A model generated the notes under the pieces. It was not told the DNA's origin. It was given only the letters and a program-made list of their open reading frames with translations, and did no database searches. The translations under genes were made by a program, and so were the position numbers. 43,355 nucleotides of DNA from NCBI GenBank assembly GCA_017436035.1, contig JAFSDV010000031.1:1-43355 (forward strand), given 5' to 3'. Source of the stretch: Oscillospiraceae bacterium (lineage in GTDB: Bacteria; Bacillota; Clostridia; Oscillospirales; Oscillospiraceae). This document shows, piece after piece, positions 1 through 43,355 of the stretch. How positions within the stretch are numbered: the stretch's first letter is position 1; the number at the start of each line of letters is the position of its first letter.

Positions 1-39
1 TATTGAGCACTGTCCTATTCTATTTGCGTCTTTGCATCG

Positions 40-78
40 ATTGATGTAAGTTTGATGTAAAGATGTAATTTGAAGTAA
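40..78. repeat. Short direct repeats TTGATGTAA at window edge
   Basis: ATTGATGTAA (40-49) and TTTGATGTAA (51-60) are followed by the partial copies AGATGTAA (61-68) and TTTGAAGTAA (69-78). The design, a 10-bp word starting TTTG and ending AA and repeated at about one helical turn, resembles the TTTGCCACAA pairs near tRNA-Trp and the TTTGACC set at 43301. It may be a recombinase arm-site cluster of an element lying left of the window, but no att core or tRNA is visible here. Chance low-complexity repetition is possible. Confidence 0.3.
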
Positions 79-121
79 CCATGCAATTAGAAAAGTCGTT
101 GCGGCTCTAGGCTTTTTCCGA

Positions 122-1621
122 TTAGCCTTCAGCCAGGGGCTTCATGGTGGGGAACAAAATGACTTCCCGGATGGAATCGGAGTTGGTCAGCAGCATGACA
201 CTGCGGTCGATACCGATACCCATACCGCCCGTGGGAGGCATACCGTATTCCATGGCGTTCAGGAAATCCTCGTCCATCATTTCGGTCTCATCGTCGCCCC
301 GCTCACGCTGCTCCACCTGCTTCATAAACCGGGCACGCTGATCAATGGGATCGTTCAGCTCAGAGTAGGCGTTGGCCAGCTCGCTGTGGCAGATAAACAG
401 TTCGAACCGCTCGGTCAGCCGGGGATCTTCAGGACTGCGCTTGGTCAGAGGACTGACTTCCACAGGATACATCGTGATAAAGGTGGGCTGGATCAGCTTT
501 TCCTCTACCCGCTGGTCAAAGCAGGCATACAGGGCATTGCCCCAGGTTTTCTCTGCTGCATCGGCAAGCTCCACACCCTTTGCCTTGGCAGCAGCAACTG
601 CTTCAGCATCGTCGGAGATCGCATCAAAATCGATGCCTACATACTCCCGAACAGCCTCTACCATAGTCATACGGCGCCAGCCGGGGGTCAGATCGATTTT
701 CTCACCCATCCATTCTACTTCGTAAGTACCCAAAATCTCCTTGGCTGCGCCGGAGAGGATACCCTCGGCAATATCCATCATATCATGGAAATCCGCATAG
801 GCCTGATACAGCTCCACAGAGGTGAACTCCGGATTGTGCTTGGGGTCCATACCCTCATTGCGGAAAATTCTGCCGATCTCATACACCCGGTCCATACCAC
901 CCACGATCAGCCGCTTCAAGGGCAGCTCGGTAGCGATACGCATATACATATCAATATCCAGAGTGTTGTGGTGGGTAATAAAGGGACGGGCAGACGCACC
1001 GCCGGCAATGGTATTGAGCACCGGGGTCTCCACCTCAATATAGTTCATATTGTCCAGATAGGACCGCATGAACTTAATGAACTTGGAACGGATAATAAAG
1101 TTCTGCTTTACCTCCGGGTTTACCATCAGGTCCACATAACGCTGACGGAAGCGGATCTCCTTATCAGTCAGACCGTGGAACTTCTCCGGCAGGGGCAGCA
1201 GCGCCTTGCTCAGCAGTGTGACCTTCTTGGCACGGACAGAGATCTCCTCTGTCTTGGTCTTAAAGACCTCACCCTCCACACCAACGATATCACCGATATC
1301 GTTTTTCTTAAATCGACTGTATTCTTCCTCTCCCAGCTCATCGATCTTAACAAACAGCTGGATGCGGCCGGTACTGTCCTGCAGATCGCAGAACATAACC
1401 TTACCCTGCCCACGCTTGCTCATCAGACGACCTGCTACACGGACACTCTTGCCCTCATAGCCCTCGTAATCAGCCTTGATGGCGGCAGAATCCGCGTTAA
1501 AATCGTACTTGGTTTGAATAAAGGGGTCACGCCCCTCGGCCTGCAGCGCCGCCAGCTTATCCCGGCGGATCTGGGCCTGCTCAGATACAGGCAATTCAGC
1601 CTGCGGTACAAACTTCGCCAT
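122..1621 (-). CDS. lysS: Lysyl-tRNA synthetase, class II
   Basis: This enzyme charges tRNA-Lys with lysine in the cytoplasm. The 499-residue length is normal for bacterial LysS. An N-terminal OB-fold anticodon-binding region (about 60-140) is followed by the class II catalytic core, with motif 2 around FRNEGMDPKHNPEFT (about 253-267) and motif 3 GMGIGIDR near 467-474, close to the C-terminus. The ATG lies 2 nt after the greA stop, so the two genes are co-transcribed in the order greA-lysS, an arrangement common in Clostridia. No obvious hairpin plus U-tract follows the stop codon. Confidence 0.97.
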   Translation of the reverse strand: MAKFVPQAELPVSEQAQIRRDKLAALQAEGRDPFIQTKYDFNADSAAIKADYEGYEGKSVRVAGRLMSKRGQGKVMFCDLQDSTGRIQLFVKIDELGEEEYSRFKKNDIGDIVGVEGEVFKTKTEEISVRAKKVTLLSKALLPLPEKFHGLTDKEIRFRQRYVDLMVNPEVKQNFIIRSKFIKFMRSYLDNMNYIEVETPVLNTIAGGASARPFITHHNTLDIDMYMRIATELPLKRLIVGGMDRVYEIGRIFRNEGMDPKHNPEFTSVELYQAYADFHDMMDIAEGILSGAAKEILGTYEVEWMGEKIDLTPGWRRMTMVEAVREYVGIDFDAISDDAEAVAAAKAKGVELADAAEKTWGNALYACFDQRVEEKLIQPTFITMYPVEVSPLTKRSPEDPRLTERFELFICHSELANAYSELNDPIDQRARFMKQVEQRERGDDETEMMDEDFLNAMEYGMPPTGGMGIGIDRSVMLLTNSDSIREVILFPTMKPLAEG

Positions 1622-1623
1622 GA

Positions 1624-2103
1624 TTATCCCTCTCGTGTTACTTCGATAACCTTCATTTCATAAGAGCCCGACGGCGCGTTAACACTGAAGGTATCTCCCA
1701 CAGACTTGCCAACTACTGCGCGGCCAAAGGGAGAGTCGTCGGACAGCTTATATTCCATAGGATTCGCTTCCTGAGAACCGGTGATCCGGTACGCAGTCTT
1801 CTCGCCTGTAGCCAGATCCTCAACGGTCACTGTGCAGCCCAGACCCACACGTCCGGATGCTTCATTTTCATCCTCGATAATAATTGCATGGGACAGGATA
1901 TCCTCGATCTCCGCGATGCGGCCATAAAGCTTTGCCTGCTCGTTTTTGGCAGCATCATATTCGGAGTTTTCGGACAAGTCACCGTAAGAACGGGCTTCGG
2001 CGATCATTGCAGCGATCTCCCGCTCACGGGTCGTTTTCAAGTAATTCAGTTCTTTTTCCAAGTCACTCAGACGCAAACTTGTGATCTTATATTCCTTTGC
2101 CAT
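1624..2103 (-). CDS. greA: Transcription elongation factor GreA
   Basis: GreA enters the secondary channel of RNA polymerase and stimulates cleavage of backtracked transcripts. The 159-residue length fits the family. The N-terminal coiled coil (about 1-75) carries the acidic tip motif GDLSENSEYDAAK near 41-53, with the conserved D and E residues. The C-terminal FKBP-like domain follows and includes SPFGRAVVGKSVGD. AAAGGATC lies just upstream of the ATG. It is the first gene of the greA-lysS unit and has its own promoter at 2148-2176. Confidence 0.96.
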   Translation of the reverse strand: MAKEYKITSLRLSDLEKELNYLKTTREREIAAMIAEARSYGDLSENSEYDAAKNEQAKLYGRIAEIEDILSHAIIIEDENEASGRVGLGCTVTVEDLATGEKTAYRITGSQEANPMEYKLSDDSPFGRAVVGKSVGDTFSVNAPSGSYEMKVIEVTREG

Positions 2104-2147
2104 AACAAAAAGATCCTTTCTGAAGCAAATTTTCGATAACTTTATAT

Positions 2148-2176
2148 ATTATAGAGGAATTTCCATCTGCCGTCAA
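2148..2176 (-). promoter_or_regulatory. Sigma-A-type promoter of greA-lysS
   Basis: Read on the minus strand: -35 TTGACG (2171-2176), a 17-nt spacer, and -10 TATAAT (2148-2153). It lies about 45 nt upstream of the greA start. A near-consensus match with optimal spacing makes it convincing. Confidence 0.8.
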
Positions 2177-2316
2177 GTTTTTTTCCAACTTTTGCAAGGA
2201 ACCTACGGCGGCAGATGCTTTTCCGCCGCCGTGCATTTCCACGATATCATTTTAGGGTCTGCTTCTGCGGATCATTGTAGCATAACGCCAAATTCCTTGC
2301 AACAAAAAACCTTCTT

Positions 2317-3468
2317 TTATTGCAGCGCCCGGATCGCTGCCTGCAGCTGAGGATCATCCTCCGGTGCTAACGTGCCGGCGTAGATCATCGCTGCCGTTTT
2401 TTCGTCTGCTTCTACCAAAACCTCCGGCACCAAGCCCTTTGTATCTGCCAGGCTTACACCCTTGGGCGTAAAATATTTGCCAACAGACAGGCCTACCGCA
2501 GAGCCGTCACGGAATCTGAAGGAGGTCTGGAAATAGCCCTTGCCGCAGGTCGCTTCTCCGGCAACCACCGCCCAGTCGTATTCGGACAAGGCCGCCGCGA
2601 AGAACTCAGCTGCTGAATAGCTTTCCCCGTTCACCAGCACCGCCATAGGAAGCCGTATAGCATGAGCATCTGAGTCAATTTTTTGCTCCCTGCCTGCATA
2701 ATCCACACTGTAAAAAAGCCTGCCCTCCGGCAGCAGGTAATCCAGCAGATCTGTCATTTGATTGACGTATCCGCCGGGATTGTTTCGCACATCAAATATC
2801 AACGCCTCTGCGCCCTGCTCAATCAATTGATCAATGGCTTGCTTTGCCTCCTGGGCACACCGGTCATTAAAGTTGTTGATCTTGATCAGACCGACCCTGT
2901 CAGGCAGCATTTGGAATGTCACCACCTGTACCTGAATGGTCTTTCTTGTCGGGGCAAATTCCAATCTCTGCCCATCCCGCAATACAGCAACACGCACACT
3001 TGTGCCTTCCTCGCCCCGGATCAGGTCACGAACCTGCGATCCATTCAATTCCAATACGGATTTGCCGTCCACTTCCACCAAAATATCTCCGGGCAGGATT
3101 CCTGCTTCCAGAGCAGATCCGCCAGGCTCCACCTGCAGAATATCCGCACCTTGTCCGTCTTTCCGGTACTCTATAGTCACGCCGATCCCCACATAGGCAT
3201 TTTGATTCTGCTCCTGAAATGATGCGTAATCTTCCGCCGGGATGTAATAGCTCCATCGGTCACCCAATGCATTGACCATGGCTGCCGCAGCCGCGTCTTC
3301 CAACGCCCCGGTATCCACTTCGCCGATAAACTTATCCTCTAACAGCGTCTGCAGTGCCGTCAGTTTTGATGTGCCCCTGCCGCAAATAAAAAACGTTACA
3401 GCAGATGCCAGTGCCGCCACCAGAACATAGGACAGCAGCTTTACTATCGCTTCCTTCTGTTTTTTCAA
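2317..3468 (-). CDS. S41 C-terminal processing protease (CtpA-like)
   Basis: This is a membrane-anchored serine protease of the CtpA/CtpB family acting outside the membrane. One N-terminal transmembrane segment (about 10-29) is followed by a PDZ domain (about 90-175, with GIGV and AGILPGDIL) and the S41 catalytic domain. The expected Ser-Lys dyad is visible as Ser285 in GESYSAAEFF and Lys310 in GEATCGKGYFQ. The 383-residue length is usual. The start is a TTG (complement of 3466-3468) preceded by GAGGTGAAG. It is last in the ftsE-ftsX-M23-S41 order, which suggests a role in processing cell-wall or division proteins. The exact substrate cannot be told. Confidence 0.9.
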   Translation of the reverse strand: MKKQKEAIVKLLSYVLVAALASAVTFFICGRGTSKLTALQTLLEDKFIGEVDTGALEDAAAAAMVNALGDRWSYYIPAEDYASFQEQNQNAYVGIGVTIEYRKDGQGADILQVEPGGSALEAGILPGDILVEVDGKSVLELNGSQVRDLIRGEEGTSVRVAVLRDGQRLEFAPTRKTIQVQVVTFQMLPDRVGLIKINNFNDRCAQEAKQAIDQLIEQGAEALIFDVRNNPGGYVNQMTDLLDYLLPEGRLFYSVDYAGREQKIDSDAHAIRLPMAVLVNGESYSAAEFFAAALSEYDWAVVAGEATCGKGYFQTSFRFRDGSAVGLSVGKYFTPKGVSLADTKGLVPEVLVEADEKTAAMIYAGTLAPEDDPQLQAAIRALQ

Positions 3469-3492
3469 TCTTCTTCACCTCATAAAGCAAGC

Positions 3493-3519
3493 TCCCGCAG
3501 CCGTTAACAGGCTGCGGGA
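3493..3519 (-). other. GC-rich hairpin between the M23 and S41 genes
   Basis: TCCCGCAGCC (3493-3502) and GGCTGCGGGA (3510-3519) form a perfect 10-bp stem with a 7-nt loop. In the minus direction only a weak U-run follows (GCTTGCTTTATG). It may be a leaky terminator or an RNA-stability hairpin that lowers expression of the S41 gene relative to the M23 gene. Confidence 0.5.
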
Positions 3520-3587
3520 ACGGCAGATCGTTTTCATTATAGCCGGCAAGCTGCTTCAGCAAACATCCTGCAGCTGCCAACCGGTCT

Positions 3588-4844
3588 TTAATAAAAGTCC
3601 ACGTAATCAGCCGGGTTCACATATGTACCGTTATAGCTGATACCAAAGTGCAAATGCGGACCGGAAGAATCACCGGTGGAACCTACATAGCCGATCACCT
3701 GACCCTGACTCACGAAATCGCCCTGCTTCACGATATAATGGGTCATGTGCAGGTAAGTGGACGCATATCCGTCTCCGTGATTGATGGTCACATAGTAGCC
3801 GCCGCTCCAGCCGTATGTAGCTGTTGTTACCACACCGCCCCTGGTGGCATAAACCGGTGTTCCCGTATAGGCTGCCAAGTCAACACCGTAGTGCATCTTC
3901 CAGATTCCCTGTGTAGGATGCCAGCGATAGCCGAACGGACTGGACAGCCATTCATATTTACAGGGGATCATCCACTCAGAATCGGAGTTGGGAATATTGG
4001 GACCGGTATACGAAGGCTTTGTGGTCTCCGGCACGGAAGTCGCCAGCCATTCTTTATACTTGGCGGCATCATAGTCCTTTTCCTTTTGGGCGATTTGCTC
4101 CAGCAGCTCTGCCTGATCTTCCTCGCCCTTCTCCAGAAGCTTGTCATACTCTTCGCCTCTGGCTACCAAATCAGCCAGCAGCTCATCTGCTTCTGTCCGT
4201 TTTTCCCCTAAAGTCTTCTGCTTCTCATTCAGCTGTGTACGGGTCTGCTCCAGGGCAGTTTTTTCCGACTCCAGTTCCTTCTTGGCTTCAGCAACTTCAT
4301 CCGCCATCTTTTTCATTTCCGCCATACGCTTGCTGTCAGACGCCGCGATCTCCTGAACGATATTCAGCCGGTCCAGCAAATCGGAAAAGCTGTTAGCCTG
4401 AAACAGCACCGACCAATAAGACAGTGAGCCGTTTTCCTCCATTGCCCGGATACGTTCCTTATTCTTTTGCTTCAGCTCTTCCAGTCTGGCTTCGGCGGCG
4501 GTCAGCTCGTCCTGCTTATCCGCAATCAGAACGCTGTAAGCGGACAGCTGCTCATTGATATTGCTGATCTGCTCGTGCAGAATAAAAATCTCCTGGTCGA
4601 TCACATTTTTTTGTGCGACCACTTCCTTCATTTCATTCCGGTTGTCAGACAGCTGGGCTTCCAACTTGTCCAGCTGTTCCTGAAGCTCTTTTTCCTTTGC
4701 CTCCAGCTCATTGAGCTGTTCCTTGATCACACTGGAGGTTTCCGCGCGCACATAGCTGGGAAGGATCCCCGCAATCAGACCGAACAGTAACACGAACGCC
4801 ATAACGCCCGCCAGCAAGGAAACCAATACATTTCTTTTTTTCAT
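3588..4844 (-). CDS. Coiled-coil M23 peptidase (EnvC/PcsB-type murein hydrolase)
   Basis: This protein is exported or membrane-anchored (hydrophobic segment about 8-30) with a long coiled coil (about 36-265) and a C-terminal lysostaphin-type M23 domain (about 290-418). The zinc and catalytic positions look intact: H318 and D322 in MHYGVDLA, H366 in YLHM, and H397/H399 in PHLHFG. It is therefore probably an active peptidoglycan endopeptidase, not a degenerate activator. It lies 10 nt downstream of ftsX. FtsEX in Firmicutes controls coiled-coil cell-wall hydrolases (PcsB, CwlO), so this is the likely partner hydrolase. The partnership is inferred from context. Confidence 0.9.
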   Translation of the reverse strand: MKKRNVLVSLLAGVMAFVLLFGLIAGILPSYVRAETSSVIKEQLNELEAKEKELQEQLDKLEAQLSDNRNEMKEVVAQKNVIDQEIFILHEQISNINEQLSAYSVLIADKQDELTAAEARLEELKQKNKERIRAMEENGSLSYWSVLFQANSFSDLLDRLNIVQEIAASDSKRMAEMKKMADEVAEAKKELESEKTALEQTRTQLNEKQKTLGEKRTEADELLADLVARGEEYDKLLEKGEEDQAELLEQIAQKEKDYDAAKYKEWLATSVPETTKPSYTGPNIPNSDSEWMIPCKYEWLSSPFGYRWHPTQGIWKMHYGVDLAAYTGTPVYATRGGVVTTATYGWSGGYYVTINHGDGYASTYLHMTHYIVKQGDFVSQGQVIGYVGSTGDSSGPHLHFGISYNGTYVNPADYVDFY

Positions 4845-4854
4845 ACCAACCTCT

Positions 4855-5742
4855 TTATACGTCCATAAACTTACGAATCGATGTCCAGCTGCCTACAACA
4901 CCTACAAACAAGCCGGCAGCCGCAAATGTCGCCACCATAGGCAGCATCATTTGTGTAAAGGGCACGAAGCTGAACAGCTTCAGGCTGTCTACAGCGTTGA
5001 TCCGTCCCACCAGTGCGTCATACATAATCCATTCCGCAGCAAAGGCTACTGCCGCGCCCAGCATACCCAAAATAAATCCTTCCACTACAAAAGGCAGTCG
5101 GATAAAGCCGTTGGTCGCGCCGACCATTTTCATCACCGCGATCTCATCCCGGCGGTCGTACATCGCCAGCTTGACCGTGTTGGAGATGATCAGCAGGCTC
5201 ACGATCAGCAGCACCGTCACCACCACAACAGAGGCGATCTGCAGCACATCCTGCAATGTGGAAAAGCCTTCTGCCAGCTCATAAGCCGCGGAAATATCCG
5301 CCACGCCGGAAATCCCCCGGATCGCCTGGGTCGTTTCCTCCAGCAGGTGATTGTCCACCAGTGTCACCGAAAAGCGGTGACGCAGATAGCTGGCGTCCGT
5401 TCCGTCGAAAATATTACTCTCGCCGTATTCCGCAACAAAATCCTCCAAAGCCTGTTCCCTTGAAACAAAGGTGGCTTGCTGCACATTTTCAATGCGGTTA
5501 ATGTATGTGCCGATACTTCTGGCCTCCGCATCGGACAGGTTCTCGTCTACATAAACCATGATCTCATTGGTCTTGTTCAGATCCTCCACCATAATGCTCA
5601 GATTATACATCAGGCTGGAGAATGTGCCCACGATCAGCAGGCATGCCACCGTTACACACACAGCAGCAAAGGACATAAAGCCATGGAGAAAAATCCCCCG
5701 GATGCCCTCTTTGATCAAATATCCCAGGTTGTTTATCTTCAT
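4855..5742 (-). CDS. ftsX: Cell division ABC transporter permease FtsX
   Basis: FtsX is the membrane partner of FtsE and passes the ATPase state to extracellular murein hydrolases. Its 295 residues show four transmembrane segments: one near 20-45, then an extracellular domain (about 50-165), then three in the C-terminal half (about 170-285). The MKMVGATNGFIRLPF segment matches the conserved FtsX loop. The ATG overlaps the ftsE stop by 4 nt, which indicates translational coupling. The coiled-coil M23 hydrolase follows directly. Confidence 0.95.
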   Translation of the reverse strand: MKINNLGYLIKEGIRGIFLHGFMSFAAVCVTVACLLIVGTFSSLMYNLSIMVEDLNKTNEIMVYVDENLSDAEARSIGTYINRIENVQQATFVSREQALEDFVAEYGESNIFDGTDASYLRHRFSVTLVDNHLLEETTQAIRGISGVADISAAYELAEGFSTLQDVLQIASVVVVTVLLIVSLLIISNTVKLAMYDRRDEIAVMKMVGATNGFIRLPFVVEGFILGMLGAAVAFAAEWIMYDALVGRINAVDSLKLFSFVPFTQMMLPMVATFAAAGLFVGVVGSWTSIRKFMDV

Positions 5743-6419
5743 AATCTGTAATACCCATCCATTCCATCATGGACGACAACGCCCTCATTGATCGCGATGA
5801 CGCGTTTTGAAAACCGCTCTACCAAATCCCGCTCATGGGTAACCACCAGCATGGTCGTTCCTAAATTGTTGATTTCCTGCAGCAGGGTCATAATCTCATA
5901 AGAGCGCGCCGGATCCAAGTTGCCGGTGGGCTCATCGGCGATGATCGTAGACGGATTGTTTACCAATGCTCTGGCGATCGCAAGCCGCTGCTGCTCACCG
6001 CCGGAAAGCTCCGTGGGATGACGGCGGCTTTTTGTTTCCAGACCCACCAGCTCCAGAATATACGGGACTCTCTCCCGGATCTCTCTGGTTCTGGCGCCAA
6101 TAGCGCGCATAGCAAACGCCACATTATCGTATACGGTCTTTGTTTCGATCAGCCGAAAATCCTGAAACACAACACCGACTGTTCGCCGTAAGTAGGGAAC
6201 TTCCCTCTTCCGGATCCGTTCCAGGGAATAACCGTTCACATGAACTGTCCCGCTGGTGGGCTTCAGCTCTCCGGTAATCAGTTTGATGATGGTGGACTTT
6301 CCCGAGCCGGAAGGTCCCACTAAAAACGCAAACTCTCCATCCTCGATCTGCATAGTCACGCCCCGCAATGCGTGCGTACCTACCGAATAGGATTTGGTAA
6401 CGTTTGTAAATTCAATCAT
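5739..6419 (-). CDS. ftsE: Cell division ATP-binding protein FtsE
   Basis: This is the cytoplasmic ATPase of the FtsEX complex. Walker A (GPSGSGKST), Q-loop (VFQDFRL), ABC signature (LSGGEQQR), Walker B (IIADEP) and H-loop (VTHERD) are all present. The start at 6419 gives MIEFTNVTKSY and 226 residues, matching the usual FtsE length. An ATG 42 nt further upstream (6461) would add 14 unconserved residues and is less likely. It is the first gene of the ftsE-ftsX-M23-S41 unit. Confidence 0.95.
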   Translation of the reverse strand: MIEFTNVTKSYSVGTHALRGVTMQIEDGEFAFLVGPSGSGKSTIIKLITGELKPTSGTVHVNGYSLERIRKREVPYLRRTVGVVFQDFRLIETKTVYDNVAFAMRAIGARTREIRERVPYILELVGLETKSRRHPTELSGGEQQRLAIARALVNNPSTIIADEPTGNLDPARSYEIMTLLQEINNLGTTMLVVTHERDLVERFSKRVIAINEGVVVHDGMDGYYRL

Positions 6420-6557
6420 ATATCCAATACCCCAAAATATAGTGTAACCAAATTGTAACACAATACAAGAATTATGTCAATCTGCCCCGGTAGGAAAATT
6501 CTTGGAAATTTGCAATCTGCCCCGGATCGGGGATGCTGCATCAAGACGCTCTAAAAA

Positions 6558-6592
6558 GCACCGGAGCAGCTGTAAAACAGCGGCTCCGGTGC
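6558..6592 (-). terminator. Terminator of the PucR/CdaR-like gene
   Basis: GCACCGGAGC (6558-6567) pairs with GCTCCGGTGC (6583-6592), and the inner GCTGT/ACAGC extends the stem. On the minus strand the hairpin is followed by CTTTTTAG. It lies just after the stop codon at 6602. Confidence 0.85.
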
Positions 6593-6601
6593 ATTGTTGA
6601 T

Positions 6602-7690
6602 TCAGCGGATCTCCCGGGAGGACAGATACTTACGGACCATCAGCGCCACCTTAAACACAATGGCGTGATCAAATTCCCGCAGGTCCAATCCGGTCAGCTT
6701 TTTGATCTTTTCCAGTCGGTAAACCAGCGTGTTGCGGTGCACAAACAGCTTCCGGGATGTTTCAGATACGTTCAAATTGTTCTCAAAGAACTTATTGATC
6801 GTAAACAGGGTCTCCTGATCCAAAGAGTCAATGGAATTCTTTTTGAAGATTTCACCCAGAAAAATTTCACAAAGAGTCGTGGGCAGCTGATAGATCAGGC
6901 GCCCAATGCCCAGATTCTCATAGTTGATAATGGTTTTTTCTGTATCAAAAACCTTGCCCACATCAATGGCTGTCTGTGCTTCCTTATAGGCATCTGCCAA
7001 TTCCCGCAGATGCTCTGCCACTGTGCCGATGCCGATCACGGATTTGATATGCAGCTCATTACGCAGCAGGTCCTCCATAGATCTTGCCATCCGGAGCAGA
7101 TCCTCTGATGTGGTTCTTTTATTGATCTGCTTAACAACCGCAATATCTGTTTCGTTGATGCTCAGCACAAAATCCTGCAATCTGTCCGGGAATTTACTTG
7201 CCAGCACTTCCACCGTAGCCACATCGGTATGCCCAACCTGCCGCACCAGGAACACCGCTCTGGGCGCTTCTGTGGAAAAGTGCAGCTCCTTAGCCCGGAC
7301 ATAAATATCTCCGGGGAGAATATTGTCCATAATAATATTCTTGATAAATGTTCCCCGGTCATGCTTTTCCTCGTAAAAAACCTTCGCGTCATTCAAGGAA
7401 ATATAGGCCATTTTGCAAAATGTTTTTGCCTGTTCATCATCACCGGTACAAAAAACAGCATATTCTAAGAAATTGGCATTGTTAACAATGCCGCGAAAGG
7501 TCTTCTGCCCGAATGTCACCAAGTAATCCGCGCTGCTGTTAAGCTTCAAAACGGCATCTTCCCAACGCTCGCCGATCAGAGAGCTGTCAGTACAAGAAAC
7601 AACAAAACCTTCTGTATCAAGTACGCCAAAGGTACGGTCTGTAATATCCTTTAATTGTACAATTACGCTCTGAAAAACACTGTTTGCCAT
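6602..7690 (-). CDS. PucR/CdaR-family transcriptional regulator
   Basis: This is a DNA-binding regulator with a C-terminal PucR-type helix-turn-helix (SETSRKLFVHRNTLVYRLEK near 310-330, then TGLDLREFDHAIVFKVAL). The central part resembles the GGDEF-like CdaR domain. The N-terminal part (to about 110) may be a sensor domain. AAAGGAGGTCTGG lies just before the ATG at 7690 and decides the start, giving 362 residues. An ATG 30 nt upstream lacks a binding site. The gene is monocistronic, with its own promoter at 7748-7776 and terminator. The target genes and effector cannot be seen; sugar diacids or purine catabolites are effectors of other family members. Confidence 0.85.
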   Translation of the reverse strand: MANSVFQSVIVQLKDITDRTFGVLDTEGFVVSCTDSSLIGERWEDAVLKLNSSADYLVTFGQKTFRGIVNNANFLEYAVFCTGDDEQAKTFCKMAYISLNDAKVFYEEKHDRGTFIKNIIMDNILPGDIYVRAKELHFSTEAPRAVFLVRQVGHTDVATVEVLASKFPDRLQDFVLSINETDIAVVKQINKRTTSEDLLRMARSMEDLLRNELHIKSVIGIGTVAEHLRELADAYKEAQTAIDVGKVFDTEKTIINYENLGIGRLIYQLPTTLCEIFLGEIFKKNSIDSLDQETLFTINKFFENNLNVSETSRKLFVHRNTLVYRLEKIKKLTGLDLREFDHAIVFKVALMVRKYLSSREIR

Positions 7691-7747
7691 TTTCCAGACC
7701 TCCTTTAGAAATTTGCACAAACACGCATTTCACAAAAATACACTAGT

Positions 7748-7776
7748 ATTATATATTTATTTTGCGCAATTTGCAA
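7748..7776 (-). promoter_or_regulatory. Promoter of the PucR/CdaR-like gene
   Basis: On the minus strand: -35 TTGCAA (7771-7776), a 17-nt spacer, -10 TATAAT (7748-7753). The spacer contains TTGCGCAA, a perfect 8-bp palindrome that could be an operator. The operator idea is inference. Confidence 0.7.
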
Positions 7777-7917
7777 GTACCTTTAGACATTTTATTACAA
7801 AATGCACCTTGTTTTTTGGTTGTATTTACCTGTTTTCCATTTTTGCACCCAGGCAAGCTCCCTTGTTCTTTGGTCATATTGCCCATAAAAATCAGCAGTA
7901 TTTTTCTGGCAGGACTA

Positions 7918-8616
7918 TCACCGATCCAGCGCTGCCAGCTCCTCGTCTGTCAAGACGCGGACCTGCCCGCGGGGCAGAGTTCCTAATGTAAGTTCTCCCT
8001 CCTGCCTTCTTTCCAAATATTGCACATACATTCCCCGGGACGCCATCATCCTGCGGACCTGATGGTATTTCCCTTCACAGACTGTGATCAGGCTCTCGCC
8101 CGGTCCCAACGGCTTCAAAACAGCCGGCAGGCATACCGTTCCGTCCCGCAGTGTCAGCCCCGCGGCAAACGCCGCAACATCCTCCTGCCCTGCAGTTCCT
8201 TCATGGCGGGCATAATACAGCTTCTGAACTTCCTTCCTCGGACTGATCAGCCGATGCAGCAGATCGCCGTCATTGGTAAACAGCAGCAGCCCCTCTGTGG
8301 CTTTGTCCAGCCGTCCAACCGGCTTCAAATCCAATCCCCGCAGTTCCCGGGGCAGCAGTTCCATAACCGTCCTATCCGCCGGGTCCTCGGTAGCAGTCAC
8401 ATAGCCTGCCGGTTTATTGAGCATCACAACGACCCGCCCGACAGGCCGCAGCGGTTCTGAATCCAAACAGATCCGCTGGATCCGAGGGTCGATCTTTCGT
8501 CCGTTGTCCTTTTCTGTTTTGCCATCTACCGTGACCCTTCCTTCCTTCAGCAGAAGCTTTACCTGACTGCGGGTTCCTGCACCGCTGTCACATAAAAATT
8601 TATCCAATCGCTCCAT
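7918..8616 (-). CDS. rsuA: 16S rRNA pseudouridine synthase (RsuA family)
   Basis: This enzyme isomerises a uridine in small-subunit rRNA (U516 in E. coli). An N-terminal S4 RNA-binding domain (about 1-60, starting MERLDKFLC) precedes the catalytic domain, with the family signature GRLDKATEGLLLFTNDGDL (about 102-120) and its catalytic Asp. The 232-residue length is typical. GGAG lies upstream of the ATG. RsuA and its paralogues RluB/RluE share this motif, so the exact target is inferred. Confidence 0.88.
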   Translation of the reverse strand: MERLDKFLCDSGAGTRSQVKLLLKEGRVTVDGKTEKDNGRKIDPRIQRICLDSEPLRPVGRVVVMLNKPAGYVTATEDPADRTVMELLPRELRGLDLKPVGRLDKATEGLLLFTNDGDLLHRLISPRKEVQKLYYARHEGTAGQEDVAAFAAGLTLRDGTVCLPAVLKPLGPGESLITVCEGKYHQVRRMMASRGMYVQYLERRQEGELTLGTLPRGQVRVLTDEELAALDR

Positions 8617-8688
8617 AGATTCTCCGTTCTACCCGTCCCATACAGTGAATAGGCTATGGTGTAAATACAAGCCAAGGAGGGTTCTGTT

Positions 8689-9204
8689 ATGATGGTTATG
8701 ACCGCAAAGGTCGATTTTAAGAAAATAGCCATTGGTCTGATTGCCGCTATAGGTGTTATTGTGGCACTGATCCTGATCTTAGGCGGAGGCAACAATGCCG
8801 CCCCTACTGCCGCTACCGGCATATCCAATAACGACGGCCGGGTACAGTTTCTGAAGGATTTCGGTTGGGACGTGAGCACTTCCCCTGTGGAATCCAGTCA
8901 GGTGCGAATCCCGAAAGAGCAGACACCGGTCTATGAACGCTATAACGCGCTTCAAAAAAGTCAGGGCTATGATCTAAGTCAGTACGCAGGAAAAACTGTG
9001 ATGCGGTATGTTTACAAGGTCAATAATTATCCCGGTGCCACCGAACCGGTCTATGCCACTGTACTGGTTTATAAAAACCAGGTGATCGGCGGAGATATTA
9101 CTGATACTGCCGCCAAAGGACTGATCCAAGGCTTCCGGAAACAGGACACTGTGCAGCCCAGCCAGCCAACTACCCCGGAAACCGATCCGACTACCGCAAC
9201 CTGA
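8689..9204 (+). CDS. Membrane-anchored DUF4830-like protein
   Basis: This 171-residue protein has one N-terminal hydrophobic segment (about 13-33, IAIGLIAAIGVIVALILILG). The extracytoplasmic domain (about 45-150) includes FLKDFGWDV, QKSQGYDLS and VIGGD, which I recognise as DUF4830-like. The tail is rich in Pro and Thr. AAGGAGG (8674-8680) supports starts at 8689 or 8692. The function is unknown. It is a single gene reading away from rsuA; no terminator is obvious before the ribU promoter. Confidence 0.75.
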   Translation: MMVMTAKVDFKKIAIGLIAAIGVIVALILILGGGNNAAPTAATGISNNDGRVQFLKDFGWDVSTSPVESSQVRIPKEQTPVYERYNALQKSQGYDLSQYAGKTVMRYVYKVNNYPGATEPVYATVLVYKNQVIGGDITDTAAKGLIQGFRKQDTVQPSQPTTPETDPTTAT

Positions 9205-9243
9205 GCTGCTGTCTTTCAGTCATTTTACCACACTTCTTATCTC

Positions 9244-9272
9244 TTGACAACCGCCGATACCCATGATATCCT
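9244..9272 (+). promoter_or_regulatory. Promoter of the FMN riboswitch-ribU transcript
   Basis: -35 TTGACA (9244-9249), 17-nt spacer, -10 TATCCT (9267-9272). Transcription would start near 9279, just before the riboswitch at 9292. Confidence 0.7.
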
Positions 9273-9291
9273 GTACTCAATCGTATAACAG

Positions 9292-9422
9292 TCTTCAGGG
9301 CAGGGTGTAATTCCCGACCGGCGGTAAAGTCCGCGAGCACACATTGTGCTGAATCGGTGCAATTCCGATACCGACAGTAGACATACCGGTTTTCGGATGT
9401 CTGAAAGTCTGGATGAAAGAAG
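9292..9422 (+). promoter_or_regulatory. FMN riboswitch (RFN element)
   Basis: The conserved RFN blocks are readable in order: TCTTCAGGGCAGGGTG, ATTCCCGACCGGCGGTA, AGTCCGCGAGC, ATTCCGATACCGACAGT, and AGTCTGGATGAAAGAAGA. The first and last blocks pair to close the aptamer. It binds FMN and represses the downstream flavin transporter when FMN is plentiful. A terminator hairpin at 9450-9487 forms the expression platform. Confidence 0.95.
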
Positions 9423-9449
9423 ACAGCGGCTGTACGCCGTATTGTATTC

Positions 9450-9487
9450 ACGCCCTGAGCAAAACGCGCTCAGTGGCGTATTTTTTT
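9450..9487 (+). terminator. Riboswitch-controlled terminator before ribU
   Basis: ACGCC plus CTGAGC (9450-9460) pairs with GCTCAG and GGCGT (9468-9479, one bulged T), followed by seven T residues (9481-9487). It lies between the FMN aptamer and the ribU start, as expected for transcriptional attenuation. Confidence 0.85.
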
Positions 9488-9504
9488 ACTTTGAGGTGGG
9501 TTTT

Positions 9505-10218
9505 ATGGCTGAATTTTGGAATCAAATACAGGACAATCTGTTTTTTCTGTTGGTATGTGTTGCCATCATTGCCGGTCTGAGCCTGATCGCCAAGCTCTCG
9601 GAACGCTTTCTTCCGGCTGTTCGAAAGACCGCTCCCGCCCGGCGGATCACCATCGTTGCTGTCTGTTCTGCTGTTGCAGCGGTGCTTCATATGCTGGACT
9701 TTCCCCTGCTGTTCCTTGCTCCGGAATTTTATAAGCTGGACTTTTCCGAACTGCCGGTGATGCTCTGTGGCTTTTATTTAGGACCGTCCGCAGCCGTCAT
9801 CTGCGAAGCTCTGAAAATTCTGATCAAGCTGCTGCTGAAAGGCACAAGCACCGCATTTGTAGGTGATTTTGCCAATTTTGCGGTAGGCTGCAGTCTGGTA
9901 CTGCCTGCTGTGATCGTCTATCATACGAAAAAGAGCCGCGCCAGTGCCATCTGGGGACTGACCCTTGGCACATTGATCCTGACAGTCTTTGGCAGTGCCT
10001 TCAACGCGATCTATCTGCTGCCGAAGTTTTCCGAATTGTATGGGATTCCCCTGGACAGCATCATCGCAATGGGCAGCGCAATCAATGGCGGTATCCACTC
10101 CGTAAGCACCTTTGTGCTGTTGGCAGTAGCGCCCTTGAATCTGATCAAGGGCGTGGCCGTTTCCCTTCTGACCCTGCTGCTCTACAAACGGGTGGCCCGG
10201 CCTTTATTTGGAAATTAG
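9505..10218 (+). CDS. ribU: Riboflavin ECF transporter S component RibU
   Basis: RibU is the substrate-binding membrane subunit that takes up riboflavin together with the shared ECF energising module, which is not in this window. From the ATG at 9505 (GAGGTGG upstream) it has 237 residues. An extra N-terminal membrane helix (about 12-30) precedes the usual core of about six helices. The LDFSELPVMLCGFYLGP block (about 92-108) is characteristic of RibU. The FMN riboswitch directly upstream supports the substrate. Confidence 0.92.
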   Translation: MAEFWNQIQDNLFFLLVCVAIIAGLSLIAKLSERFLPAVRKTAPARRITIVAVCSAVAAVLHMLDFPLLFLAPEFYKLDFSELPVMLCGFYLGPSAAVICEALKILIKLLLKGTSTAFVGDFANFAVGCSLVLPAVIVYHTKKSRASAIWGLTLGTLILTVFGSAFNAIYLLPKFSELYGIPLDSIIAMGSAINGGIHSVSTFVLLAVAPLNLIKGVAVSLLTLLLYKRVARPLFGN

Positions 10219-10232
10219 CCGCATATTGCAAC

Positions 10233-10269
10233 AAAAACGGACGCATCCGTGCAGGATGCGTCCGTTTTT
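10233..10269. terminator. Bidirectional terminator between ribU and the SGNH gene
   Basis: AAAAACGGACGCATCC (10233-10248) and GGATGCGTCCGTTTTT (10254-10269) form a perfect 16-bp stem with a 5-nt loop. A and T tracts at the two ends let it work for both convergent genes. Confidence 0.92.
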
Positions 10270-10270
10270 G

Positions 10271-11944
10271 TTAATTGATGGCGCGGATAAACCCATATAA
10301 TTGTGCGCCGATCTCCATATATCCCGCAGCCGCAGGATGGATTGCGCCGCTGCCTCCGGAAGCCATATTGTTTACAACATCCAGTGCGGCATTGGTATAG
10401 GCAATATATACATTATCCGTACCCGAAGCTTCTTTCAGTATCTCCAAATTCGTCAGATACGTATTGCGCTTATAGCGGACCTTGTTTTGGCGATCACCGT
10501 ATTGCGCTTCAAACTTGGACTGCTCCACGGAGCCCGGCAGGATCAGATTGCGAACGATCTTGATCTGCGGATCGTAAGAATGAATGCTGTTTATAATATG
10601 GCTCATATCGGAAGAAAACTTTGATAGCCGCTCTTTCAGCTCCTCGTCTGTTTGCGCAGAAAAAACATCATTGATCCCAAGCTGCAAGACTACACAATCC
10701 ACACCATCATATTCTTGCTTCTCCATGTAATAGGAAAAGTCAAATCTTCCTGTTTGGGGATTCAGAAACGCGTTCTCCTTATATTCCCCCAACGAATTTG
10801 TGCGGGACGGCGTCAATACATAATCCCCGGCACTCCAGCCACTGCGGCCCTCATACCGATTTCCGGAATAGGGATCGCCGTATGAACCAAGCAGCGTTAA
10901 CGGATAATCATTTGCTTGCGCAAGCTCTAAAAGCTTCTGCGTTTCATAGCCGGCAGCGATCGTGCTGTCGCCGATCACAAGCACGGACAGTTTCTTTTGT
11001 TCCGATCCATCTTTTACTACGATCACCGTCGAACCGGCAGCAAGAAGTTTTCCTGTCCGGTCATAAGCCTCAAGCTTCAGAACAATCGTTTCTCCAGCTT
11101 GCGGTGTATATTCCCAACGGTCAGAGTATACAGTTCCTTTTCCACCATCATCTGCTTTAAAGGTCACATCACCGCAGGAGACATATTCTGTGACATTCAA
11201 GAAGTAGAGCTTAATCGGCTGTCCTGCAAAAGCATACATTTTATCCGGCAGTGCCAATTTGCCATAGGTCTCCTTGGAAGCGGGCTCCTCCGGCCCTTTT
11301 TGCACCGGTACTGCTGCGGCAGACTTTTTTGGCGGCATACCCCGATCCTTTTTCCGGCAGGCAAACACAAAGAACGGCAGCAAGAAGGAAAACAGAATGC
11401 TCAGCACTAAAAACAGCACCGATCTGCCCGGATCGCAGGATTCAAACAAATCGTTGTAAGCAACATACATCAACACGGTCAGCACAAGGCTCAGCACAAT
11501 TATCGCCAGCAATACCAGAATTGACACGCCTGCCACCGCAAATGCTGTTTCGCCATAATACACATCCCCATTGCCGGACAGGGTCATCCCAATCAGGGAT
11601 ACCACATACCAGATATACAGCCCGAGCCCAAACGCATACAGCCCAATATTCAATCCCGACAAAACCTTCCTGCGGCTGCGGACCTTTCCCTTTGCCACAT
11701 ACTGGTACTGATCCGAGATGCTTCCAAGGATCCACGCATTACCCACCGGAATCCAGCTCAGCCACGGATGGCGGATACCCCGCCGCTTGGCAATCGTATA
11801 CATCCCCAGGCTTTGCAGCACATACACCAGCACAGAATAAGCTGCTGCCAGCAGCAAAAAGAATACCCAAACAGCCAAAAATACCGCCGCTACGCCGATC
11901 ATCTCGCCGTCAAAGGGCATATCTGTGTAAGAAAAGTCATACAT
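10271..11944 (-). CDS. Membrane protein with C-terminal SGNH/GDSL hydrolase domain
   Basis: The ATG at 11944, preceded by GAGGTG, gives 557 residues; a GTG 9 nt upstream is less likely. The N-terminal half has about four transmembrane segments (within about 15-200) and resembles small membrane domains such as DUF5684. A charged linker and a beta-rich segment (about 225-315) follow. The SGNH hydrolase domain (about 325-555) has block I GDST with the nucleophile Ser, block III GIND, and block V HPAAAGY with the catalytic His. It may remove or transfer ester groups on a surface polymer. It lies divergent to the polysaccharide operon, so a link to that polymer is plausible but unproven. Confidence 0.8.
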   Translation of the reverse strand: MYDFSYTDMPFDGEMIGVAAVFLAVWVFFLLLAAAYSVLVYVLQSLGMYTIAKRRGIRHPWLSWIPVGNAWILGSISDQYQYVAKGKVRSRRKVLSGLNIGLYAFGLGLYIWYVVSLIGMTLSGNGDVYYGETAFAVAGVSILVLLAIIVLSLVLTVLMYVAYNDLFESCDPGRSVLFLVLSILFSFLLPFFVFACRKKDRGMPPKKSAAAVPVQKGPEEPASKETYGKLALPDKMYAFAGQPIKLYFLNVTEYVSCGDVTFKADDGGKGTVYSDRWEYTPQAGETIVLKLEAYDRTGKLLAAGSTVIVVKDGSEQKKLSVLVIGDSTIAAGYETQKLLELAQANDYPLTLLGSYGDPYSGNRYEGRSGWSAGDYVLTPSRTNSLGEYKENAFLNPQTGRFDFSYYMEKQEYDGVDCVVLQLGINDVFSAQTDEELKERLSKFSSDMSHIINSIHSYDPQIKIVRNLILPGSVEQSKFEAQYGDRQNKVRYKRNTYLTNLEILKEASGTDNVYIAYTNAALDVVNNMASGGSGAIHPAAAGYMEIGAQLYGFIRAIN

Positions 11945-12101
11945 TGTCAGCACCTCATTTCTTATGAGTATGATTCAGTATATCATATTAGCTGTCTAAA
12001 TTCAACAGCCCATCTCCGGTTTGTTTTTGCTACCTGCGTATTCTTTCTGTTCCTTTATGTTTACGTTTCTAAAACTTTTTCGTCAAAATTTTTACAACCC
12101 C

Positions 12102-12130
12102 TTGAAAATCGCCGTCAGTCCTGCTATACT
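12102..12130 (+). promoter_or_regulatory. Promoter of the polysaccharide locus
   Basis: -35 TTGAAA (12102-12107), 17-nt spacer, -10 TATACT (12125-12130), with a start near 12137 and a leader of about 65 nt before rfbA. It is the only strong promoter I could find before the terminator at 32382, and most of the following genes overlap or are closely spaced. Confidence 0.75.
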
Positions 12131-12203
12131 ATTGTTATTATTAGAAGCAAACGTATTGTTAAAATACAGCTGGGGCATTGCCGCAGCAGACAGGAGATAT
12201 CTT

Positions 12204-13124
12204 ATGAAAGGTATTATTTTGGCCGGCGGTTCCGGCACCAGACTCTACCCCCTTACAAGAGTCACCTCAAAGCAGCTGCTTCCAATCTATGACAAACCGA
12301 TGATCTACTATCCCATGTCCGTGCTGATGAGCGCAGGTATCCGGGATATTCTCATCATTTCCACACCTCAGGATACCCCCCGCTTTCAGGAGCTTTTAGG
12401 GGACGGACACCAATTCGGTCTGAATCTGTCCTACGCCGTTCAGCCCTCTCCCGACGGTTTGGCGCAAGCCTTTATCATCGGCGAGGAATTTATCGGCGAT
12501 GACTGTGTTGCCATGGTCTTGGGTGACAACATCTTCTCCGGCCACGGTCTGAAAAAGCGGCTGTATGCTGCAGTAAAAAATGCGGAAACCGGACTGGGTG
12601 CTACGGTATTTGGTTATTATGTGGATGATCCGGAGCGTTTTGGTATTGTAGAGTTTGATCAGAACGGCCGCGCCATCTCCATTGAAGAAAAGCCAAAACA
12701 ACCCAAAAGCAATTACTGCGTCACCGGTCTTTATTTCTATGACAACCGGGTGGTGGAGTACGCAAAGAACCTGAAGCCCTCTCCCCGTGGAGAGCTGGAG
12801 ATCACCGATCTGAACCGGATCTATTTGGAAAACGGTGAGCTGAACGTAGAGCTGCTGGGTCAGGGCTTTACATGGCTGGATACCGGCACCCACGAAAGTC
12901 TTGTAGAAGCCACCAATTTTGTCAAGACTGTGGAAGCTCATCAGAACCGGAAAATTGGCTGTCTGGAAGATATCGCATATATGAACGGCTGGATCACCCG
13001 GGAGGATGTGGAGGCTGTTATCAAAGTATACAGAAATCAGTACGGGCAGTATCTGCAGGACGTACTGGACGGAAAGTACATTGATGTCATCCGGGATAAG
13101 AAGAAACTTGAGGGATTAAAATAA
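12204..13124 (+). CDS. rfbA: Glucose-1-phosphate thymidylyltransferase
   Basis: This enzyme makes dTDP-glucose from glucose-1-phosphate and dTTP, the first step to dTDP-rhamnose. The ATG at 12204 has AGGAGAT upstream and gives 306 residues. The N-terminal nucleotide-binding motif is [11 protein letters not shown], followed by [16 protein letters not shown]. Longer in-frame readings from 12021 are not coding: they start inside the promoter region. It is first in the operon, and its stop codon overlaps the rfbB start by one base. Confidence 0.96.
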
Positions 13125-14149
13125 TGAAAAAGACAATTATTGTAACCGGCGGTGCCGGCTTTATCGGAAGTAATTTTGTATTCCATATGCTGGGCAAATA
13201 TCCCACATACCGGATCATCTGCTTGGACAAGCTGACCTACGCGGGCAATTTGTCCACACTGAAGGATGTGATGGATCATCCTAATTTCCGGTTTGTAAAG
13301 CTGGATATCTGTGACCGCGCCGGTGTTTATAATCTATTTGAAGAAGAGCACCCTGATATGGTTGTCAATTTTGCCGCAGAGAGCCATGTTGACCGTTCTA
13401 TTGATAATCCTGAGATTTTCCTGCAGACCAACATTCTCGGCACACAAGTGCTGATGGATGCCTGCCGCAAGTATGGCATTGAACGCTACCATCAGGTCTC
13501 CACCGACGAGGTTTACGGTGACCTGCCTCTGGACCGGCCCGATCTGTTCTTTACAGAGGAAACACCGATCCATACCAGCTCCCCCTATTCCTCTTCCAAA
13601 GCCGGTGCTGACCTGTTGGTCATGGCATATCACCGCACCTACGGTCTGCCTGTGACCATTTCCCGCTGCTCCAACAACTACGGACCTTATCACTTCCCTG
13701 AGAAGCTGATCCCTCTGATGATCGCCAACGCCCTAAACGATAAGCCCCTGCCCGTGTACGGCGAGGGTCTGAATGTTCGTGACTGGCTGTATGTGGAGGA
13801 CCACTGCAAGGCCATCGATCTGATCATTCATAAGGGTCGTGTTGGAGAGGTGTATAACATCGGCGGTCACAACGAGATGACGAACATCGACATTGTCAGG
13901 ATCATCTGCAAGGCGCTGGGTAAGCCGGAGAGCCTGATCACCTATGTCACTGACCGGAAGGGTCACGATATGCGTTACGCCATTGACCCCACCAAGATCC
14001 ACACCGAACTGGGCTGGCTGCCGGAAACCAAATTTGTTGACGGTATTCAAAAGACTATCGCCTGGTACTTGGATAACAAAGCCTGGTGGGAAGAAATCAT
14101 CTCCGGCGAATATCAAAACTATTACGAAAAGATGTACAGCGATCGTTAA
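13124..14149 (+). CDS. rfbB: dTDP-glucose 4,6-dehydratase
   Basis: This enzyme converts dTDP-glucose to dTDP-4-keto-6-deoxyglucose. It is a short-chain dehydrogenase of 341 residues with an NAD-binding GGAGFIGSNF near the N-terminus, the catalytic STDEVYGDL (Thr-Asp-Glu), and YSSSKAGAD with the Tyr and Lys of YxxxK. Its product feeds two branches here: dTDP-rhamnose through rfbC/rfbD, and probably a 3-amino sugar through the genes at 25879-27411. Confidence 0.96.
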   Translation: MKKTIIVTGGAGFIGSNFVFHMLGKYPTYRIICLDKLTYAGNLSTLKDVMDHPNFRFVKLDICDRAGVYNLFEEEHPDMVVNFAAESHVDRSIDNPEIFLQTNILGTQVLMDACRKYGIERYHQVSTDEVYGDLPLDRPDLFFTEETPIHTSSPYSSSKAGADLLVMAYHRTYGLPVTISRCSNNYGPYHFPEKLIPLMIANALNDKPLPVYGEGLNVRDWLYVEDHCKAIDLIIHKGRVGEVYNIGGHNEMTNIDIVRIICKALGKPESLITYVTDRKGHDMRYAIDPTKIHTELGWLPETKFVDGIQKTIAWYLDNKAWWEEIISGEYQNYYEKMYSDR

Positions 14150-14158
14150 GGAGCAGAT

Positions 14159-15073
14159 ATGAAGATTTTTGTAACCGGTGTCGGTGGTCAGCTGGGTCAT
14201 GATGTGATGAATGAATTGGCCAAACGCGGCTACGCAGGCGTTGGCAGCGACCTTGCCCCGTGCTACAGTGGCGTGCAGGACAGCACTGCCGTATGCTCCA
14301 TGCCTTATGTTTCCCTGGATATAACTGACGGGGACACTGTGAAGCAAGTTCTCTCCGATGTGAATCCGGATGTTGTGATCCACTGTGCCGCATGGACTGC
14401 GGTGGATCTTGCAGAGGATGCAGATAAAATTGAAAAAGTCCGGTTGATCAACGCCGGCGGCACACAAAACATTGCAAGCAGCTGTAAACAGCTGGGCTGC
14501 AAAATGATCTACATTTCTACAGATTATGTTTTCAACGGTCAGGGAGAAACCCCATGGCATCCGGACTGCAAGGACTATCAGCCCCTGAACGTCTACGGTC
14601 AGACTAAGCTGGAAGGTGAGCTGGCTGTTGCAAACACACTGGAAAAGTACTTTATCGTACGAATTGCCTGGGTCTTTGGACTAAACGGCAAGAATTTCAT
14701 TAAAACCATGCTCAATTTAAGCAACAACCACGATACACTGCGTGTTGTTTGCGATCAGATCGGTACGCCTACTTATACGCTGGACTTGTCCCGGCTGTTG
14801 ATCGACATGGCAGAATCAGAACAATACGGCTATTACCACGCCACCAACGAGGGCGGCTATATCAGCTGGTATGATTTTGCGGTAGAGATCTTCCGTCAGG
14901 CCGGCTGTTCCACGAAGGTCACCCCCGTAACCACAGCAGAATACGGTCTTTCCAAAGCTGCCCGTCCTTTTAACAGCCGTTTGGACAAGACCAAGCTGGC
15001 GCAAAAGGGCTTTACGCCTCTGCCGGACTGGCAGGATGCCCTTGCCCGGTACTTGAAGGAAATCGAGGTGTGA
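14159..15073 (+). CDS. rfbD: dTDP-4-dehydrorhamnose reductase
   Basis: This enzyme reduces dTDP-4-keto-L-rhamnose to dTDP-L-rhamnose. Its 304 residues include GVGGQLGHDV for NAD(P) binding, STDYVFNG, and YGQTKLEGE carrying the YxxxK catalytic pair. AAGGAG lies 6 nt before the ATG. It is unusual only in gene order, standing before rfbC. Confidence 0.95.
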   Translation: MKIFVTGVGGQLGHDVMNELAKRGYAGVGSDLAPCYSGVQDSTAVCSMPYVSLDITDGDTVKQVLSDVNPDVVIHCAAWTAVDLAEDADKIEKVRLINAGGTQNIASSCKQLGCKMIYISTDYVFNGQGETPWHPDCKDYQPLNVYGQTKLEGELAVANTLEKYFIVRIAWVFGLNGKNFIKTMLNLSNNHDTLRVVCDQIGTPTYTLDLSRLLIDMAESEQYGYYHATNEGGYISWYDFAVEIFRQAGCSTKVTPVTTAEYGLSKAARPFNSRLDKTKLAQKGFTPLPDWQDALARYLKEIEV

Positions 15074-15075
15074 TT

Positions 15076-15684
15076 ATGGGTCAGATTAAGGTTGAAAAAA
15101 ATGTAGGCGGTATTCAAGGATTGTGCGTCATTACCCCTGCTGTTCACGGAGATAACCGTGGTTACTTTATGGAAACCTACAGTCAGCGGGATCTGGCAGA
15201 AGCAGGTCTGGACATTCCTTTTGTTCAGGATAACCAGAGTATGTCTACTAAGGGCGTGCTTCGCGGTCTGCATTTTCAGAAGCAATATCCCCAAACCAAG
15301 CTGGTCCGTGCCATTAAGGGTCGTGTATTTGATGTAGCTGTAGACCTGCGGGCAGGCTCCGCTACCTACGGCAAGTGGTACGGTGTTTTGCTGACCGAAG
15401 AAAACAAAAAGCAGTTTCTGATTCCCAAGGGCTTTGCCCACGGTTTTTTGGTGCTCTCTGACACCGCGGAATTCTGTTACAAGTGCGATGACTTTTACCA
15501 TGCCAATGACGAAGGCGGTCTGGCGTGGAACGACCCTGCTATTGGTATTGAATGGCCCGAGCTCATGGGTACTTATAACGGCACCGCTTCCGCAGAAGGC
15601 TATGCGCTTTCCGACGGTACTGCACTGAATCTTTCCGATAAGGACCGAAAGTGGCCCTGTCTTACAGAAGCTTTTCGGTTCTAA
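15076..15684 (+). CDS. rfbC: dTDP-4-dehydrorhamnose 3,5-epimerase
   Basis: This cupin-fold epimerase makes dTDP-4-keto-L-rhamnose. The RmlC signature VLRGLHFQ and the catalytic-His region are present, as is the FLIPKGFAHGF block. GAGGTG (15065-15070) places the start at the ATG 15076 (202 residues) and not the GTG at 15070. The gene sits next to the rfbD stop, so the two are coupled. Confidence 0.95.
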   Translation: MGQIKVEKNVGGIQGLCVITPAVHGDNRGYFMETYSQRDLAEAGLDIPFVQDNQSMSTKGVLRGLHFQKQYPQTKLVRAIKGRVFDVAVDLRAGSATYGKWYGVLLTEENKKQFLIPKGFAHGFLVLSDTAEFCYKCDDFYHANDEGGLAWNDPAIGIEWPELMGTYNGTASAEGYALSDGTALNLSDKDRKWPCLTEAFRF

Positions 15685-15726
15685 AATACGGGAAACATCT
15701 GCTTCCCAGAAAAACAGGAGACAGAC

Positions 15727-16731
15727 ATGATTATTACAAAGACACCTTTCCGTATGTCCTTTTTCGGCGGCGGCACAGATATGCCGGACTTCTTTCAGGA
15801 GCATGGCGGTGCTGTGATCTCCACAACCTTTGACAAGTACTGCTATGTGAATGTGCGTCACCTGCCCCCCTTCTTTGATTATTCTACAGAGCTCACCTAC
15901 AGTCAGATTGAACGTGTAGAAAACTGCGACCAGATCGATCATCCTGCCATCCGCAACGCCATGCAGATGTTGGATATGCATGATATCCGCCTGTCTTATG
16001 AAGGTGATCTGCCTGCCCGCTCCGGTCTGGGCACCAGCAGCTCCTTCGCAGTCGGCATGCTCAATGCGTTTTATGCCCTGAAGGGCAAGTATGCGGACAA
16101 AAAGACATTGGCGCAGGATGCGATCCGTTTGGAGCGGGTGCTCTGCAACGAAGCCGGCGGCTGGCAGGATCAGATTGCCGCGGCATACGGCAACCTGAAC
16201 CGCATCAACTTTACCGCAGATGGCTTTAATGTGCAGCCGGTGATCATCGGCCCGGAGCGTAAGCGTCAGCTTAACGACAATTTAATGATGTTCTTCACTG
16301 GCTTTACCCGGTTCTCTTCAGACGTGCAGCGCGCTGCCAACACTTCTACCGACGCTGAGCGGATCGCCCGTCTGAAGGAAATGCTGTTGCTGGTTGACGA
16401 CGCCGAGCGTGTTTTGACCGACAAAACCAGCGATCTGGACGACTTTGGCAGATTACTGGATGTGACCTGGCAGCTGAAGCGCGGCAAAAGTGAAGTAGTT
16501 TCCACCAACGAAATCGACGCGCTGTATCAAAAGGGCATCAAGGCCGGCGCGTTGGGCGGCAAGCTTTTGGGTGCCGGCGGCGGCGGATTCCTTGTATTCT
16601 ATGTGCAGCCCGAATATCAAAAGGCTGTGCGGGAAGCTATGTCTGACCTTCTGTATATCCCCTTCCGATTTGAAGAGGGCGGCACCCGGGTCATCCACTA
16701 CTCTCCGGAGGCATATACCCCCCGGGATTGA
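15727..16731 (+). CDS. hddA: D-glycero-alpha-D-manno-heptose 7-phosphate kinase
   Basis: This GHMP-superfamily kinase phosphorylates D-glycero-D-manno-heptose 7-phosphate at C1 in the GDP-heptose route. Its 334 residues start with TKTPFRMSFFGGGTDMPDFF, typical of HddA and related sugar kinases. The ATP-binding loop is PARSGLGTSSSFAVG (about 99-113), and the C-terminal glycine-rich motif is GAGGGGFLVF. The neighbouring gmhA and the hddC-gmhB fusion support heptose rather than fucose as substrate. Confidence 0.85.
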   Translation: MIITKTPFRMSFFGGGTDMPDFFQEHGGAVISTTFDKYCYVNVRHLPPFFDYSTELTYSQIERVENCDQIDHPAIRNAMQMLDMHDIRLSYEGDLPARSGLGTSSSFAVGMLNAFYALKGKYADKKTLAQDAIRLERVLCNEAGGWQDQIAAAYGNLNRINFTADGFNVQPVIIGPERKRQLNDNLMMFFTGFTRFSSDVQRAANTSTDAERIARLKEMLLLVDDAERVLTDKTSDLDDFGRLLDVTWQLKRGKSEVVSTNEIDALYQKGIKAGALGGKLLGAGGGGFLVFYVQPEYQKAVREAMSDLLYIPFRFEEGGTRVIHYSPEAYTPRD

Positions 16732-16742
16732 GAGGTATCACT

Positions 16743-18032
16743 ATGAAGGCAGTTATTATGGCAGGCGGACGGGGTACCCGGATCTCCAGTGTGGCGCGGG
16801 ATATTCCCAAGCCCATGATCCGCATTAACGGTATGCCCGTTTTAGAGCATGAGATCGCTTGCCTGAAAAGTCAGGGCTTTACAGATCTAATCATTACTGT
16901 AAGCCATTTGGGCGACATCATTATGGATTACTTCGGTGACGGCAGCAAGATCTCTCCCGTCACTGGTGCGCCTTTCGGCGTTTCTATAGAATATTACTTT
17001 GAAAAAGAGCCTCTTGGCAACGCCGGGGCTCTGTTCCGCTTGAAAGACAAGTTAACAGAAGACTTTCTGCTCCTCAATGCTGATGCGATCTTTGACGTGG
17101 ACTTTAACCGTTTTGTTGCATTTCACAAAAAAAGCGGTGGTCTTGCCACCTTATTCACCCATCCCAACTCCCACCCTTATGACAGCGGTCTGATCCTGGC
17201 TGATGACAACGGTGCCGTGGAGCAGTGGCTGACCAAGGAGGACACCCGCCCGGATTATTACCGCAACCGGGTCAATGCCGGGCTGCATGTGCTGTCCCCT
17301 AAGGTGCTGGACATTGAAATTACTACGCCCAAGGTAGATTTGGATCGCCAGCTGCTGAAGCCTCTTGCCGGTACAGGCAAAATGTTCTGCTATGACTCTC
17401 CTGAATATGTTAAGGACATGGGTACACCGGAACGCTACGAAGCAGTCTGCCGTGACTTCCGGGATGGCAAGGTGCAAGCGCGAAATCTGAAAAACCCGCA
17501 AAAGGCGGTTTTTCTGGACCGGGACGGCACCATCAACCGTTACGTGGGTTTCCTTCGTAAAGAAGAAGATTTCGAACTGCTTCCCGGCGTGGCAGAGGCT
17601 ATTGGAAAGATCAACGCCTCCGGCTATTTGGCTGTTGTAGTAACCAACCAGCCGGTAATTGCCCGGGGCGAAGTTACTGTACCGGAGCTTCAGAATATCC
17701 ACAACAAAATGGAGACCCTTTTGGGGCATGCGGGCGTTTATGTGGACGCGATCTACTACTGTCCCCATCACCCGCATAAAGGATACGCCGGTGAGATCCC
17801 TGCGCTGAAATTTGACTGTGACTGCCGCAAGCCCAAGCCGGGTATGCTCTTAAAAGCGGCAGAAGATTATAACATTGATCTGAAAAATTCCTGGATGATC
17901 GGCGACGGCGAAAATGATGTAAAAGCCGGAATTGCCGCGGGCTGTAAAACTGCCCTCATCGGCGAAGGCGCCTTTGGACAGACTGTGTCGGTCAGCTCTG
18001 TATTGGATTTCACAGAGAATGTTCTGAACTGA
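16743..18032 (+). CDS. Fused heptose nucleotidyltransferase and heptose bisphosphate phosphatase
   Basis: This is a two-domain protein of 429 residues (ATG 16743, GAGG upstream). The N-terminal half (about 1-235) is a sugar-phosphate nucleotidyltransferase with MAGGRGTRI, like HddC. The C-terminal half (about 253-429) is a HAD phosphatase of the GmhB type: FLDRDGTINRYVG with the two catalytic Asp, then TNQPVIARG, then the zinc-type CPHHPH and CDCRKPKPG motifs, then GDGENDVKAG. It would catalyse step 3 (dephosphorylation) and step 4 (GDP transfer) of the GDP-heptose pathway. Similar fusions exist in other sugar pathways; the pairing of these two steps in one chain is worth noting. Confidence 0.85.
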   Translation: MKAVIMAGGRGTRISSVARDIPKPMIRINGMPVLEHEIACLKSQGFTDLIITVSHLGDIIMDYFGDGSKISPVTGAPFGVSIEYYFEKEPLGNAGALFRLKDKLTEDFLLLNADAIFDVDFNRFVAFHKKSGGLATLFTHPNSHPYDSGLILADDNGAVEQWLTKEDTRPDYYRNRVNAGLHVLSPKVLDIEITTPKVDLDRQLLKPLAGTGKMFCYDSPEYVKDMGTPERYEAVCRDFRDGKVQARNLKNPQKAVFLDRDGTINRYVGFLRKEEDFELLPGVAEAIGKINASGYLAVVVTNQPVIARGEVTVPELQNIHNKMETLLGHAGVYVDAIYYCPHHPHKGYAGEIPALKFDCDCRKPKPGMLLKAAEDYNIDLKNSWMIGDGENDVKAGIAAGCKTALIGEGAFGQTVSVSSVLDFTENVLN

Positions 18033-18050
18033 CAGGAAAGGAAGAATTAC

Positions 18051-18692
18051 ATGAACCATCATATCGATCTGTTGATCTCCCGTTATCCGGAACTGGAAGT
18101 CTGCCGGAAAGATATACAGAACGCCTATCTCTTAATGGAACAGGTCTACTCCCGCGCCGGAAAGCTTTTAGTATGCGGCAACGGCGGGAGCGCCGCAGAT
18201 GCGGAGCATATTGTTGGTGAACTGATGAAATCCTTTGTTATGGATCGCAAGCTCAGTGACGGTTTATGTGATAAAATGAAAGCCATAGACCCGGAGCTGG
18301 GTGCAGTTCTGTCGAAAAACCTGCAGGGCGCCCTGCCTGCCATCGCGCTGGACGGACATATTTCTCTTTCTACCGCATACCTCAACGACTGTGAGCCGCT
18401 GCTGTGCTTTGCTCAGCAAGTGAACGGTTTTGGTGTGGACGGAGATGCACTGCTGGGTATTACCACCTCCGGCAACAGCAAAAATGTGCTGTATGCTGCT
18501 ACTGTTGCAAAAGCCAAAGGCATGAAGGTTATTGGTCTGACCGGTGAAAAAGACAGTAAGCTGTCTGCCATGGCGGATGTATGCATCCGGGTTCCCCAAC
18601 AGGAAACCTACAAAGTACAGGAGCTGCACCTGCCGGTGTATCACACCCTGTGCTTAATGCTGGAAGAACGTTTTTTTGGAGGGAAAAAATGA
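18051..18692 (+). CDS. gmhA: Sedoheptulose 7-phosphate isomerase
   Basis: GmhA converts sedoheptulose 7-phosphate to D-glycero-D-manno-heptose 7-phosphate, the first step of heptose activation. It is a SIS-domain protein of 213 residues with GNGGSAADAEH near 43-53 (phosphate binding) and TSGNSKNV. A central segment (about 62-112) is somewhat longer than in short GmhA proteins. The stop overlaps the start of the next gene. Confidence 0.9.
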   Translation: MNHHIDLLISRYPELEVCRKDIQNAYLLMEQVYSRAGKLLVCGNGGSAADAEHIVGELMKSFVMDRKLSDGLCDKMKAIDPELGAVLSKNLQGALPAIALDGHISLSTAYLNDCEPLLCFAQQVNGFGVDGDALLGITTSGNSKNVLYAATVAKAKGMKVIGLTGEKDSKLSAMADVCIRVPQQETYKVQELHLPVYHTLCLMLEERFFGGKK

Positions 18693-19654
18693 AAGTAATG
18701 GTTACAGGTGCCGGTGGCATGGTTGGTTCTCATATGGTGGAGCTGCTGCACAGCCAAGGTCAGGATATAGTAGGCACTTATTATAAACCAACCACGGATA
18801 TTACCGAGCTGGACAGTGCTATTCGGATGATCGAGTGTGATGTGCGCTACGCGCCCAGCGTTGAAAAGATCATTGTAGAGCACCGTCCGGAGCAGATCTA
18901 CCATCTCGCTGCCCAAAGCTATCCCACAGTATCCTGGGACCGCCCCTATGAAACTATAGATACGAATGCTAACGGAACAATCGCAATTTTCGAAGCGGTA
19001 AAAAAGGTTCGGACAGTCGATCCTTCCTACGATCCCATGGTCGTGGTTGCCTGCTCCAGTGCAGAGTATGGCGAAACATTGAACCAGCTGGAAGGCAACA
19101 AAGTCTATGTACAGGAAACAGCACAGCTGCAGCCGCTGCACCCCTACGGTGTCAGTAAGGTATGCCAGGATCTGCTGTCGTTCCAGTATTTTATGAACGA
19201 CCGTATCCGCTGCATCCGTGCCAGAATTTTTAATTCCACCGGCACCCGGAAGGTTAATGATGTAACTTCTGATTTTACCAAGCGTGCCATCCTGGCAGAA
19301 CGCAGTGGTGATTACACCCTTAAAGTAGGCAATTTGGATACCCGTCGTGCCATTATGGATCAGCGGGATCTGGTATCCGCGCTGATGCTGCTGGCGGAAA
19401 AGGGCAAGCCCGGTGATGTGTATAACATCTCTTCTGAGCATGTTTACCAAATGCGGGATATTGTCACCATGATCGAAAAACAGTTGGGGCATACTTTTAA
19501 CATCGAGGTAGATCCCAAGCTGCTGCGTCCTACTGACGAACGGATCATCGTTGGCGATGTGACCAAGCTGAAGCGAGATACCGGCTGGAGTCAGAAGATC
19601 CCCATGGAACAGACCGTGGCAGATATGCTGGATTATTGGAGAAAGACGCTGTAA
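18689..19654 (+). CDS. GDP-mannose 4,6-dehydratase-like sugar dehydratase
   Basis: This NAD(P)-dependent short-chain dehydrogenase has 321 residues (ATG 18689, GGAGGG upstream, overlapping the gmhA stop). It has GAGGMVGSH at the N-terminus, SSAEYG keeping the catalytic Glu of dehydratases, and YGVSK with the Tyr/Lys pair. ARIFNSTGTRK and NLDTRRAIMDQRD match the GDP-mannose dehydratase family. Because it follows four GDP-heptose genes directly, it may act on GDP-D-glycero-D-manno-heptose to make a 4-keto-6-deoxy-heptose, as DmhA-type enzymes do. GDP-mannose remains possible. Confidence 0.75.
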   Translation: MKVMVTGAGGMVGSHMVELLHSQGQDIVGTYYKPTTDITELDSAIRMIECDVRYAPSVEKIIVEHRPEQIYHLAAQSYPTVSWDRPYETIDTNANGTIAIFEAVKKVRTVDPSYDPMVVVACSSAEYGETLNQLEGNKVYVQETAQLQPLHPYGVSKVCQDLLSFQYFMNDRIRCIRARIFNSTGTRKVNDVTSDFTKRAILAERSGDYTLKVGNLDTRRAIMDQRDLVSALMLLAEKGKPGDVYNISSEHVYQMRDIVTMIEKQLGHTFNIEVDPKLLRPTDERIIVGDVTKLKRDTGWSQKIPMEQTVADMLDYWRKTL

Positions 19655-19673
19655 AAAGCGGTAGGAGGTTTCT

Positions 19674-20417
19674 ATGCCACGCAACCGACAGAAATTTCTG
19701 AATACCTACTTGGACAACGTTTCCATGGATGAGGCAATAGATGTGATCCTTGAGTGTGTTGAACAGCGCAGGAAGGCATATATCGTGCCCATTAATGTGG
19801 ATATTGTAGTAAAGATGGAAGAGGATCTCTATCTTCGCAAGATCACAGATGAGGCAGAACTGATCCTGGCAGACGGAAAGCCTCTGATCTGGATCTCTGA
19901 TTACCGGAAACAGCCACTGAAGGAAAAAATCTCCGGTTCTGACCTGGTTCCGCTGCTATGTGAAAAAGCCGCAAAAAAGGGTTTCCGCCTGTTTATACTG
20001 GGTGGAAAACCTGGCGTTGCCGAAATGGCGAAGGCAAAGATGGAGAAAACAACTCCGGAAATCAAGATTGCCGGAACATACGCACCGCCCATTGGCTTTG
20101 AGCAGGATCCTGCCGAGTTAGATCGGATCAATCAGATGATAACAGACTCTGAGGCGGATATTCTGCTGGCCTGTTTGGGCTGCCCTAAGCAGGAGAAATT
20201 CATTTATGAGAACCAAAAAAACTATGCAGCTCCTGTGTCTGTGTGTGCAGGTGCGACAGTGGATTTTCTGGCAGGCAATGTAAGCCGTGCACCCAAATGG
20301 ATGAGTGACCATGGCTTGGAATGGTTCTACCGCTTCCTTCAGGAGCCGAGACGACTGTTTAAGCGTTACTTTGTGGATGACCTCAAAATTCTGAAGCTGG
20401 TTCAGAAATACCGATAA
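19674..20417 (+). CDS. WecG/TagA/CpsF-family glycosyltransferase (GT26)
   Basis: This 247-residue enzyme of the GT26 family transfers a sugar to an undecaprenyl-linked acceptor on the inner face of the membrane. Family blocks are visible: VPINVDIVVKM, ILADGKPLIW, RLFILGGKPGV, LLACLGCPKQEKFI, and GATVDFLAGNVSRAP. A GGAGG site precedes the ATG. In teichoic acid and enterobacterial common antigen synthesis this family adds the second sugar. The priming enzyme is not in the window. Confidence 0.88.
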   Translation: MPRNRQKFLNTYLDNVSMDEAIDVILECVEQRRKAYIVPINVDIVVKMEEDLYLRKITDEAELILADGKPLIWISDYRKQPLKEKISGSDLVPLLCEKAAKKGFRLFILGGKPGVAEMAKAKMEKTTPEIKIAGTYAPPIGFEQDPAELDRINQMITDSEADILLACLGCPKQEKFIYENQKNYAAPVSVCAGATVDFLAGNVSRAPKWMSDHGLEWFYRFLQEPRRLFKRYFVDDLKILKLVQKYR

Positions 20418-20437
20418 AATTAGAAGGATCCATTGAC

Positions 20438-21463
20438 ATGGCAAGAAAAGACGGAAAATATACGCTGTATTTTGATTTGATCAGAATTACGGCAATTTTG
20501 TTTGTGCTATATAACCACAGTAGCACGATGGGATTTGAACTCTATACGCTTACAGATAATCCGTATACGTTTCCTTTGTATATCGTAATGGCTACAATAT
20601 GCAAGGCGGGAGTGCCGTTGTTCCTTATGGTATCCGGTGCCCTGCTTTTGGGAAAAGAGGAGTCTGTCAAGGATTTGTATACCAGGCGGGTTTCCAGAAT
20701 GGTAATTGCATTGATTCTCTTCTCTTTCGTAATGCATGTGAAAACTTATGGCTTTTCGGAATTTGGACTGTTTTTCCAAAACCTGCTTGGGAACAATGTG
20801 TCTCCGGCACCGTTTTGGTATCTGTATTCCTATCTTGGCTATCTGATTATGCTTCCGTTTTTGAGAAGCCTTGTTAAGAATGCCGGCAATCATGTGACAT
20901 ATTTGCTGGCGGTATGCACTGCGTTTATGCTGATGCTTCCGGCACTGCGCTATATCTGTGGGATCAATATAGCCGGCGAATTCGATGTACCCATGACCGC
21001 TCAGTTTATTATCTACCCTGTTATAGGATACATGCTGAGCAAACTGGAATTGAACTGGAAGCAATTGACTGGTGCAGCGGTAATGACAGTTATTTCTGTT
21101 GGGGCAGCATATTTGTTGCTTACAAAGACCCTGGCATATGATCCGCGAACGCAGTTTGGTCTGAGTGAGTTTATTTTCTGGATTTCGGTGTTCCTGTTCA
21201 TGGTGCTAAAGAAACTGGGGAATATGCTGAACCCGGAGGGCGTATTCGGTAGAATTTGCGCATTGGTTGGTGCATGTACCTTTGGAATCTATTTGTTGGA
21301 GCCATTCATGATTCGGAGTTTGATGTATAGAGTGGCTTACATATTTGTTCCCTATATTCCTTCGGTGCTGGCTGTTTGTGTCGGCTGTGTCGCAGCGGTA
21401 TGCGTAGGTACAGGTGTGGTTTGGGTAATGAGAAAAATACCTGTAATCAATAAGTTGCTGTGA
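20438..21463 (+). CDS. Membrane acyltransferase (acyltransferase family 3)
   Basis: This 341-residue integral membrane protein has about ten hydrophobic segments. The N-terminal LYFDLIRITAILFVLYNHSS carries the His typical of acyltransferase family 3 (OafA-like). It probably O-acetylates a polysaccharide residue using cytoplasmic acetyl-CoA. The codon usage and base composition look AT-richer than in the genes before it. The acceptor sugar cannot be told. Confidence 0.82.
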   Translation: MARKDGKYTLYFDLIRITAILFVLYNHSSTMGFELYTLTDNPYTFPLYIVMATICKAGVPLFLMVSGALLLGKEESVKDLYTRRVSRMVIALILFSFVMHVKTYGFSEFGLFFQNLLGNNVSPAPFWYLYSYLGYLIMLPFLRSLVKNAGNHVTYLLAVCTAFMLMLPALRYICGINIAGEFDVPMTAQFIIYPVIGYMLSKLELNWKQLTGAAVMTVISVGAAYLLLTKTLAYDPRTQFGLSEFIFWISVFLFMVLKKLGNMLNPEGVFGRICALVGACTFGIYLLEPFMIRSLMYRVAYIFVPYIPSVLAVCVGCVAAVCVGTGVVWVMRKIPVINKLL

Positions 21464-21505
21464 GTGATTTGCAGTGGAGAGAACAAAGCAAGGGAGAAAT
21501 GAGCG

Positions 21506-22702
21506 ATGAAAATTGCGTGGCTGACACCGGAAGTGCCCTATCCCCCAATCGGAGGCAGAAACGGTGTTTACAATAGAATCGTACAACTGAGTAAGTACAA
21601 CCAGATATACCTGTTCTCCATTGCGTATAACGAGGAAGAGCGTGTTTCCAAAGATGAAATGGAGAAATACTGCGCTCAGGTGCATTATTATAACCGCAAT
21701 GAATCTAAGGTAAAAAAGCTGCTAAAAAGTCTGTTGTCCCCTTACTCCGTTGCCAGCAGAACCCTTCCCCAATTACAGACAGATCTGGCGGAACTGTTTG
21801 ACCGGGAAAAGATCGACTGTGTTATTTGCGATTTTCCCAATATGGCGAAGAATCTCTTTGGTATAGTACCCAAGGGCACATACTGCACCATTAACCAACA
21901 CAATAATGAATATAGAAGAATGAGGGATATGGTGAAGGTTCCCACTATTCCTCTGTATAAGCGCATTGCCTACTACTTGGAATCGTTCCGTCTTGAATGG
22001 TATGAAAAAGATCTTTATAAAAAGAATCTGTTCAAGAGCGTTACATTCTTTTCTAATGATGATTTGTATGCGTTCCAGAACAAGTGGAAAGATAGTCGTG
22101 CTGAGCTGAAGCTGTTCCCTTTAGGAGCCAATGGATTTGATACGGAGTTGTCCTTTGATGATCAGCCCAATATGCTGTTTGTGGGCAGACTGGATGCCAT
22201 TGCAGTACCCAATGTGGAGGCATCCCTTTGGTTCTGCAAAAATGTGATGCCAAAGGTTTTGGAGCAAGTCCCCAATGCGCAGCTGATTATTGCCGGCGCT
22301 AACCCTGCGCCGGAGGTGATGGCTCTTGCGAATGACCATGTACGGATCATTCCAAACTATGCAGATTTAATGGATGTATATTCTTTGGCGGATTGTGTAA
22401 TCCTTCCGCTGCAGTCCGGCGGTGGCGTAAAGGGCAAGCTGCTGGAAGCCGCAGCACTGAAAAAGCTGGTAATCTCTACATCCCACGGTATTGAAGGCAC
22501 CAAATTTGCACCGGATGTCCACGTTCTGTATGCAAATGAGCCGGAGGATTTTGCAAATCAATGTATAAAAGCCCTGATAAGCAAGAACGATTATCTTTCT
22601 ATGGCTCAACGTGCCTTTACGCTGTTTGAAGAAGCTTATGATTGGAATACTATCGGGAAAAATTATCATAATTATCTTACGGAACAAATCAAACTGAGGT
22701 GA
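21506..22702 (+). CDS. Glycosyltransferase, group 1 (GT4-like)
   Basis: This 398-residue cytoplasmic GT-B enzyme has an N-terminal acceptor domain (starting MKIAWLTPEVPYPPIGGRNG). Its C-terminal donor domain carries NMLFVGRLD, NAQLIIAGANP, VRIIPNYADLMDVYSLADC, and PLQSGGGVKGKLLEAAAL, where the usual E(x7)E region lies. It adds one sugar of the repeat unit. Donor and linkage are unknown. Its stop overlaps the next gene. Confidence 0.85.
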   Translation: MKIAWLTPEVPYPPIGGRNGVYNRIVQLSKYNQIYLFSIAYNEEERVSKDEMEKYCAQVHYYNRNESKVKKLLKSLLSPYSVASRTLPQLQTDLAELFDREKIDCVICDFPNMAKNLFGIVPKGTYCTINQHNNEYRRMRDMVKVPTIPLYKRIAYYLESFRLEWYEKDLYKKNLFKSVTFFSNDDLYAFQNKWKDSRAELKLFPLGANGFDTELSFDDQPNMLFVGRLDAIAVPNVEASLWFCKNVMPKVLEQVPNAQLIIAGANPAPEVMALANDHVRIIPNYADLMDVYSLADCVILPLQSGGGVKGKLLEAAALKKLVISTSHGIEGTKFAPDVHVLYANEPEDFANQCIKALISKNDYLSMAQRAFTLFEEAYDWNTIGKNYHNYLTEQIKLR

Positions 22703-22707
22703 GCATC

Positions 22708-23952
22708 TTGTATAAAGCATCCCCCCCAATAACCCGCTTCGTAACCAAAACAGTTGATCTGTATCAGGCATCCATGCACTGGTTCCTGTTCTTTGCAGCA
22801 TTTTTAATGACCATCGGAAGCTCTGCTGGATTTTTGAAATTGGGTGTTGGTGCTTTATTTGAGTATCTGGGGCTGATGCTTTTACTTTTAGGTTGTTTTG
22901 CTCGTTTTTTGAAAAACACGCGCAGATTTAAGACGCCTGCTTTTATATTGCTGATAACCGTACTGATCTTGTTTAATATAGGTTTGCTGTTTCAGGCCCT
23001 TCCCCTTAGTAAGATCTTAAAGTTAATGATCTCTATGGTTATTTTGGCAGTAATTGCCATTTTCCCCAGTGATTATATCCAATCCATACCTGATCTGCGA
23101 AAAATTGGCTGGGGCTTTCTGCTTGGAACAGTCTGTTCTACCTTTGCTGCACTTATTACAGATATTTCTATTATAACCCGCGCTTCCGAAGGTTTTCTTG
23201 TAAACTTTGGCTACAACGGTGGTTTTGAGCATCGCAATTATTTTTCTTATTCACTGATTGTGGCATTTATCTCCTTTTATATGCCCTTTCGTTACGGTCA
23301 CAGAAAAGCGGCAGACTTACCCTGTATGCTTATAAGCCTGCTCCTGCTGCTGCTTACGAATTCCCGCGGCTCTTATTTGGTTTTTGCAGCATTCCTGTTG
23401 TTTGATAACTGTACAAGCATTACAATTCCCTTTTACGGTAAAAAGCTGCGACCCGGTCAGGCTGCCATTATTGCCTGCATTGCAGCGATCCCTGTTTACA
23501 TTCTCCTGGTAATAACCAGTGAAACCTTTTATTTCCGTATGAACGGTCTTATAAATTATTTAGAAGTTTTTGGTACAGATGTATTTCATATGCTCTTTGG
23601 TAACGCAGAGATCGCATACCGGGAAACAGGGCTGACTTATGATCAGAACATTCGCTCTGTGATTGGCTGGGATGGCTCTGTTGAGCTGGTTCTTCTAAAT
23701 ATCCTCATTAAGAACGGACTGCTTGGTTTAATCGGTTTTATTCTGATCTTCGTACGCTATTTCAAAAAAGTACGGCGTATAAAAAACACCGGTTATCAAA
23801 CCTTTATGTACGCACTGATTCTGTCTTTTTTGATGTCTGCATTTATAGAATCTTTTCTCGCAAATATCAACTTCTCCTACGGAACATTCAGTTATACGGT
23901 GATCGCAAGCATTTTACCAGTGCTTAGCCATATGCGACCGAATATCCCTTAA
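22708..23952 (+). CDS. O-antigen polymerase/ligase-like membrane protein (Wzy candidate)
   Basis: This protein is strongly hydrophobic with about ten to twelve transmembrane segments and a large loop (about 160-200 and 280-320). Layout and position match Wzy-type polymerases or O-antigen ligases, which vary too much in sequence for a firm call. GAGGTG (22696-22701) favours a TTG start at 22708 (about 414 residues). An in-frame GTG at 22699, overlapping the previous stop, would add three residues. It would polymerise repeat units on the outer face after flipping by the Wzx-like protein at 28351. Confidence 0.75.
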   Translation: MYKASPPITRFVTKTVDLYQASMHWFLFFAAFLMTIGSSAGFLKLGVGALFEYLGLMLLLLGCFARFLKNTRRFKTPAFILLITVLILFNIGLLFQALPLSKILKLMISMVILAVIAIFPSDYIQSIPDLRKIGWGFLLGTVCSTFAALITDISIITRASEGFLVNFGYNGGFEHRNYFSYSLIVAFISFYMPFRYGHRKAADLPCMLISLLLLLLTNSRGSYLVFAAFLLFDNCTSITIPFYGKKLRPGQAAIIACIAAIPVYILLVITSETFYFRMNGLINYLEVFGTDVFHMLFGNAEIAYRETGLTYDQNIRSVIGWDGSVELVLLNILIKNGLLGLIGFILIFVRYFKKVRRIKNTGYQTFMYALILSFLMSAFIESFLANINFSYGTFSYTVIASILPVLSHMRPNIP

Positions 23953-24017
23953 ATTCTTAGACACATTATCAGACTTAAAGAAAGGGAATATGTGGCATAC
24001 AGCCGCATAAAACAACT

Positions 24018-25160
24018 ATGAAAATTATTGCATACTATCTCCCTCAATTCCATTGTATCCCTGAAAATGATGAATGGTGGGGCAAAGGTTTTACAGAGTG
24101 GGTCAATGTAAAAAAAGCACGATCCCTGTTTGATGGTCACAACCAGCCCAGAGTCCCCCTGAACGATTATTACTACAATCTGCTGGACGTGGAAACGCTG
24201 CGGTGGCAGGCAGAGCTTGCAAAAAAGAACAATGTATGGGGCTTTTGCTTCTATCATTATTGGTTTGGAGAAAAGCTTCTTTTAGGGAAACCTATGGAAA
24301 TGCTTTTGGAGAACAAAGATATTGATATTCCCTTCTGTATTTCCTGGGCCAACGAAAATTGGACGAACCAGTGGGTATCTAACAGCCCCAAAATGCTGAT
24401 TCGGCAGGAGTACGGTGATGAGGCAGAATGGCAGCGTCACTTTGATTATCTGCTTCCCTTCTTTAAAGATAAGCGGTATATCAAAAAGGACAATAAGCCC
24501 GTTGTAGTGATTTACAAACCGACCAACTGCGACAAAATCAATGAAATGATCGCGCTTTGGAACACCCTTGCTCAAGCGGAAGGCTTCGACGGTGTGTGTC
24601 TGATGTCTCAGATCAGCCACGAGGCATTGGATAAACCTGCTTATTTCGAGAATATCGATTATTATCTGGACTACCAACCCACCGACACCTTCATTCTTAA
24701 AACGAGAACTACTAATAAGTATATGAAAGCCATCAAAAGCTTCATTAAACGAGTAGCGTTGAAATTCGGTCTGGACCTGGAGGGAAAAAAAGTACAGGGT
24801 CTACAAAGATACAGCTACGCTTCCATCTGGGAAACAATCCTGGCAAAACGCCCGGATTCATCCAAGCGCGTACCCGGCTGCTTTGTGGATTGGGATAATA
24901 CCCCCCGTAAAGATATGAAAGGCACCGTTCTGCCGGATGCTAATCCTGCCGATTTTAAAAACTACTTCAAGCGGCAAGTAGAAAACTGCCGTAAGAATTA
25001 TCAAAAAGATTTCATGTTCATGTTTGCTTGGAATGAGTGGGCAGAGGGCGGATATTTGGAGCCGGATACAAAATACGGCGACAGCTATCTGCGTTCCATT
25101 CAAGAAGTACTAACGGAACTGGATGAAGTGCCTGCGGAAGCTTCGGGCAGCTTGCTGTAA
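24018..25160 (+). CDS. WbsX-like glycosyltransferase (GH99-like fold)
   Basis: This 380-residue protein starts MKIIAYYLPQFHCIPENDEW and contains GKGFTEWVNV, GFCFYHYWF, SWANENWTNQW and MFAWNEWAEG. These blocks mark the WbsX / glycoside-hydrolase-99-like family common in O-antigen and capsule loci. The family is thought to act on polysaccharide assembly, and some members also carry glycosyltransferase domains. None is attached here. Confidence 0.85.
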   Translation: MKIIAYYLPQFHCIPENDEWWGKGFTEWVNVKKARSLFDGHNQPRVPLNDYYYNLLDVETLRWQAELAKKNNVWGFCFYHYWFGEKLLLGKPMEMLLENKDIDIPFCISWANENWTNQWVSNSPKMLIRQEYGDEAEWQRHFDYLLPFFKDKRYIKKDNKPVVVIYKPTNCDKINEMIALWNTLAQAEGFDGVCLMSQISHEALDKPAYFENIDYYLDYQPTDTFILKTRTTNKYMKAIKSFIKRVALKFGLDLEGKKVQGLQRYSYASIWETILAKRPDSSKRVPGCFVDWDNTPRKDMKGTVLPDANPADFKNYFKRQVENCRKNYQKDFMFMFAWNEWAEGGYLEPDTKYGDSYLRSIQEVLTELDEVPAEASGSLL

Positions 25161-25178
25161 CAGCGGGGAGAAGAAAAT

Positions 25179-25811
25179 ATGAAGCGTTTTGTAAAAAAGC
25201 TGCTTTATTCCCTGACAAGATTTTTTTGCAGTGCCTATATAGTAGAAGGATGCAGCCGTATAGTCCGGTTTTGGGTAACCAATGCATATGCAAAAAGATT
25301 CCGATCTGTGGGAGATCGGCTTCACTTAGGCAAGAACCCTTCATTTCGTGGGCAGCAGTATATATCTGTGGGCGATGATTTTTCCGCAGGCGACGGACTG
25401 CTGATGGAAGCATGGGATGCTTACCGGGATCAGACCTTTACACCCCAGATCTGCATTGGTAACGGTGTGAATTGCTCGAACTACGTACAGATTTCTGCCA
25501 TTGACCGGGTGACTATAGGCGATCATGTGCTTATGGGGCAGTGCGTATACATTTCTGATAATAACCACGGAAAATGGAACGCAGAGGAGCTGAGGCTTCC
25601 GCCAACACAGCGTCCCCTTACGAGCAAGGGGCCTGTGTCTATTGGAAATAATGTGTGGCTGGGACGCTGTGTTACAGTCCTATCCGGTGTTACCATTGGT
25701 GACAACTGCGTAATCGGCGCCAACTCCGTGGTGACCAAGGATATCCCTCCCAACTGCATGGCCGCAGGCGTTCCGGCAAAGGTCGTGAAAAGATTGGATC
25801 AAGATACTTGA
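25179..25811 (+). CDS. Left-handed beta-helix acetyltransferase
   Basis: This 210-residue enzyme has an N-terminal hydrophobic or basic stretch (1-35) and then hexapeptide repeats (about 45-200), including [20 protein letters not shown] and [19 protein letters not shown]. It probably transfers an acetyl group from acetyl-CoA to a sugar. The genes that follow make a 3-amino sugar nucleotide, so N-acetylation of that amine (as by FdtC/QdtC) is one candidate. O-acetylation is the other. Confidence 0.8.
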
Positions 25812-25878
25812 TCCAATCAAAAGCCAAAGGGCAGCCGTCCTGCTGCCTAAAAGATAAAAACCTGAGAAGAAGGGGAAA

Positions 25879-26976
25879 ATGACTATGATTATGCCGAATA
25901 ATTTGGGTCGTCAGTATTCTCTGCACGCAGAAGAGTATGAAAAAAAGGCTGTCGAGGTGCTTCGCTCTGGCTGGTACATTTTAGGCAAAGAAGTAGATGC
26001 CTTTGAAAAAGAATGGGCTGACTATGTAGGTGCCAAGCACTGCGTAGGTCTGGCCAGCGGCTTGGATGCCTTGTGGATTTCTTTCCGTTTGTTGGATATC
26101 AAGGAGGGCGATGAGGTCATCGTCTGTGGCAATGCGTATATTGCCTGCGTTATGGGTATCACTATGAATGGCGCAACACCGGTATTCGTAGAGCCAGATG
26201 AATATGACAACATCGATGCAGATAAGATTGAAGCAGCCATCACCCCCAATACTAAGGGCATTTTGGCTGTGCACTTGTACGGACAGTCCTGCGATATGAC
26301 CAAGATTATGGAACTGGCAAAGAAGTATGACCTGCGTGTGGTGGAAGACTGCGCACAGAGCCATGGCAACCATTGGAACGGACAGGTGGTAGGCACCTTC
26401 GGTGATGTGGGCTGCTTCAGCTTTTATCCCAGCAAGGGCTGCGGTGCGTTTGGTGACGCCGGTTGTATCGTTACTAACAGCGACGAGTTGGCCAATAAGT
26501 TCCGTGTCTACCGCAATTACGGCAGCCAGAAGCGTTACCATAACGAAGTGGTAGGCACGAACAGCCGCTTGGACGAAATGCAGGCCGGTTTGCTCCGGGT
26601 CAAGCTGACCCATATGAATGAATTTAACGCGGAGCGGTGTGCGTTAGCTGACCGCTATATGAAGGAAATCACCAATCCTCTGATCCAGCACCCCAAGGTG
26701 CGCCCGGGTGCCGACTCTACCTGGCATCAGTATGTCATTCACTGCGAACGCCGGGATGAGCTGATGGAATACTTAAAGGAACGGGATATCGGTACGATCA
26801 TCCACTATCCCATCCCTCCCCACCTGTCCGAGGCGTATGCCTATCTGGGCAAGAAGAAGGGGGAGTATCCCATTACCGAGAAGTATGCTGACGAAGTGCT
26901 GAGCCTGCCTATGTACAACGGCATGACCTATGAAGAGCAGACTGCTGTTATTGAAGCAGTAAATGCATTTAAGTAA
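25879..26976 (+). CDS. DegT/DnrJ/EryC1-family sugar aminotransferase (FdtB/QdtB-like)
   Basis: This 365-residue PLP-dependent enzyme transfers an amino group to a keto sugar nucleotide. The family landmarks are SGLDALWISFRLL, VVEDCAQSHG, and CFSFYPSKGCGAFGDAG with the PLP-binding Lys. A start at 25879 or at the ATG 6 nt downstream is possible. With the ketoisomerase next to it, the likely substrate is a dTDP-3-keto-6-deoxyhexose, giving dTDP-3-amino-3,6-dideoxyhexose (Fuc3N or Qui3N). Confidence 0.87.
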   Translation: MTMIMPNNLGRQYSLHAEEYEKKAVEVLRSGWYILGKEVDAFEKEWADYVGAKHCVGLASGLDALWISFRLLDIKEGDEVIVCGNAYIACVMGITMNGATPVFVEPDEYDNIDADKIEAAITPNTKGILAVHLYGQSCDMTKIMELAKKYDLRVVEDCAQSHGNHWNGQVVGTFGDVGCFSFYPSKGCGAFGDAGCIVTNSDELANKFRVYRNYGSQKRYHNEVVGTNSRLDEMQAGLLRVKLTHMNEFNAERCALADRYMKEITNPLIQHPKVRPGADSTWHQYVIHCERRDELMEYLKERDIGTIIHYPIPPHLSEAYAYLGKKKGEYPITEKYADEVLSLPMYNGMTYEEQTAVIEAVNAFK

Positions 26977-26988
26977 GGGGAATAAATT

Positions 26989-27411
26989 ATGGCAGTAAAA
27001 GAAATGTATCGGATGCTGAACTTTGCCGATCTTGGTGATGAGCGCGGCAAACTGGTGGTCATCGAAGGAAACCGGGACATCCCCTTTGACATTGCCCGGG
27101 TTTTCTATATCTATGGCTCAGATCCCACCGTAGTCCGTGGTCAGCATGCCAACCGGGATTCTGAATTTGTTCTAATTAATGTGGCAGGAACCTCTAAGGT
27201 ACGTATTACTGACGGTTCCAATGAAGCGATCGTAGAACTGAACAAGCCCAGACAGGGTGTGTACCTGCCAAAAATGGTTTGGAAGGATATGTATGATTTC
27301 TCCGAGGACTCTGTCCTTCTGGTCCTTACCAATACCCACTATAACGGCAAGGAGTATATCCGAAGTTATGAGGACTATTTGAAGGTCATGGAGGAAGGGA
27401 ACAATGGGTAA
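26989..27411 (+). CDS. WxcM-like dTDP-sugar 3,4-ketoisomerase (FdtA/QdtA-like)
   Basis: This 140-residue cupin moves the keto group of dTDP-4-keto-6-deoxyglucose from C4 to C3. DERGKLVVIEGNRDIPFDIAR is split by the typical strand pattern and is followed by RGQHAN with the cupin His, then PKMVWKDMYDFSEDSVLLVL. It lies 12 nt after the aminotransferase. FdtA (galacto) and QdtA (gluco) cannot be told apart by eye. Confidence 0.87.
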   Translation: MAVKEMYRMLNFADLGDERGKLVVIEGNRDIPFDIARVFYIYGSDPTVVRGQHANRDSEFVLINVAGTSKVRITDGSNEAIVELNKPRQGVYLPKMVWKDMYDFSEDSVLLVLTNTHYNGKEYIRSYEDYLKVMEEGNNG

Positions 27412-28312
27412 GCCACTGATCTCCTTATGTATTCCCACCAACGGTGTTCCCCAGTGGATGTTTCCTGTGTTGGACAGTATTTTCGGTCAGGGTGCGGAGG
27501 AAGCACTTTTTGAAGTTGTCGTAACGGACAACGGAAATAACGAGGAATTCCAGACCCGTATGGCTGCCTACGCACAAGCCCATAGCAATATTGTATATGA
27601 AAAAACCAGTGCACTGCCCTTCCTCAACGAAATTGAGGCGTATAAGCGGGCCAGCGGTATGTTTATCAAGTTTTTGAATCACCGTACGATGCTGACAGAG
27701 GGTGCGCTGCACGCTTTTCTGAAATTTGTCCAGGAAAATATAGAAACAAAGCCCGTTGTTTATTTTGCCAATGGTGTCTTAAACAAACCGCAGGATGTGT
27801 TTCAATACGAAACATTTGATCAGTATGTGGCAAACCTGTCTTACTGGTCCTCCTGGTCTACGGGTATGGGGTTTTGGAAGAGCGATTTTGAAAATATTCC
27901 GGAAAATACGGTTTTTAACGAGCTGTTTCCCCATACTACAGTGCTGTTCCGGGAAAGAAACTGCAATCGCTACCTGATTGATAACCGGGTGCTGCTGGAA
28001 GAGCTTCCAACAGGAACAATTCCCAAGGGTAGCTATGACCTCTTTTATGCCTTTGCGGTAGAATATCCGGGGATTCTATGTGATTTGCTTCGTGATGGCA
28101 GTATCACCAAGGAAACTTTCATACAGGTTAAGGAAGAAAACCTTGGCTTCATTACGCAGCTATATTTGGATTATGTAGTAAGGAAGAAACCTTGTTCTTA
28201 TGATTTGAGCAGCTTTGATAACTCCATTCAGGTGTTTTACAGCAAAGCAGCATTGAACAAAAACCTGCGAAGCAGAGTTTCACGAGCAATAAAGAATAAG
28301 CTAGGATTGTAA
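27404..28312 (+). CDS. Glycosyltransferase family 2-like protein
   Basis: This 302-residue protein starts KPLISLCIPTNGVPQW, followed by VVVTDNGNNEEF, a layout like the GT-A nucleotide-binding domain. The DxD motif is not obvious; the segment FIKFLNHRTML stands near where it is expected. The start overlaps the previous stop by 8 nt, which indicates coupling. It probably adds the amino sugar made by its neighbours, an inference from position only. Confidence 0.7.
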   Translation: MGKPLISLCIPTNGVPQWMFPVLDSIFGQGAEEALFEVVVTDNGNNEEFQTRMAAYAQAHSNIVYEKTSALPFLNEIEAYKRASGMFIKFLNHRTMLTEGALHAFLKFVQENIETKPVVYFANGVLNKPQDVFQYETFDQYVANLSYWSSWSTGMGFWKSDFENIPENTVFNELFPHTTVLFRERNCNRYLIDNRVLLEELPTGTIPKGSYDLFYAFAVEYPGILCDLLRDGSITKETFIQVKEENLGFITQLYLDYVVRKKPCSYDLSSFDNSIQVFYSKAALNKNLRSRVSRAIKNKLGL

Positions 28313-28350
28313 CGATCAAAAATACGATTGTCTGAATAATTGGTGATAAT

Positions 28351-29874
28351 ATGGGACAAAGCAGAACACAAAATACCCTCAGGAATATGTCAGTAGGTGT
28401 AGTGGGAAGGATTGTCAGCCTTCTTCTGCCGTTTGTTATCAGAACGATCATTCTACACAGACTTGGTGCTGAATATGCAGGTCTTGGAAGTCTATTCACT
28501 TCAATCCTGCAAACATTGAGTGTTGCAGAACTTGGCTTTTCTTCTGCCATCATTTTCAGCTTGTATAAGCCGGTAGCGGAGGACAACAAGCCTGAGATCT
28601 GTGCGTTGCTGTCTCTATATAAAAGGATCTATCAGATCGTCGGAATAGTGATTCTGGTAGCAGGCTTGTTCGTGATGCCCTTTCTTGATTTTTTTATTAA
28701 GGGCGATTATCCGGCAGATATTAATTTGTATTTGCTCTATGGTATTTATCTGGCAAATACGATTATTAGCTACTTTGCTTTCGGTTATAAGAATGTTATT
28801 CTCACAGTATACCAACGGCAGGATATTCTCAGCGCAATTGATCTGGTAGTAAATATTCTCCGCAGTGCCATTCAGATCGGTGTTCTTTTAATCTGCAAAA
28901 ATTATTATGCCTATATTATTTGGTTGCCTATTTTCACTTTGGCTACCAACATTGCGGTAGGCAGGATCACAAAGCACAGATACCCGGATCTCGTTTGTCA
29001 AGGCAAGATAGAAAAGAAGCGATTGAGTGCGATTTCCAAGCAAATCAAGGGCGTAGCATTGGGTAGATTTTCACTGATTGCGAGAAATACACTTGATAGT
29101 ATTATTCTGTCTGCACTATGCGGACTGACTGCGGTAGCTATGTATTCCAACTACTACTTTGTATTTAGTTCCGTAAGTGCTATTTTGATCGTTCTGCTGC
29201 AAGCAATGTCGGCCAGTATTGGAAACAGTATTGTCACCGAAACCAAAGAAAAGAACCTTGCAGATCATCATAAATTCGATTTCTACTTTATGTGGATCGT
29301 TAGCTGGTGCTGTGTATGTATGGTGTGCCTGTATCAGCCATTCATGAAGCTTTGGGCGGGAACAGAATTGCTGCTGCCATACCACACCATGATCCTCTTC
29401 TGTGTATATTTCTACGTAAATCAGTTAAGTCAGGTTAGAAGTATTTATTCGGAGTCAGCAGGTCTTTGGTGGGATTTCCGCTATGTTACTTTAGCAGAAA
29501 TGCTTGCAAATCTGACATTGAATATTGGTTTGGGCATGTGGCTAGGAATAGACGGCATCATTATTGCAACCATTATTACTGCGTTCCTATCCAGTTTTGT
29601 TGCAATTACCATGATCACCTTCAAAAAATTTTTCTGCACTTCTGCTAAGCAGTACTATCTCAACAGCGCAGTATATACATTCGCTACAGTATTGAGTTGT
29701 TGGTTAACCAGTAAAGCCTGTGATTTGGTGAAAGCAGAAGGCTTTGTGGAACTGGTCCTGCGGCTGTTGGTGTGTGTGGTAATTCCAAACGTATTCTTCC
29801 TTGCAATTTATAGCTGCTTCAAAAAATACAGAAGTTATATAGCAGGAGTAAGTCGGTTTCTTACTCGTAAATAA
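28351..29874 (+). CDS. Polysaccharide flippase (Wzx-like, MATE/MOP superfamily)
   Basis: This 507-residue protein has about twelve to fourteen transmembrane segments. It starts with a short cytoplasmic tail and GRIVSLLLPFVIRTIILHR, typical of the polysaccharide transporter branch of the MOP superfamily. It would move lipid-linked repeat units across the membrane. Together with the Wzy-like gene at 22708 it makes the locus Wzx/Wzy-dependent. Confidence 0.87.
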   Translation: MGQSRTQNTLRNMSVGVVGRIVSLLLPFVIRTIILHRLGAEYAGLGSLFTSILQTLSVAELGFSSAIIFSLYKPVAEDNKPEICALLSLYKRIYQIVGIVILVAGLFVMPFLDFFIKGDYPADINLYLLYGIYLANTIISYFAFGYKNVILTVYQRQDILSAIDLVVNILRSAIQIGVLLICKNYYAYIIWLPIFTLATNIAVGRITKHRYPDLVCQGKIEKKRLSAISKQIKGVALGRFSLIARNTLDSIILSALCGLTAVAMYSNYYFVFSSVSAILIVLLQAMSASIGNSIVTETKEKNLADHHKFDFYFMWIVSWCCVCMVCLYQPFMKLWAGTELLLPYHTMILFCVYFYVNQLSQVRSIYSESAGLWWDFRYVTLAEMLANLTLNIGLGMWLGIDGIIIATIITAFLSSFVAITMITFKKFFCTSAKQYYLNSAVYTFATVLSCWLTSKACDLVKAEGFVELVLRLLVCVVIPNVFFLAIYSCFKKYRSYIAGVSRFLTRK

Positions 29875-29893
29875 AAAACAGGAGATTTTGGCT

Positions 29894-30694
29894 ATGCTCG
29901 GTAAAATTAAGCGGAAAATCAATCGGAAATTTCTTCAAAATAATTATATAAACGCCATTAGTATGGCAGCTACAGTTGCTAACGGAGAATGTTTCCGGGA
30001 TATAAAGAACTGTAACGCAGGAAAGGCCGTAGCGATTTGCGGCGGTGGTCCTACTTTGCAGAACTATGTGCCCATTCCCGATACGCTACACGTGGCACTG
30101 AACCGAGCTCTTCTGAACAAGAACATAAAATATGATTGGTTCATTGCAGATGATTGGGACGGTGTATACTTTTTTCAGAATGAGCTGCTGAAATATGATT
30201 GCCGGAAATTCTTCGGACACCAAATTGGCGGAGATTATAGCCGTGAAATTCCAGAATCCTTCCGCATCGCCTGTAATGCAGGAAGATACTATACGGATTC
30301 CTACATGGTCGAAGATGGTTTTGAAAGTCGTTTTACCTGTGATATCGACAAAATGGCAGTTGGAAATATGCCCAACATTGCCCTGTCTGCTATGCAGATC
30401 TTACTTTTTACCCATCCTTCCAAAATTTATTTGGTGGGATGTGATGCATCCCAGGGTCACTTTGTACAGCCGGATAAATTAGACACAAAAAAAATTGAAG
30501 AACACGAAAAGGACCTGAAAATGGCTGTATCTTCTGATCGCGTTATCCAAAAATGGCTGGAGCTCAAAGCCTTTGCAGAAGCCTTCTACCCGGATGTGGA
30601 GATTATTTCTGTAAATCCGGTTGGCTTAAAGGGTATTTTTAGGGATGAATACCAAGAAGCCTTTCAGAATAATAACGGGGAGGACGGTGTATGA
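29894..30694 (+). CDS. DUF115-like protein, possible glycosyltransferase
   Basis: The ATG at 29894 (AGGAG at 29880-29884) gives 266 residues; an upstream TTG is less likely. It has AVAICGGGPTLQNYVPIPD, LHVALNRALLNKNIKYDWF, MPNIALSAMQILLFTHPSKI and YLVGCDAS. This pattern is like DUF115/MptE-type proteins and some sialyltransferase-like enzymes, with a Rossmann-like GGGPTL nucleotide site. It precedes an epimerase (4-nt overlap) and a CMP-sugar synthetase-like gene, so a transferase using a CMP-sugar is plausible. The function is not established. Confidence 0.6.
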   Translation: MLGKIKRKINRKFLQNNYINAISMAATVANGECFRDIKNCNAGKAVAICGGGPTLQNYVPIPDTLHVALNRALLNKNIKYDWFIADDWDGVYFFQNELLKYDCRKFFGHQIGGDYSREIPESFRIACNAGRYYTDSYMVEDGFESRFTCDIDKMAVGNMPNIALSAMQILLFTHPSKIYLVGCDASQGHFVQPDKLDTKKIEEHEKDLKMAVSSDRVIQKWLELKAFAEAFYPDVEIISVNPVGLKGIFRDEYQEAFQNNNGEDGV

Positions 30695-31623
30695 ACTATC
30701 TTGTGACCGGCGCCGGAGGATTTATTGGTGCGGCAATCGTTGATCGGCTCTTATGCGATGGACATACCTGCACAACCATTGATAACCTGTCAACGGGAAC
30801 GGTTGATCATATACCCCAAGGCTGCCGCTTTATCGAAGGCGACGTAGCAGATGCCCATGTTATTGATCGTCTTGCAGGAGAGCGGTTTGATGCCATTATT
30901 CATATGGCCGGTCAAAGTTCCGGAGAAATCAGTTTTGATAATCCCGTGTATGATTTGCAGACAAATACACAATCCACACTGCTGCTGCTGAAATATGCCA
31001 GAGAAACGGGCTGCAAAAAAGTTGTGTACGCCAGTTCTATGTCCACATATGGCGATCATATTCCGCCGGTATGCAACGAAGAAACAGAGCGAATCCCCAA
31101 GAGCTTCTATGCCGTGGGTAAACTGGCGAGTGAGAATTATTTGAGGATCTTTTCTGAGTTTGGCATTGCATGCACTGCACTGCGCTTCTTTAATGTATAT
31201 GGTCCCGGTCAGAATTTGAAGAATCTTCGTCAGGGAATGGCAAGCATTTTCCTGGCAATGGCAATTAACAACCGTCACATTCATGTGAAAGGCAGTAAGG
31301 ATCGGTTTAGAGACTTCGTTTACATTGATGATGTTGTAAATGCCGTATTGCTCTCTTTAGAGCGAGAACAAGGTTACGATGTATTCAATGTCTGTACGGG
31401 TGTTCCCACAACGGTAGAAACTGTAGTAGAGACGATCCGCTCCGCAATGGACTATGACGTGACGGTAGAATATACTGACAGCACACCGGGTGATCAGTTT
31501 GGTATTTACGGAGATAATCAAAAAATCCAGGAAGTCCTTGGCTGGAATCCCACTTATGATTTCAAAAATGGCATGCAGAAGATGATCGACTGGGCAGTTG
31601 CGCAAACAGCTGCAGAAACCTAA
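30691..31623 (+). CDS. NAD-dependent sugar nucleotide epimerase/dehydratase
   Basis: This extended short-chain dehydrogenase of 310 residues has VTGAGGFIGAAIVDRLL at the N-terminus, ASSMSTYGD, and YAVGK with the catalytic Tyr/Lys. It resembles UDP-glucose 4-epimerase (GalE) and WbpP-type enzymes. MSTYG in place of the SSSSVYG block is compatible with epimerase activity. The substrate is not known. It is coupled to the DUF115-like gene by a 4-nt overlap. Confidence 0.8.
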   Translation: MNYLVTGAGGFIGAAIVDRLLCDGHTCTTIDNLSTGTVDHIPQGCRFIEGDVADAHVIDRLAGERFDAIIHMAGQSSGEISFDNPVYDLQTNTQSTLLLLKYARETGCKKVVYASSMSTYGDHIPPVCNEETERIPKSFYAVGKLASENYLRIFSEFGIACTALRFFNVYGPGQNLKNLRQGMASIFLAMAINNRHIHVKGSKDRFRDFVYIDDVVNAVLLSLEREQGYDVFNVCTGVPTTVETVVETIRSAMDYDVTVEYTDSTPGDQFGIYGDNQKIQEVLGWNPTYDFKNGMQKMIDWAVAQTAAET

Positions 31624-31637
31624 AAAGGAGTAAGAGA

Positions 31638-32360
31638 ATGAAAGCTTATGCACTGTTGACAGGTCGGGGAAACAACACCCTGAAAGATAAAAACATTTTG
31701 GACTGCCTGGGGCATCCGGTTTTGTACTATCCTGCTAATGCTGCGCGTCACGCAGAAACAATTTCTTTGAAGTTCTGTAGCAGTGATGATCCCAATATTC
31801 TCCGCGAGGCAGAGAATCTGGACCATGCACCTATCGTGCGACCTGCAGAACTGGCGCTTCCCACCAGCCAGCATGTGGACTGCATTATGCACGCTTTAAG
31901 TGTAATCGAAAAAAAAGCAGGTCTGCCTGATATTCTGGTCGTGACATTGGCAAACAATGTGACGATTAAGTCCTCATGGATTGACGCTTGTGTGCGTATG
32001 ATGCAGGAGGATATGTCTATCACAGCAGTAGTTCCTGTATATCAGGACAATGACCACCATCCTCTGCGTGCTAAAACTGTAGATGCAAACGGCCGTCTGC
32101 AAATGTACGAAAAGGGTATTACCGGTAAGATCTCTACCAATCGCCAGGATCTGCCTGTCTGTTATTTCCTGTCCCATAATTTCTGGGTCCTCAACGTGAA
32201 GAACCTGTTGGAAAGCAACGGAGAAGGTCAGCAGCCCTGGGGATTTATGGGTCATAATATTGCCTATTACGAGATCCACGATTCCATTGATATCCATAAT
32301 GCTACCGATCTACTTATTGCTAAGGAATGGATCAAGGAAAACTATACCGATTTTGACTAA
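31638..32360 (+). CDS. CMP-sugar synthetase-like nucleotidyltransferase (NeuA/KdsB type)
   Basis: This 240-residue protein starts AYALLTGRGNNTLKDKNI, a variant of the cytidylyltransferase motif (usually LAARxGSKxxxxKN). It continues with LGHPVLYYPANAA, DILVVTLANNVTIKSSWID and SIDIHNATDLLIAKE, the last like the acidic metal-binding end of NeuA/KdsB. No neuB, neuC or kds gene is in the window, so the activated sugar is unknown. It is the last gene before the operon's terminal palindrome. Confidence 0.7.
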   Translation: MKAYALLTGRGNNTLKDKNILDCLGHPVLYYPANAARHAETISLKFCSSDDPNILREAENLDHAPIVRPAELALPTSQHVDCIMHALSVIEKKAGLPDILVVTLANNVTIKSSWIDACVRMMQEDMSITAVVPVYQDNDHHPLRAKTVDANGRLQMYEKGITGKISTNRQDLPVCYFLSHNFWVLNVKNLLESNGEGQQPWGFMGHNIAYYEIHDSIDIHNATDLLIAKEWIKENYTDFD

Positions 32361-32381
32361 TGGTAAATAACAATCCCCAAG

Positions 32382-32436
32382 GATAATCAACTGCCCCGGT
32401 TCGTGCTGTTTGCACAAACCGGGGCAGTTGATTATC
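32382..32436. terminator. Long palindrome between the polysaccharide locus and gpsA
   Basis: Two 25-bp arms (32382-32406 and 32412-32436) pair with a single mismatch and a 5-nt loop; the core is CTGCCCCGGTT. It lies between convergent genes and probably ends both transcripts. The usual T-tract is missing on both sides, so factor-independent termination would rely on the stem alone. Confidence 0.65.
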
Positions 32437-32471
32437 TGCATCAAAGGAGATTTTGTTCCTGATTGACGTAC

Positions 32472-33506
32472 TTAAATTCCCTCGCAGCTGCCATCCAGTG
32501 CCACGTACGGGATCTCATGCTTCTGGTCACGGTCCATCAGCATCCGAACCGTATCCTTGGGTGTTATAGCACCGCTGATCAACGCATCGATTGCTTCCAC
32601 AATGGGCATTTCTACCTGATATTCTTCCTTCAGGCGCATAGCCGCCGGCAAGGCATTTAAGCCCTCAACCACCATACCAACCTGTTTGGTAGCTTCCTCC
32701 GGTGTTTTTCCCTGCCCTAACAGCATACCGCAGCGGTTGTTGCGGCTGTGCATACTGGTGGCGGTTACGATCAGATCGCCGATACCGGCCAGACCGCCAA
32801 AGGTCTGTTCTTTGCAGCCCATAGCCATACCCAGTCTGGCAATCTCCGCCATACCTCGGGTGATCAGTGCTGCCTTGGTATTATCTCCATAACCCAAGCC
32901 CGCGGCGATGCCTGCCGCCAGCGCAATTACATTTTTCAGTGCGCCGCACAGCTCCACGCCTTTCACATCGTCGTTGGTATACACCCGCATACAGGTGTTG
33001 GAAAAGATATCCTGCACCTGACGGGCCGCATCCAGGTCCTCACAAGCGGATACGATTGTCGTCGGCAGATCCTTTGCCACCTCTTCCGCATGGGTCGGTC
33101 CGGATAAGGCTACCAGCTTCACAGTAGGATTCTTCAGCTCATCACTGATCACCTGGGTCATTGTAAACAAAGTGTCGGCTTCCACACCCTTTGCCACATC
33201 CACAATGATCTGTCCGTCCGGGATATAAGGCGCAGCCTTACGGGCAGTTGCCCGCACAAACACAGACGGCACAGCGAACAGCAAAACATCCTTCTGCCCG
33301 CACACCTGCTGTATATCACCCGTAAACAAAATACTCTCAGGAATGACCATTCCCGGAAGATTCGGGTGCTGTCGGGACGCTGAAAGGTCCTGAATCTCTT
33401 TTTCAATAGCAGACCACACAGTGACCTGATGACCGCTAACCGCCAACATTCTGGCAAGTGCCATACCCCAGGTACCTGCACCCAGAACACCAATCGTTTT
33501 CATCAT
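32472..33506 (-). CDS. gpsA: NAD(P)-dependent glycerol-3-phosphate dehydrogenase
   Basis: GpsA makes sn-glycerol-3-phosphate from dihydroxyacetone phosphate for phospholipids. The 344 residues start at 33506 or the next Met. The dinucleotide site is GVLGAGTWGMALARML, the catalytic Lys lies in GALKNVIALAAGI, and GDLIVT follows. AAAGGATG lies upstream. The gene is transcribed alone from the promoter at 33553-33581. Confidence 0.96.
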   Translation of the reverse strand: MMKTIGVLGAGTWGMALARMLAVSGHQVTVWSAIEKEIQDLSASRQHPNLPGMVIPESILFTGDIQQVCGQKDVLLFAVPSVFVRATARKAAPYIPDGQIIVDVAKGVEADTLFTMTQVISDELKNPTVKLVALSGPTHAEEVAKDLPTTIVSACEDLDAARQVQDIFSNTCMRVYTNDDVKGVELCGALKNVIALAAGIAAGLGYGDNTKAALITRGMAEIARLGMAMGCKEQTFGGLAGIGDLIVTATSMHSRNNRCGMLLGQGKTPEEATKQVGMVVEGLNALPAAMRLKEEYQVEMPIVEAIDALISGAITPKDTVRMLMDRDQKHEIPYVALDGSCEGI

Positions 33507-33552
33507 TTGATCGCATCCTTTGGTATACGTTCCTGCCCTTGCAGGTGGCTAT

Positions 33553-33581
33553 ATTATAACTGAATATCCATAATCTGTCAA
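33553..33581 (-). promoter_or_regulatory. Promoter of gpsA
   Basis: On the minus strand: -35 TTGACA (33576-33581), 17-nt spacer, -10 TATAAT (33553-33558). Both boxes are perfect consensus. The -35 box abuts the stop codon of the upstream flavin reductase-like gene. Confidence 0.85.
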
Positions 33582-34103
33582 TCATTCCACGATGTACGCC
33601 GCAGTGATCTGACCGTAATAAGCCGTATGATAATCCCCTTCATTGGCCGTTCCTTTTGCATAATAACGGTCATCGCATGCCGGGTCAATCGCAGCCGGAT
33701 CTTGGTCCTGCCGATAGATCACCTTGCACTCCAGCGTCAGCGGCAGCTGGCGGATCGCCGGTACGTTCACAGTTTTACCCTCTTCCAATGCAAGGTTCAG
33801 ACTTTCGATCTTATCCATATCCCTTCCGGACTTTGTGCCGCAAACAGTCAGAATCTGTTTGTCGATTTCGCCCAAGGGAATATTCACTGTAAACTCCGGA
33901 TTCTTTTCCAATAACTCCATTGTAAAGCGGCTCTTGCGGACAAATGCTGTAAAGATTGGTCTGCCCCATTCAATGCCCAGCGTCCCCCAGCCAATGATCA
34001 TGGTATTGACCTTACCATCGGCTTTAGTAGTCAGCAGTACGCCCTTGCCTACCGCTTCCAAAATTTTTCCTGCATAGTCCCAAACCTGAATATCTTTTTT
34101 CAT
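33582..34103 (-). CDS. Flavin reductase-like FMN-binding protein
   Basis: This 173-residue protein is of the flavin reductase / DIM6-NTAB split-barrel family and binds FMN. AGGAGG, 7 nt before the ATG at 34103, decides the start; an upstream Met gives an unsupported extension. Typical parts are GKGVLLTTK, NTMIIGWGTLGIEW, RPIFTAFVRKSRFT and TVCGTKSGRDMDKI. The physiological partner is unknown. It stands alone between gpsA and the ABC exporter. Confidence 0.82.
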   Translation of the reverse strand: MKKDIQVWDYAGKILEAVGKGVLLTTKADGKVNTMIIGWGTLGIEWGRPIFTAFVRKSRFTMELLEKNPEFTVNIPLGEIDKQILTVCGTKSGRDMDKIESLNLALEEGKTVNVPAIRQLPLTLECKVIYRQDQDPAAIDPACDDRYYAKGTANEGDYHTAYYGQITAAYIVE

Positions 34104-34244
34104 CTTCCTGCCTCCTGATTTTAATAGCATTATAATATCCTGATATGCCCGCTTTTGCAAGGGGATTTTCTGTATAGCACCCTGCGCTCTGTATAAAAAT
34201 CGCGGGGACGAAGATCGTCCCTGCGATTAAATGGCGTTTGTATT

Positions 34245-35873
34245 TTATTCTTTTTCCATGGAAACAAAACAAACCCTTTGCAATTCCTCCACCGCTTCTG
34301 GCCGATGGGTCACTAGAATAGCCTGTTTTCCAAGCTTCTGCAGATTTGCAAGCACTGCCGCCTCAGTTTGCGCATCCAGGGCAGAGGTACATTCATCCAG
34401 CAGAAAAATGGGTCGCTCCATAAGCACCGCTCTGGCGATCGCCAAACGCTGCAGCTGTCCCTTGGACAACCCCGCGTTATTCTCCCGCACCTGGGTCTGA
34501 TCCTGATGGGTCAGATCCCATACGAAGTCAGCCTGGGCAGTTTGGAGTGCCTGTCTGCAAGTCTCCTCTCCCGCCTCCGGCGCTACAAGCAGCAGGTTTT
34601 CCCGGATCGTACCGGAAAACAGAGCGAAATCCTGGGGAACATAAGCGAATAAGTGACGGGTTTGCTTTCCGCACAGAATCTCGCCGCGGTTTGTTTTCAG
34701 GTACACCCGACCCTCCTGAGGGCTGTAAAGACCCAGCATCAGCTTAAACAGGGTGGTTTTACCCTTTCCGGAGATCCCGGTCAGACACGCCCACTGATCC
34801 AGCGGAAATTCCATGTTGAAATCACTGACTACCGGCGTTTCATCACTGGGATAACGGAATGTTACATTTTCAAAAACCACCGCATCCACTTTCACCTTCC
34901 GGAAAGCATTCTCCTGTTCCTTTGCAGGAGTCAGCAGCTCTGTCAGTCTGGTTGCCGCTACTTCCATACCTGCCAGTTTTGTTATATAACCCGACAAGCC
35001 AACAACCGGACCCCGGAACAACGACAACAACTGCATCATAGCAGATAGTGAGCCATAAGATAACCGGTCTGTTGCAACCTGCGCAGCGCCCCAGAGCAGG
35101 AGCGCACCGCTTCCCACCTGAGAAGCACCTGCTACAAACGTCCCTGACGCTACTGTCCAGCGTCTGCGCCTTGCTTTTGCCTTCAATCCAACATTCAGAT
35201 GCTCCCGGAAGCGATTCAAAACCTGCTGTTCCACCTGTAATCCTTTGATCAGCTCCAGCTGCTGCAGATTTTCCTGCATCGATGCCATCACCGCATCTTC
35301 TGTTTTGCGGACCTCCCGATGTCTTTTTTTGATGAACGGGCGCACTGCGGCAGAGACTGCAGCCACAGCCACGCCCACACCGATCAAAACCGGTCCTAAT
35401 GACGGGCAAAGCATCAGCACCGCCAAAAAAGAACCGATCAGTCTGGCAACCTGTCCCACCAAAGACGGTAAGGTGTTGACCATACCGTCGCAGACGGTAT
35501 TAACATCCTCCATACCCCGGCTTAAAAGCTCTCCGCTGTGATAAGCCTGCAGCAGATGGTCCTCACTGTAGGCTGCGGACTTCAGCAGTGCATGACGCAG
35601 CCGCGCCATGCAGTGGTCTGATGTTCTGCCGGAAAACCAGCCCTGCAGCCCATAAGCTGCCAATAGCACCGCCACCACTGCCATCAGGGTAATGCCCCAT
35701 TGCAGCAGCTTCCCGTCCTGATCCACTGCTGAATCGATTACAAACTTCGTAACTACAGAAAAAGCGATCATGCTTGCAGACTGTACTACCGACAGGAAAA
35801 TCAGCAGCAGCAACCACAATGCAAACGGCAGCAACAGTTTCCAAAGGGCTGACCTGTTCCTCTTCATACCCAT
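34245..35873 (-). CDS. ABC exporter, fused membrane and ATPase domains
   Basis: This 542-residue type IV half-transporter has six transmembrane segments (about 1-310) and an ATPase domain (about 335-542) with Walker A GISGKGKTT, an ABC signature changed to LSKGQ, and Walker B FLLDECTSALD. It would work as a homodimer exporting a peptide, lipid or drug. It has its own consensus promoter (35956-35984) and lies behind the terminator of the S24-PqqD-HPrK-like operon on the same strand. The link to that operon is by neighbourhood, not by co-transcription. Confidence 0.88.
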   Translation of the reverse strand: MGMKRNRSALWKLLLPFALWLLLLIFLSVVQSASMIAFSVVTKFVIDSAVDQDGKLLQWGITLMAVVAVLLAAYGLQGWFSGRTSDHCMARLRHALLKSAAYSEDHLLQAYHSGELLSRGMEDVNTVCDGMVNTLPSLVGQVARLIGSFLAVLMLCPSLGPVLIGVGVAVAAVSAAVRPFIKKRHREVRKTEDAVMASMQENLQQLELIKGLQVEQQVLNRFREHLNVGLKAKARRRRWTVASGTFVAGASQVGSGALLLWGAAQVATDRLSYGSLSAMMQLLSLFRGPVVGLSGYITKLAGMEVAATRLTELLTPAKEQENAFRKVKVDAVVFENVTFRYPSDETPVVSDFNMEFPLDQWACLTGISGKGKTTLFKLMLGLYSPQEGRVYLKTNRGEILCGKQTRHLFAYVPQDFALFSGTIRENLLLVAPEAGEETCRQALQTAQADFVWDLTHQDQTQVRENNAGLSKGQLQRLAIARAVLMERPIFLLDECTSALDAQTEAAVLANLQKLGKQAILVTHRPEAVEELQRVCFVSMEKE

Positions 35874-35955
35874 TCCATCTCCAAACCCAGTTCTCCGCCG
35901 CTTTCATCCAAAGCAACAGAAACTGCATCCCATAGTATTTATGCGTACCAACTAA

Positions 35956-35984
35956 ATTATATTGTATTTGTATAACATTGTCAA
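35956..35984 (-). promoter_or_regulatory. Promoter of the ABC exporter
   Basis: On the minus strand: -35 TTGACA (35979-35984), 17-nt spacer, -10 TATAAT (35956-35961). The leader before the ATG at 35873 is about 75 nt. Confidence 0.85.
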
Positions 35985-36017
35985 CTTTTGCCCCATTGCC
36001 GCATGCCGCAATGACTA

Positions 36018-36049
36018 AAACCCTCTCGTGCCATAGCACAAGAGGGTTT
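36018..36049 (-). terminator. Terminator of the S24/PqqD/HPrK-like operon
   Basis: AAACCCTCT (36018-36026) pairs with AGAGGGTTT (36041-36049), and an inner GTGC/GCAC extends the stem. On the minus strand TTTTAG follows. The stem overlaps the stop codon of the S24/S26 peptidase gene. Confidence 0.8.
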
Positions 36050-36515
36050 ATTTCCCTTTCAGGTGTCGTTTCAGCCAACGGATTCCCCGATGCAAAAAAC
36101 GCCGCAGTCTTTTGCCCAGATACCAAACTCTGCAATAAATCCAATAACCGGGCTCTTTCACACTGTGATAATTCTTCCCGCGGAAGAATCCGGATACGAT
36201 GGCGATCATTTGATCATGGGTCACGCCCGGCTCCAGCACCATTTGATTATCCCCGATGCAGGTATAGGTGTCTCCTGCCCGAATCACCCGATGGAGCACA
36301 TACTGACCGTTCTCCCGCCGGTATAAGGGCAGGTCATATTGTTTCAGCTTTTCCGGAACAGGAGAAAGGATCACGCTGTCGATCCCCTCCCGAAGCATGG
36401 GACGCATACTGACCCCCCGGGGCGAAAACCGTACAGTCTGTCCGGCAGCCAGCCGTTCCTGAATCAAGGGTGCCAGCTGCTCCATTTTCAAATCTTTTTC
36501 AAGCAAGACACTCAT
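36048..36515 (-). CDS. S24/S26-family signal peptidase-like protein (Ser/His type)
   Basis: This 155-residue protein has the signal peptidase blocks: SPRGVSMRPML with nucleophile Ser36, YVLHRVIRAGD with His75 where most bacterial enzymes have Lys, and the GDNQMV box near 88-93. A Ser/His dyad is the SipW or eukaryotic-type arrangement. No clear N-terminal transmembrane segment is seen. The C-terminus is basic and aromatic and may lie on the membrane. It overlaps the PqqD-like gene by 17 nt. It probably cleaves a small set of secreted or modified substrates. Confidence 0.78.
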   Translation of the reverse strand: MSVLLEKDLKMEQLAPLIQERLAAGQTVRFSPRGVSMRPMLREGIDSVILSPVPEKLKQYDLPLYRRENGQYVLHRVIRAGDTYTCIGDNQMVLEPGVTHDQMIAIVSGFFRGKNYHSVKEPGYWIYCRVWYLGKRLRRFLHRGIRWLKRHLKGK

Positions 36516-36768
36516 ATTCCTTCAGCTTTTCGATAAAAGCATCCACACACTGGGCCGCTGTATCCCGATCCACCTCATACTCCGCCAACAGGGCATCCAC
36601 CAGCGTTTCCTGGGTTGTATCTGCACTCAGCCGCTCCCACAAAAAAGCGCCGGTCTCATTGAGCGTGATCATCTTATCCAGGTCCACCTCATCCCCCGAG
36701 GGAATCGCCACATATTCTCCGGCAACCTGCCGCAAAACAAATCCGTCTTTTAACTTCATGTCCTTCAT
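36499..36768 (-). CDS. PqqD-family protein
   Basis: This 89-residue protein matches PqqD-like RiPP recognition elements: MKLKDGFVLRQVAGEYVAIP forms the N-terminal strands, ITLNETGAFLWERL the central helix, then ALLAEYEVDRDTAAQCVDAF. Such proteins bind leader peptides for modifying enzymes. The start overlaps the HPrK-like stop by 4 nt. A Met three codons downstream is an alternative start. No radical SAM or cyclase gene is nearby. Confidence 0.82.
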   Translation of the reverse strand: MKDMKLKDGFVLRQVAGEYVAIPSGDEVDLDKMITLNETGAFLWERLSADTTQETLVDALLAEYEVDRDTAAQCVDAFIEKLKEYECLA

Positions 36769-37463
36769 CCTTTCTTACTCATCGCTCCATAAGCGATATC
36801 CGCTGCCTCCGGATCCATATTACAGCACAGCTTCCAAACAGGAACCTGGGTGATCAACTGATCCAACAGATCCAATATTTTTTCCCGATAACCCATTTCT
36901 TTCGGGCGGTTCACTTGCTTCAAAATGGCATGAACAGCCTTTACTCCGCCAAAAGGCTCGATGCTGTTTTTTTCTCCCCGCTCAACCACTGCGATTCCTG
37001 CCACCGGAACCCGGGCATCAACGCTGATGTCTTCCTTACCACTCCAGGGCGTGCCGTAAGCATACCATCCGTCCTCTTCCAAGCGCAATGCCGGTTTGTC
37101 ATCATTCAGAATAAACGCGCGGGATCCAAACTTTTTCAGCCAAAGCTTGGTATGGGTCGATTTTCCCGTTCCGCTGTCCGCAGTAAATAAGTACGCCCGT
37201 CCGTCCACAACCACCGCAGAGGAATGAAGCATAATTCCGCCAAAATTCAGAAGGCTTCTGTAAAAAAGTGTACCCGTTGTCATATATTCGCCCAGGTTAT
37301 CTGACCAGTGGGGATATTTTTCCTTTCGTTCCGGCCAATTGGACTCAATAACGATGTCTGGATCTGCGCACGGCGGGCATTTATAAGGCTCAGCCTGCTC
37401 GGCAATTCTTCCGAAGCTATCCATCTTCACCGTTAAACCGGCAATTTTATAATACTGTTCCAT
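36765..37463 (-). CDS. HPr kinase-like P-loop protein
   Basis: This 232-residue protein resembles the C-terminal domain of HPr kinase/phosphorylase. GGIMLHSSAVVVDGRAYLF leads into the P-loop ADSGTGKSTHTK (about 95-106), then FILNDDKPALR with the Asp pair at 121-122, then GTPWSGKED. Proteins of this kind accompany lasso-peptide and other peptide clusters, where some phosphorylate the precursor C-terminus. It does not look like genuine HprK, since the N-terminal domain is absent. The gene is second in the operon. Confidence 0.82.
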   Translation of the reverse strand: MEQYYKIAGLTVKMDSFGRIAEQAEPYKCPPCADPDIVIESNWPERKEKYPHWSDNLGEYMTTGTLFYRSLLNFGGIMLHSSAVVVDGRAYLFTADSGTGKSTHTKLWLKKFGSRAFILNDDKPALRLEEDGWYAYGTPWSGKEDISVDARVPVAGIAVVERGEKNSIEPFGGVKAVHAILKQVNRPKEMGYREKILDLLDQLITQVPVWKLCCNMDPEAADIAYGAMSKKG

Positions 37464-37483
37464 GTTTCCGCCTTTAACAATAC

Positions 37484-37834
37484 TTATTTGTTTCCGTTCA
37501 GGATATCTCCCAAATCGATAGAGCCATCTCCGCCAATGATGATGTTGTTGCTGTTATCCTCATAGGTCTTCTTCGCAGCCTTATACCACTTAAAAAAATC
37601 CTCCTCGGGATCAAATTTGTGGTAGAAGTCATCCTGTTCCTGTTTAGTCATTGCGAGATACTCCTGATAAGTTACAGCCCAAATACCGCTTGTTTTATCC
37701 GTTGTTTCTTCAGAGCCTTGTGTCTGTGTAACATCCGTCCCCGATCCGGCATCCAAGTTCAGTGCAAGAACAACCAAACCAACCAGCAAAACAGCAGCAA
37801 GAATAATGATGATCAGATTTCTTCTTTGATTCAT
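37484..37834 (-). CDS. Small membrane-anchored protein, unknown function
   Basis: This 116-residue protein has an N-terminal transmembrane or signal segment (about 7-27) after a basic tail. A Thr/Gly/Ser-rich linker (about 30-50) and an acidic, aromatic domain (WAVTYQEYLAMTKQEQDDF, then FFKWYKAAKKTYED) follow. AAAGGAGG stands 9 nt before the ATG. It is first in the operon with the HPrK-like, PqqD-like and signal peptidase-like genes, so it may be a substrate or a membrane partner. I do not recognise a family. Confidence 0.65.
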   Translation of the reverse strand: MNQRRNLIIIILAAVLLVGLVVLALNLDAGSGTDVTQTQGSEETTDKTSGIWAVTYQEYLAMTKQEQDDFYHKFDPEEDFFKWYKAAKKTYEDNSNNIIIGGDGSIDLGDILNGNK

Positions 37835-37952
37835 GACGGAAAACGCCTCCTTTTATAAGCAAAATTTTATAGTTCATCACCATTTTAGCGCAAAAGCCCT
37901 CAAAATGCAATACCCATTCTTGGAAAACACCAAAGACGCTGTAGCGTGTCTA

Positions 37953-37981
37953 TTGACACCGTTCCTTTCGCTTGTTATACT
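37953..37981 (+). promoter_or_regulatory. Promoter of the YdcF/SanA-like gene
   Basis: -35 TTGACA (37953-37958), 17-nt spacer, -10 TATACT (37976-37981). It is divergent from the promoter of the small-protein operon, which may use TTGCAT and TAAAAT on the minus strand near 37880-37911. Confidence 0.8.
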
Positions 37982-38042
37982 AAAATTGTCAAATCCAGTC
38001 GGATCAGACCCAGTGAATACTTGCAGCAAAGGAGAACGCGAT

Positions 38043-38717
38043 ATGAGAAAAAAGACTGTAAAAACCGTGCTTGTGGTGCTGCTGTGCCTGATGCTGACCG
38101 GTGCAGGCGCCATTTTTGGCATCGACGCTTATATTCGCCTAAGCACATCCGACCGGATCCTGAACACAGAACAGGCTGCTCAGCTAAAGGATGTGGACTG
38201 TATTTTGGTCCTGGGCTGTCAGGTAAAAAGCAACGGCGTTCCCAGCGATATGCTGGCCGACCGGCTGCGCCGGGGCGTGGAGCTTTATAAGGCAGACGCC
38301 GCGCCCAAACTGCTGATGAGCGGCGATCACGGTCAGACAGATTATAACGAAGTGCGTGCCATGAAGCAGTATGCCATAGATTCTGATATCGTTTCCTCTG
38401 ACATTTTTATGGACCACGCAGGCTTTTCTACATACGAGAGCATGTACCGGGCAAAGCATATTTTTGAAGCAGATAAAATCATCATTGTAACGCAGAAATA
38501 CCATTTGCATCGAGCTCTGCACATCGCCCGTTCACTGGGTATCGACGCTTACGGCGTAGCCGCAGACTACCGCAGCTACACCGGTCAGACCGCCCGGGAT
38601 GTCCGGGAGGTTTTGGCGCGGATCAAGGACTTTGGTACCGGCATTTTTCAGCCCAAGCCCACTTACTTGGGCAGTGTCATTCCCATCAGCGGCGACGGCA
38701 ATCTGACCAACGATTAA
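38043..38717 (+). CDS. YdcF/SanA/ElyC-like DUF218 protein
   Basis: This 224-residue protein (ATG 38043, AAAGGAG upstream) has an N-terminal membrane anchor (about 7-27) and an extracytoplasmic DUF218 domain: DCILVLGCQVKSNGVPSDML, then LLMSGDHGQTDYNE, then TYESMYRAKHIF and KYHLHRALHIA. SanA and ElyC members affect envelope integrity and peptidoglycan or lipid-carrier metabolism. The biochemical reaction is not settled. The in-frame reading upstream of 38043 passes through the promoter and is not coding. Confidence 0.85.
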   Translation: MRKKTVKTVLVVLLCLMLTGAGAIFGIDAYIRLSTSDRILNTEQAAQLKDVDCILVLGCQVKSNGVPSDMLADRLRRGVELYKADAAPKLLMSGDHGQTDYNEVRAMKQYAIDSDIVSSDIFMDHAGFSTYESMYRAKHIFEADKIIIVTQKYHLHRALHIARSLGIDAYGVAADYRSYTGQTARDVREVLARIKDFGTGIFQPKPTYLGSVIPISGDGNLTND

Positions 38718-38739
38718 CCATGCAGGAATTCATTTCTAA

Positions 38740-38886
38740 TCTTTCTTAGCGGGTTTAGGAAGCGGTGGTAATGCCAGATTCGTGAATGAGCAACTTCGCC
38801 ACAATGACCCTGGCTTTACTGCGAAAACCTATGTGCATCAATCCCCTAAAAGGACACATGAACTATTGCAAAAATTCCATATCTAG
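38740..38886 (+). pseudogene. C-terminal remnant of a tyrosine recombinase
   Basis: An open frame of 48 codons without a start ends at TAG 38884-38886. It contains VNEQLRHNDPGFTAKTYVH, which matches the last conserved boxes of tyrosine recombinases: the LxH block and the catalytic Tyr region (TYVH). A stop at 38737-38739 lies just upstream, and the Arg and Lys boxes are missing, so at least 80 percent of the gene is gone. A terminator hairpin follows at once, and the duplicated tRNA-Trp end lies 300 bp downstream, the usual place for an integrase gene. Confidence 0.65.
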
Positions 38887-38887
38887 G

Positions 38888-38913
38888 AGAAGCACCCGTT
38901 TTGGGGTGCTTCT
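38888..38913 (+). terminator. Terminator of the recombinase remnant
   Basis: AGAAGCACCC (38888-38897) pairs with GGGTGCTTCT (38904-38913), 10 bp with a 6-nt loop, followed by TCGTATTTT. It starts 2 nt after the remnant's stop codon, so it is probably the original terminator. Confidence 0.75.
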
Positions 38914-39189
38914 TCGTATTTTGGGACAAAAGTTTGACACAATAAGGTGCAAAAAATAAGAAAAAGTAAGGACAAATAAGGAAAATACAAAATTGCCACA
39001 AAACAAAATATATACAAAAGTTCCGAAAACCACCACAAAATCGGTAATTTTCGGAACTTATTAGCAAGGGACATAAGGACTTGGTTGCATTTTTGCTGAA
39101 GACAAAAATAGAGGTTCGCCGCCATCCAGCTGGCGGCGGCAACGCTCATCCGCATTGCATTTAGACTATTCAAGTCCTGTGCCTGCAAA
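38914..39189. other. Non-coding region with arm-like words and hairpins
   Basis: I see no gene here. TTTGACACAA (38933-38942) and ATTGCCACAA (38992-39001) resemble the TTTGCCACAA words inside the adjacent element. AAGTTCCGAAAA (39018-39029) and TTTTCGGAACTT (39048-39059) form a 12-bp inverted repeat. CGCCGCCA (39117-39124) and TGGCGGCG (39131-39138) form an 8-bp hairpin. At 39167-39187 lies TTCAAGTCCTGTGCCTGC, an inverted, slightly altered copy of the tRNA-Trp T-loop and acceptor end. Confidence 0.5.
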
Positions 39190-39270
39190 GAAAAACAGCG
39201 ATAGCAGATGCTATCGCTGTTTTTCTGGCAGGGGCACAAGGACTTGAACCCTGAGCCTACGGTTTTGGAG
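39190..39270 (-). repeat. Displaced 3' half of tRNA-Trp with terminator (att-like repeat, left copy)
   Basis: This 81-bp block matches 41170-41250 at all but two positions. It comprises the hairpin AAAAACAGCGATAGC / GCTATCGCTGTTTTT, encoded CCA, acceptor strand, T arm and anticodon loop of tRNA-Trp. Identity stops at tRNA position 32, the first loop base, after which unrelated sequence follows. The two differences (39238 and 39252) swap a T-A for an A-T pair in the T stem, so the stem still pairs. It is the displaced end expected from a recombinase that crosses over in the anticodon loop. Confidence 0.85.
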
Positions 39271-39329
39271 GCGGAAAAGAGCACGGGAAAAGTCCTTGAT
39301 TTTCAAGGGGTTTTCGTTTTTCGTCCGCA

Positions 39330-39351
39330 TTTGCCACAAATTTTGCCACAA
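39330..39351. repeat. Pair of TTTGCCACAA repeats, left end of element
   Basis: TTTGCCACAA occurs at 39330-39339 and again at 39342-39351, exactly 12 bp apart. The pair matches the one at 41035-41056 in word and spacing and lies 60 bp inside the displaced att copy. This fits arm-type binding sites of a tyrosine recombinase. Confidence 0.65.
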
Positions 39352-39384
39352 TACCGTAGACACGATAGGAGCAAATAGGAAAGA

Positions 39385-40794
39385 TTATTTCTTTCCCCAT
39401 TTGTTAAAGGCATAATTTAGTGCATTGTCCTTTATGACGACATCTCCACAAGTTCTAAATGCGCCCTTAACTAAACCGTGAGTGCCATCCCAAGCATTAC
39501 AAGACGAGGTTATTCCTCCCAAATCCCAATAGTATGCATATAAGTTATTTGCACTGCCTCCGCTTACTGTAAGTTTGCCATAGCAGTAAACATTACCATT
39601 GACAGTTACATTATTAAAGGTTACTACGCCCGTAGATGTGATATACACATCTGTGTCAATAGTTTGGTTGCTAATTGTTTGAGTGTTGCTGATAATTAGC
39701 ACATCAGAAACGGGTTCGGTAGCTGGGGGTTCTGTTGTGGGAGGCTCTGTGGCAGGAGGTGCAGCAACAGTAACAGTACACTTAGCAGTATAGTTGCCAT
39801 CAACAGTTGTAACTGTAATTGTTGCGGAGCCTGCTCCCTTTGCTGTAATTTTGCCAGCAGAGGATACCTGTACAACAGAATTATCGCTACTATACCATGT
39901 GACACTCTTGTTATCTGCATTAGAGGGAGAAACATTTGCCGTTAGTTGCTGTGTATCTCCAACCTTTAGGCTCAATGTTGCTTTGTTTATCTGTACACCG
40001 CTTACACGGACAGGTTGAGGTTCTGTTGTGGGAGGCTCCGTTGTCGGGGGAGTAACAGTCTCCGTTTCTGTCTTACTCCCTTTTGTCCTAATAAACTCAT
40101 ATGAATCTACAAATATGGAGTTATCCTTTATTTGGATTTTATAGGTAGATAAATCACCATTCCAGTTTTGCAATCTTACCATTATACCGCTATTCCACGA
40201 AACACCTTCGGGGTGCTGCGATATATATTGGTGGGGATATATCACACAAGAATTAATGTGGAAATCATCTGGTCCGCTAACGCCAAAATCGGGGAGGCTA
40301 AAATTCTCCGCATTCATATTTATATGCGGACCATAACTGTCACCATAGTCATTATATTCAATGTCTATGTATACATCAGCATAGCTTTTTAAATACCATC
40401 TTCCAACAAGTGCCTTGGCCTGTTCTTTGATTTTATTAATGTTCTTATCCTCAGATGATTCGGTTGACGGAGGCGTTGTTGCAGGGGGTGTAGTCGTGGG
40501 AGGCGGCGTTGTCGGTGGTGTTGCAGAAGGCGGTGTAGTGGCAGGCGGCTCGGTGGTCTCTGTGGTCTCTCCGCCTGTTGTGCTCTCGGTTGTGCCCTGT
40601 GTGCTGCCCTGAGTGCTCTCGGTTGTACCCTGTGTGCTGCCCTGAGTGCCCTCTGTGGTGTCATTGGTGCTTTCTGTGGTGTTGGTGGTTTCTCCCGTGC
40701 TTTCGCCAGTGGGAACACCCTCCTCATTCTTACCACAAGCAGTCATTGCCAACAGCATAATAAAGGCAAGAAGCAGCGCAAATAATCTTCTCAT
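39385..40794 (-). CDS. Surface lipoprotein with Ig-like (BIG2) domain
   Basis: The start at 40794 is decided by GGAGGAG upstream and gives 469 residues. The lipobox LLAMTAC (cleavage before Cys, about residue 20) shows a lipoprotein. Then come a Thr/Ser/Gly/Gln repeat region (about 28-70), a Pro/Thr-rich stalk, a first globular domain (about 125-250), a second Pro/Thr linker, a bacterial Ig-like group 2 domain (about 262-345, VSGVQINKATLSLKVGDTQQ to TKCTVTV-like end), and a C-terminal beta-rich domain. It is the only gene between the two att-like copies and is expressed behind a structured leader RNA. The ligand is unknown. Confidence 0.85.
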   Translation of the reverse strand: MRRLFALLLAFIMLLAMTACGKNEEGVPTGESTGETTNTTESTNDTTEGTQGSTQGTTESTQGSTQGTTESTTGGETTETTEPPATTPPSATPPTTPPPTTTPPATTPPSTESSEDKNINKIKEQAKALVGRWYLKSYADVYIDIEYNDYGDSYGPHINMNAENFSLPDFGVSGPDDFHINSCVIYPHQYISQHPEGVSWNSGIMVRLQNWNGDLSTYKIQIKDNSIFVDSYEFIRTKGSKTETETVTPPTTEPPTTEPQPVRVSGVQINKATLSLKVGDTQQLTANVSPSNADNKSVTWYSSDNSVVQVSSAGKITAKGAGSATITVTTVDGNYTAKCTVTVAAPPATEPPTTEPPATEPVSDVLIISNTQTISNQTIDTDVYITSTGVVTFNNVTVNGNVYCYGKLTVSGGSANNLYAYYWDLGGITSSCNAWDGTHGLVKGAFRTCGDVVIKDNALNYAFNKWGKK

Positions 40795-40811
40795 ATCTTT
40801 CTCCTCCAATT

Positions 40812-40841
40812 AAAAAAGGTGCACAACCGAAGTCGTGCACC
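40812..40841 (-). terminator. Terminator inside the leader of the lipoprotein gene
   Basis: On the minus strand GGTGCACGAC, a TTCG tetraloop and GTTGTGCACC form a perfect 10-bp hairpin (40818-40841), followed by six T residues (40812-40817). It ends 5 nt before the GGAGGAG site (40801-40807) of the lipoprotein gene, so read-through must be controlled for expression. Confidence 0.88.
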
Positions 40842-40867
40842 CGAAAAATGCAGGGGCTCCGATTGCC

Positions 40868-40971
40868 GCGACGCAACTCCCCATATCCACACAGACATGC
40901 GAAAAGAGCATGCATTTTTACCAAATGAAAAATGCATGTGTGTGGTCACATGGGTTATTTAGTTGCGTCGC
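40868..40971 (-). ncRNA. Structured leader RNA, putative cis-regulator
   Basis: GCGACGCAACT (40868-40878) pairs with AGTTGCGTCGC (40961-40971). Inside, CCCAT/ATGGG (40880-40884, 40950-40954), CCACACA/TGTGTGG (40887-40893, 40939-40945) and CATGCATTTTT/AAAAATGCATG (40909-40919, 40928-40938) stack into one long rod. A promoter places the transcript start at about 40971, the first base of the stem. A terminator follows at 40812-40841. GGGG (next to the 3' arm of the first stem) and CCCC (40852-40856 region) could pair in an alternative fold. It does not match a riboswitch class I know. Confidence 0.6.
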
Positions 40972-40977
40972 AAGATA

Positions 40978-41006
40978 ATCTTACCACATAACTTTGTCAG
41001 TTGCAA
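40978..41006 (-). promoter_or_regulatory. Promoter of the leader RNA and lipoprotein gene
   Basis: On the minus strand: -35 TTGCAA (41001-41006), 17-nt spacer, -10 TAAGAT (40978-40983). A second reading (CTGACA with TATCTT) overlaps it. The predicted start coincides with the first base of the long stem. Confidence 0.55.
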
Positions 41007-41034
41007 TACAAAACTGGCATCATTTGGTGAATAT

Positions 41035-41056
41035 ATTGCCACAAAAAATGCCACAA
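41035..41056. repeat. Pair of NTTGCCACAA repeats, right end of element
   Basis: ATTGCCACAA (41035-41044) and AATGCCACAA (41047-41056) are 12 bp apart, the same word, orientation and spacing as the pair at 39330-39351. They lie just left of the palindrome array. Confidence 0.65.
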
Positions 41057-41061
41057 ATTTA

Positions 41062-41166
41062 GTGAAATCGTGCTGACGCACGGTGAAATCAAAGGCTACG
41101 CCTTTGGTGAAATATTTTGTCTTACAGCAAAATGTGAAATTTTATCCGTCCAAACGGACGGATAAA
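41062..41166. repeat. Array of four GTGAAAT words, each followed by a different palindrome
   Basis: GTGAAAT occurs at 41062, 41083, 41107 and 41134. Each copy is followed at once by a perfect short palindrome: CGTGC-TGAC-GCACG (41069-41082), CAAAGGC-TAC-GCCTTTG (41090-41106), ATTTTG-8 nt-CAAAAT (41114-41133), and an 11-bp stem TTTATCCGTCC with loop AAAC (41141-41166). Repeat starts are 21, 24 and 27 bp apart. No base is left over between units. The constant word and the unrelated stems set it apart from REP elements and from CRISPR. The function is unknown. Confidence 0.8.
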
Positions 41167-41169
41167 GCT

Positions 41170-41281
<112 letters not shown>

Positions 41282-41312
41282 ATATATAAGAAGGCAGAAG
41301 CCTTATTTTTTG

Positions 41313-41389
41313 TGGTGGGCCCTCAGGGATTCGAACCCGGGACTATCCGGTTATGAGCCGGAGGCTCTAACCAACTGAGCTAAGGGCCC
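41313..41389 (-). tRNA. tRNA with CAT anticodon, probably tRNA-Ile2
   Basis: The acceptor GGGCCCT/AGGGCCC, D arm GCTC/GAGC, anticodon arm TCCGG-CTCATAA-CCGGA, T arm with one mismatch, discriminator A and encoded CCA are all readable. The loop CTCATAA, as in bacterial tRNA-Ile2 whose C34 becomes lysidine, favours Ile over elongator Met (usually TTCATAC). Confidence 0.9.
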
Positions 41390-41472
41390 ATAAGTTCGCA
41401 GGTGCCTGAGCAACGCCGCTTTTGGATTATATCACCCGCAGGAACATCTGTCAAGCAATTTCTTCCCACAAA

Positions 41473-41835
41473 TCAATAGATTCCCTGTATTTCCAGCAAA
41501 TCCAGGACTGCCCAGCCCCGTTCCGTCAATGCCACACTTCCGTGAACCGGATAACCTTGATATCTTGACATATCCGCGCCGGGCAAAGGGCGGTCAAAAT
41601 CCATGCTGATCAAGGCTTTTTTCTCCAGACACTGCAAGATCAGGCTATATTCCTCCACTGTATACGTATCCTCTTCCAGATATACCGGTGTCCGGTCATC
41701 CACCCGGCGGGCAATAGGCAAAAACGAATACTGTCCCAATGTTTCCAGTAATTCGATCTCTCCCTCGGTCAGCTCCATTGTTTGATTGCAGCCCCCGCAT
41801 TTTTGGCAGTCACCGCCGCAGTGCGCACATCCCAT
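41473..41835 (-). CDS. Small protein with Cys-rich N-terminus, unknown function
   Basis: GGGAGGAAC upstream of the ATG at 41835 gives 120 residues; a longer frame reaching 41931 lacks a binding site. The N-terminus MGCAHCGGDCQKCGGCNQ holds six Cys in CxxC-like spacing and may bind zinc or an iron-sulfur cluster. The rest (ELTEGEIELLETLGQYSFLP, then VEEYSLILQCLEKKALISMD, then VALTERGWAVLDLLE) looks like a winged-helix fold. It is divergent from tspO. The role is unknown. Confidence 0.7.
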   Translation of the reverse strand: MGCAHCGGDCQKCGGCNQTMELTEGEIELLETLGQYSFLPIARRVDDRTPVYLEEDTYTVEEYSLILQCLEKKALISMDFDRPLPGADMSRYQGYPVHGSVALTERGWAVLDLLEIQGIY

Positions 41836-41955
41836 TTTTGTTCCTCCCGTTTTATATTCCTCACTATTATAACTGTGATTTTTCCGTATAGCAACCTCCA
41901 TTTCGATGGATAAGCCTACGTCTTTCCTCATACAGTATTTCCAGGAGGGATCTGT

Positions 41956-42423
41956 ATGAAACTGGACGTCAAAAAATTATTGCTCAGTCTGGCTCTGCCC
42001 CTTGCTGTAGGCGGTCTGTCTGCACTGCTTAGCTTTGGCATGGGTGAATATGAGCAGCTCAACCGCCCGCCCCTGTCCCCGCCGGGCTGGATATTTCCGC
42101 TGGTTTGGACTGTTTTGTACCTGCTGATGGGCTACGCCTCCTATCGGATACTTGTATCCGGAAAGGACGAGTCCGCCGTACGGGAGGCTCTTATTTTTTA
42201 CGGCATCCAATTACTGCTGAATTTTCTGTGGTCGATCCTGTTTTTCGGTCTTGAGTGGCGTTTGGCTGCCTTTATCCTGCTGATCGGGCTTTGGATCCTG
42301 ATCTATCTGACCATGCGAAAATTTACGGAATTGGACGAATTGGCAGGCAATTTGTTGATCCCCTACCTTCTTTGGGTCACATTTGCAGGTTACCTGAATT
42401 TGGGCTTTATCTTACTGAATTAA
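41956..42423 (+). CDS. tspO: TspO/MBR family membrane protein
   Basis: This 155-residue protein has five transmembrane segments. The family signature is RPPLSPPGWIFPLVWTVLY (about 37-55), followed by GYASYRI, then LNFLWSILFFGLEW and LLIPYLLWVTFAGYLN near the C-terminus. TspO proteins bind porphyrins and are linked to oxidative stress. GGAGGGATC stands before the ATG. Rubrerythrin follows but has its own promoter. Confidence 0.93.
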   Translation: MKLDVKKLLLSLALPLAVGGLSALLSFGMGEYEQLNRPPLSPPGWIFPLVWTVLYLLMGYASYRILVSGKDESAVREALIFYGIQLLLNFLWSILFFGLEWRLAAFILLIGLWILIYLTMRKFTELDELAGNLLIPYLLWVTFAGYLNLGFILLN

Positions 42424-42427
42424 CCTC

Positions 42428-42456
42428 TTGAAAAGTTGTCTTTTTTATGTTATAGT
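42428..42456 (+). promoter_or_regulatory. Promoter of the rubrerythrin gene
   Basis: -35 TTGAAA (42428-42433), 17-nt spacer, -10 TATAGT (42451-42456), with AAAGGAG at 42474-42480 before the ATG at 42491. Confidence 0.8.
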
Positions 42457-42490
42457 TGTTCTATAAATCATACAAAGGAGATATGTTCTT

Positions 42491-43030
42491 ATGGCAAATA
42501 AATACGCTGGCACACAGACCGAAAAGAATCTTGAGATTGCTTTTGCAGGCGAATCTATGGCGCGCAACAAGTACACCTATTTTGCATCTAAGGCAAAGAA
42601 GGACGGCTTTGAGCAGATCGCCGCATTATTCCTGAAAACCGCAGACAACGAAAAAGAACACGCAAAGATGTGGTTCAAGGAGCTGAACGGCATTGGCGAC
42701 ACTGCCGAGAATCTGGGTCACGCTGCCGAGGGCGAGAATTATGAGTGGACCGATATGTACGCCGGCTTCGCTGAGACCGCCGAGAAGGAAGGCTTTACCG
42801 AGCTGGCTGCCAAGTTCCGTTTGGTGGCACAGATCGAGCGTCATCACGAAGAGCGTTACCGCACCTTGCTGAAGAACGTAGAGACCGCACAGGTCTTTGC
42901 CAAGAGTGAGGTCAAGGTTTGGGAATGCCGCAACTGCGGTCATCTGGTCGTGGGTACGAATGCCCCTGATATCTGCCCCACCTGCGCCCATCCTCAGAGC
43001 TACTTCGAGGTCCACGCTGAGAATTACTAA
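42491..43030 (+). CDS. Rubrerythrin
   Basis: Rubrerythrin reduces hydrogen peroxide in the cytoplasm of anaerobes. The 179-residue protein has the four-helix di-iron domain with [25 protein letters not shown] and IERHHEERY supplying Glu and His ligands. A C-terminal rubredoxin-like domain (about 143-179) has WECRNCGHL and ICPTCAHPQ, the two CxxC pairs of the FeS4 site. Single gene with its own promoter and terminator. Confidence 0.96.
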
Positions 43031-43048
43031 TTCCCTGCAATCCTGCGC

Positions 43049-43076
43049 AGCCGCCGGAATTGATCCTCCGGCGGCT
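43049..43076 (+). terminator. Terminator of the rubrerythrin gene
   Basis: AGCCGCCGGA (43049-43058) and TCCGGCGGCT (43067-43076) form a perfect 10-bp stem with an 8-nt loop, followed by GTTTTTCTT. Confidence 0.9.
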
Positions 43077-43183
43077 GTTTTTCTTCTATAAGATCGCATT
43101 TTTCAGTTGCTTTTTTCCTGCAAATCCTGTATAATGCTATCCGTTGAAGCAAATATGATCTTCTTTTCCGTATAATTCAATAT

Positions 43184-43240
43184 CCGGGTGTGGCCCAGCT
43201 GGTAGGGCGCCTGGTTTGGGAGCTAAAGGTCGCTACCCGA
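43184..43240 (+). pseudogene. tRNA-Pro (TGG) broken after the anticodon loop
   Basis: The acceptor strand CCGGGTG (43184-43190), D arm GCCC/GGGC (43193-43208), anticodon 5' strand CCTGG and loop TTTGGGA (43215-43221) with anticodon TGG fit tRNA-Pro. After the loop the 3' strand should be CCAGG but is GCTAA, and no T arm is present. TACCCGA (43234-43240) could pair with the acceptor by chance. The break at the anticodon loop is the same place as at tRNA-Trp, and the following sequence holds arm-like repeats, so an integrated element probably begins here. Confidence 0.65.
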
Positions 43241-43293
43241 TCCCCTCTTCAAAAAAGCGAGGAAACGCGAGAAAAACGGAGGAAAAACGAGCA

Positions 43294-43343
43294 TTTGCCG
43301 TTTGACCTACCCTCGCAAAAGTGGTTTGACCACAATTTTGACC
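43294..43343. repeat. TTTGACC/TTTGCC direct repeats beside the broken tRNA-Pro
   Basis: TTTGCC (43294-43299) and TTTGACC at 43301-43307, 43325-43331 and 43337-43343 lie in one orientation. The last two are 12 bp apart, the same spacing as the TTTGCCACAA pairs near tRNA-Trp. They are probably arm-type recombinase sites of the element entering the window's right edge. Confidence 0.55.
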
Positions 43344-43355
43344 AGTTCTGTGAGA

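Follow-up and report, generated by a model that had tools for sequence, protein, structure and literature searches.

REP and REPIN repeats are dispersed extragenic hairpins located at gene 3′ ends, in which a short constant tag is combined with variable stems and which are linked to a protein acting in trans. In the intervening sequences of 23S rRNA, a hairpin is inserted into a stable-RNA gene and is accompanied by a protein of the PF05635 family. Stable DNA hairpins follow a GNNA loop rule. Hairpins of the d(GCGAAGC) type are extraordinarily stable as DNA (PMC10527192, excerpt). The target of a diversity-generating retroelement (DGR) is a DNA hairpin or cruciform with a free stem and a constrained 4-nt loop (5′GRNA), for which negative supercoiling is needed (Guo et al. 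2011; PMC3240598, excerpt). The DGR accessory protein Avd is resembled by PF05635 (PMC10053308, excerpt). Gut-1 was catalogued in 2010 as a noncoding RNA with no function assigned, and was described from environmental sequences only, all from the human gut (Weinberg et al.; PMC2864571, excerpt). Its accession RF01706 appears in a single paper of the open-access literature that we searched, a search on GTGAAAT palindromes returned nothing relevant, and the open-access titles and abstract openings listed contain no link between PF05635 and tRNA tails or Gut-1.

We analyzed a stretch of 43,355 nucleotides from an Oscillospiraceae bacterium (contig JAFSDV010000031.1 of assembly GCA_017436035.1), hereafter called the window. 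It contains four GTGAAAT words, which are spaced by 21, 24 and 27 bp and directly abut palindromes without a spare base (Table 1). Shuffling the window 100 times with dinucleotides preserved gives a chance expectation of 0.00 for the three-word pattern, and the four-unit array of words and palindromes proposed in an earlier note on this DNA is real, with its positions and spacings confirmed. Palindromes 1, 2 and 4 are perfect, with loops of 3-4 nt, as the note had it; the third is not, its stem enclosing an irregular interior of 8 nt, and may have begun to decay. The claim that the palindromes are unrelated sequences does not hold: slots of the types CGT..ACG, CAAAGGC..GCCTTTG and ATT..AAT recur in relatives, for example at loci L182 and L188. 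The growth of each unit by 3 bp is found in the window and is not a rule of the family, as slots in relatives measure ~9-20 nt and differ from copy to copy. A CRISPR array would require identical repeats of ~23-47 nt and unique, non-palindromic spacers. The array has neither, its repeat being 7 nt long and its spacers self-complementary, and this assignment had rightly been rejected.

Table 1. Features of the element remnant and the adjoining tRNA gene (window coordinates)
Feature	Position	Strand	Basis
Surviving element arm, four GTGAAAT words with palindromes	41062..41166	+	Pattern, shuffles, sub-threshold Gut-1 match
Word 1, GTGAAAT	41062..41068	+	Sequence
Palindrome 1, 5-bp stem, loop TGAC (other strand GTCA)	41069..41082	+	
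Word 2, GTGAAAT	41083..41089	+	Sequence
Palindrome 2, 7-bp stem, loop TAC (other strand GTA)	41090..41106	+	
Word 3, GTGAAAT	41107..41113	+	Sequence
Palindrome 3, 6-bp stem, apparently decayed slot with irregular interior	41114..41133	+	
Word 4, GTGAAAT	41134..41140	+	Sequence
Palindrome 4, 11-bp stem	41141..41166	.	Comparison with full elements L182, L188, L170, L187
Terminator hairpin, beginning right at the tRNA-Trp CCA end	41170..41205	-	
tRNA-Trp gene, cassette remnant at its 3′ end	41206..41281	-	ARAGORN; full elements at orthologous L187, L170

At a permissive threshold, the Rfam family RF01706 (Gut-1 RNA) matches positions 41060-41145 of the forward strand with 45.1 bits (E 7.8e-8). 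The gathering score of the family is 50 bits and relatives score 50-91 bits; the window array is thus a homologous Gut-1 arm without formal membership. The GTGAAAT linkers and three hairpins of Gut-1 correspond to one arm of a full element, which is ~220 bp long in relatives of the same genus. A terminator hairpin is followed by three GTGAAAT hairpins, a centre and three inverted hairpins, with about four words reading one way before the centre and about four reading the other way behind it. Some copies continue with a promoter-like stretch and an outward-pointing gene for a PF05635 four-helix bundle. When a full element is folded as DNA, GTGAAAT and ATTTCAC form paired rungs, with the hairpins placed at the junctions. 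In 144 of 171 cases (overlapping loci included), an exact complement of the 5′ arm GAAATAAATCC lies no more than 140 nt away, and the proximal arm can therefore close on itself. Gut-1 as catalogued differs from this element, which is an inverted two-arm repeat with DNA-like hairpins and a terminator, carries a partner gene in some copies and uses other words in relatives. Regarding the features of MITEs, the arms are inverted and no general target-site duplication surrounds the tRNA-linked copies (132 tails); one possible duplication, judged by eye, is present at L223. No larger autonomous element with genes between the arms was seen by eye in the RF01706 match coordinates of the genus genomes.

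Comparison with L182, L188 and the orthologous tRNA-Trp sites L187 and L170 reveals that the proximal arm is missing from the window. It was probably lost by deletion between GGACGG repeats, and palindrome 4 can be read as the outer and central arms fused once the tRNA-proximal half was gone. The window's own genome (62% complete) contains no PF05635 match, and the window copy is therefore a gene-less remnant. A second one-armed GTGAAAT array is located in the same genome at C21:60471-60546 (L121), ~135 bp from a tRNA-Leu end, and its other arm is decayed.

We compared the distribution of the element in a sample of 101 genomes of the genus, taken from a larger group. The GTGAAAT array pattern is present in 27 of them, and a reversed control pattern in none (0/101); RF01706 at E ≤ 0.001 detects 56 of the 101, with 0-30 matches per genome. 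In the order, 105 of 245 genomes and 61 of 126 genera contain matches, with none in the listed genomes of the same family's other genera, and a sample of the phylum yielded 3 positive genomes out of 299, our own among them. The spread, which takes in many gut bacteria, is thus patchy and multi-copy. Most retrieved loci were picked for containing matches; the scans over 40 genomes used stricter filters and limited candidates, and their match counts are lower bounds. A scan of genome contigs returned 119 loci, 64 of which have at least two palindromic units, and the remaining ones look like chance matches. In viral contigs we obtained at least 120 stretches, with few palindromic arrays among the 80 matches listed. 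Two of the genome-contig loci belong to bins labelled Akkermansia and Akkermansiaceae, where mis-binning is possible. A contig titled Akkermansia sp. MAG (L323) has a GTTATAT-type array with a divergent PF05635 gene and also a GTGAAAT array, and may represent either a real cross-phylum transfer or a mis-binned contig.

The arrays vary between relatives, both in copy number and in site occupancy. The whole element is present in one and absent from the other member of one orthologous pair, and a single tRNA-Cys site in seven genomes is occupied by Gut-1, ATGAAAT-containing, ATGATAT or other repeats. Between orthologous copies an entire distal hairpin is replaced (18 nt versus 11 nt), which bears out the suggestion that palindromes are exchanged behind a fixed word. 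Sister families, found through a word-agnostic scan, use the words GTGATAT, ATGATAT, GCGATAT, GTGATGC, ATGATGT, GTGAAGT, GTTATAT and GCTAAAT in the retrieved loci; the family-specific words can be written as RTGAAAT, ATGATAT, RTGATGY, RTGAAGY and GCTAAAT. One genome of the order contains three nearly identical Gut-1 arms with unrelated flanks (L441, L442 and L443), each ending in a GTAGGTTGGG...CCAACCTAC palindrome, which is presumably a GTAG-type REP adjoining the element.

The preferred position of the element is the 3′ end of a tRNA gene; the earlier note had proposed checking whether arrays cluster near tRNA-integrated elements, and they are indeed concentrated at tRNA genes. Such an end lies within 150 bp of about half of the copies in two sets (35/72 and 13/26) and of 21/69 in a third; repeated sequences had been removed before this count and before those of neighboring frames and terminator positions. 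A terminator was recognized in 124 of 146 element-bearing tRNA tails and starts at CCA+0 in 92 and at CCA+1 in 23 of them, together 115 of 124. Near-identical copies of terminator plus element are located at unrelated places of one genome (L223/L224) and behind different tRNAs (L225/L229), from which we conclude that the terminator moves with the element. One terminator stem arm recurs behind 7 tRNA kinds in the element-bearing tails, whereas in a smaller set of element-less tails (45 recognized terminators) no arm is found behind three or more kinds. Own-genome tRNAs without an element carry CCA-end terminators as well, and some of the stems may therefore be native. We also determined the orientation of the neighbors for 98 elements flanked on each side by a frame or tRNA at most 400 bp away, taking simple open frames as genes. 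At least one neighbor points inward in 95 of the 98, and divergent gaps hold 3 of the 98 elements versus 79 of 240 control gaps.

The idea that the array lies next to the end of a tRNA used as an attachment site has become less supported. In the window, ARAGORN calls a complete tRNA-Trp gene at 41206-41281. In 8 of 132 cases the tRNA end and the 150 nt beyond the element share a stretch of length 9 or more, compared with 3 of 132 for swapped partners; those at L207 and L212 are 18-20 nt long. The tRNA 3′ end is repeated within 420 nt downstream in 19 of 240 tRNA tails, and in several of them the repeat stands before the cassette and not behind it. An insert duplicating the tRNA end does exist, yet it looks like a separate repeat. 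In these 19 tails, the 12 nt that precede CCA are found again 100-340 nt downstream, mostly once more CCA-ended and without a second tRNA (examples are L236, L242, L253, L468 and L495), and at L236, L468 and L495 a word-palindrome cassette stands after the second CCA. At L207 (genome G002) the 3′ end of tRNA-Gln is repeated inversely across the terminator and again as a 20-nt direct repeat past the element, an arrangement that suggests fold-back copying. Two own-genome tails, those of tRNA-Tyr (L245) and tRNA-Leu (L271), have small repeats of another kind behind their terminators; one half of the terminator recurs beyond the repeat, giving the impression of an insertion into the terminator.

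Other features of the window were noted in passing. A leader-like structure at 40820-40985 on the reverse strand, ahead of a Big_2-domain ORF (39385-40809), has GCGACGCAACT/AGTTGCGTCGC arms and, before the start, a GGTGCAC hairpin that carries a T run and resembles a terminator; no Rfam family reaches its cut-off there, and the structure is possibly an unnamed attenuator. An FMN riboswitch is located at 9287-9428 (106.3 bits). The segment 43185-43245, in which ARAGORN calls no tRNA, resembles the first two thirds of a tRNA-Pro; it might represent a tRNA that was disrupted, or else an attachment site at the end of the window.

We next consider the protein partner. PF05635/TIGR02436, for which the solved structures 2rld and 2gsc (five chains each) provide relatives, is the commonest family among the neighbors of the element, with 14 of 408 neighboring frames, 13 of them pointing away from it. 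PF05635 genes follow a variety of tRNAs as well as ATGATAT and ATGAAGY elements, and protein identity among them tracks the word. Using presence sets for Gut-1, PF05635, Y1 and reverse transcriptase compiled from match listings, we found PF05635 in 91 of 105 Gut-1-positive versus 20 of 140 Gut-1-negative genomes of the order (p 1e-31) and in 52 of 56 versus 16 of 45 genomes of the genus (p 1e-9), where, as for all p-values given here, the relatedness of the genomes means that independence is overstated. Four of the 56 positive genus genomes are without PF05635 in the profile search, of which G063 matches weakly with another query. Of 30 loci retrieved after a protein-only search of the order, 25 have four or more words sharing one core in the 450 bp upstream, and 18 have a tRNA. 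Of 64 element-bearing PF05635 genes, 46 stand behind a tRNA end, representing 21 isoacceptors, compared with 3 of 37 unlabelled ones. When the word core is placed on a tree of the 64 proteins with a clear word (out of 101; a label needs three units or five raw words), the six cores require 6 changes, where the minimum is 5 and the mean of shuffled labels 28.9 (0/200); this is a quick tree built from few columns and with near copies included. The word core is thus almost fixed per protein clade; the leading candidates for reading the word are protein columns 27, 35, 72, 83, 93 and 95. Gene and element are physically linked, so their co-variation can come from shared descent; the one argument for recognition is the concerted change of an element's words. 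Arrays are absent beside 27 of the 30 best-scoring PF05635 genes retrieved and one of the three remaining loci is chance-like, indicating that the family has other roles; a further PF05635 locus adjoining an array is L493. As in the 23S rRNA intervening sequences, a PF05635 protein goes along with a hairpin insert in a stable-RNA gene. In contrast to them, the cassette is located behind tRNA ends instead of within 23S rRNA, and has several hairpins behind a word.

We investigated whether the hairpins are better described as DNA or as RNA. The same-genus set comprises 368 of 393 units (in chains of at least two), with 5 units of less than 60% pairing left out; the same chain and pairing rules applied to all loci gave 584 GTGAAAT hairpins. 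In these, 3196 of 3365 pairs are Watson-Crick and the closing pair is C-G in 540 of 584 hairpins. On the word strand, 267 of 361 triloops read TNC and 134 of 194 tetraloops TNNC, and the opposite polarity is rare (GNA in 4 triloops, GNNA in 3 tetraloops). Among ordinary hairpins from the same loci, the corresponding loops, counted in either orientation, number 72 of 829 and 35 of 772. The complement strand accordingly reads C(GNA)G or C(GNNA)G. In one slot whose stem is constant, the outer T and C of the loop are kept (28 and 27 of 30; 34 and 32 of 36), although the inner bases vary and the loop size itself is not fixed. Mismatches on the word strand are G.T in 25 and A.C in 42 cases, compared with 24 and 4 in tRNA terminators; the numbers are 2 and 13 in the TGATAT family and 20 and 24 in the same-genus subset. 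These data favor hairpins that are DNA-like, or that at least form on the strand opposite the Rfam model. RNA-type GNRA loops make up 79 of the 134 TNNC tetraloops (59%) on the complement, and folded RNA of that strand may therefore also apply. Both strands of 41055-41205, a stretch that takes in the tRNA terminator, fold as RNA far beyond shuffles (z = -9.8 for the forward and -10.7 for the reverse strand). Of the ideas in the earlier note, the two with the best support are a folded single strand and a ladder bound by protein.

The annotation of RF01706 as an sRNA suggests an alternative, in which Gut-1 is a small structured RNA made by tRNA read-through or from its own, putative promoter and its hairpins act as RNA. 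This would agree with the strong folding of both strands and with compensatory changes that keep the stems paired between orthologues. The modelled strand, however, shows the excess of A.C over G.T that tRNA terminators do not have, the C(GNA)G and C(GNNA)G loops form on the strand opposite the Rfam model, the two arms are inversely oriented, and copies stand behind many tRNAs in widely differing numbers per genome, which makes an RNA gene of this kind unlikely. The earlier note would have withdrawn its reading if the array were one ordinary structured RNA: on paper it is, under the name Gut-1, but loops, wobble pairs, inverted arms and partner gene all misfit an RNA gene. We consider it somewhat less likely still that the ladder is an operator or attenuator array of the PF05635 gene, serving an autoregulating promoter right behind the element and dispersed as a side effect. 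A promoter-like stretch and gene ~100 bp or less from the distal end and the co-variation of words with protein would be expected from such a device; many copies, however, have no PF05635 gene behind them (the family makes up 14 of 408 neighboring frames), and the terminator, the tRNA junction and the second arm, distant from the promoter, are left unexplained.

Three further explanations invoke known or general processes. DGR-like retrohoming, with PF05635 as Avd, a reverse transcriptase supplied in trans and hairpins marking the target, draws on the likeness of PF05635 to Avd and of our hairpins to the DGR target, which needs a hairpin or cruciform with free stem and constrained GRNA loop (excerpts of PMC10053308 and PMC3240598). 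A DGR target is, however, a single hairpin behind a variable repeat and requires reverse transcriptase, whereas we find a ladder of words and no such association in the genus, where RVT_1 occurs in 24 of 56 genomes with and 27 of 45 without Gut-1 (odds ratio 0.5, p 0.11). The array is thus not a DGR, carriers with nearly complete genomes (G001 and G011, for example) show no match to RVT_1, and we regard retrohoming as improbable. Movement by a Y1 (RAYT) transposase in the manner of REP/REPIN repeats would account for dispersed extragenic hairpins with constant tag and variable stems at gene 3′ ends, a neighbor pointing inward in 95 of 98 cases, and for a link to a trans-acting protein; Y1 is present in 56 of the 101 genus genomes and weakly associated with Gut-1 (38/56 versus 18/45, p 0.008). 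This association is far weaker than that of PF05635, and the two highest-copy carriers, G002 with 30 and G068 with 29 Gut-1 matches, have no Y1 match. No GTGAAAT-type array is found beside the divergent Y1 genes L291-L299. In contrast to REP/REPIN repeats, the element contains an internal 7-nt word about four times per arm, joins the tRNA at its CCA end, and has PF05635 and no close Y1 link as its partner. A REP origin, which the note had dismissed, is thus very improbable. The Y1-like proteins at L291-L299, ~150-200 aa long, are found in many same-genus genomes. Finally, the element could serve behind highly transcribed genes as a barrier to transcription in both directions or as a sink for supercoils, and owe its spread to ordinary recombination. 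This would fit cruciform-prone hairpins placed behind terminators and rarely between divergent genes (3/98 versus 79/240 control gaps). It predicts neither the partner gene nor the co-variation of word and protein, and we give it hardly any credence.

We therefore favor, as the probable explanation, that the window array is a one-armed remnant of a mobile tRNA-tail cassette, with the cassette's PF05635 protein, a relative of Avd, as the reader of its words. In many cases a full cassette directly adjoins the tRNA 3′ CCA end, and it carries its own terminator hairpin. Its palindromes may extrude as DNA hairpins or cruciforms, in which the stem is free and the loop and its closing C-G pair are constrained. 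The PF05635 protein is predicted to bind the word, or possibly the adjoining hairpin, and protein and hairpins together may help the cassette to be copied or inserted behind tRNA genes. Copies without the gene, including the one in the window, would have been moved in trans or be relics. Somewhat more tentatively, the cassettes may form a class of mobile elements without a recognizable transposase, recombinase or reverse transcriptase, in which the sole gene encodes an Avd-like PF05635 protein that would read a 7-nt word between extruded C(GNA)G hairpins.

What Rfam has listed as a noncoding RNA family since 2010 thus proves to be one arm of a repeatedly spread, DNA-like cassette that has two arms and a partner gene. 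If our explanation is correct, it would account for a family that has been without a function and would provide PF05635 proteins with a substrate. The co-variation of word and protein gives PF05635, an Avd-related family with no function assigned, a concrete candidate for this role. A single idea, that four-helix bundles act on DNA hairpins, would then join the rRNA hairpin inserts with their PF05635 proteins, the hairpin-dependent retrohoming involving Avd, and the palindromes at tRNA tails. That the fixed word and a small partner protein change in concert suggests a genetic element of a poorly known type that is able to spread.
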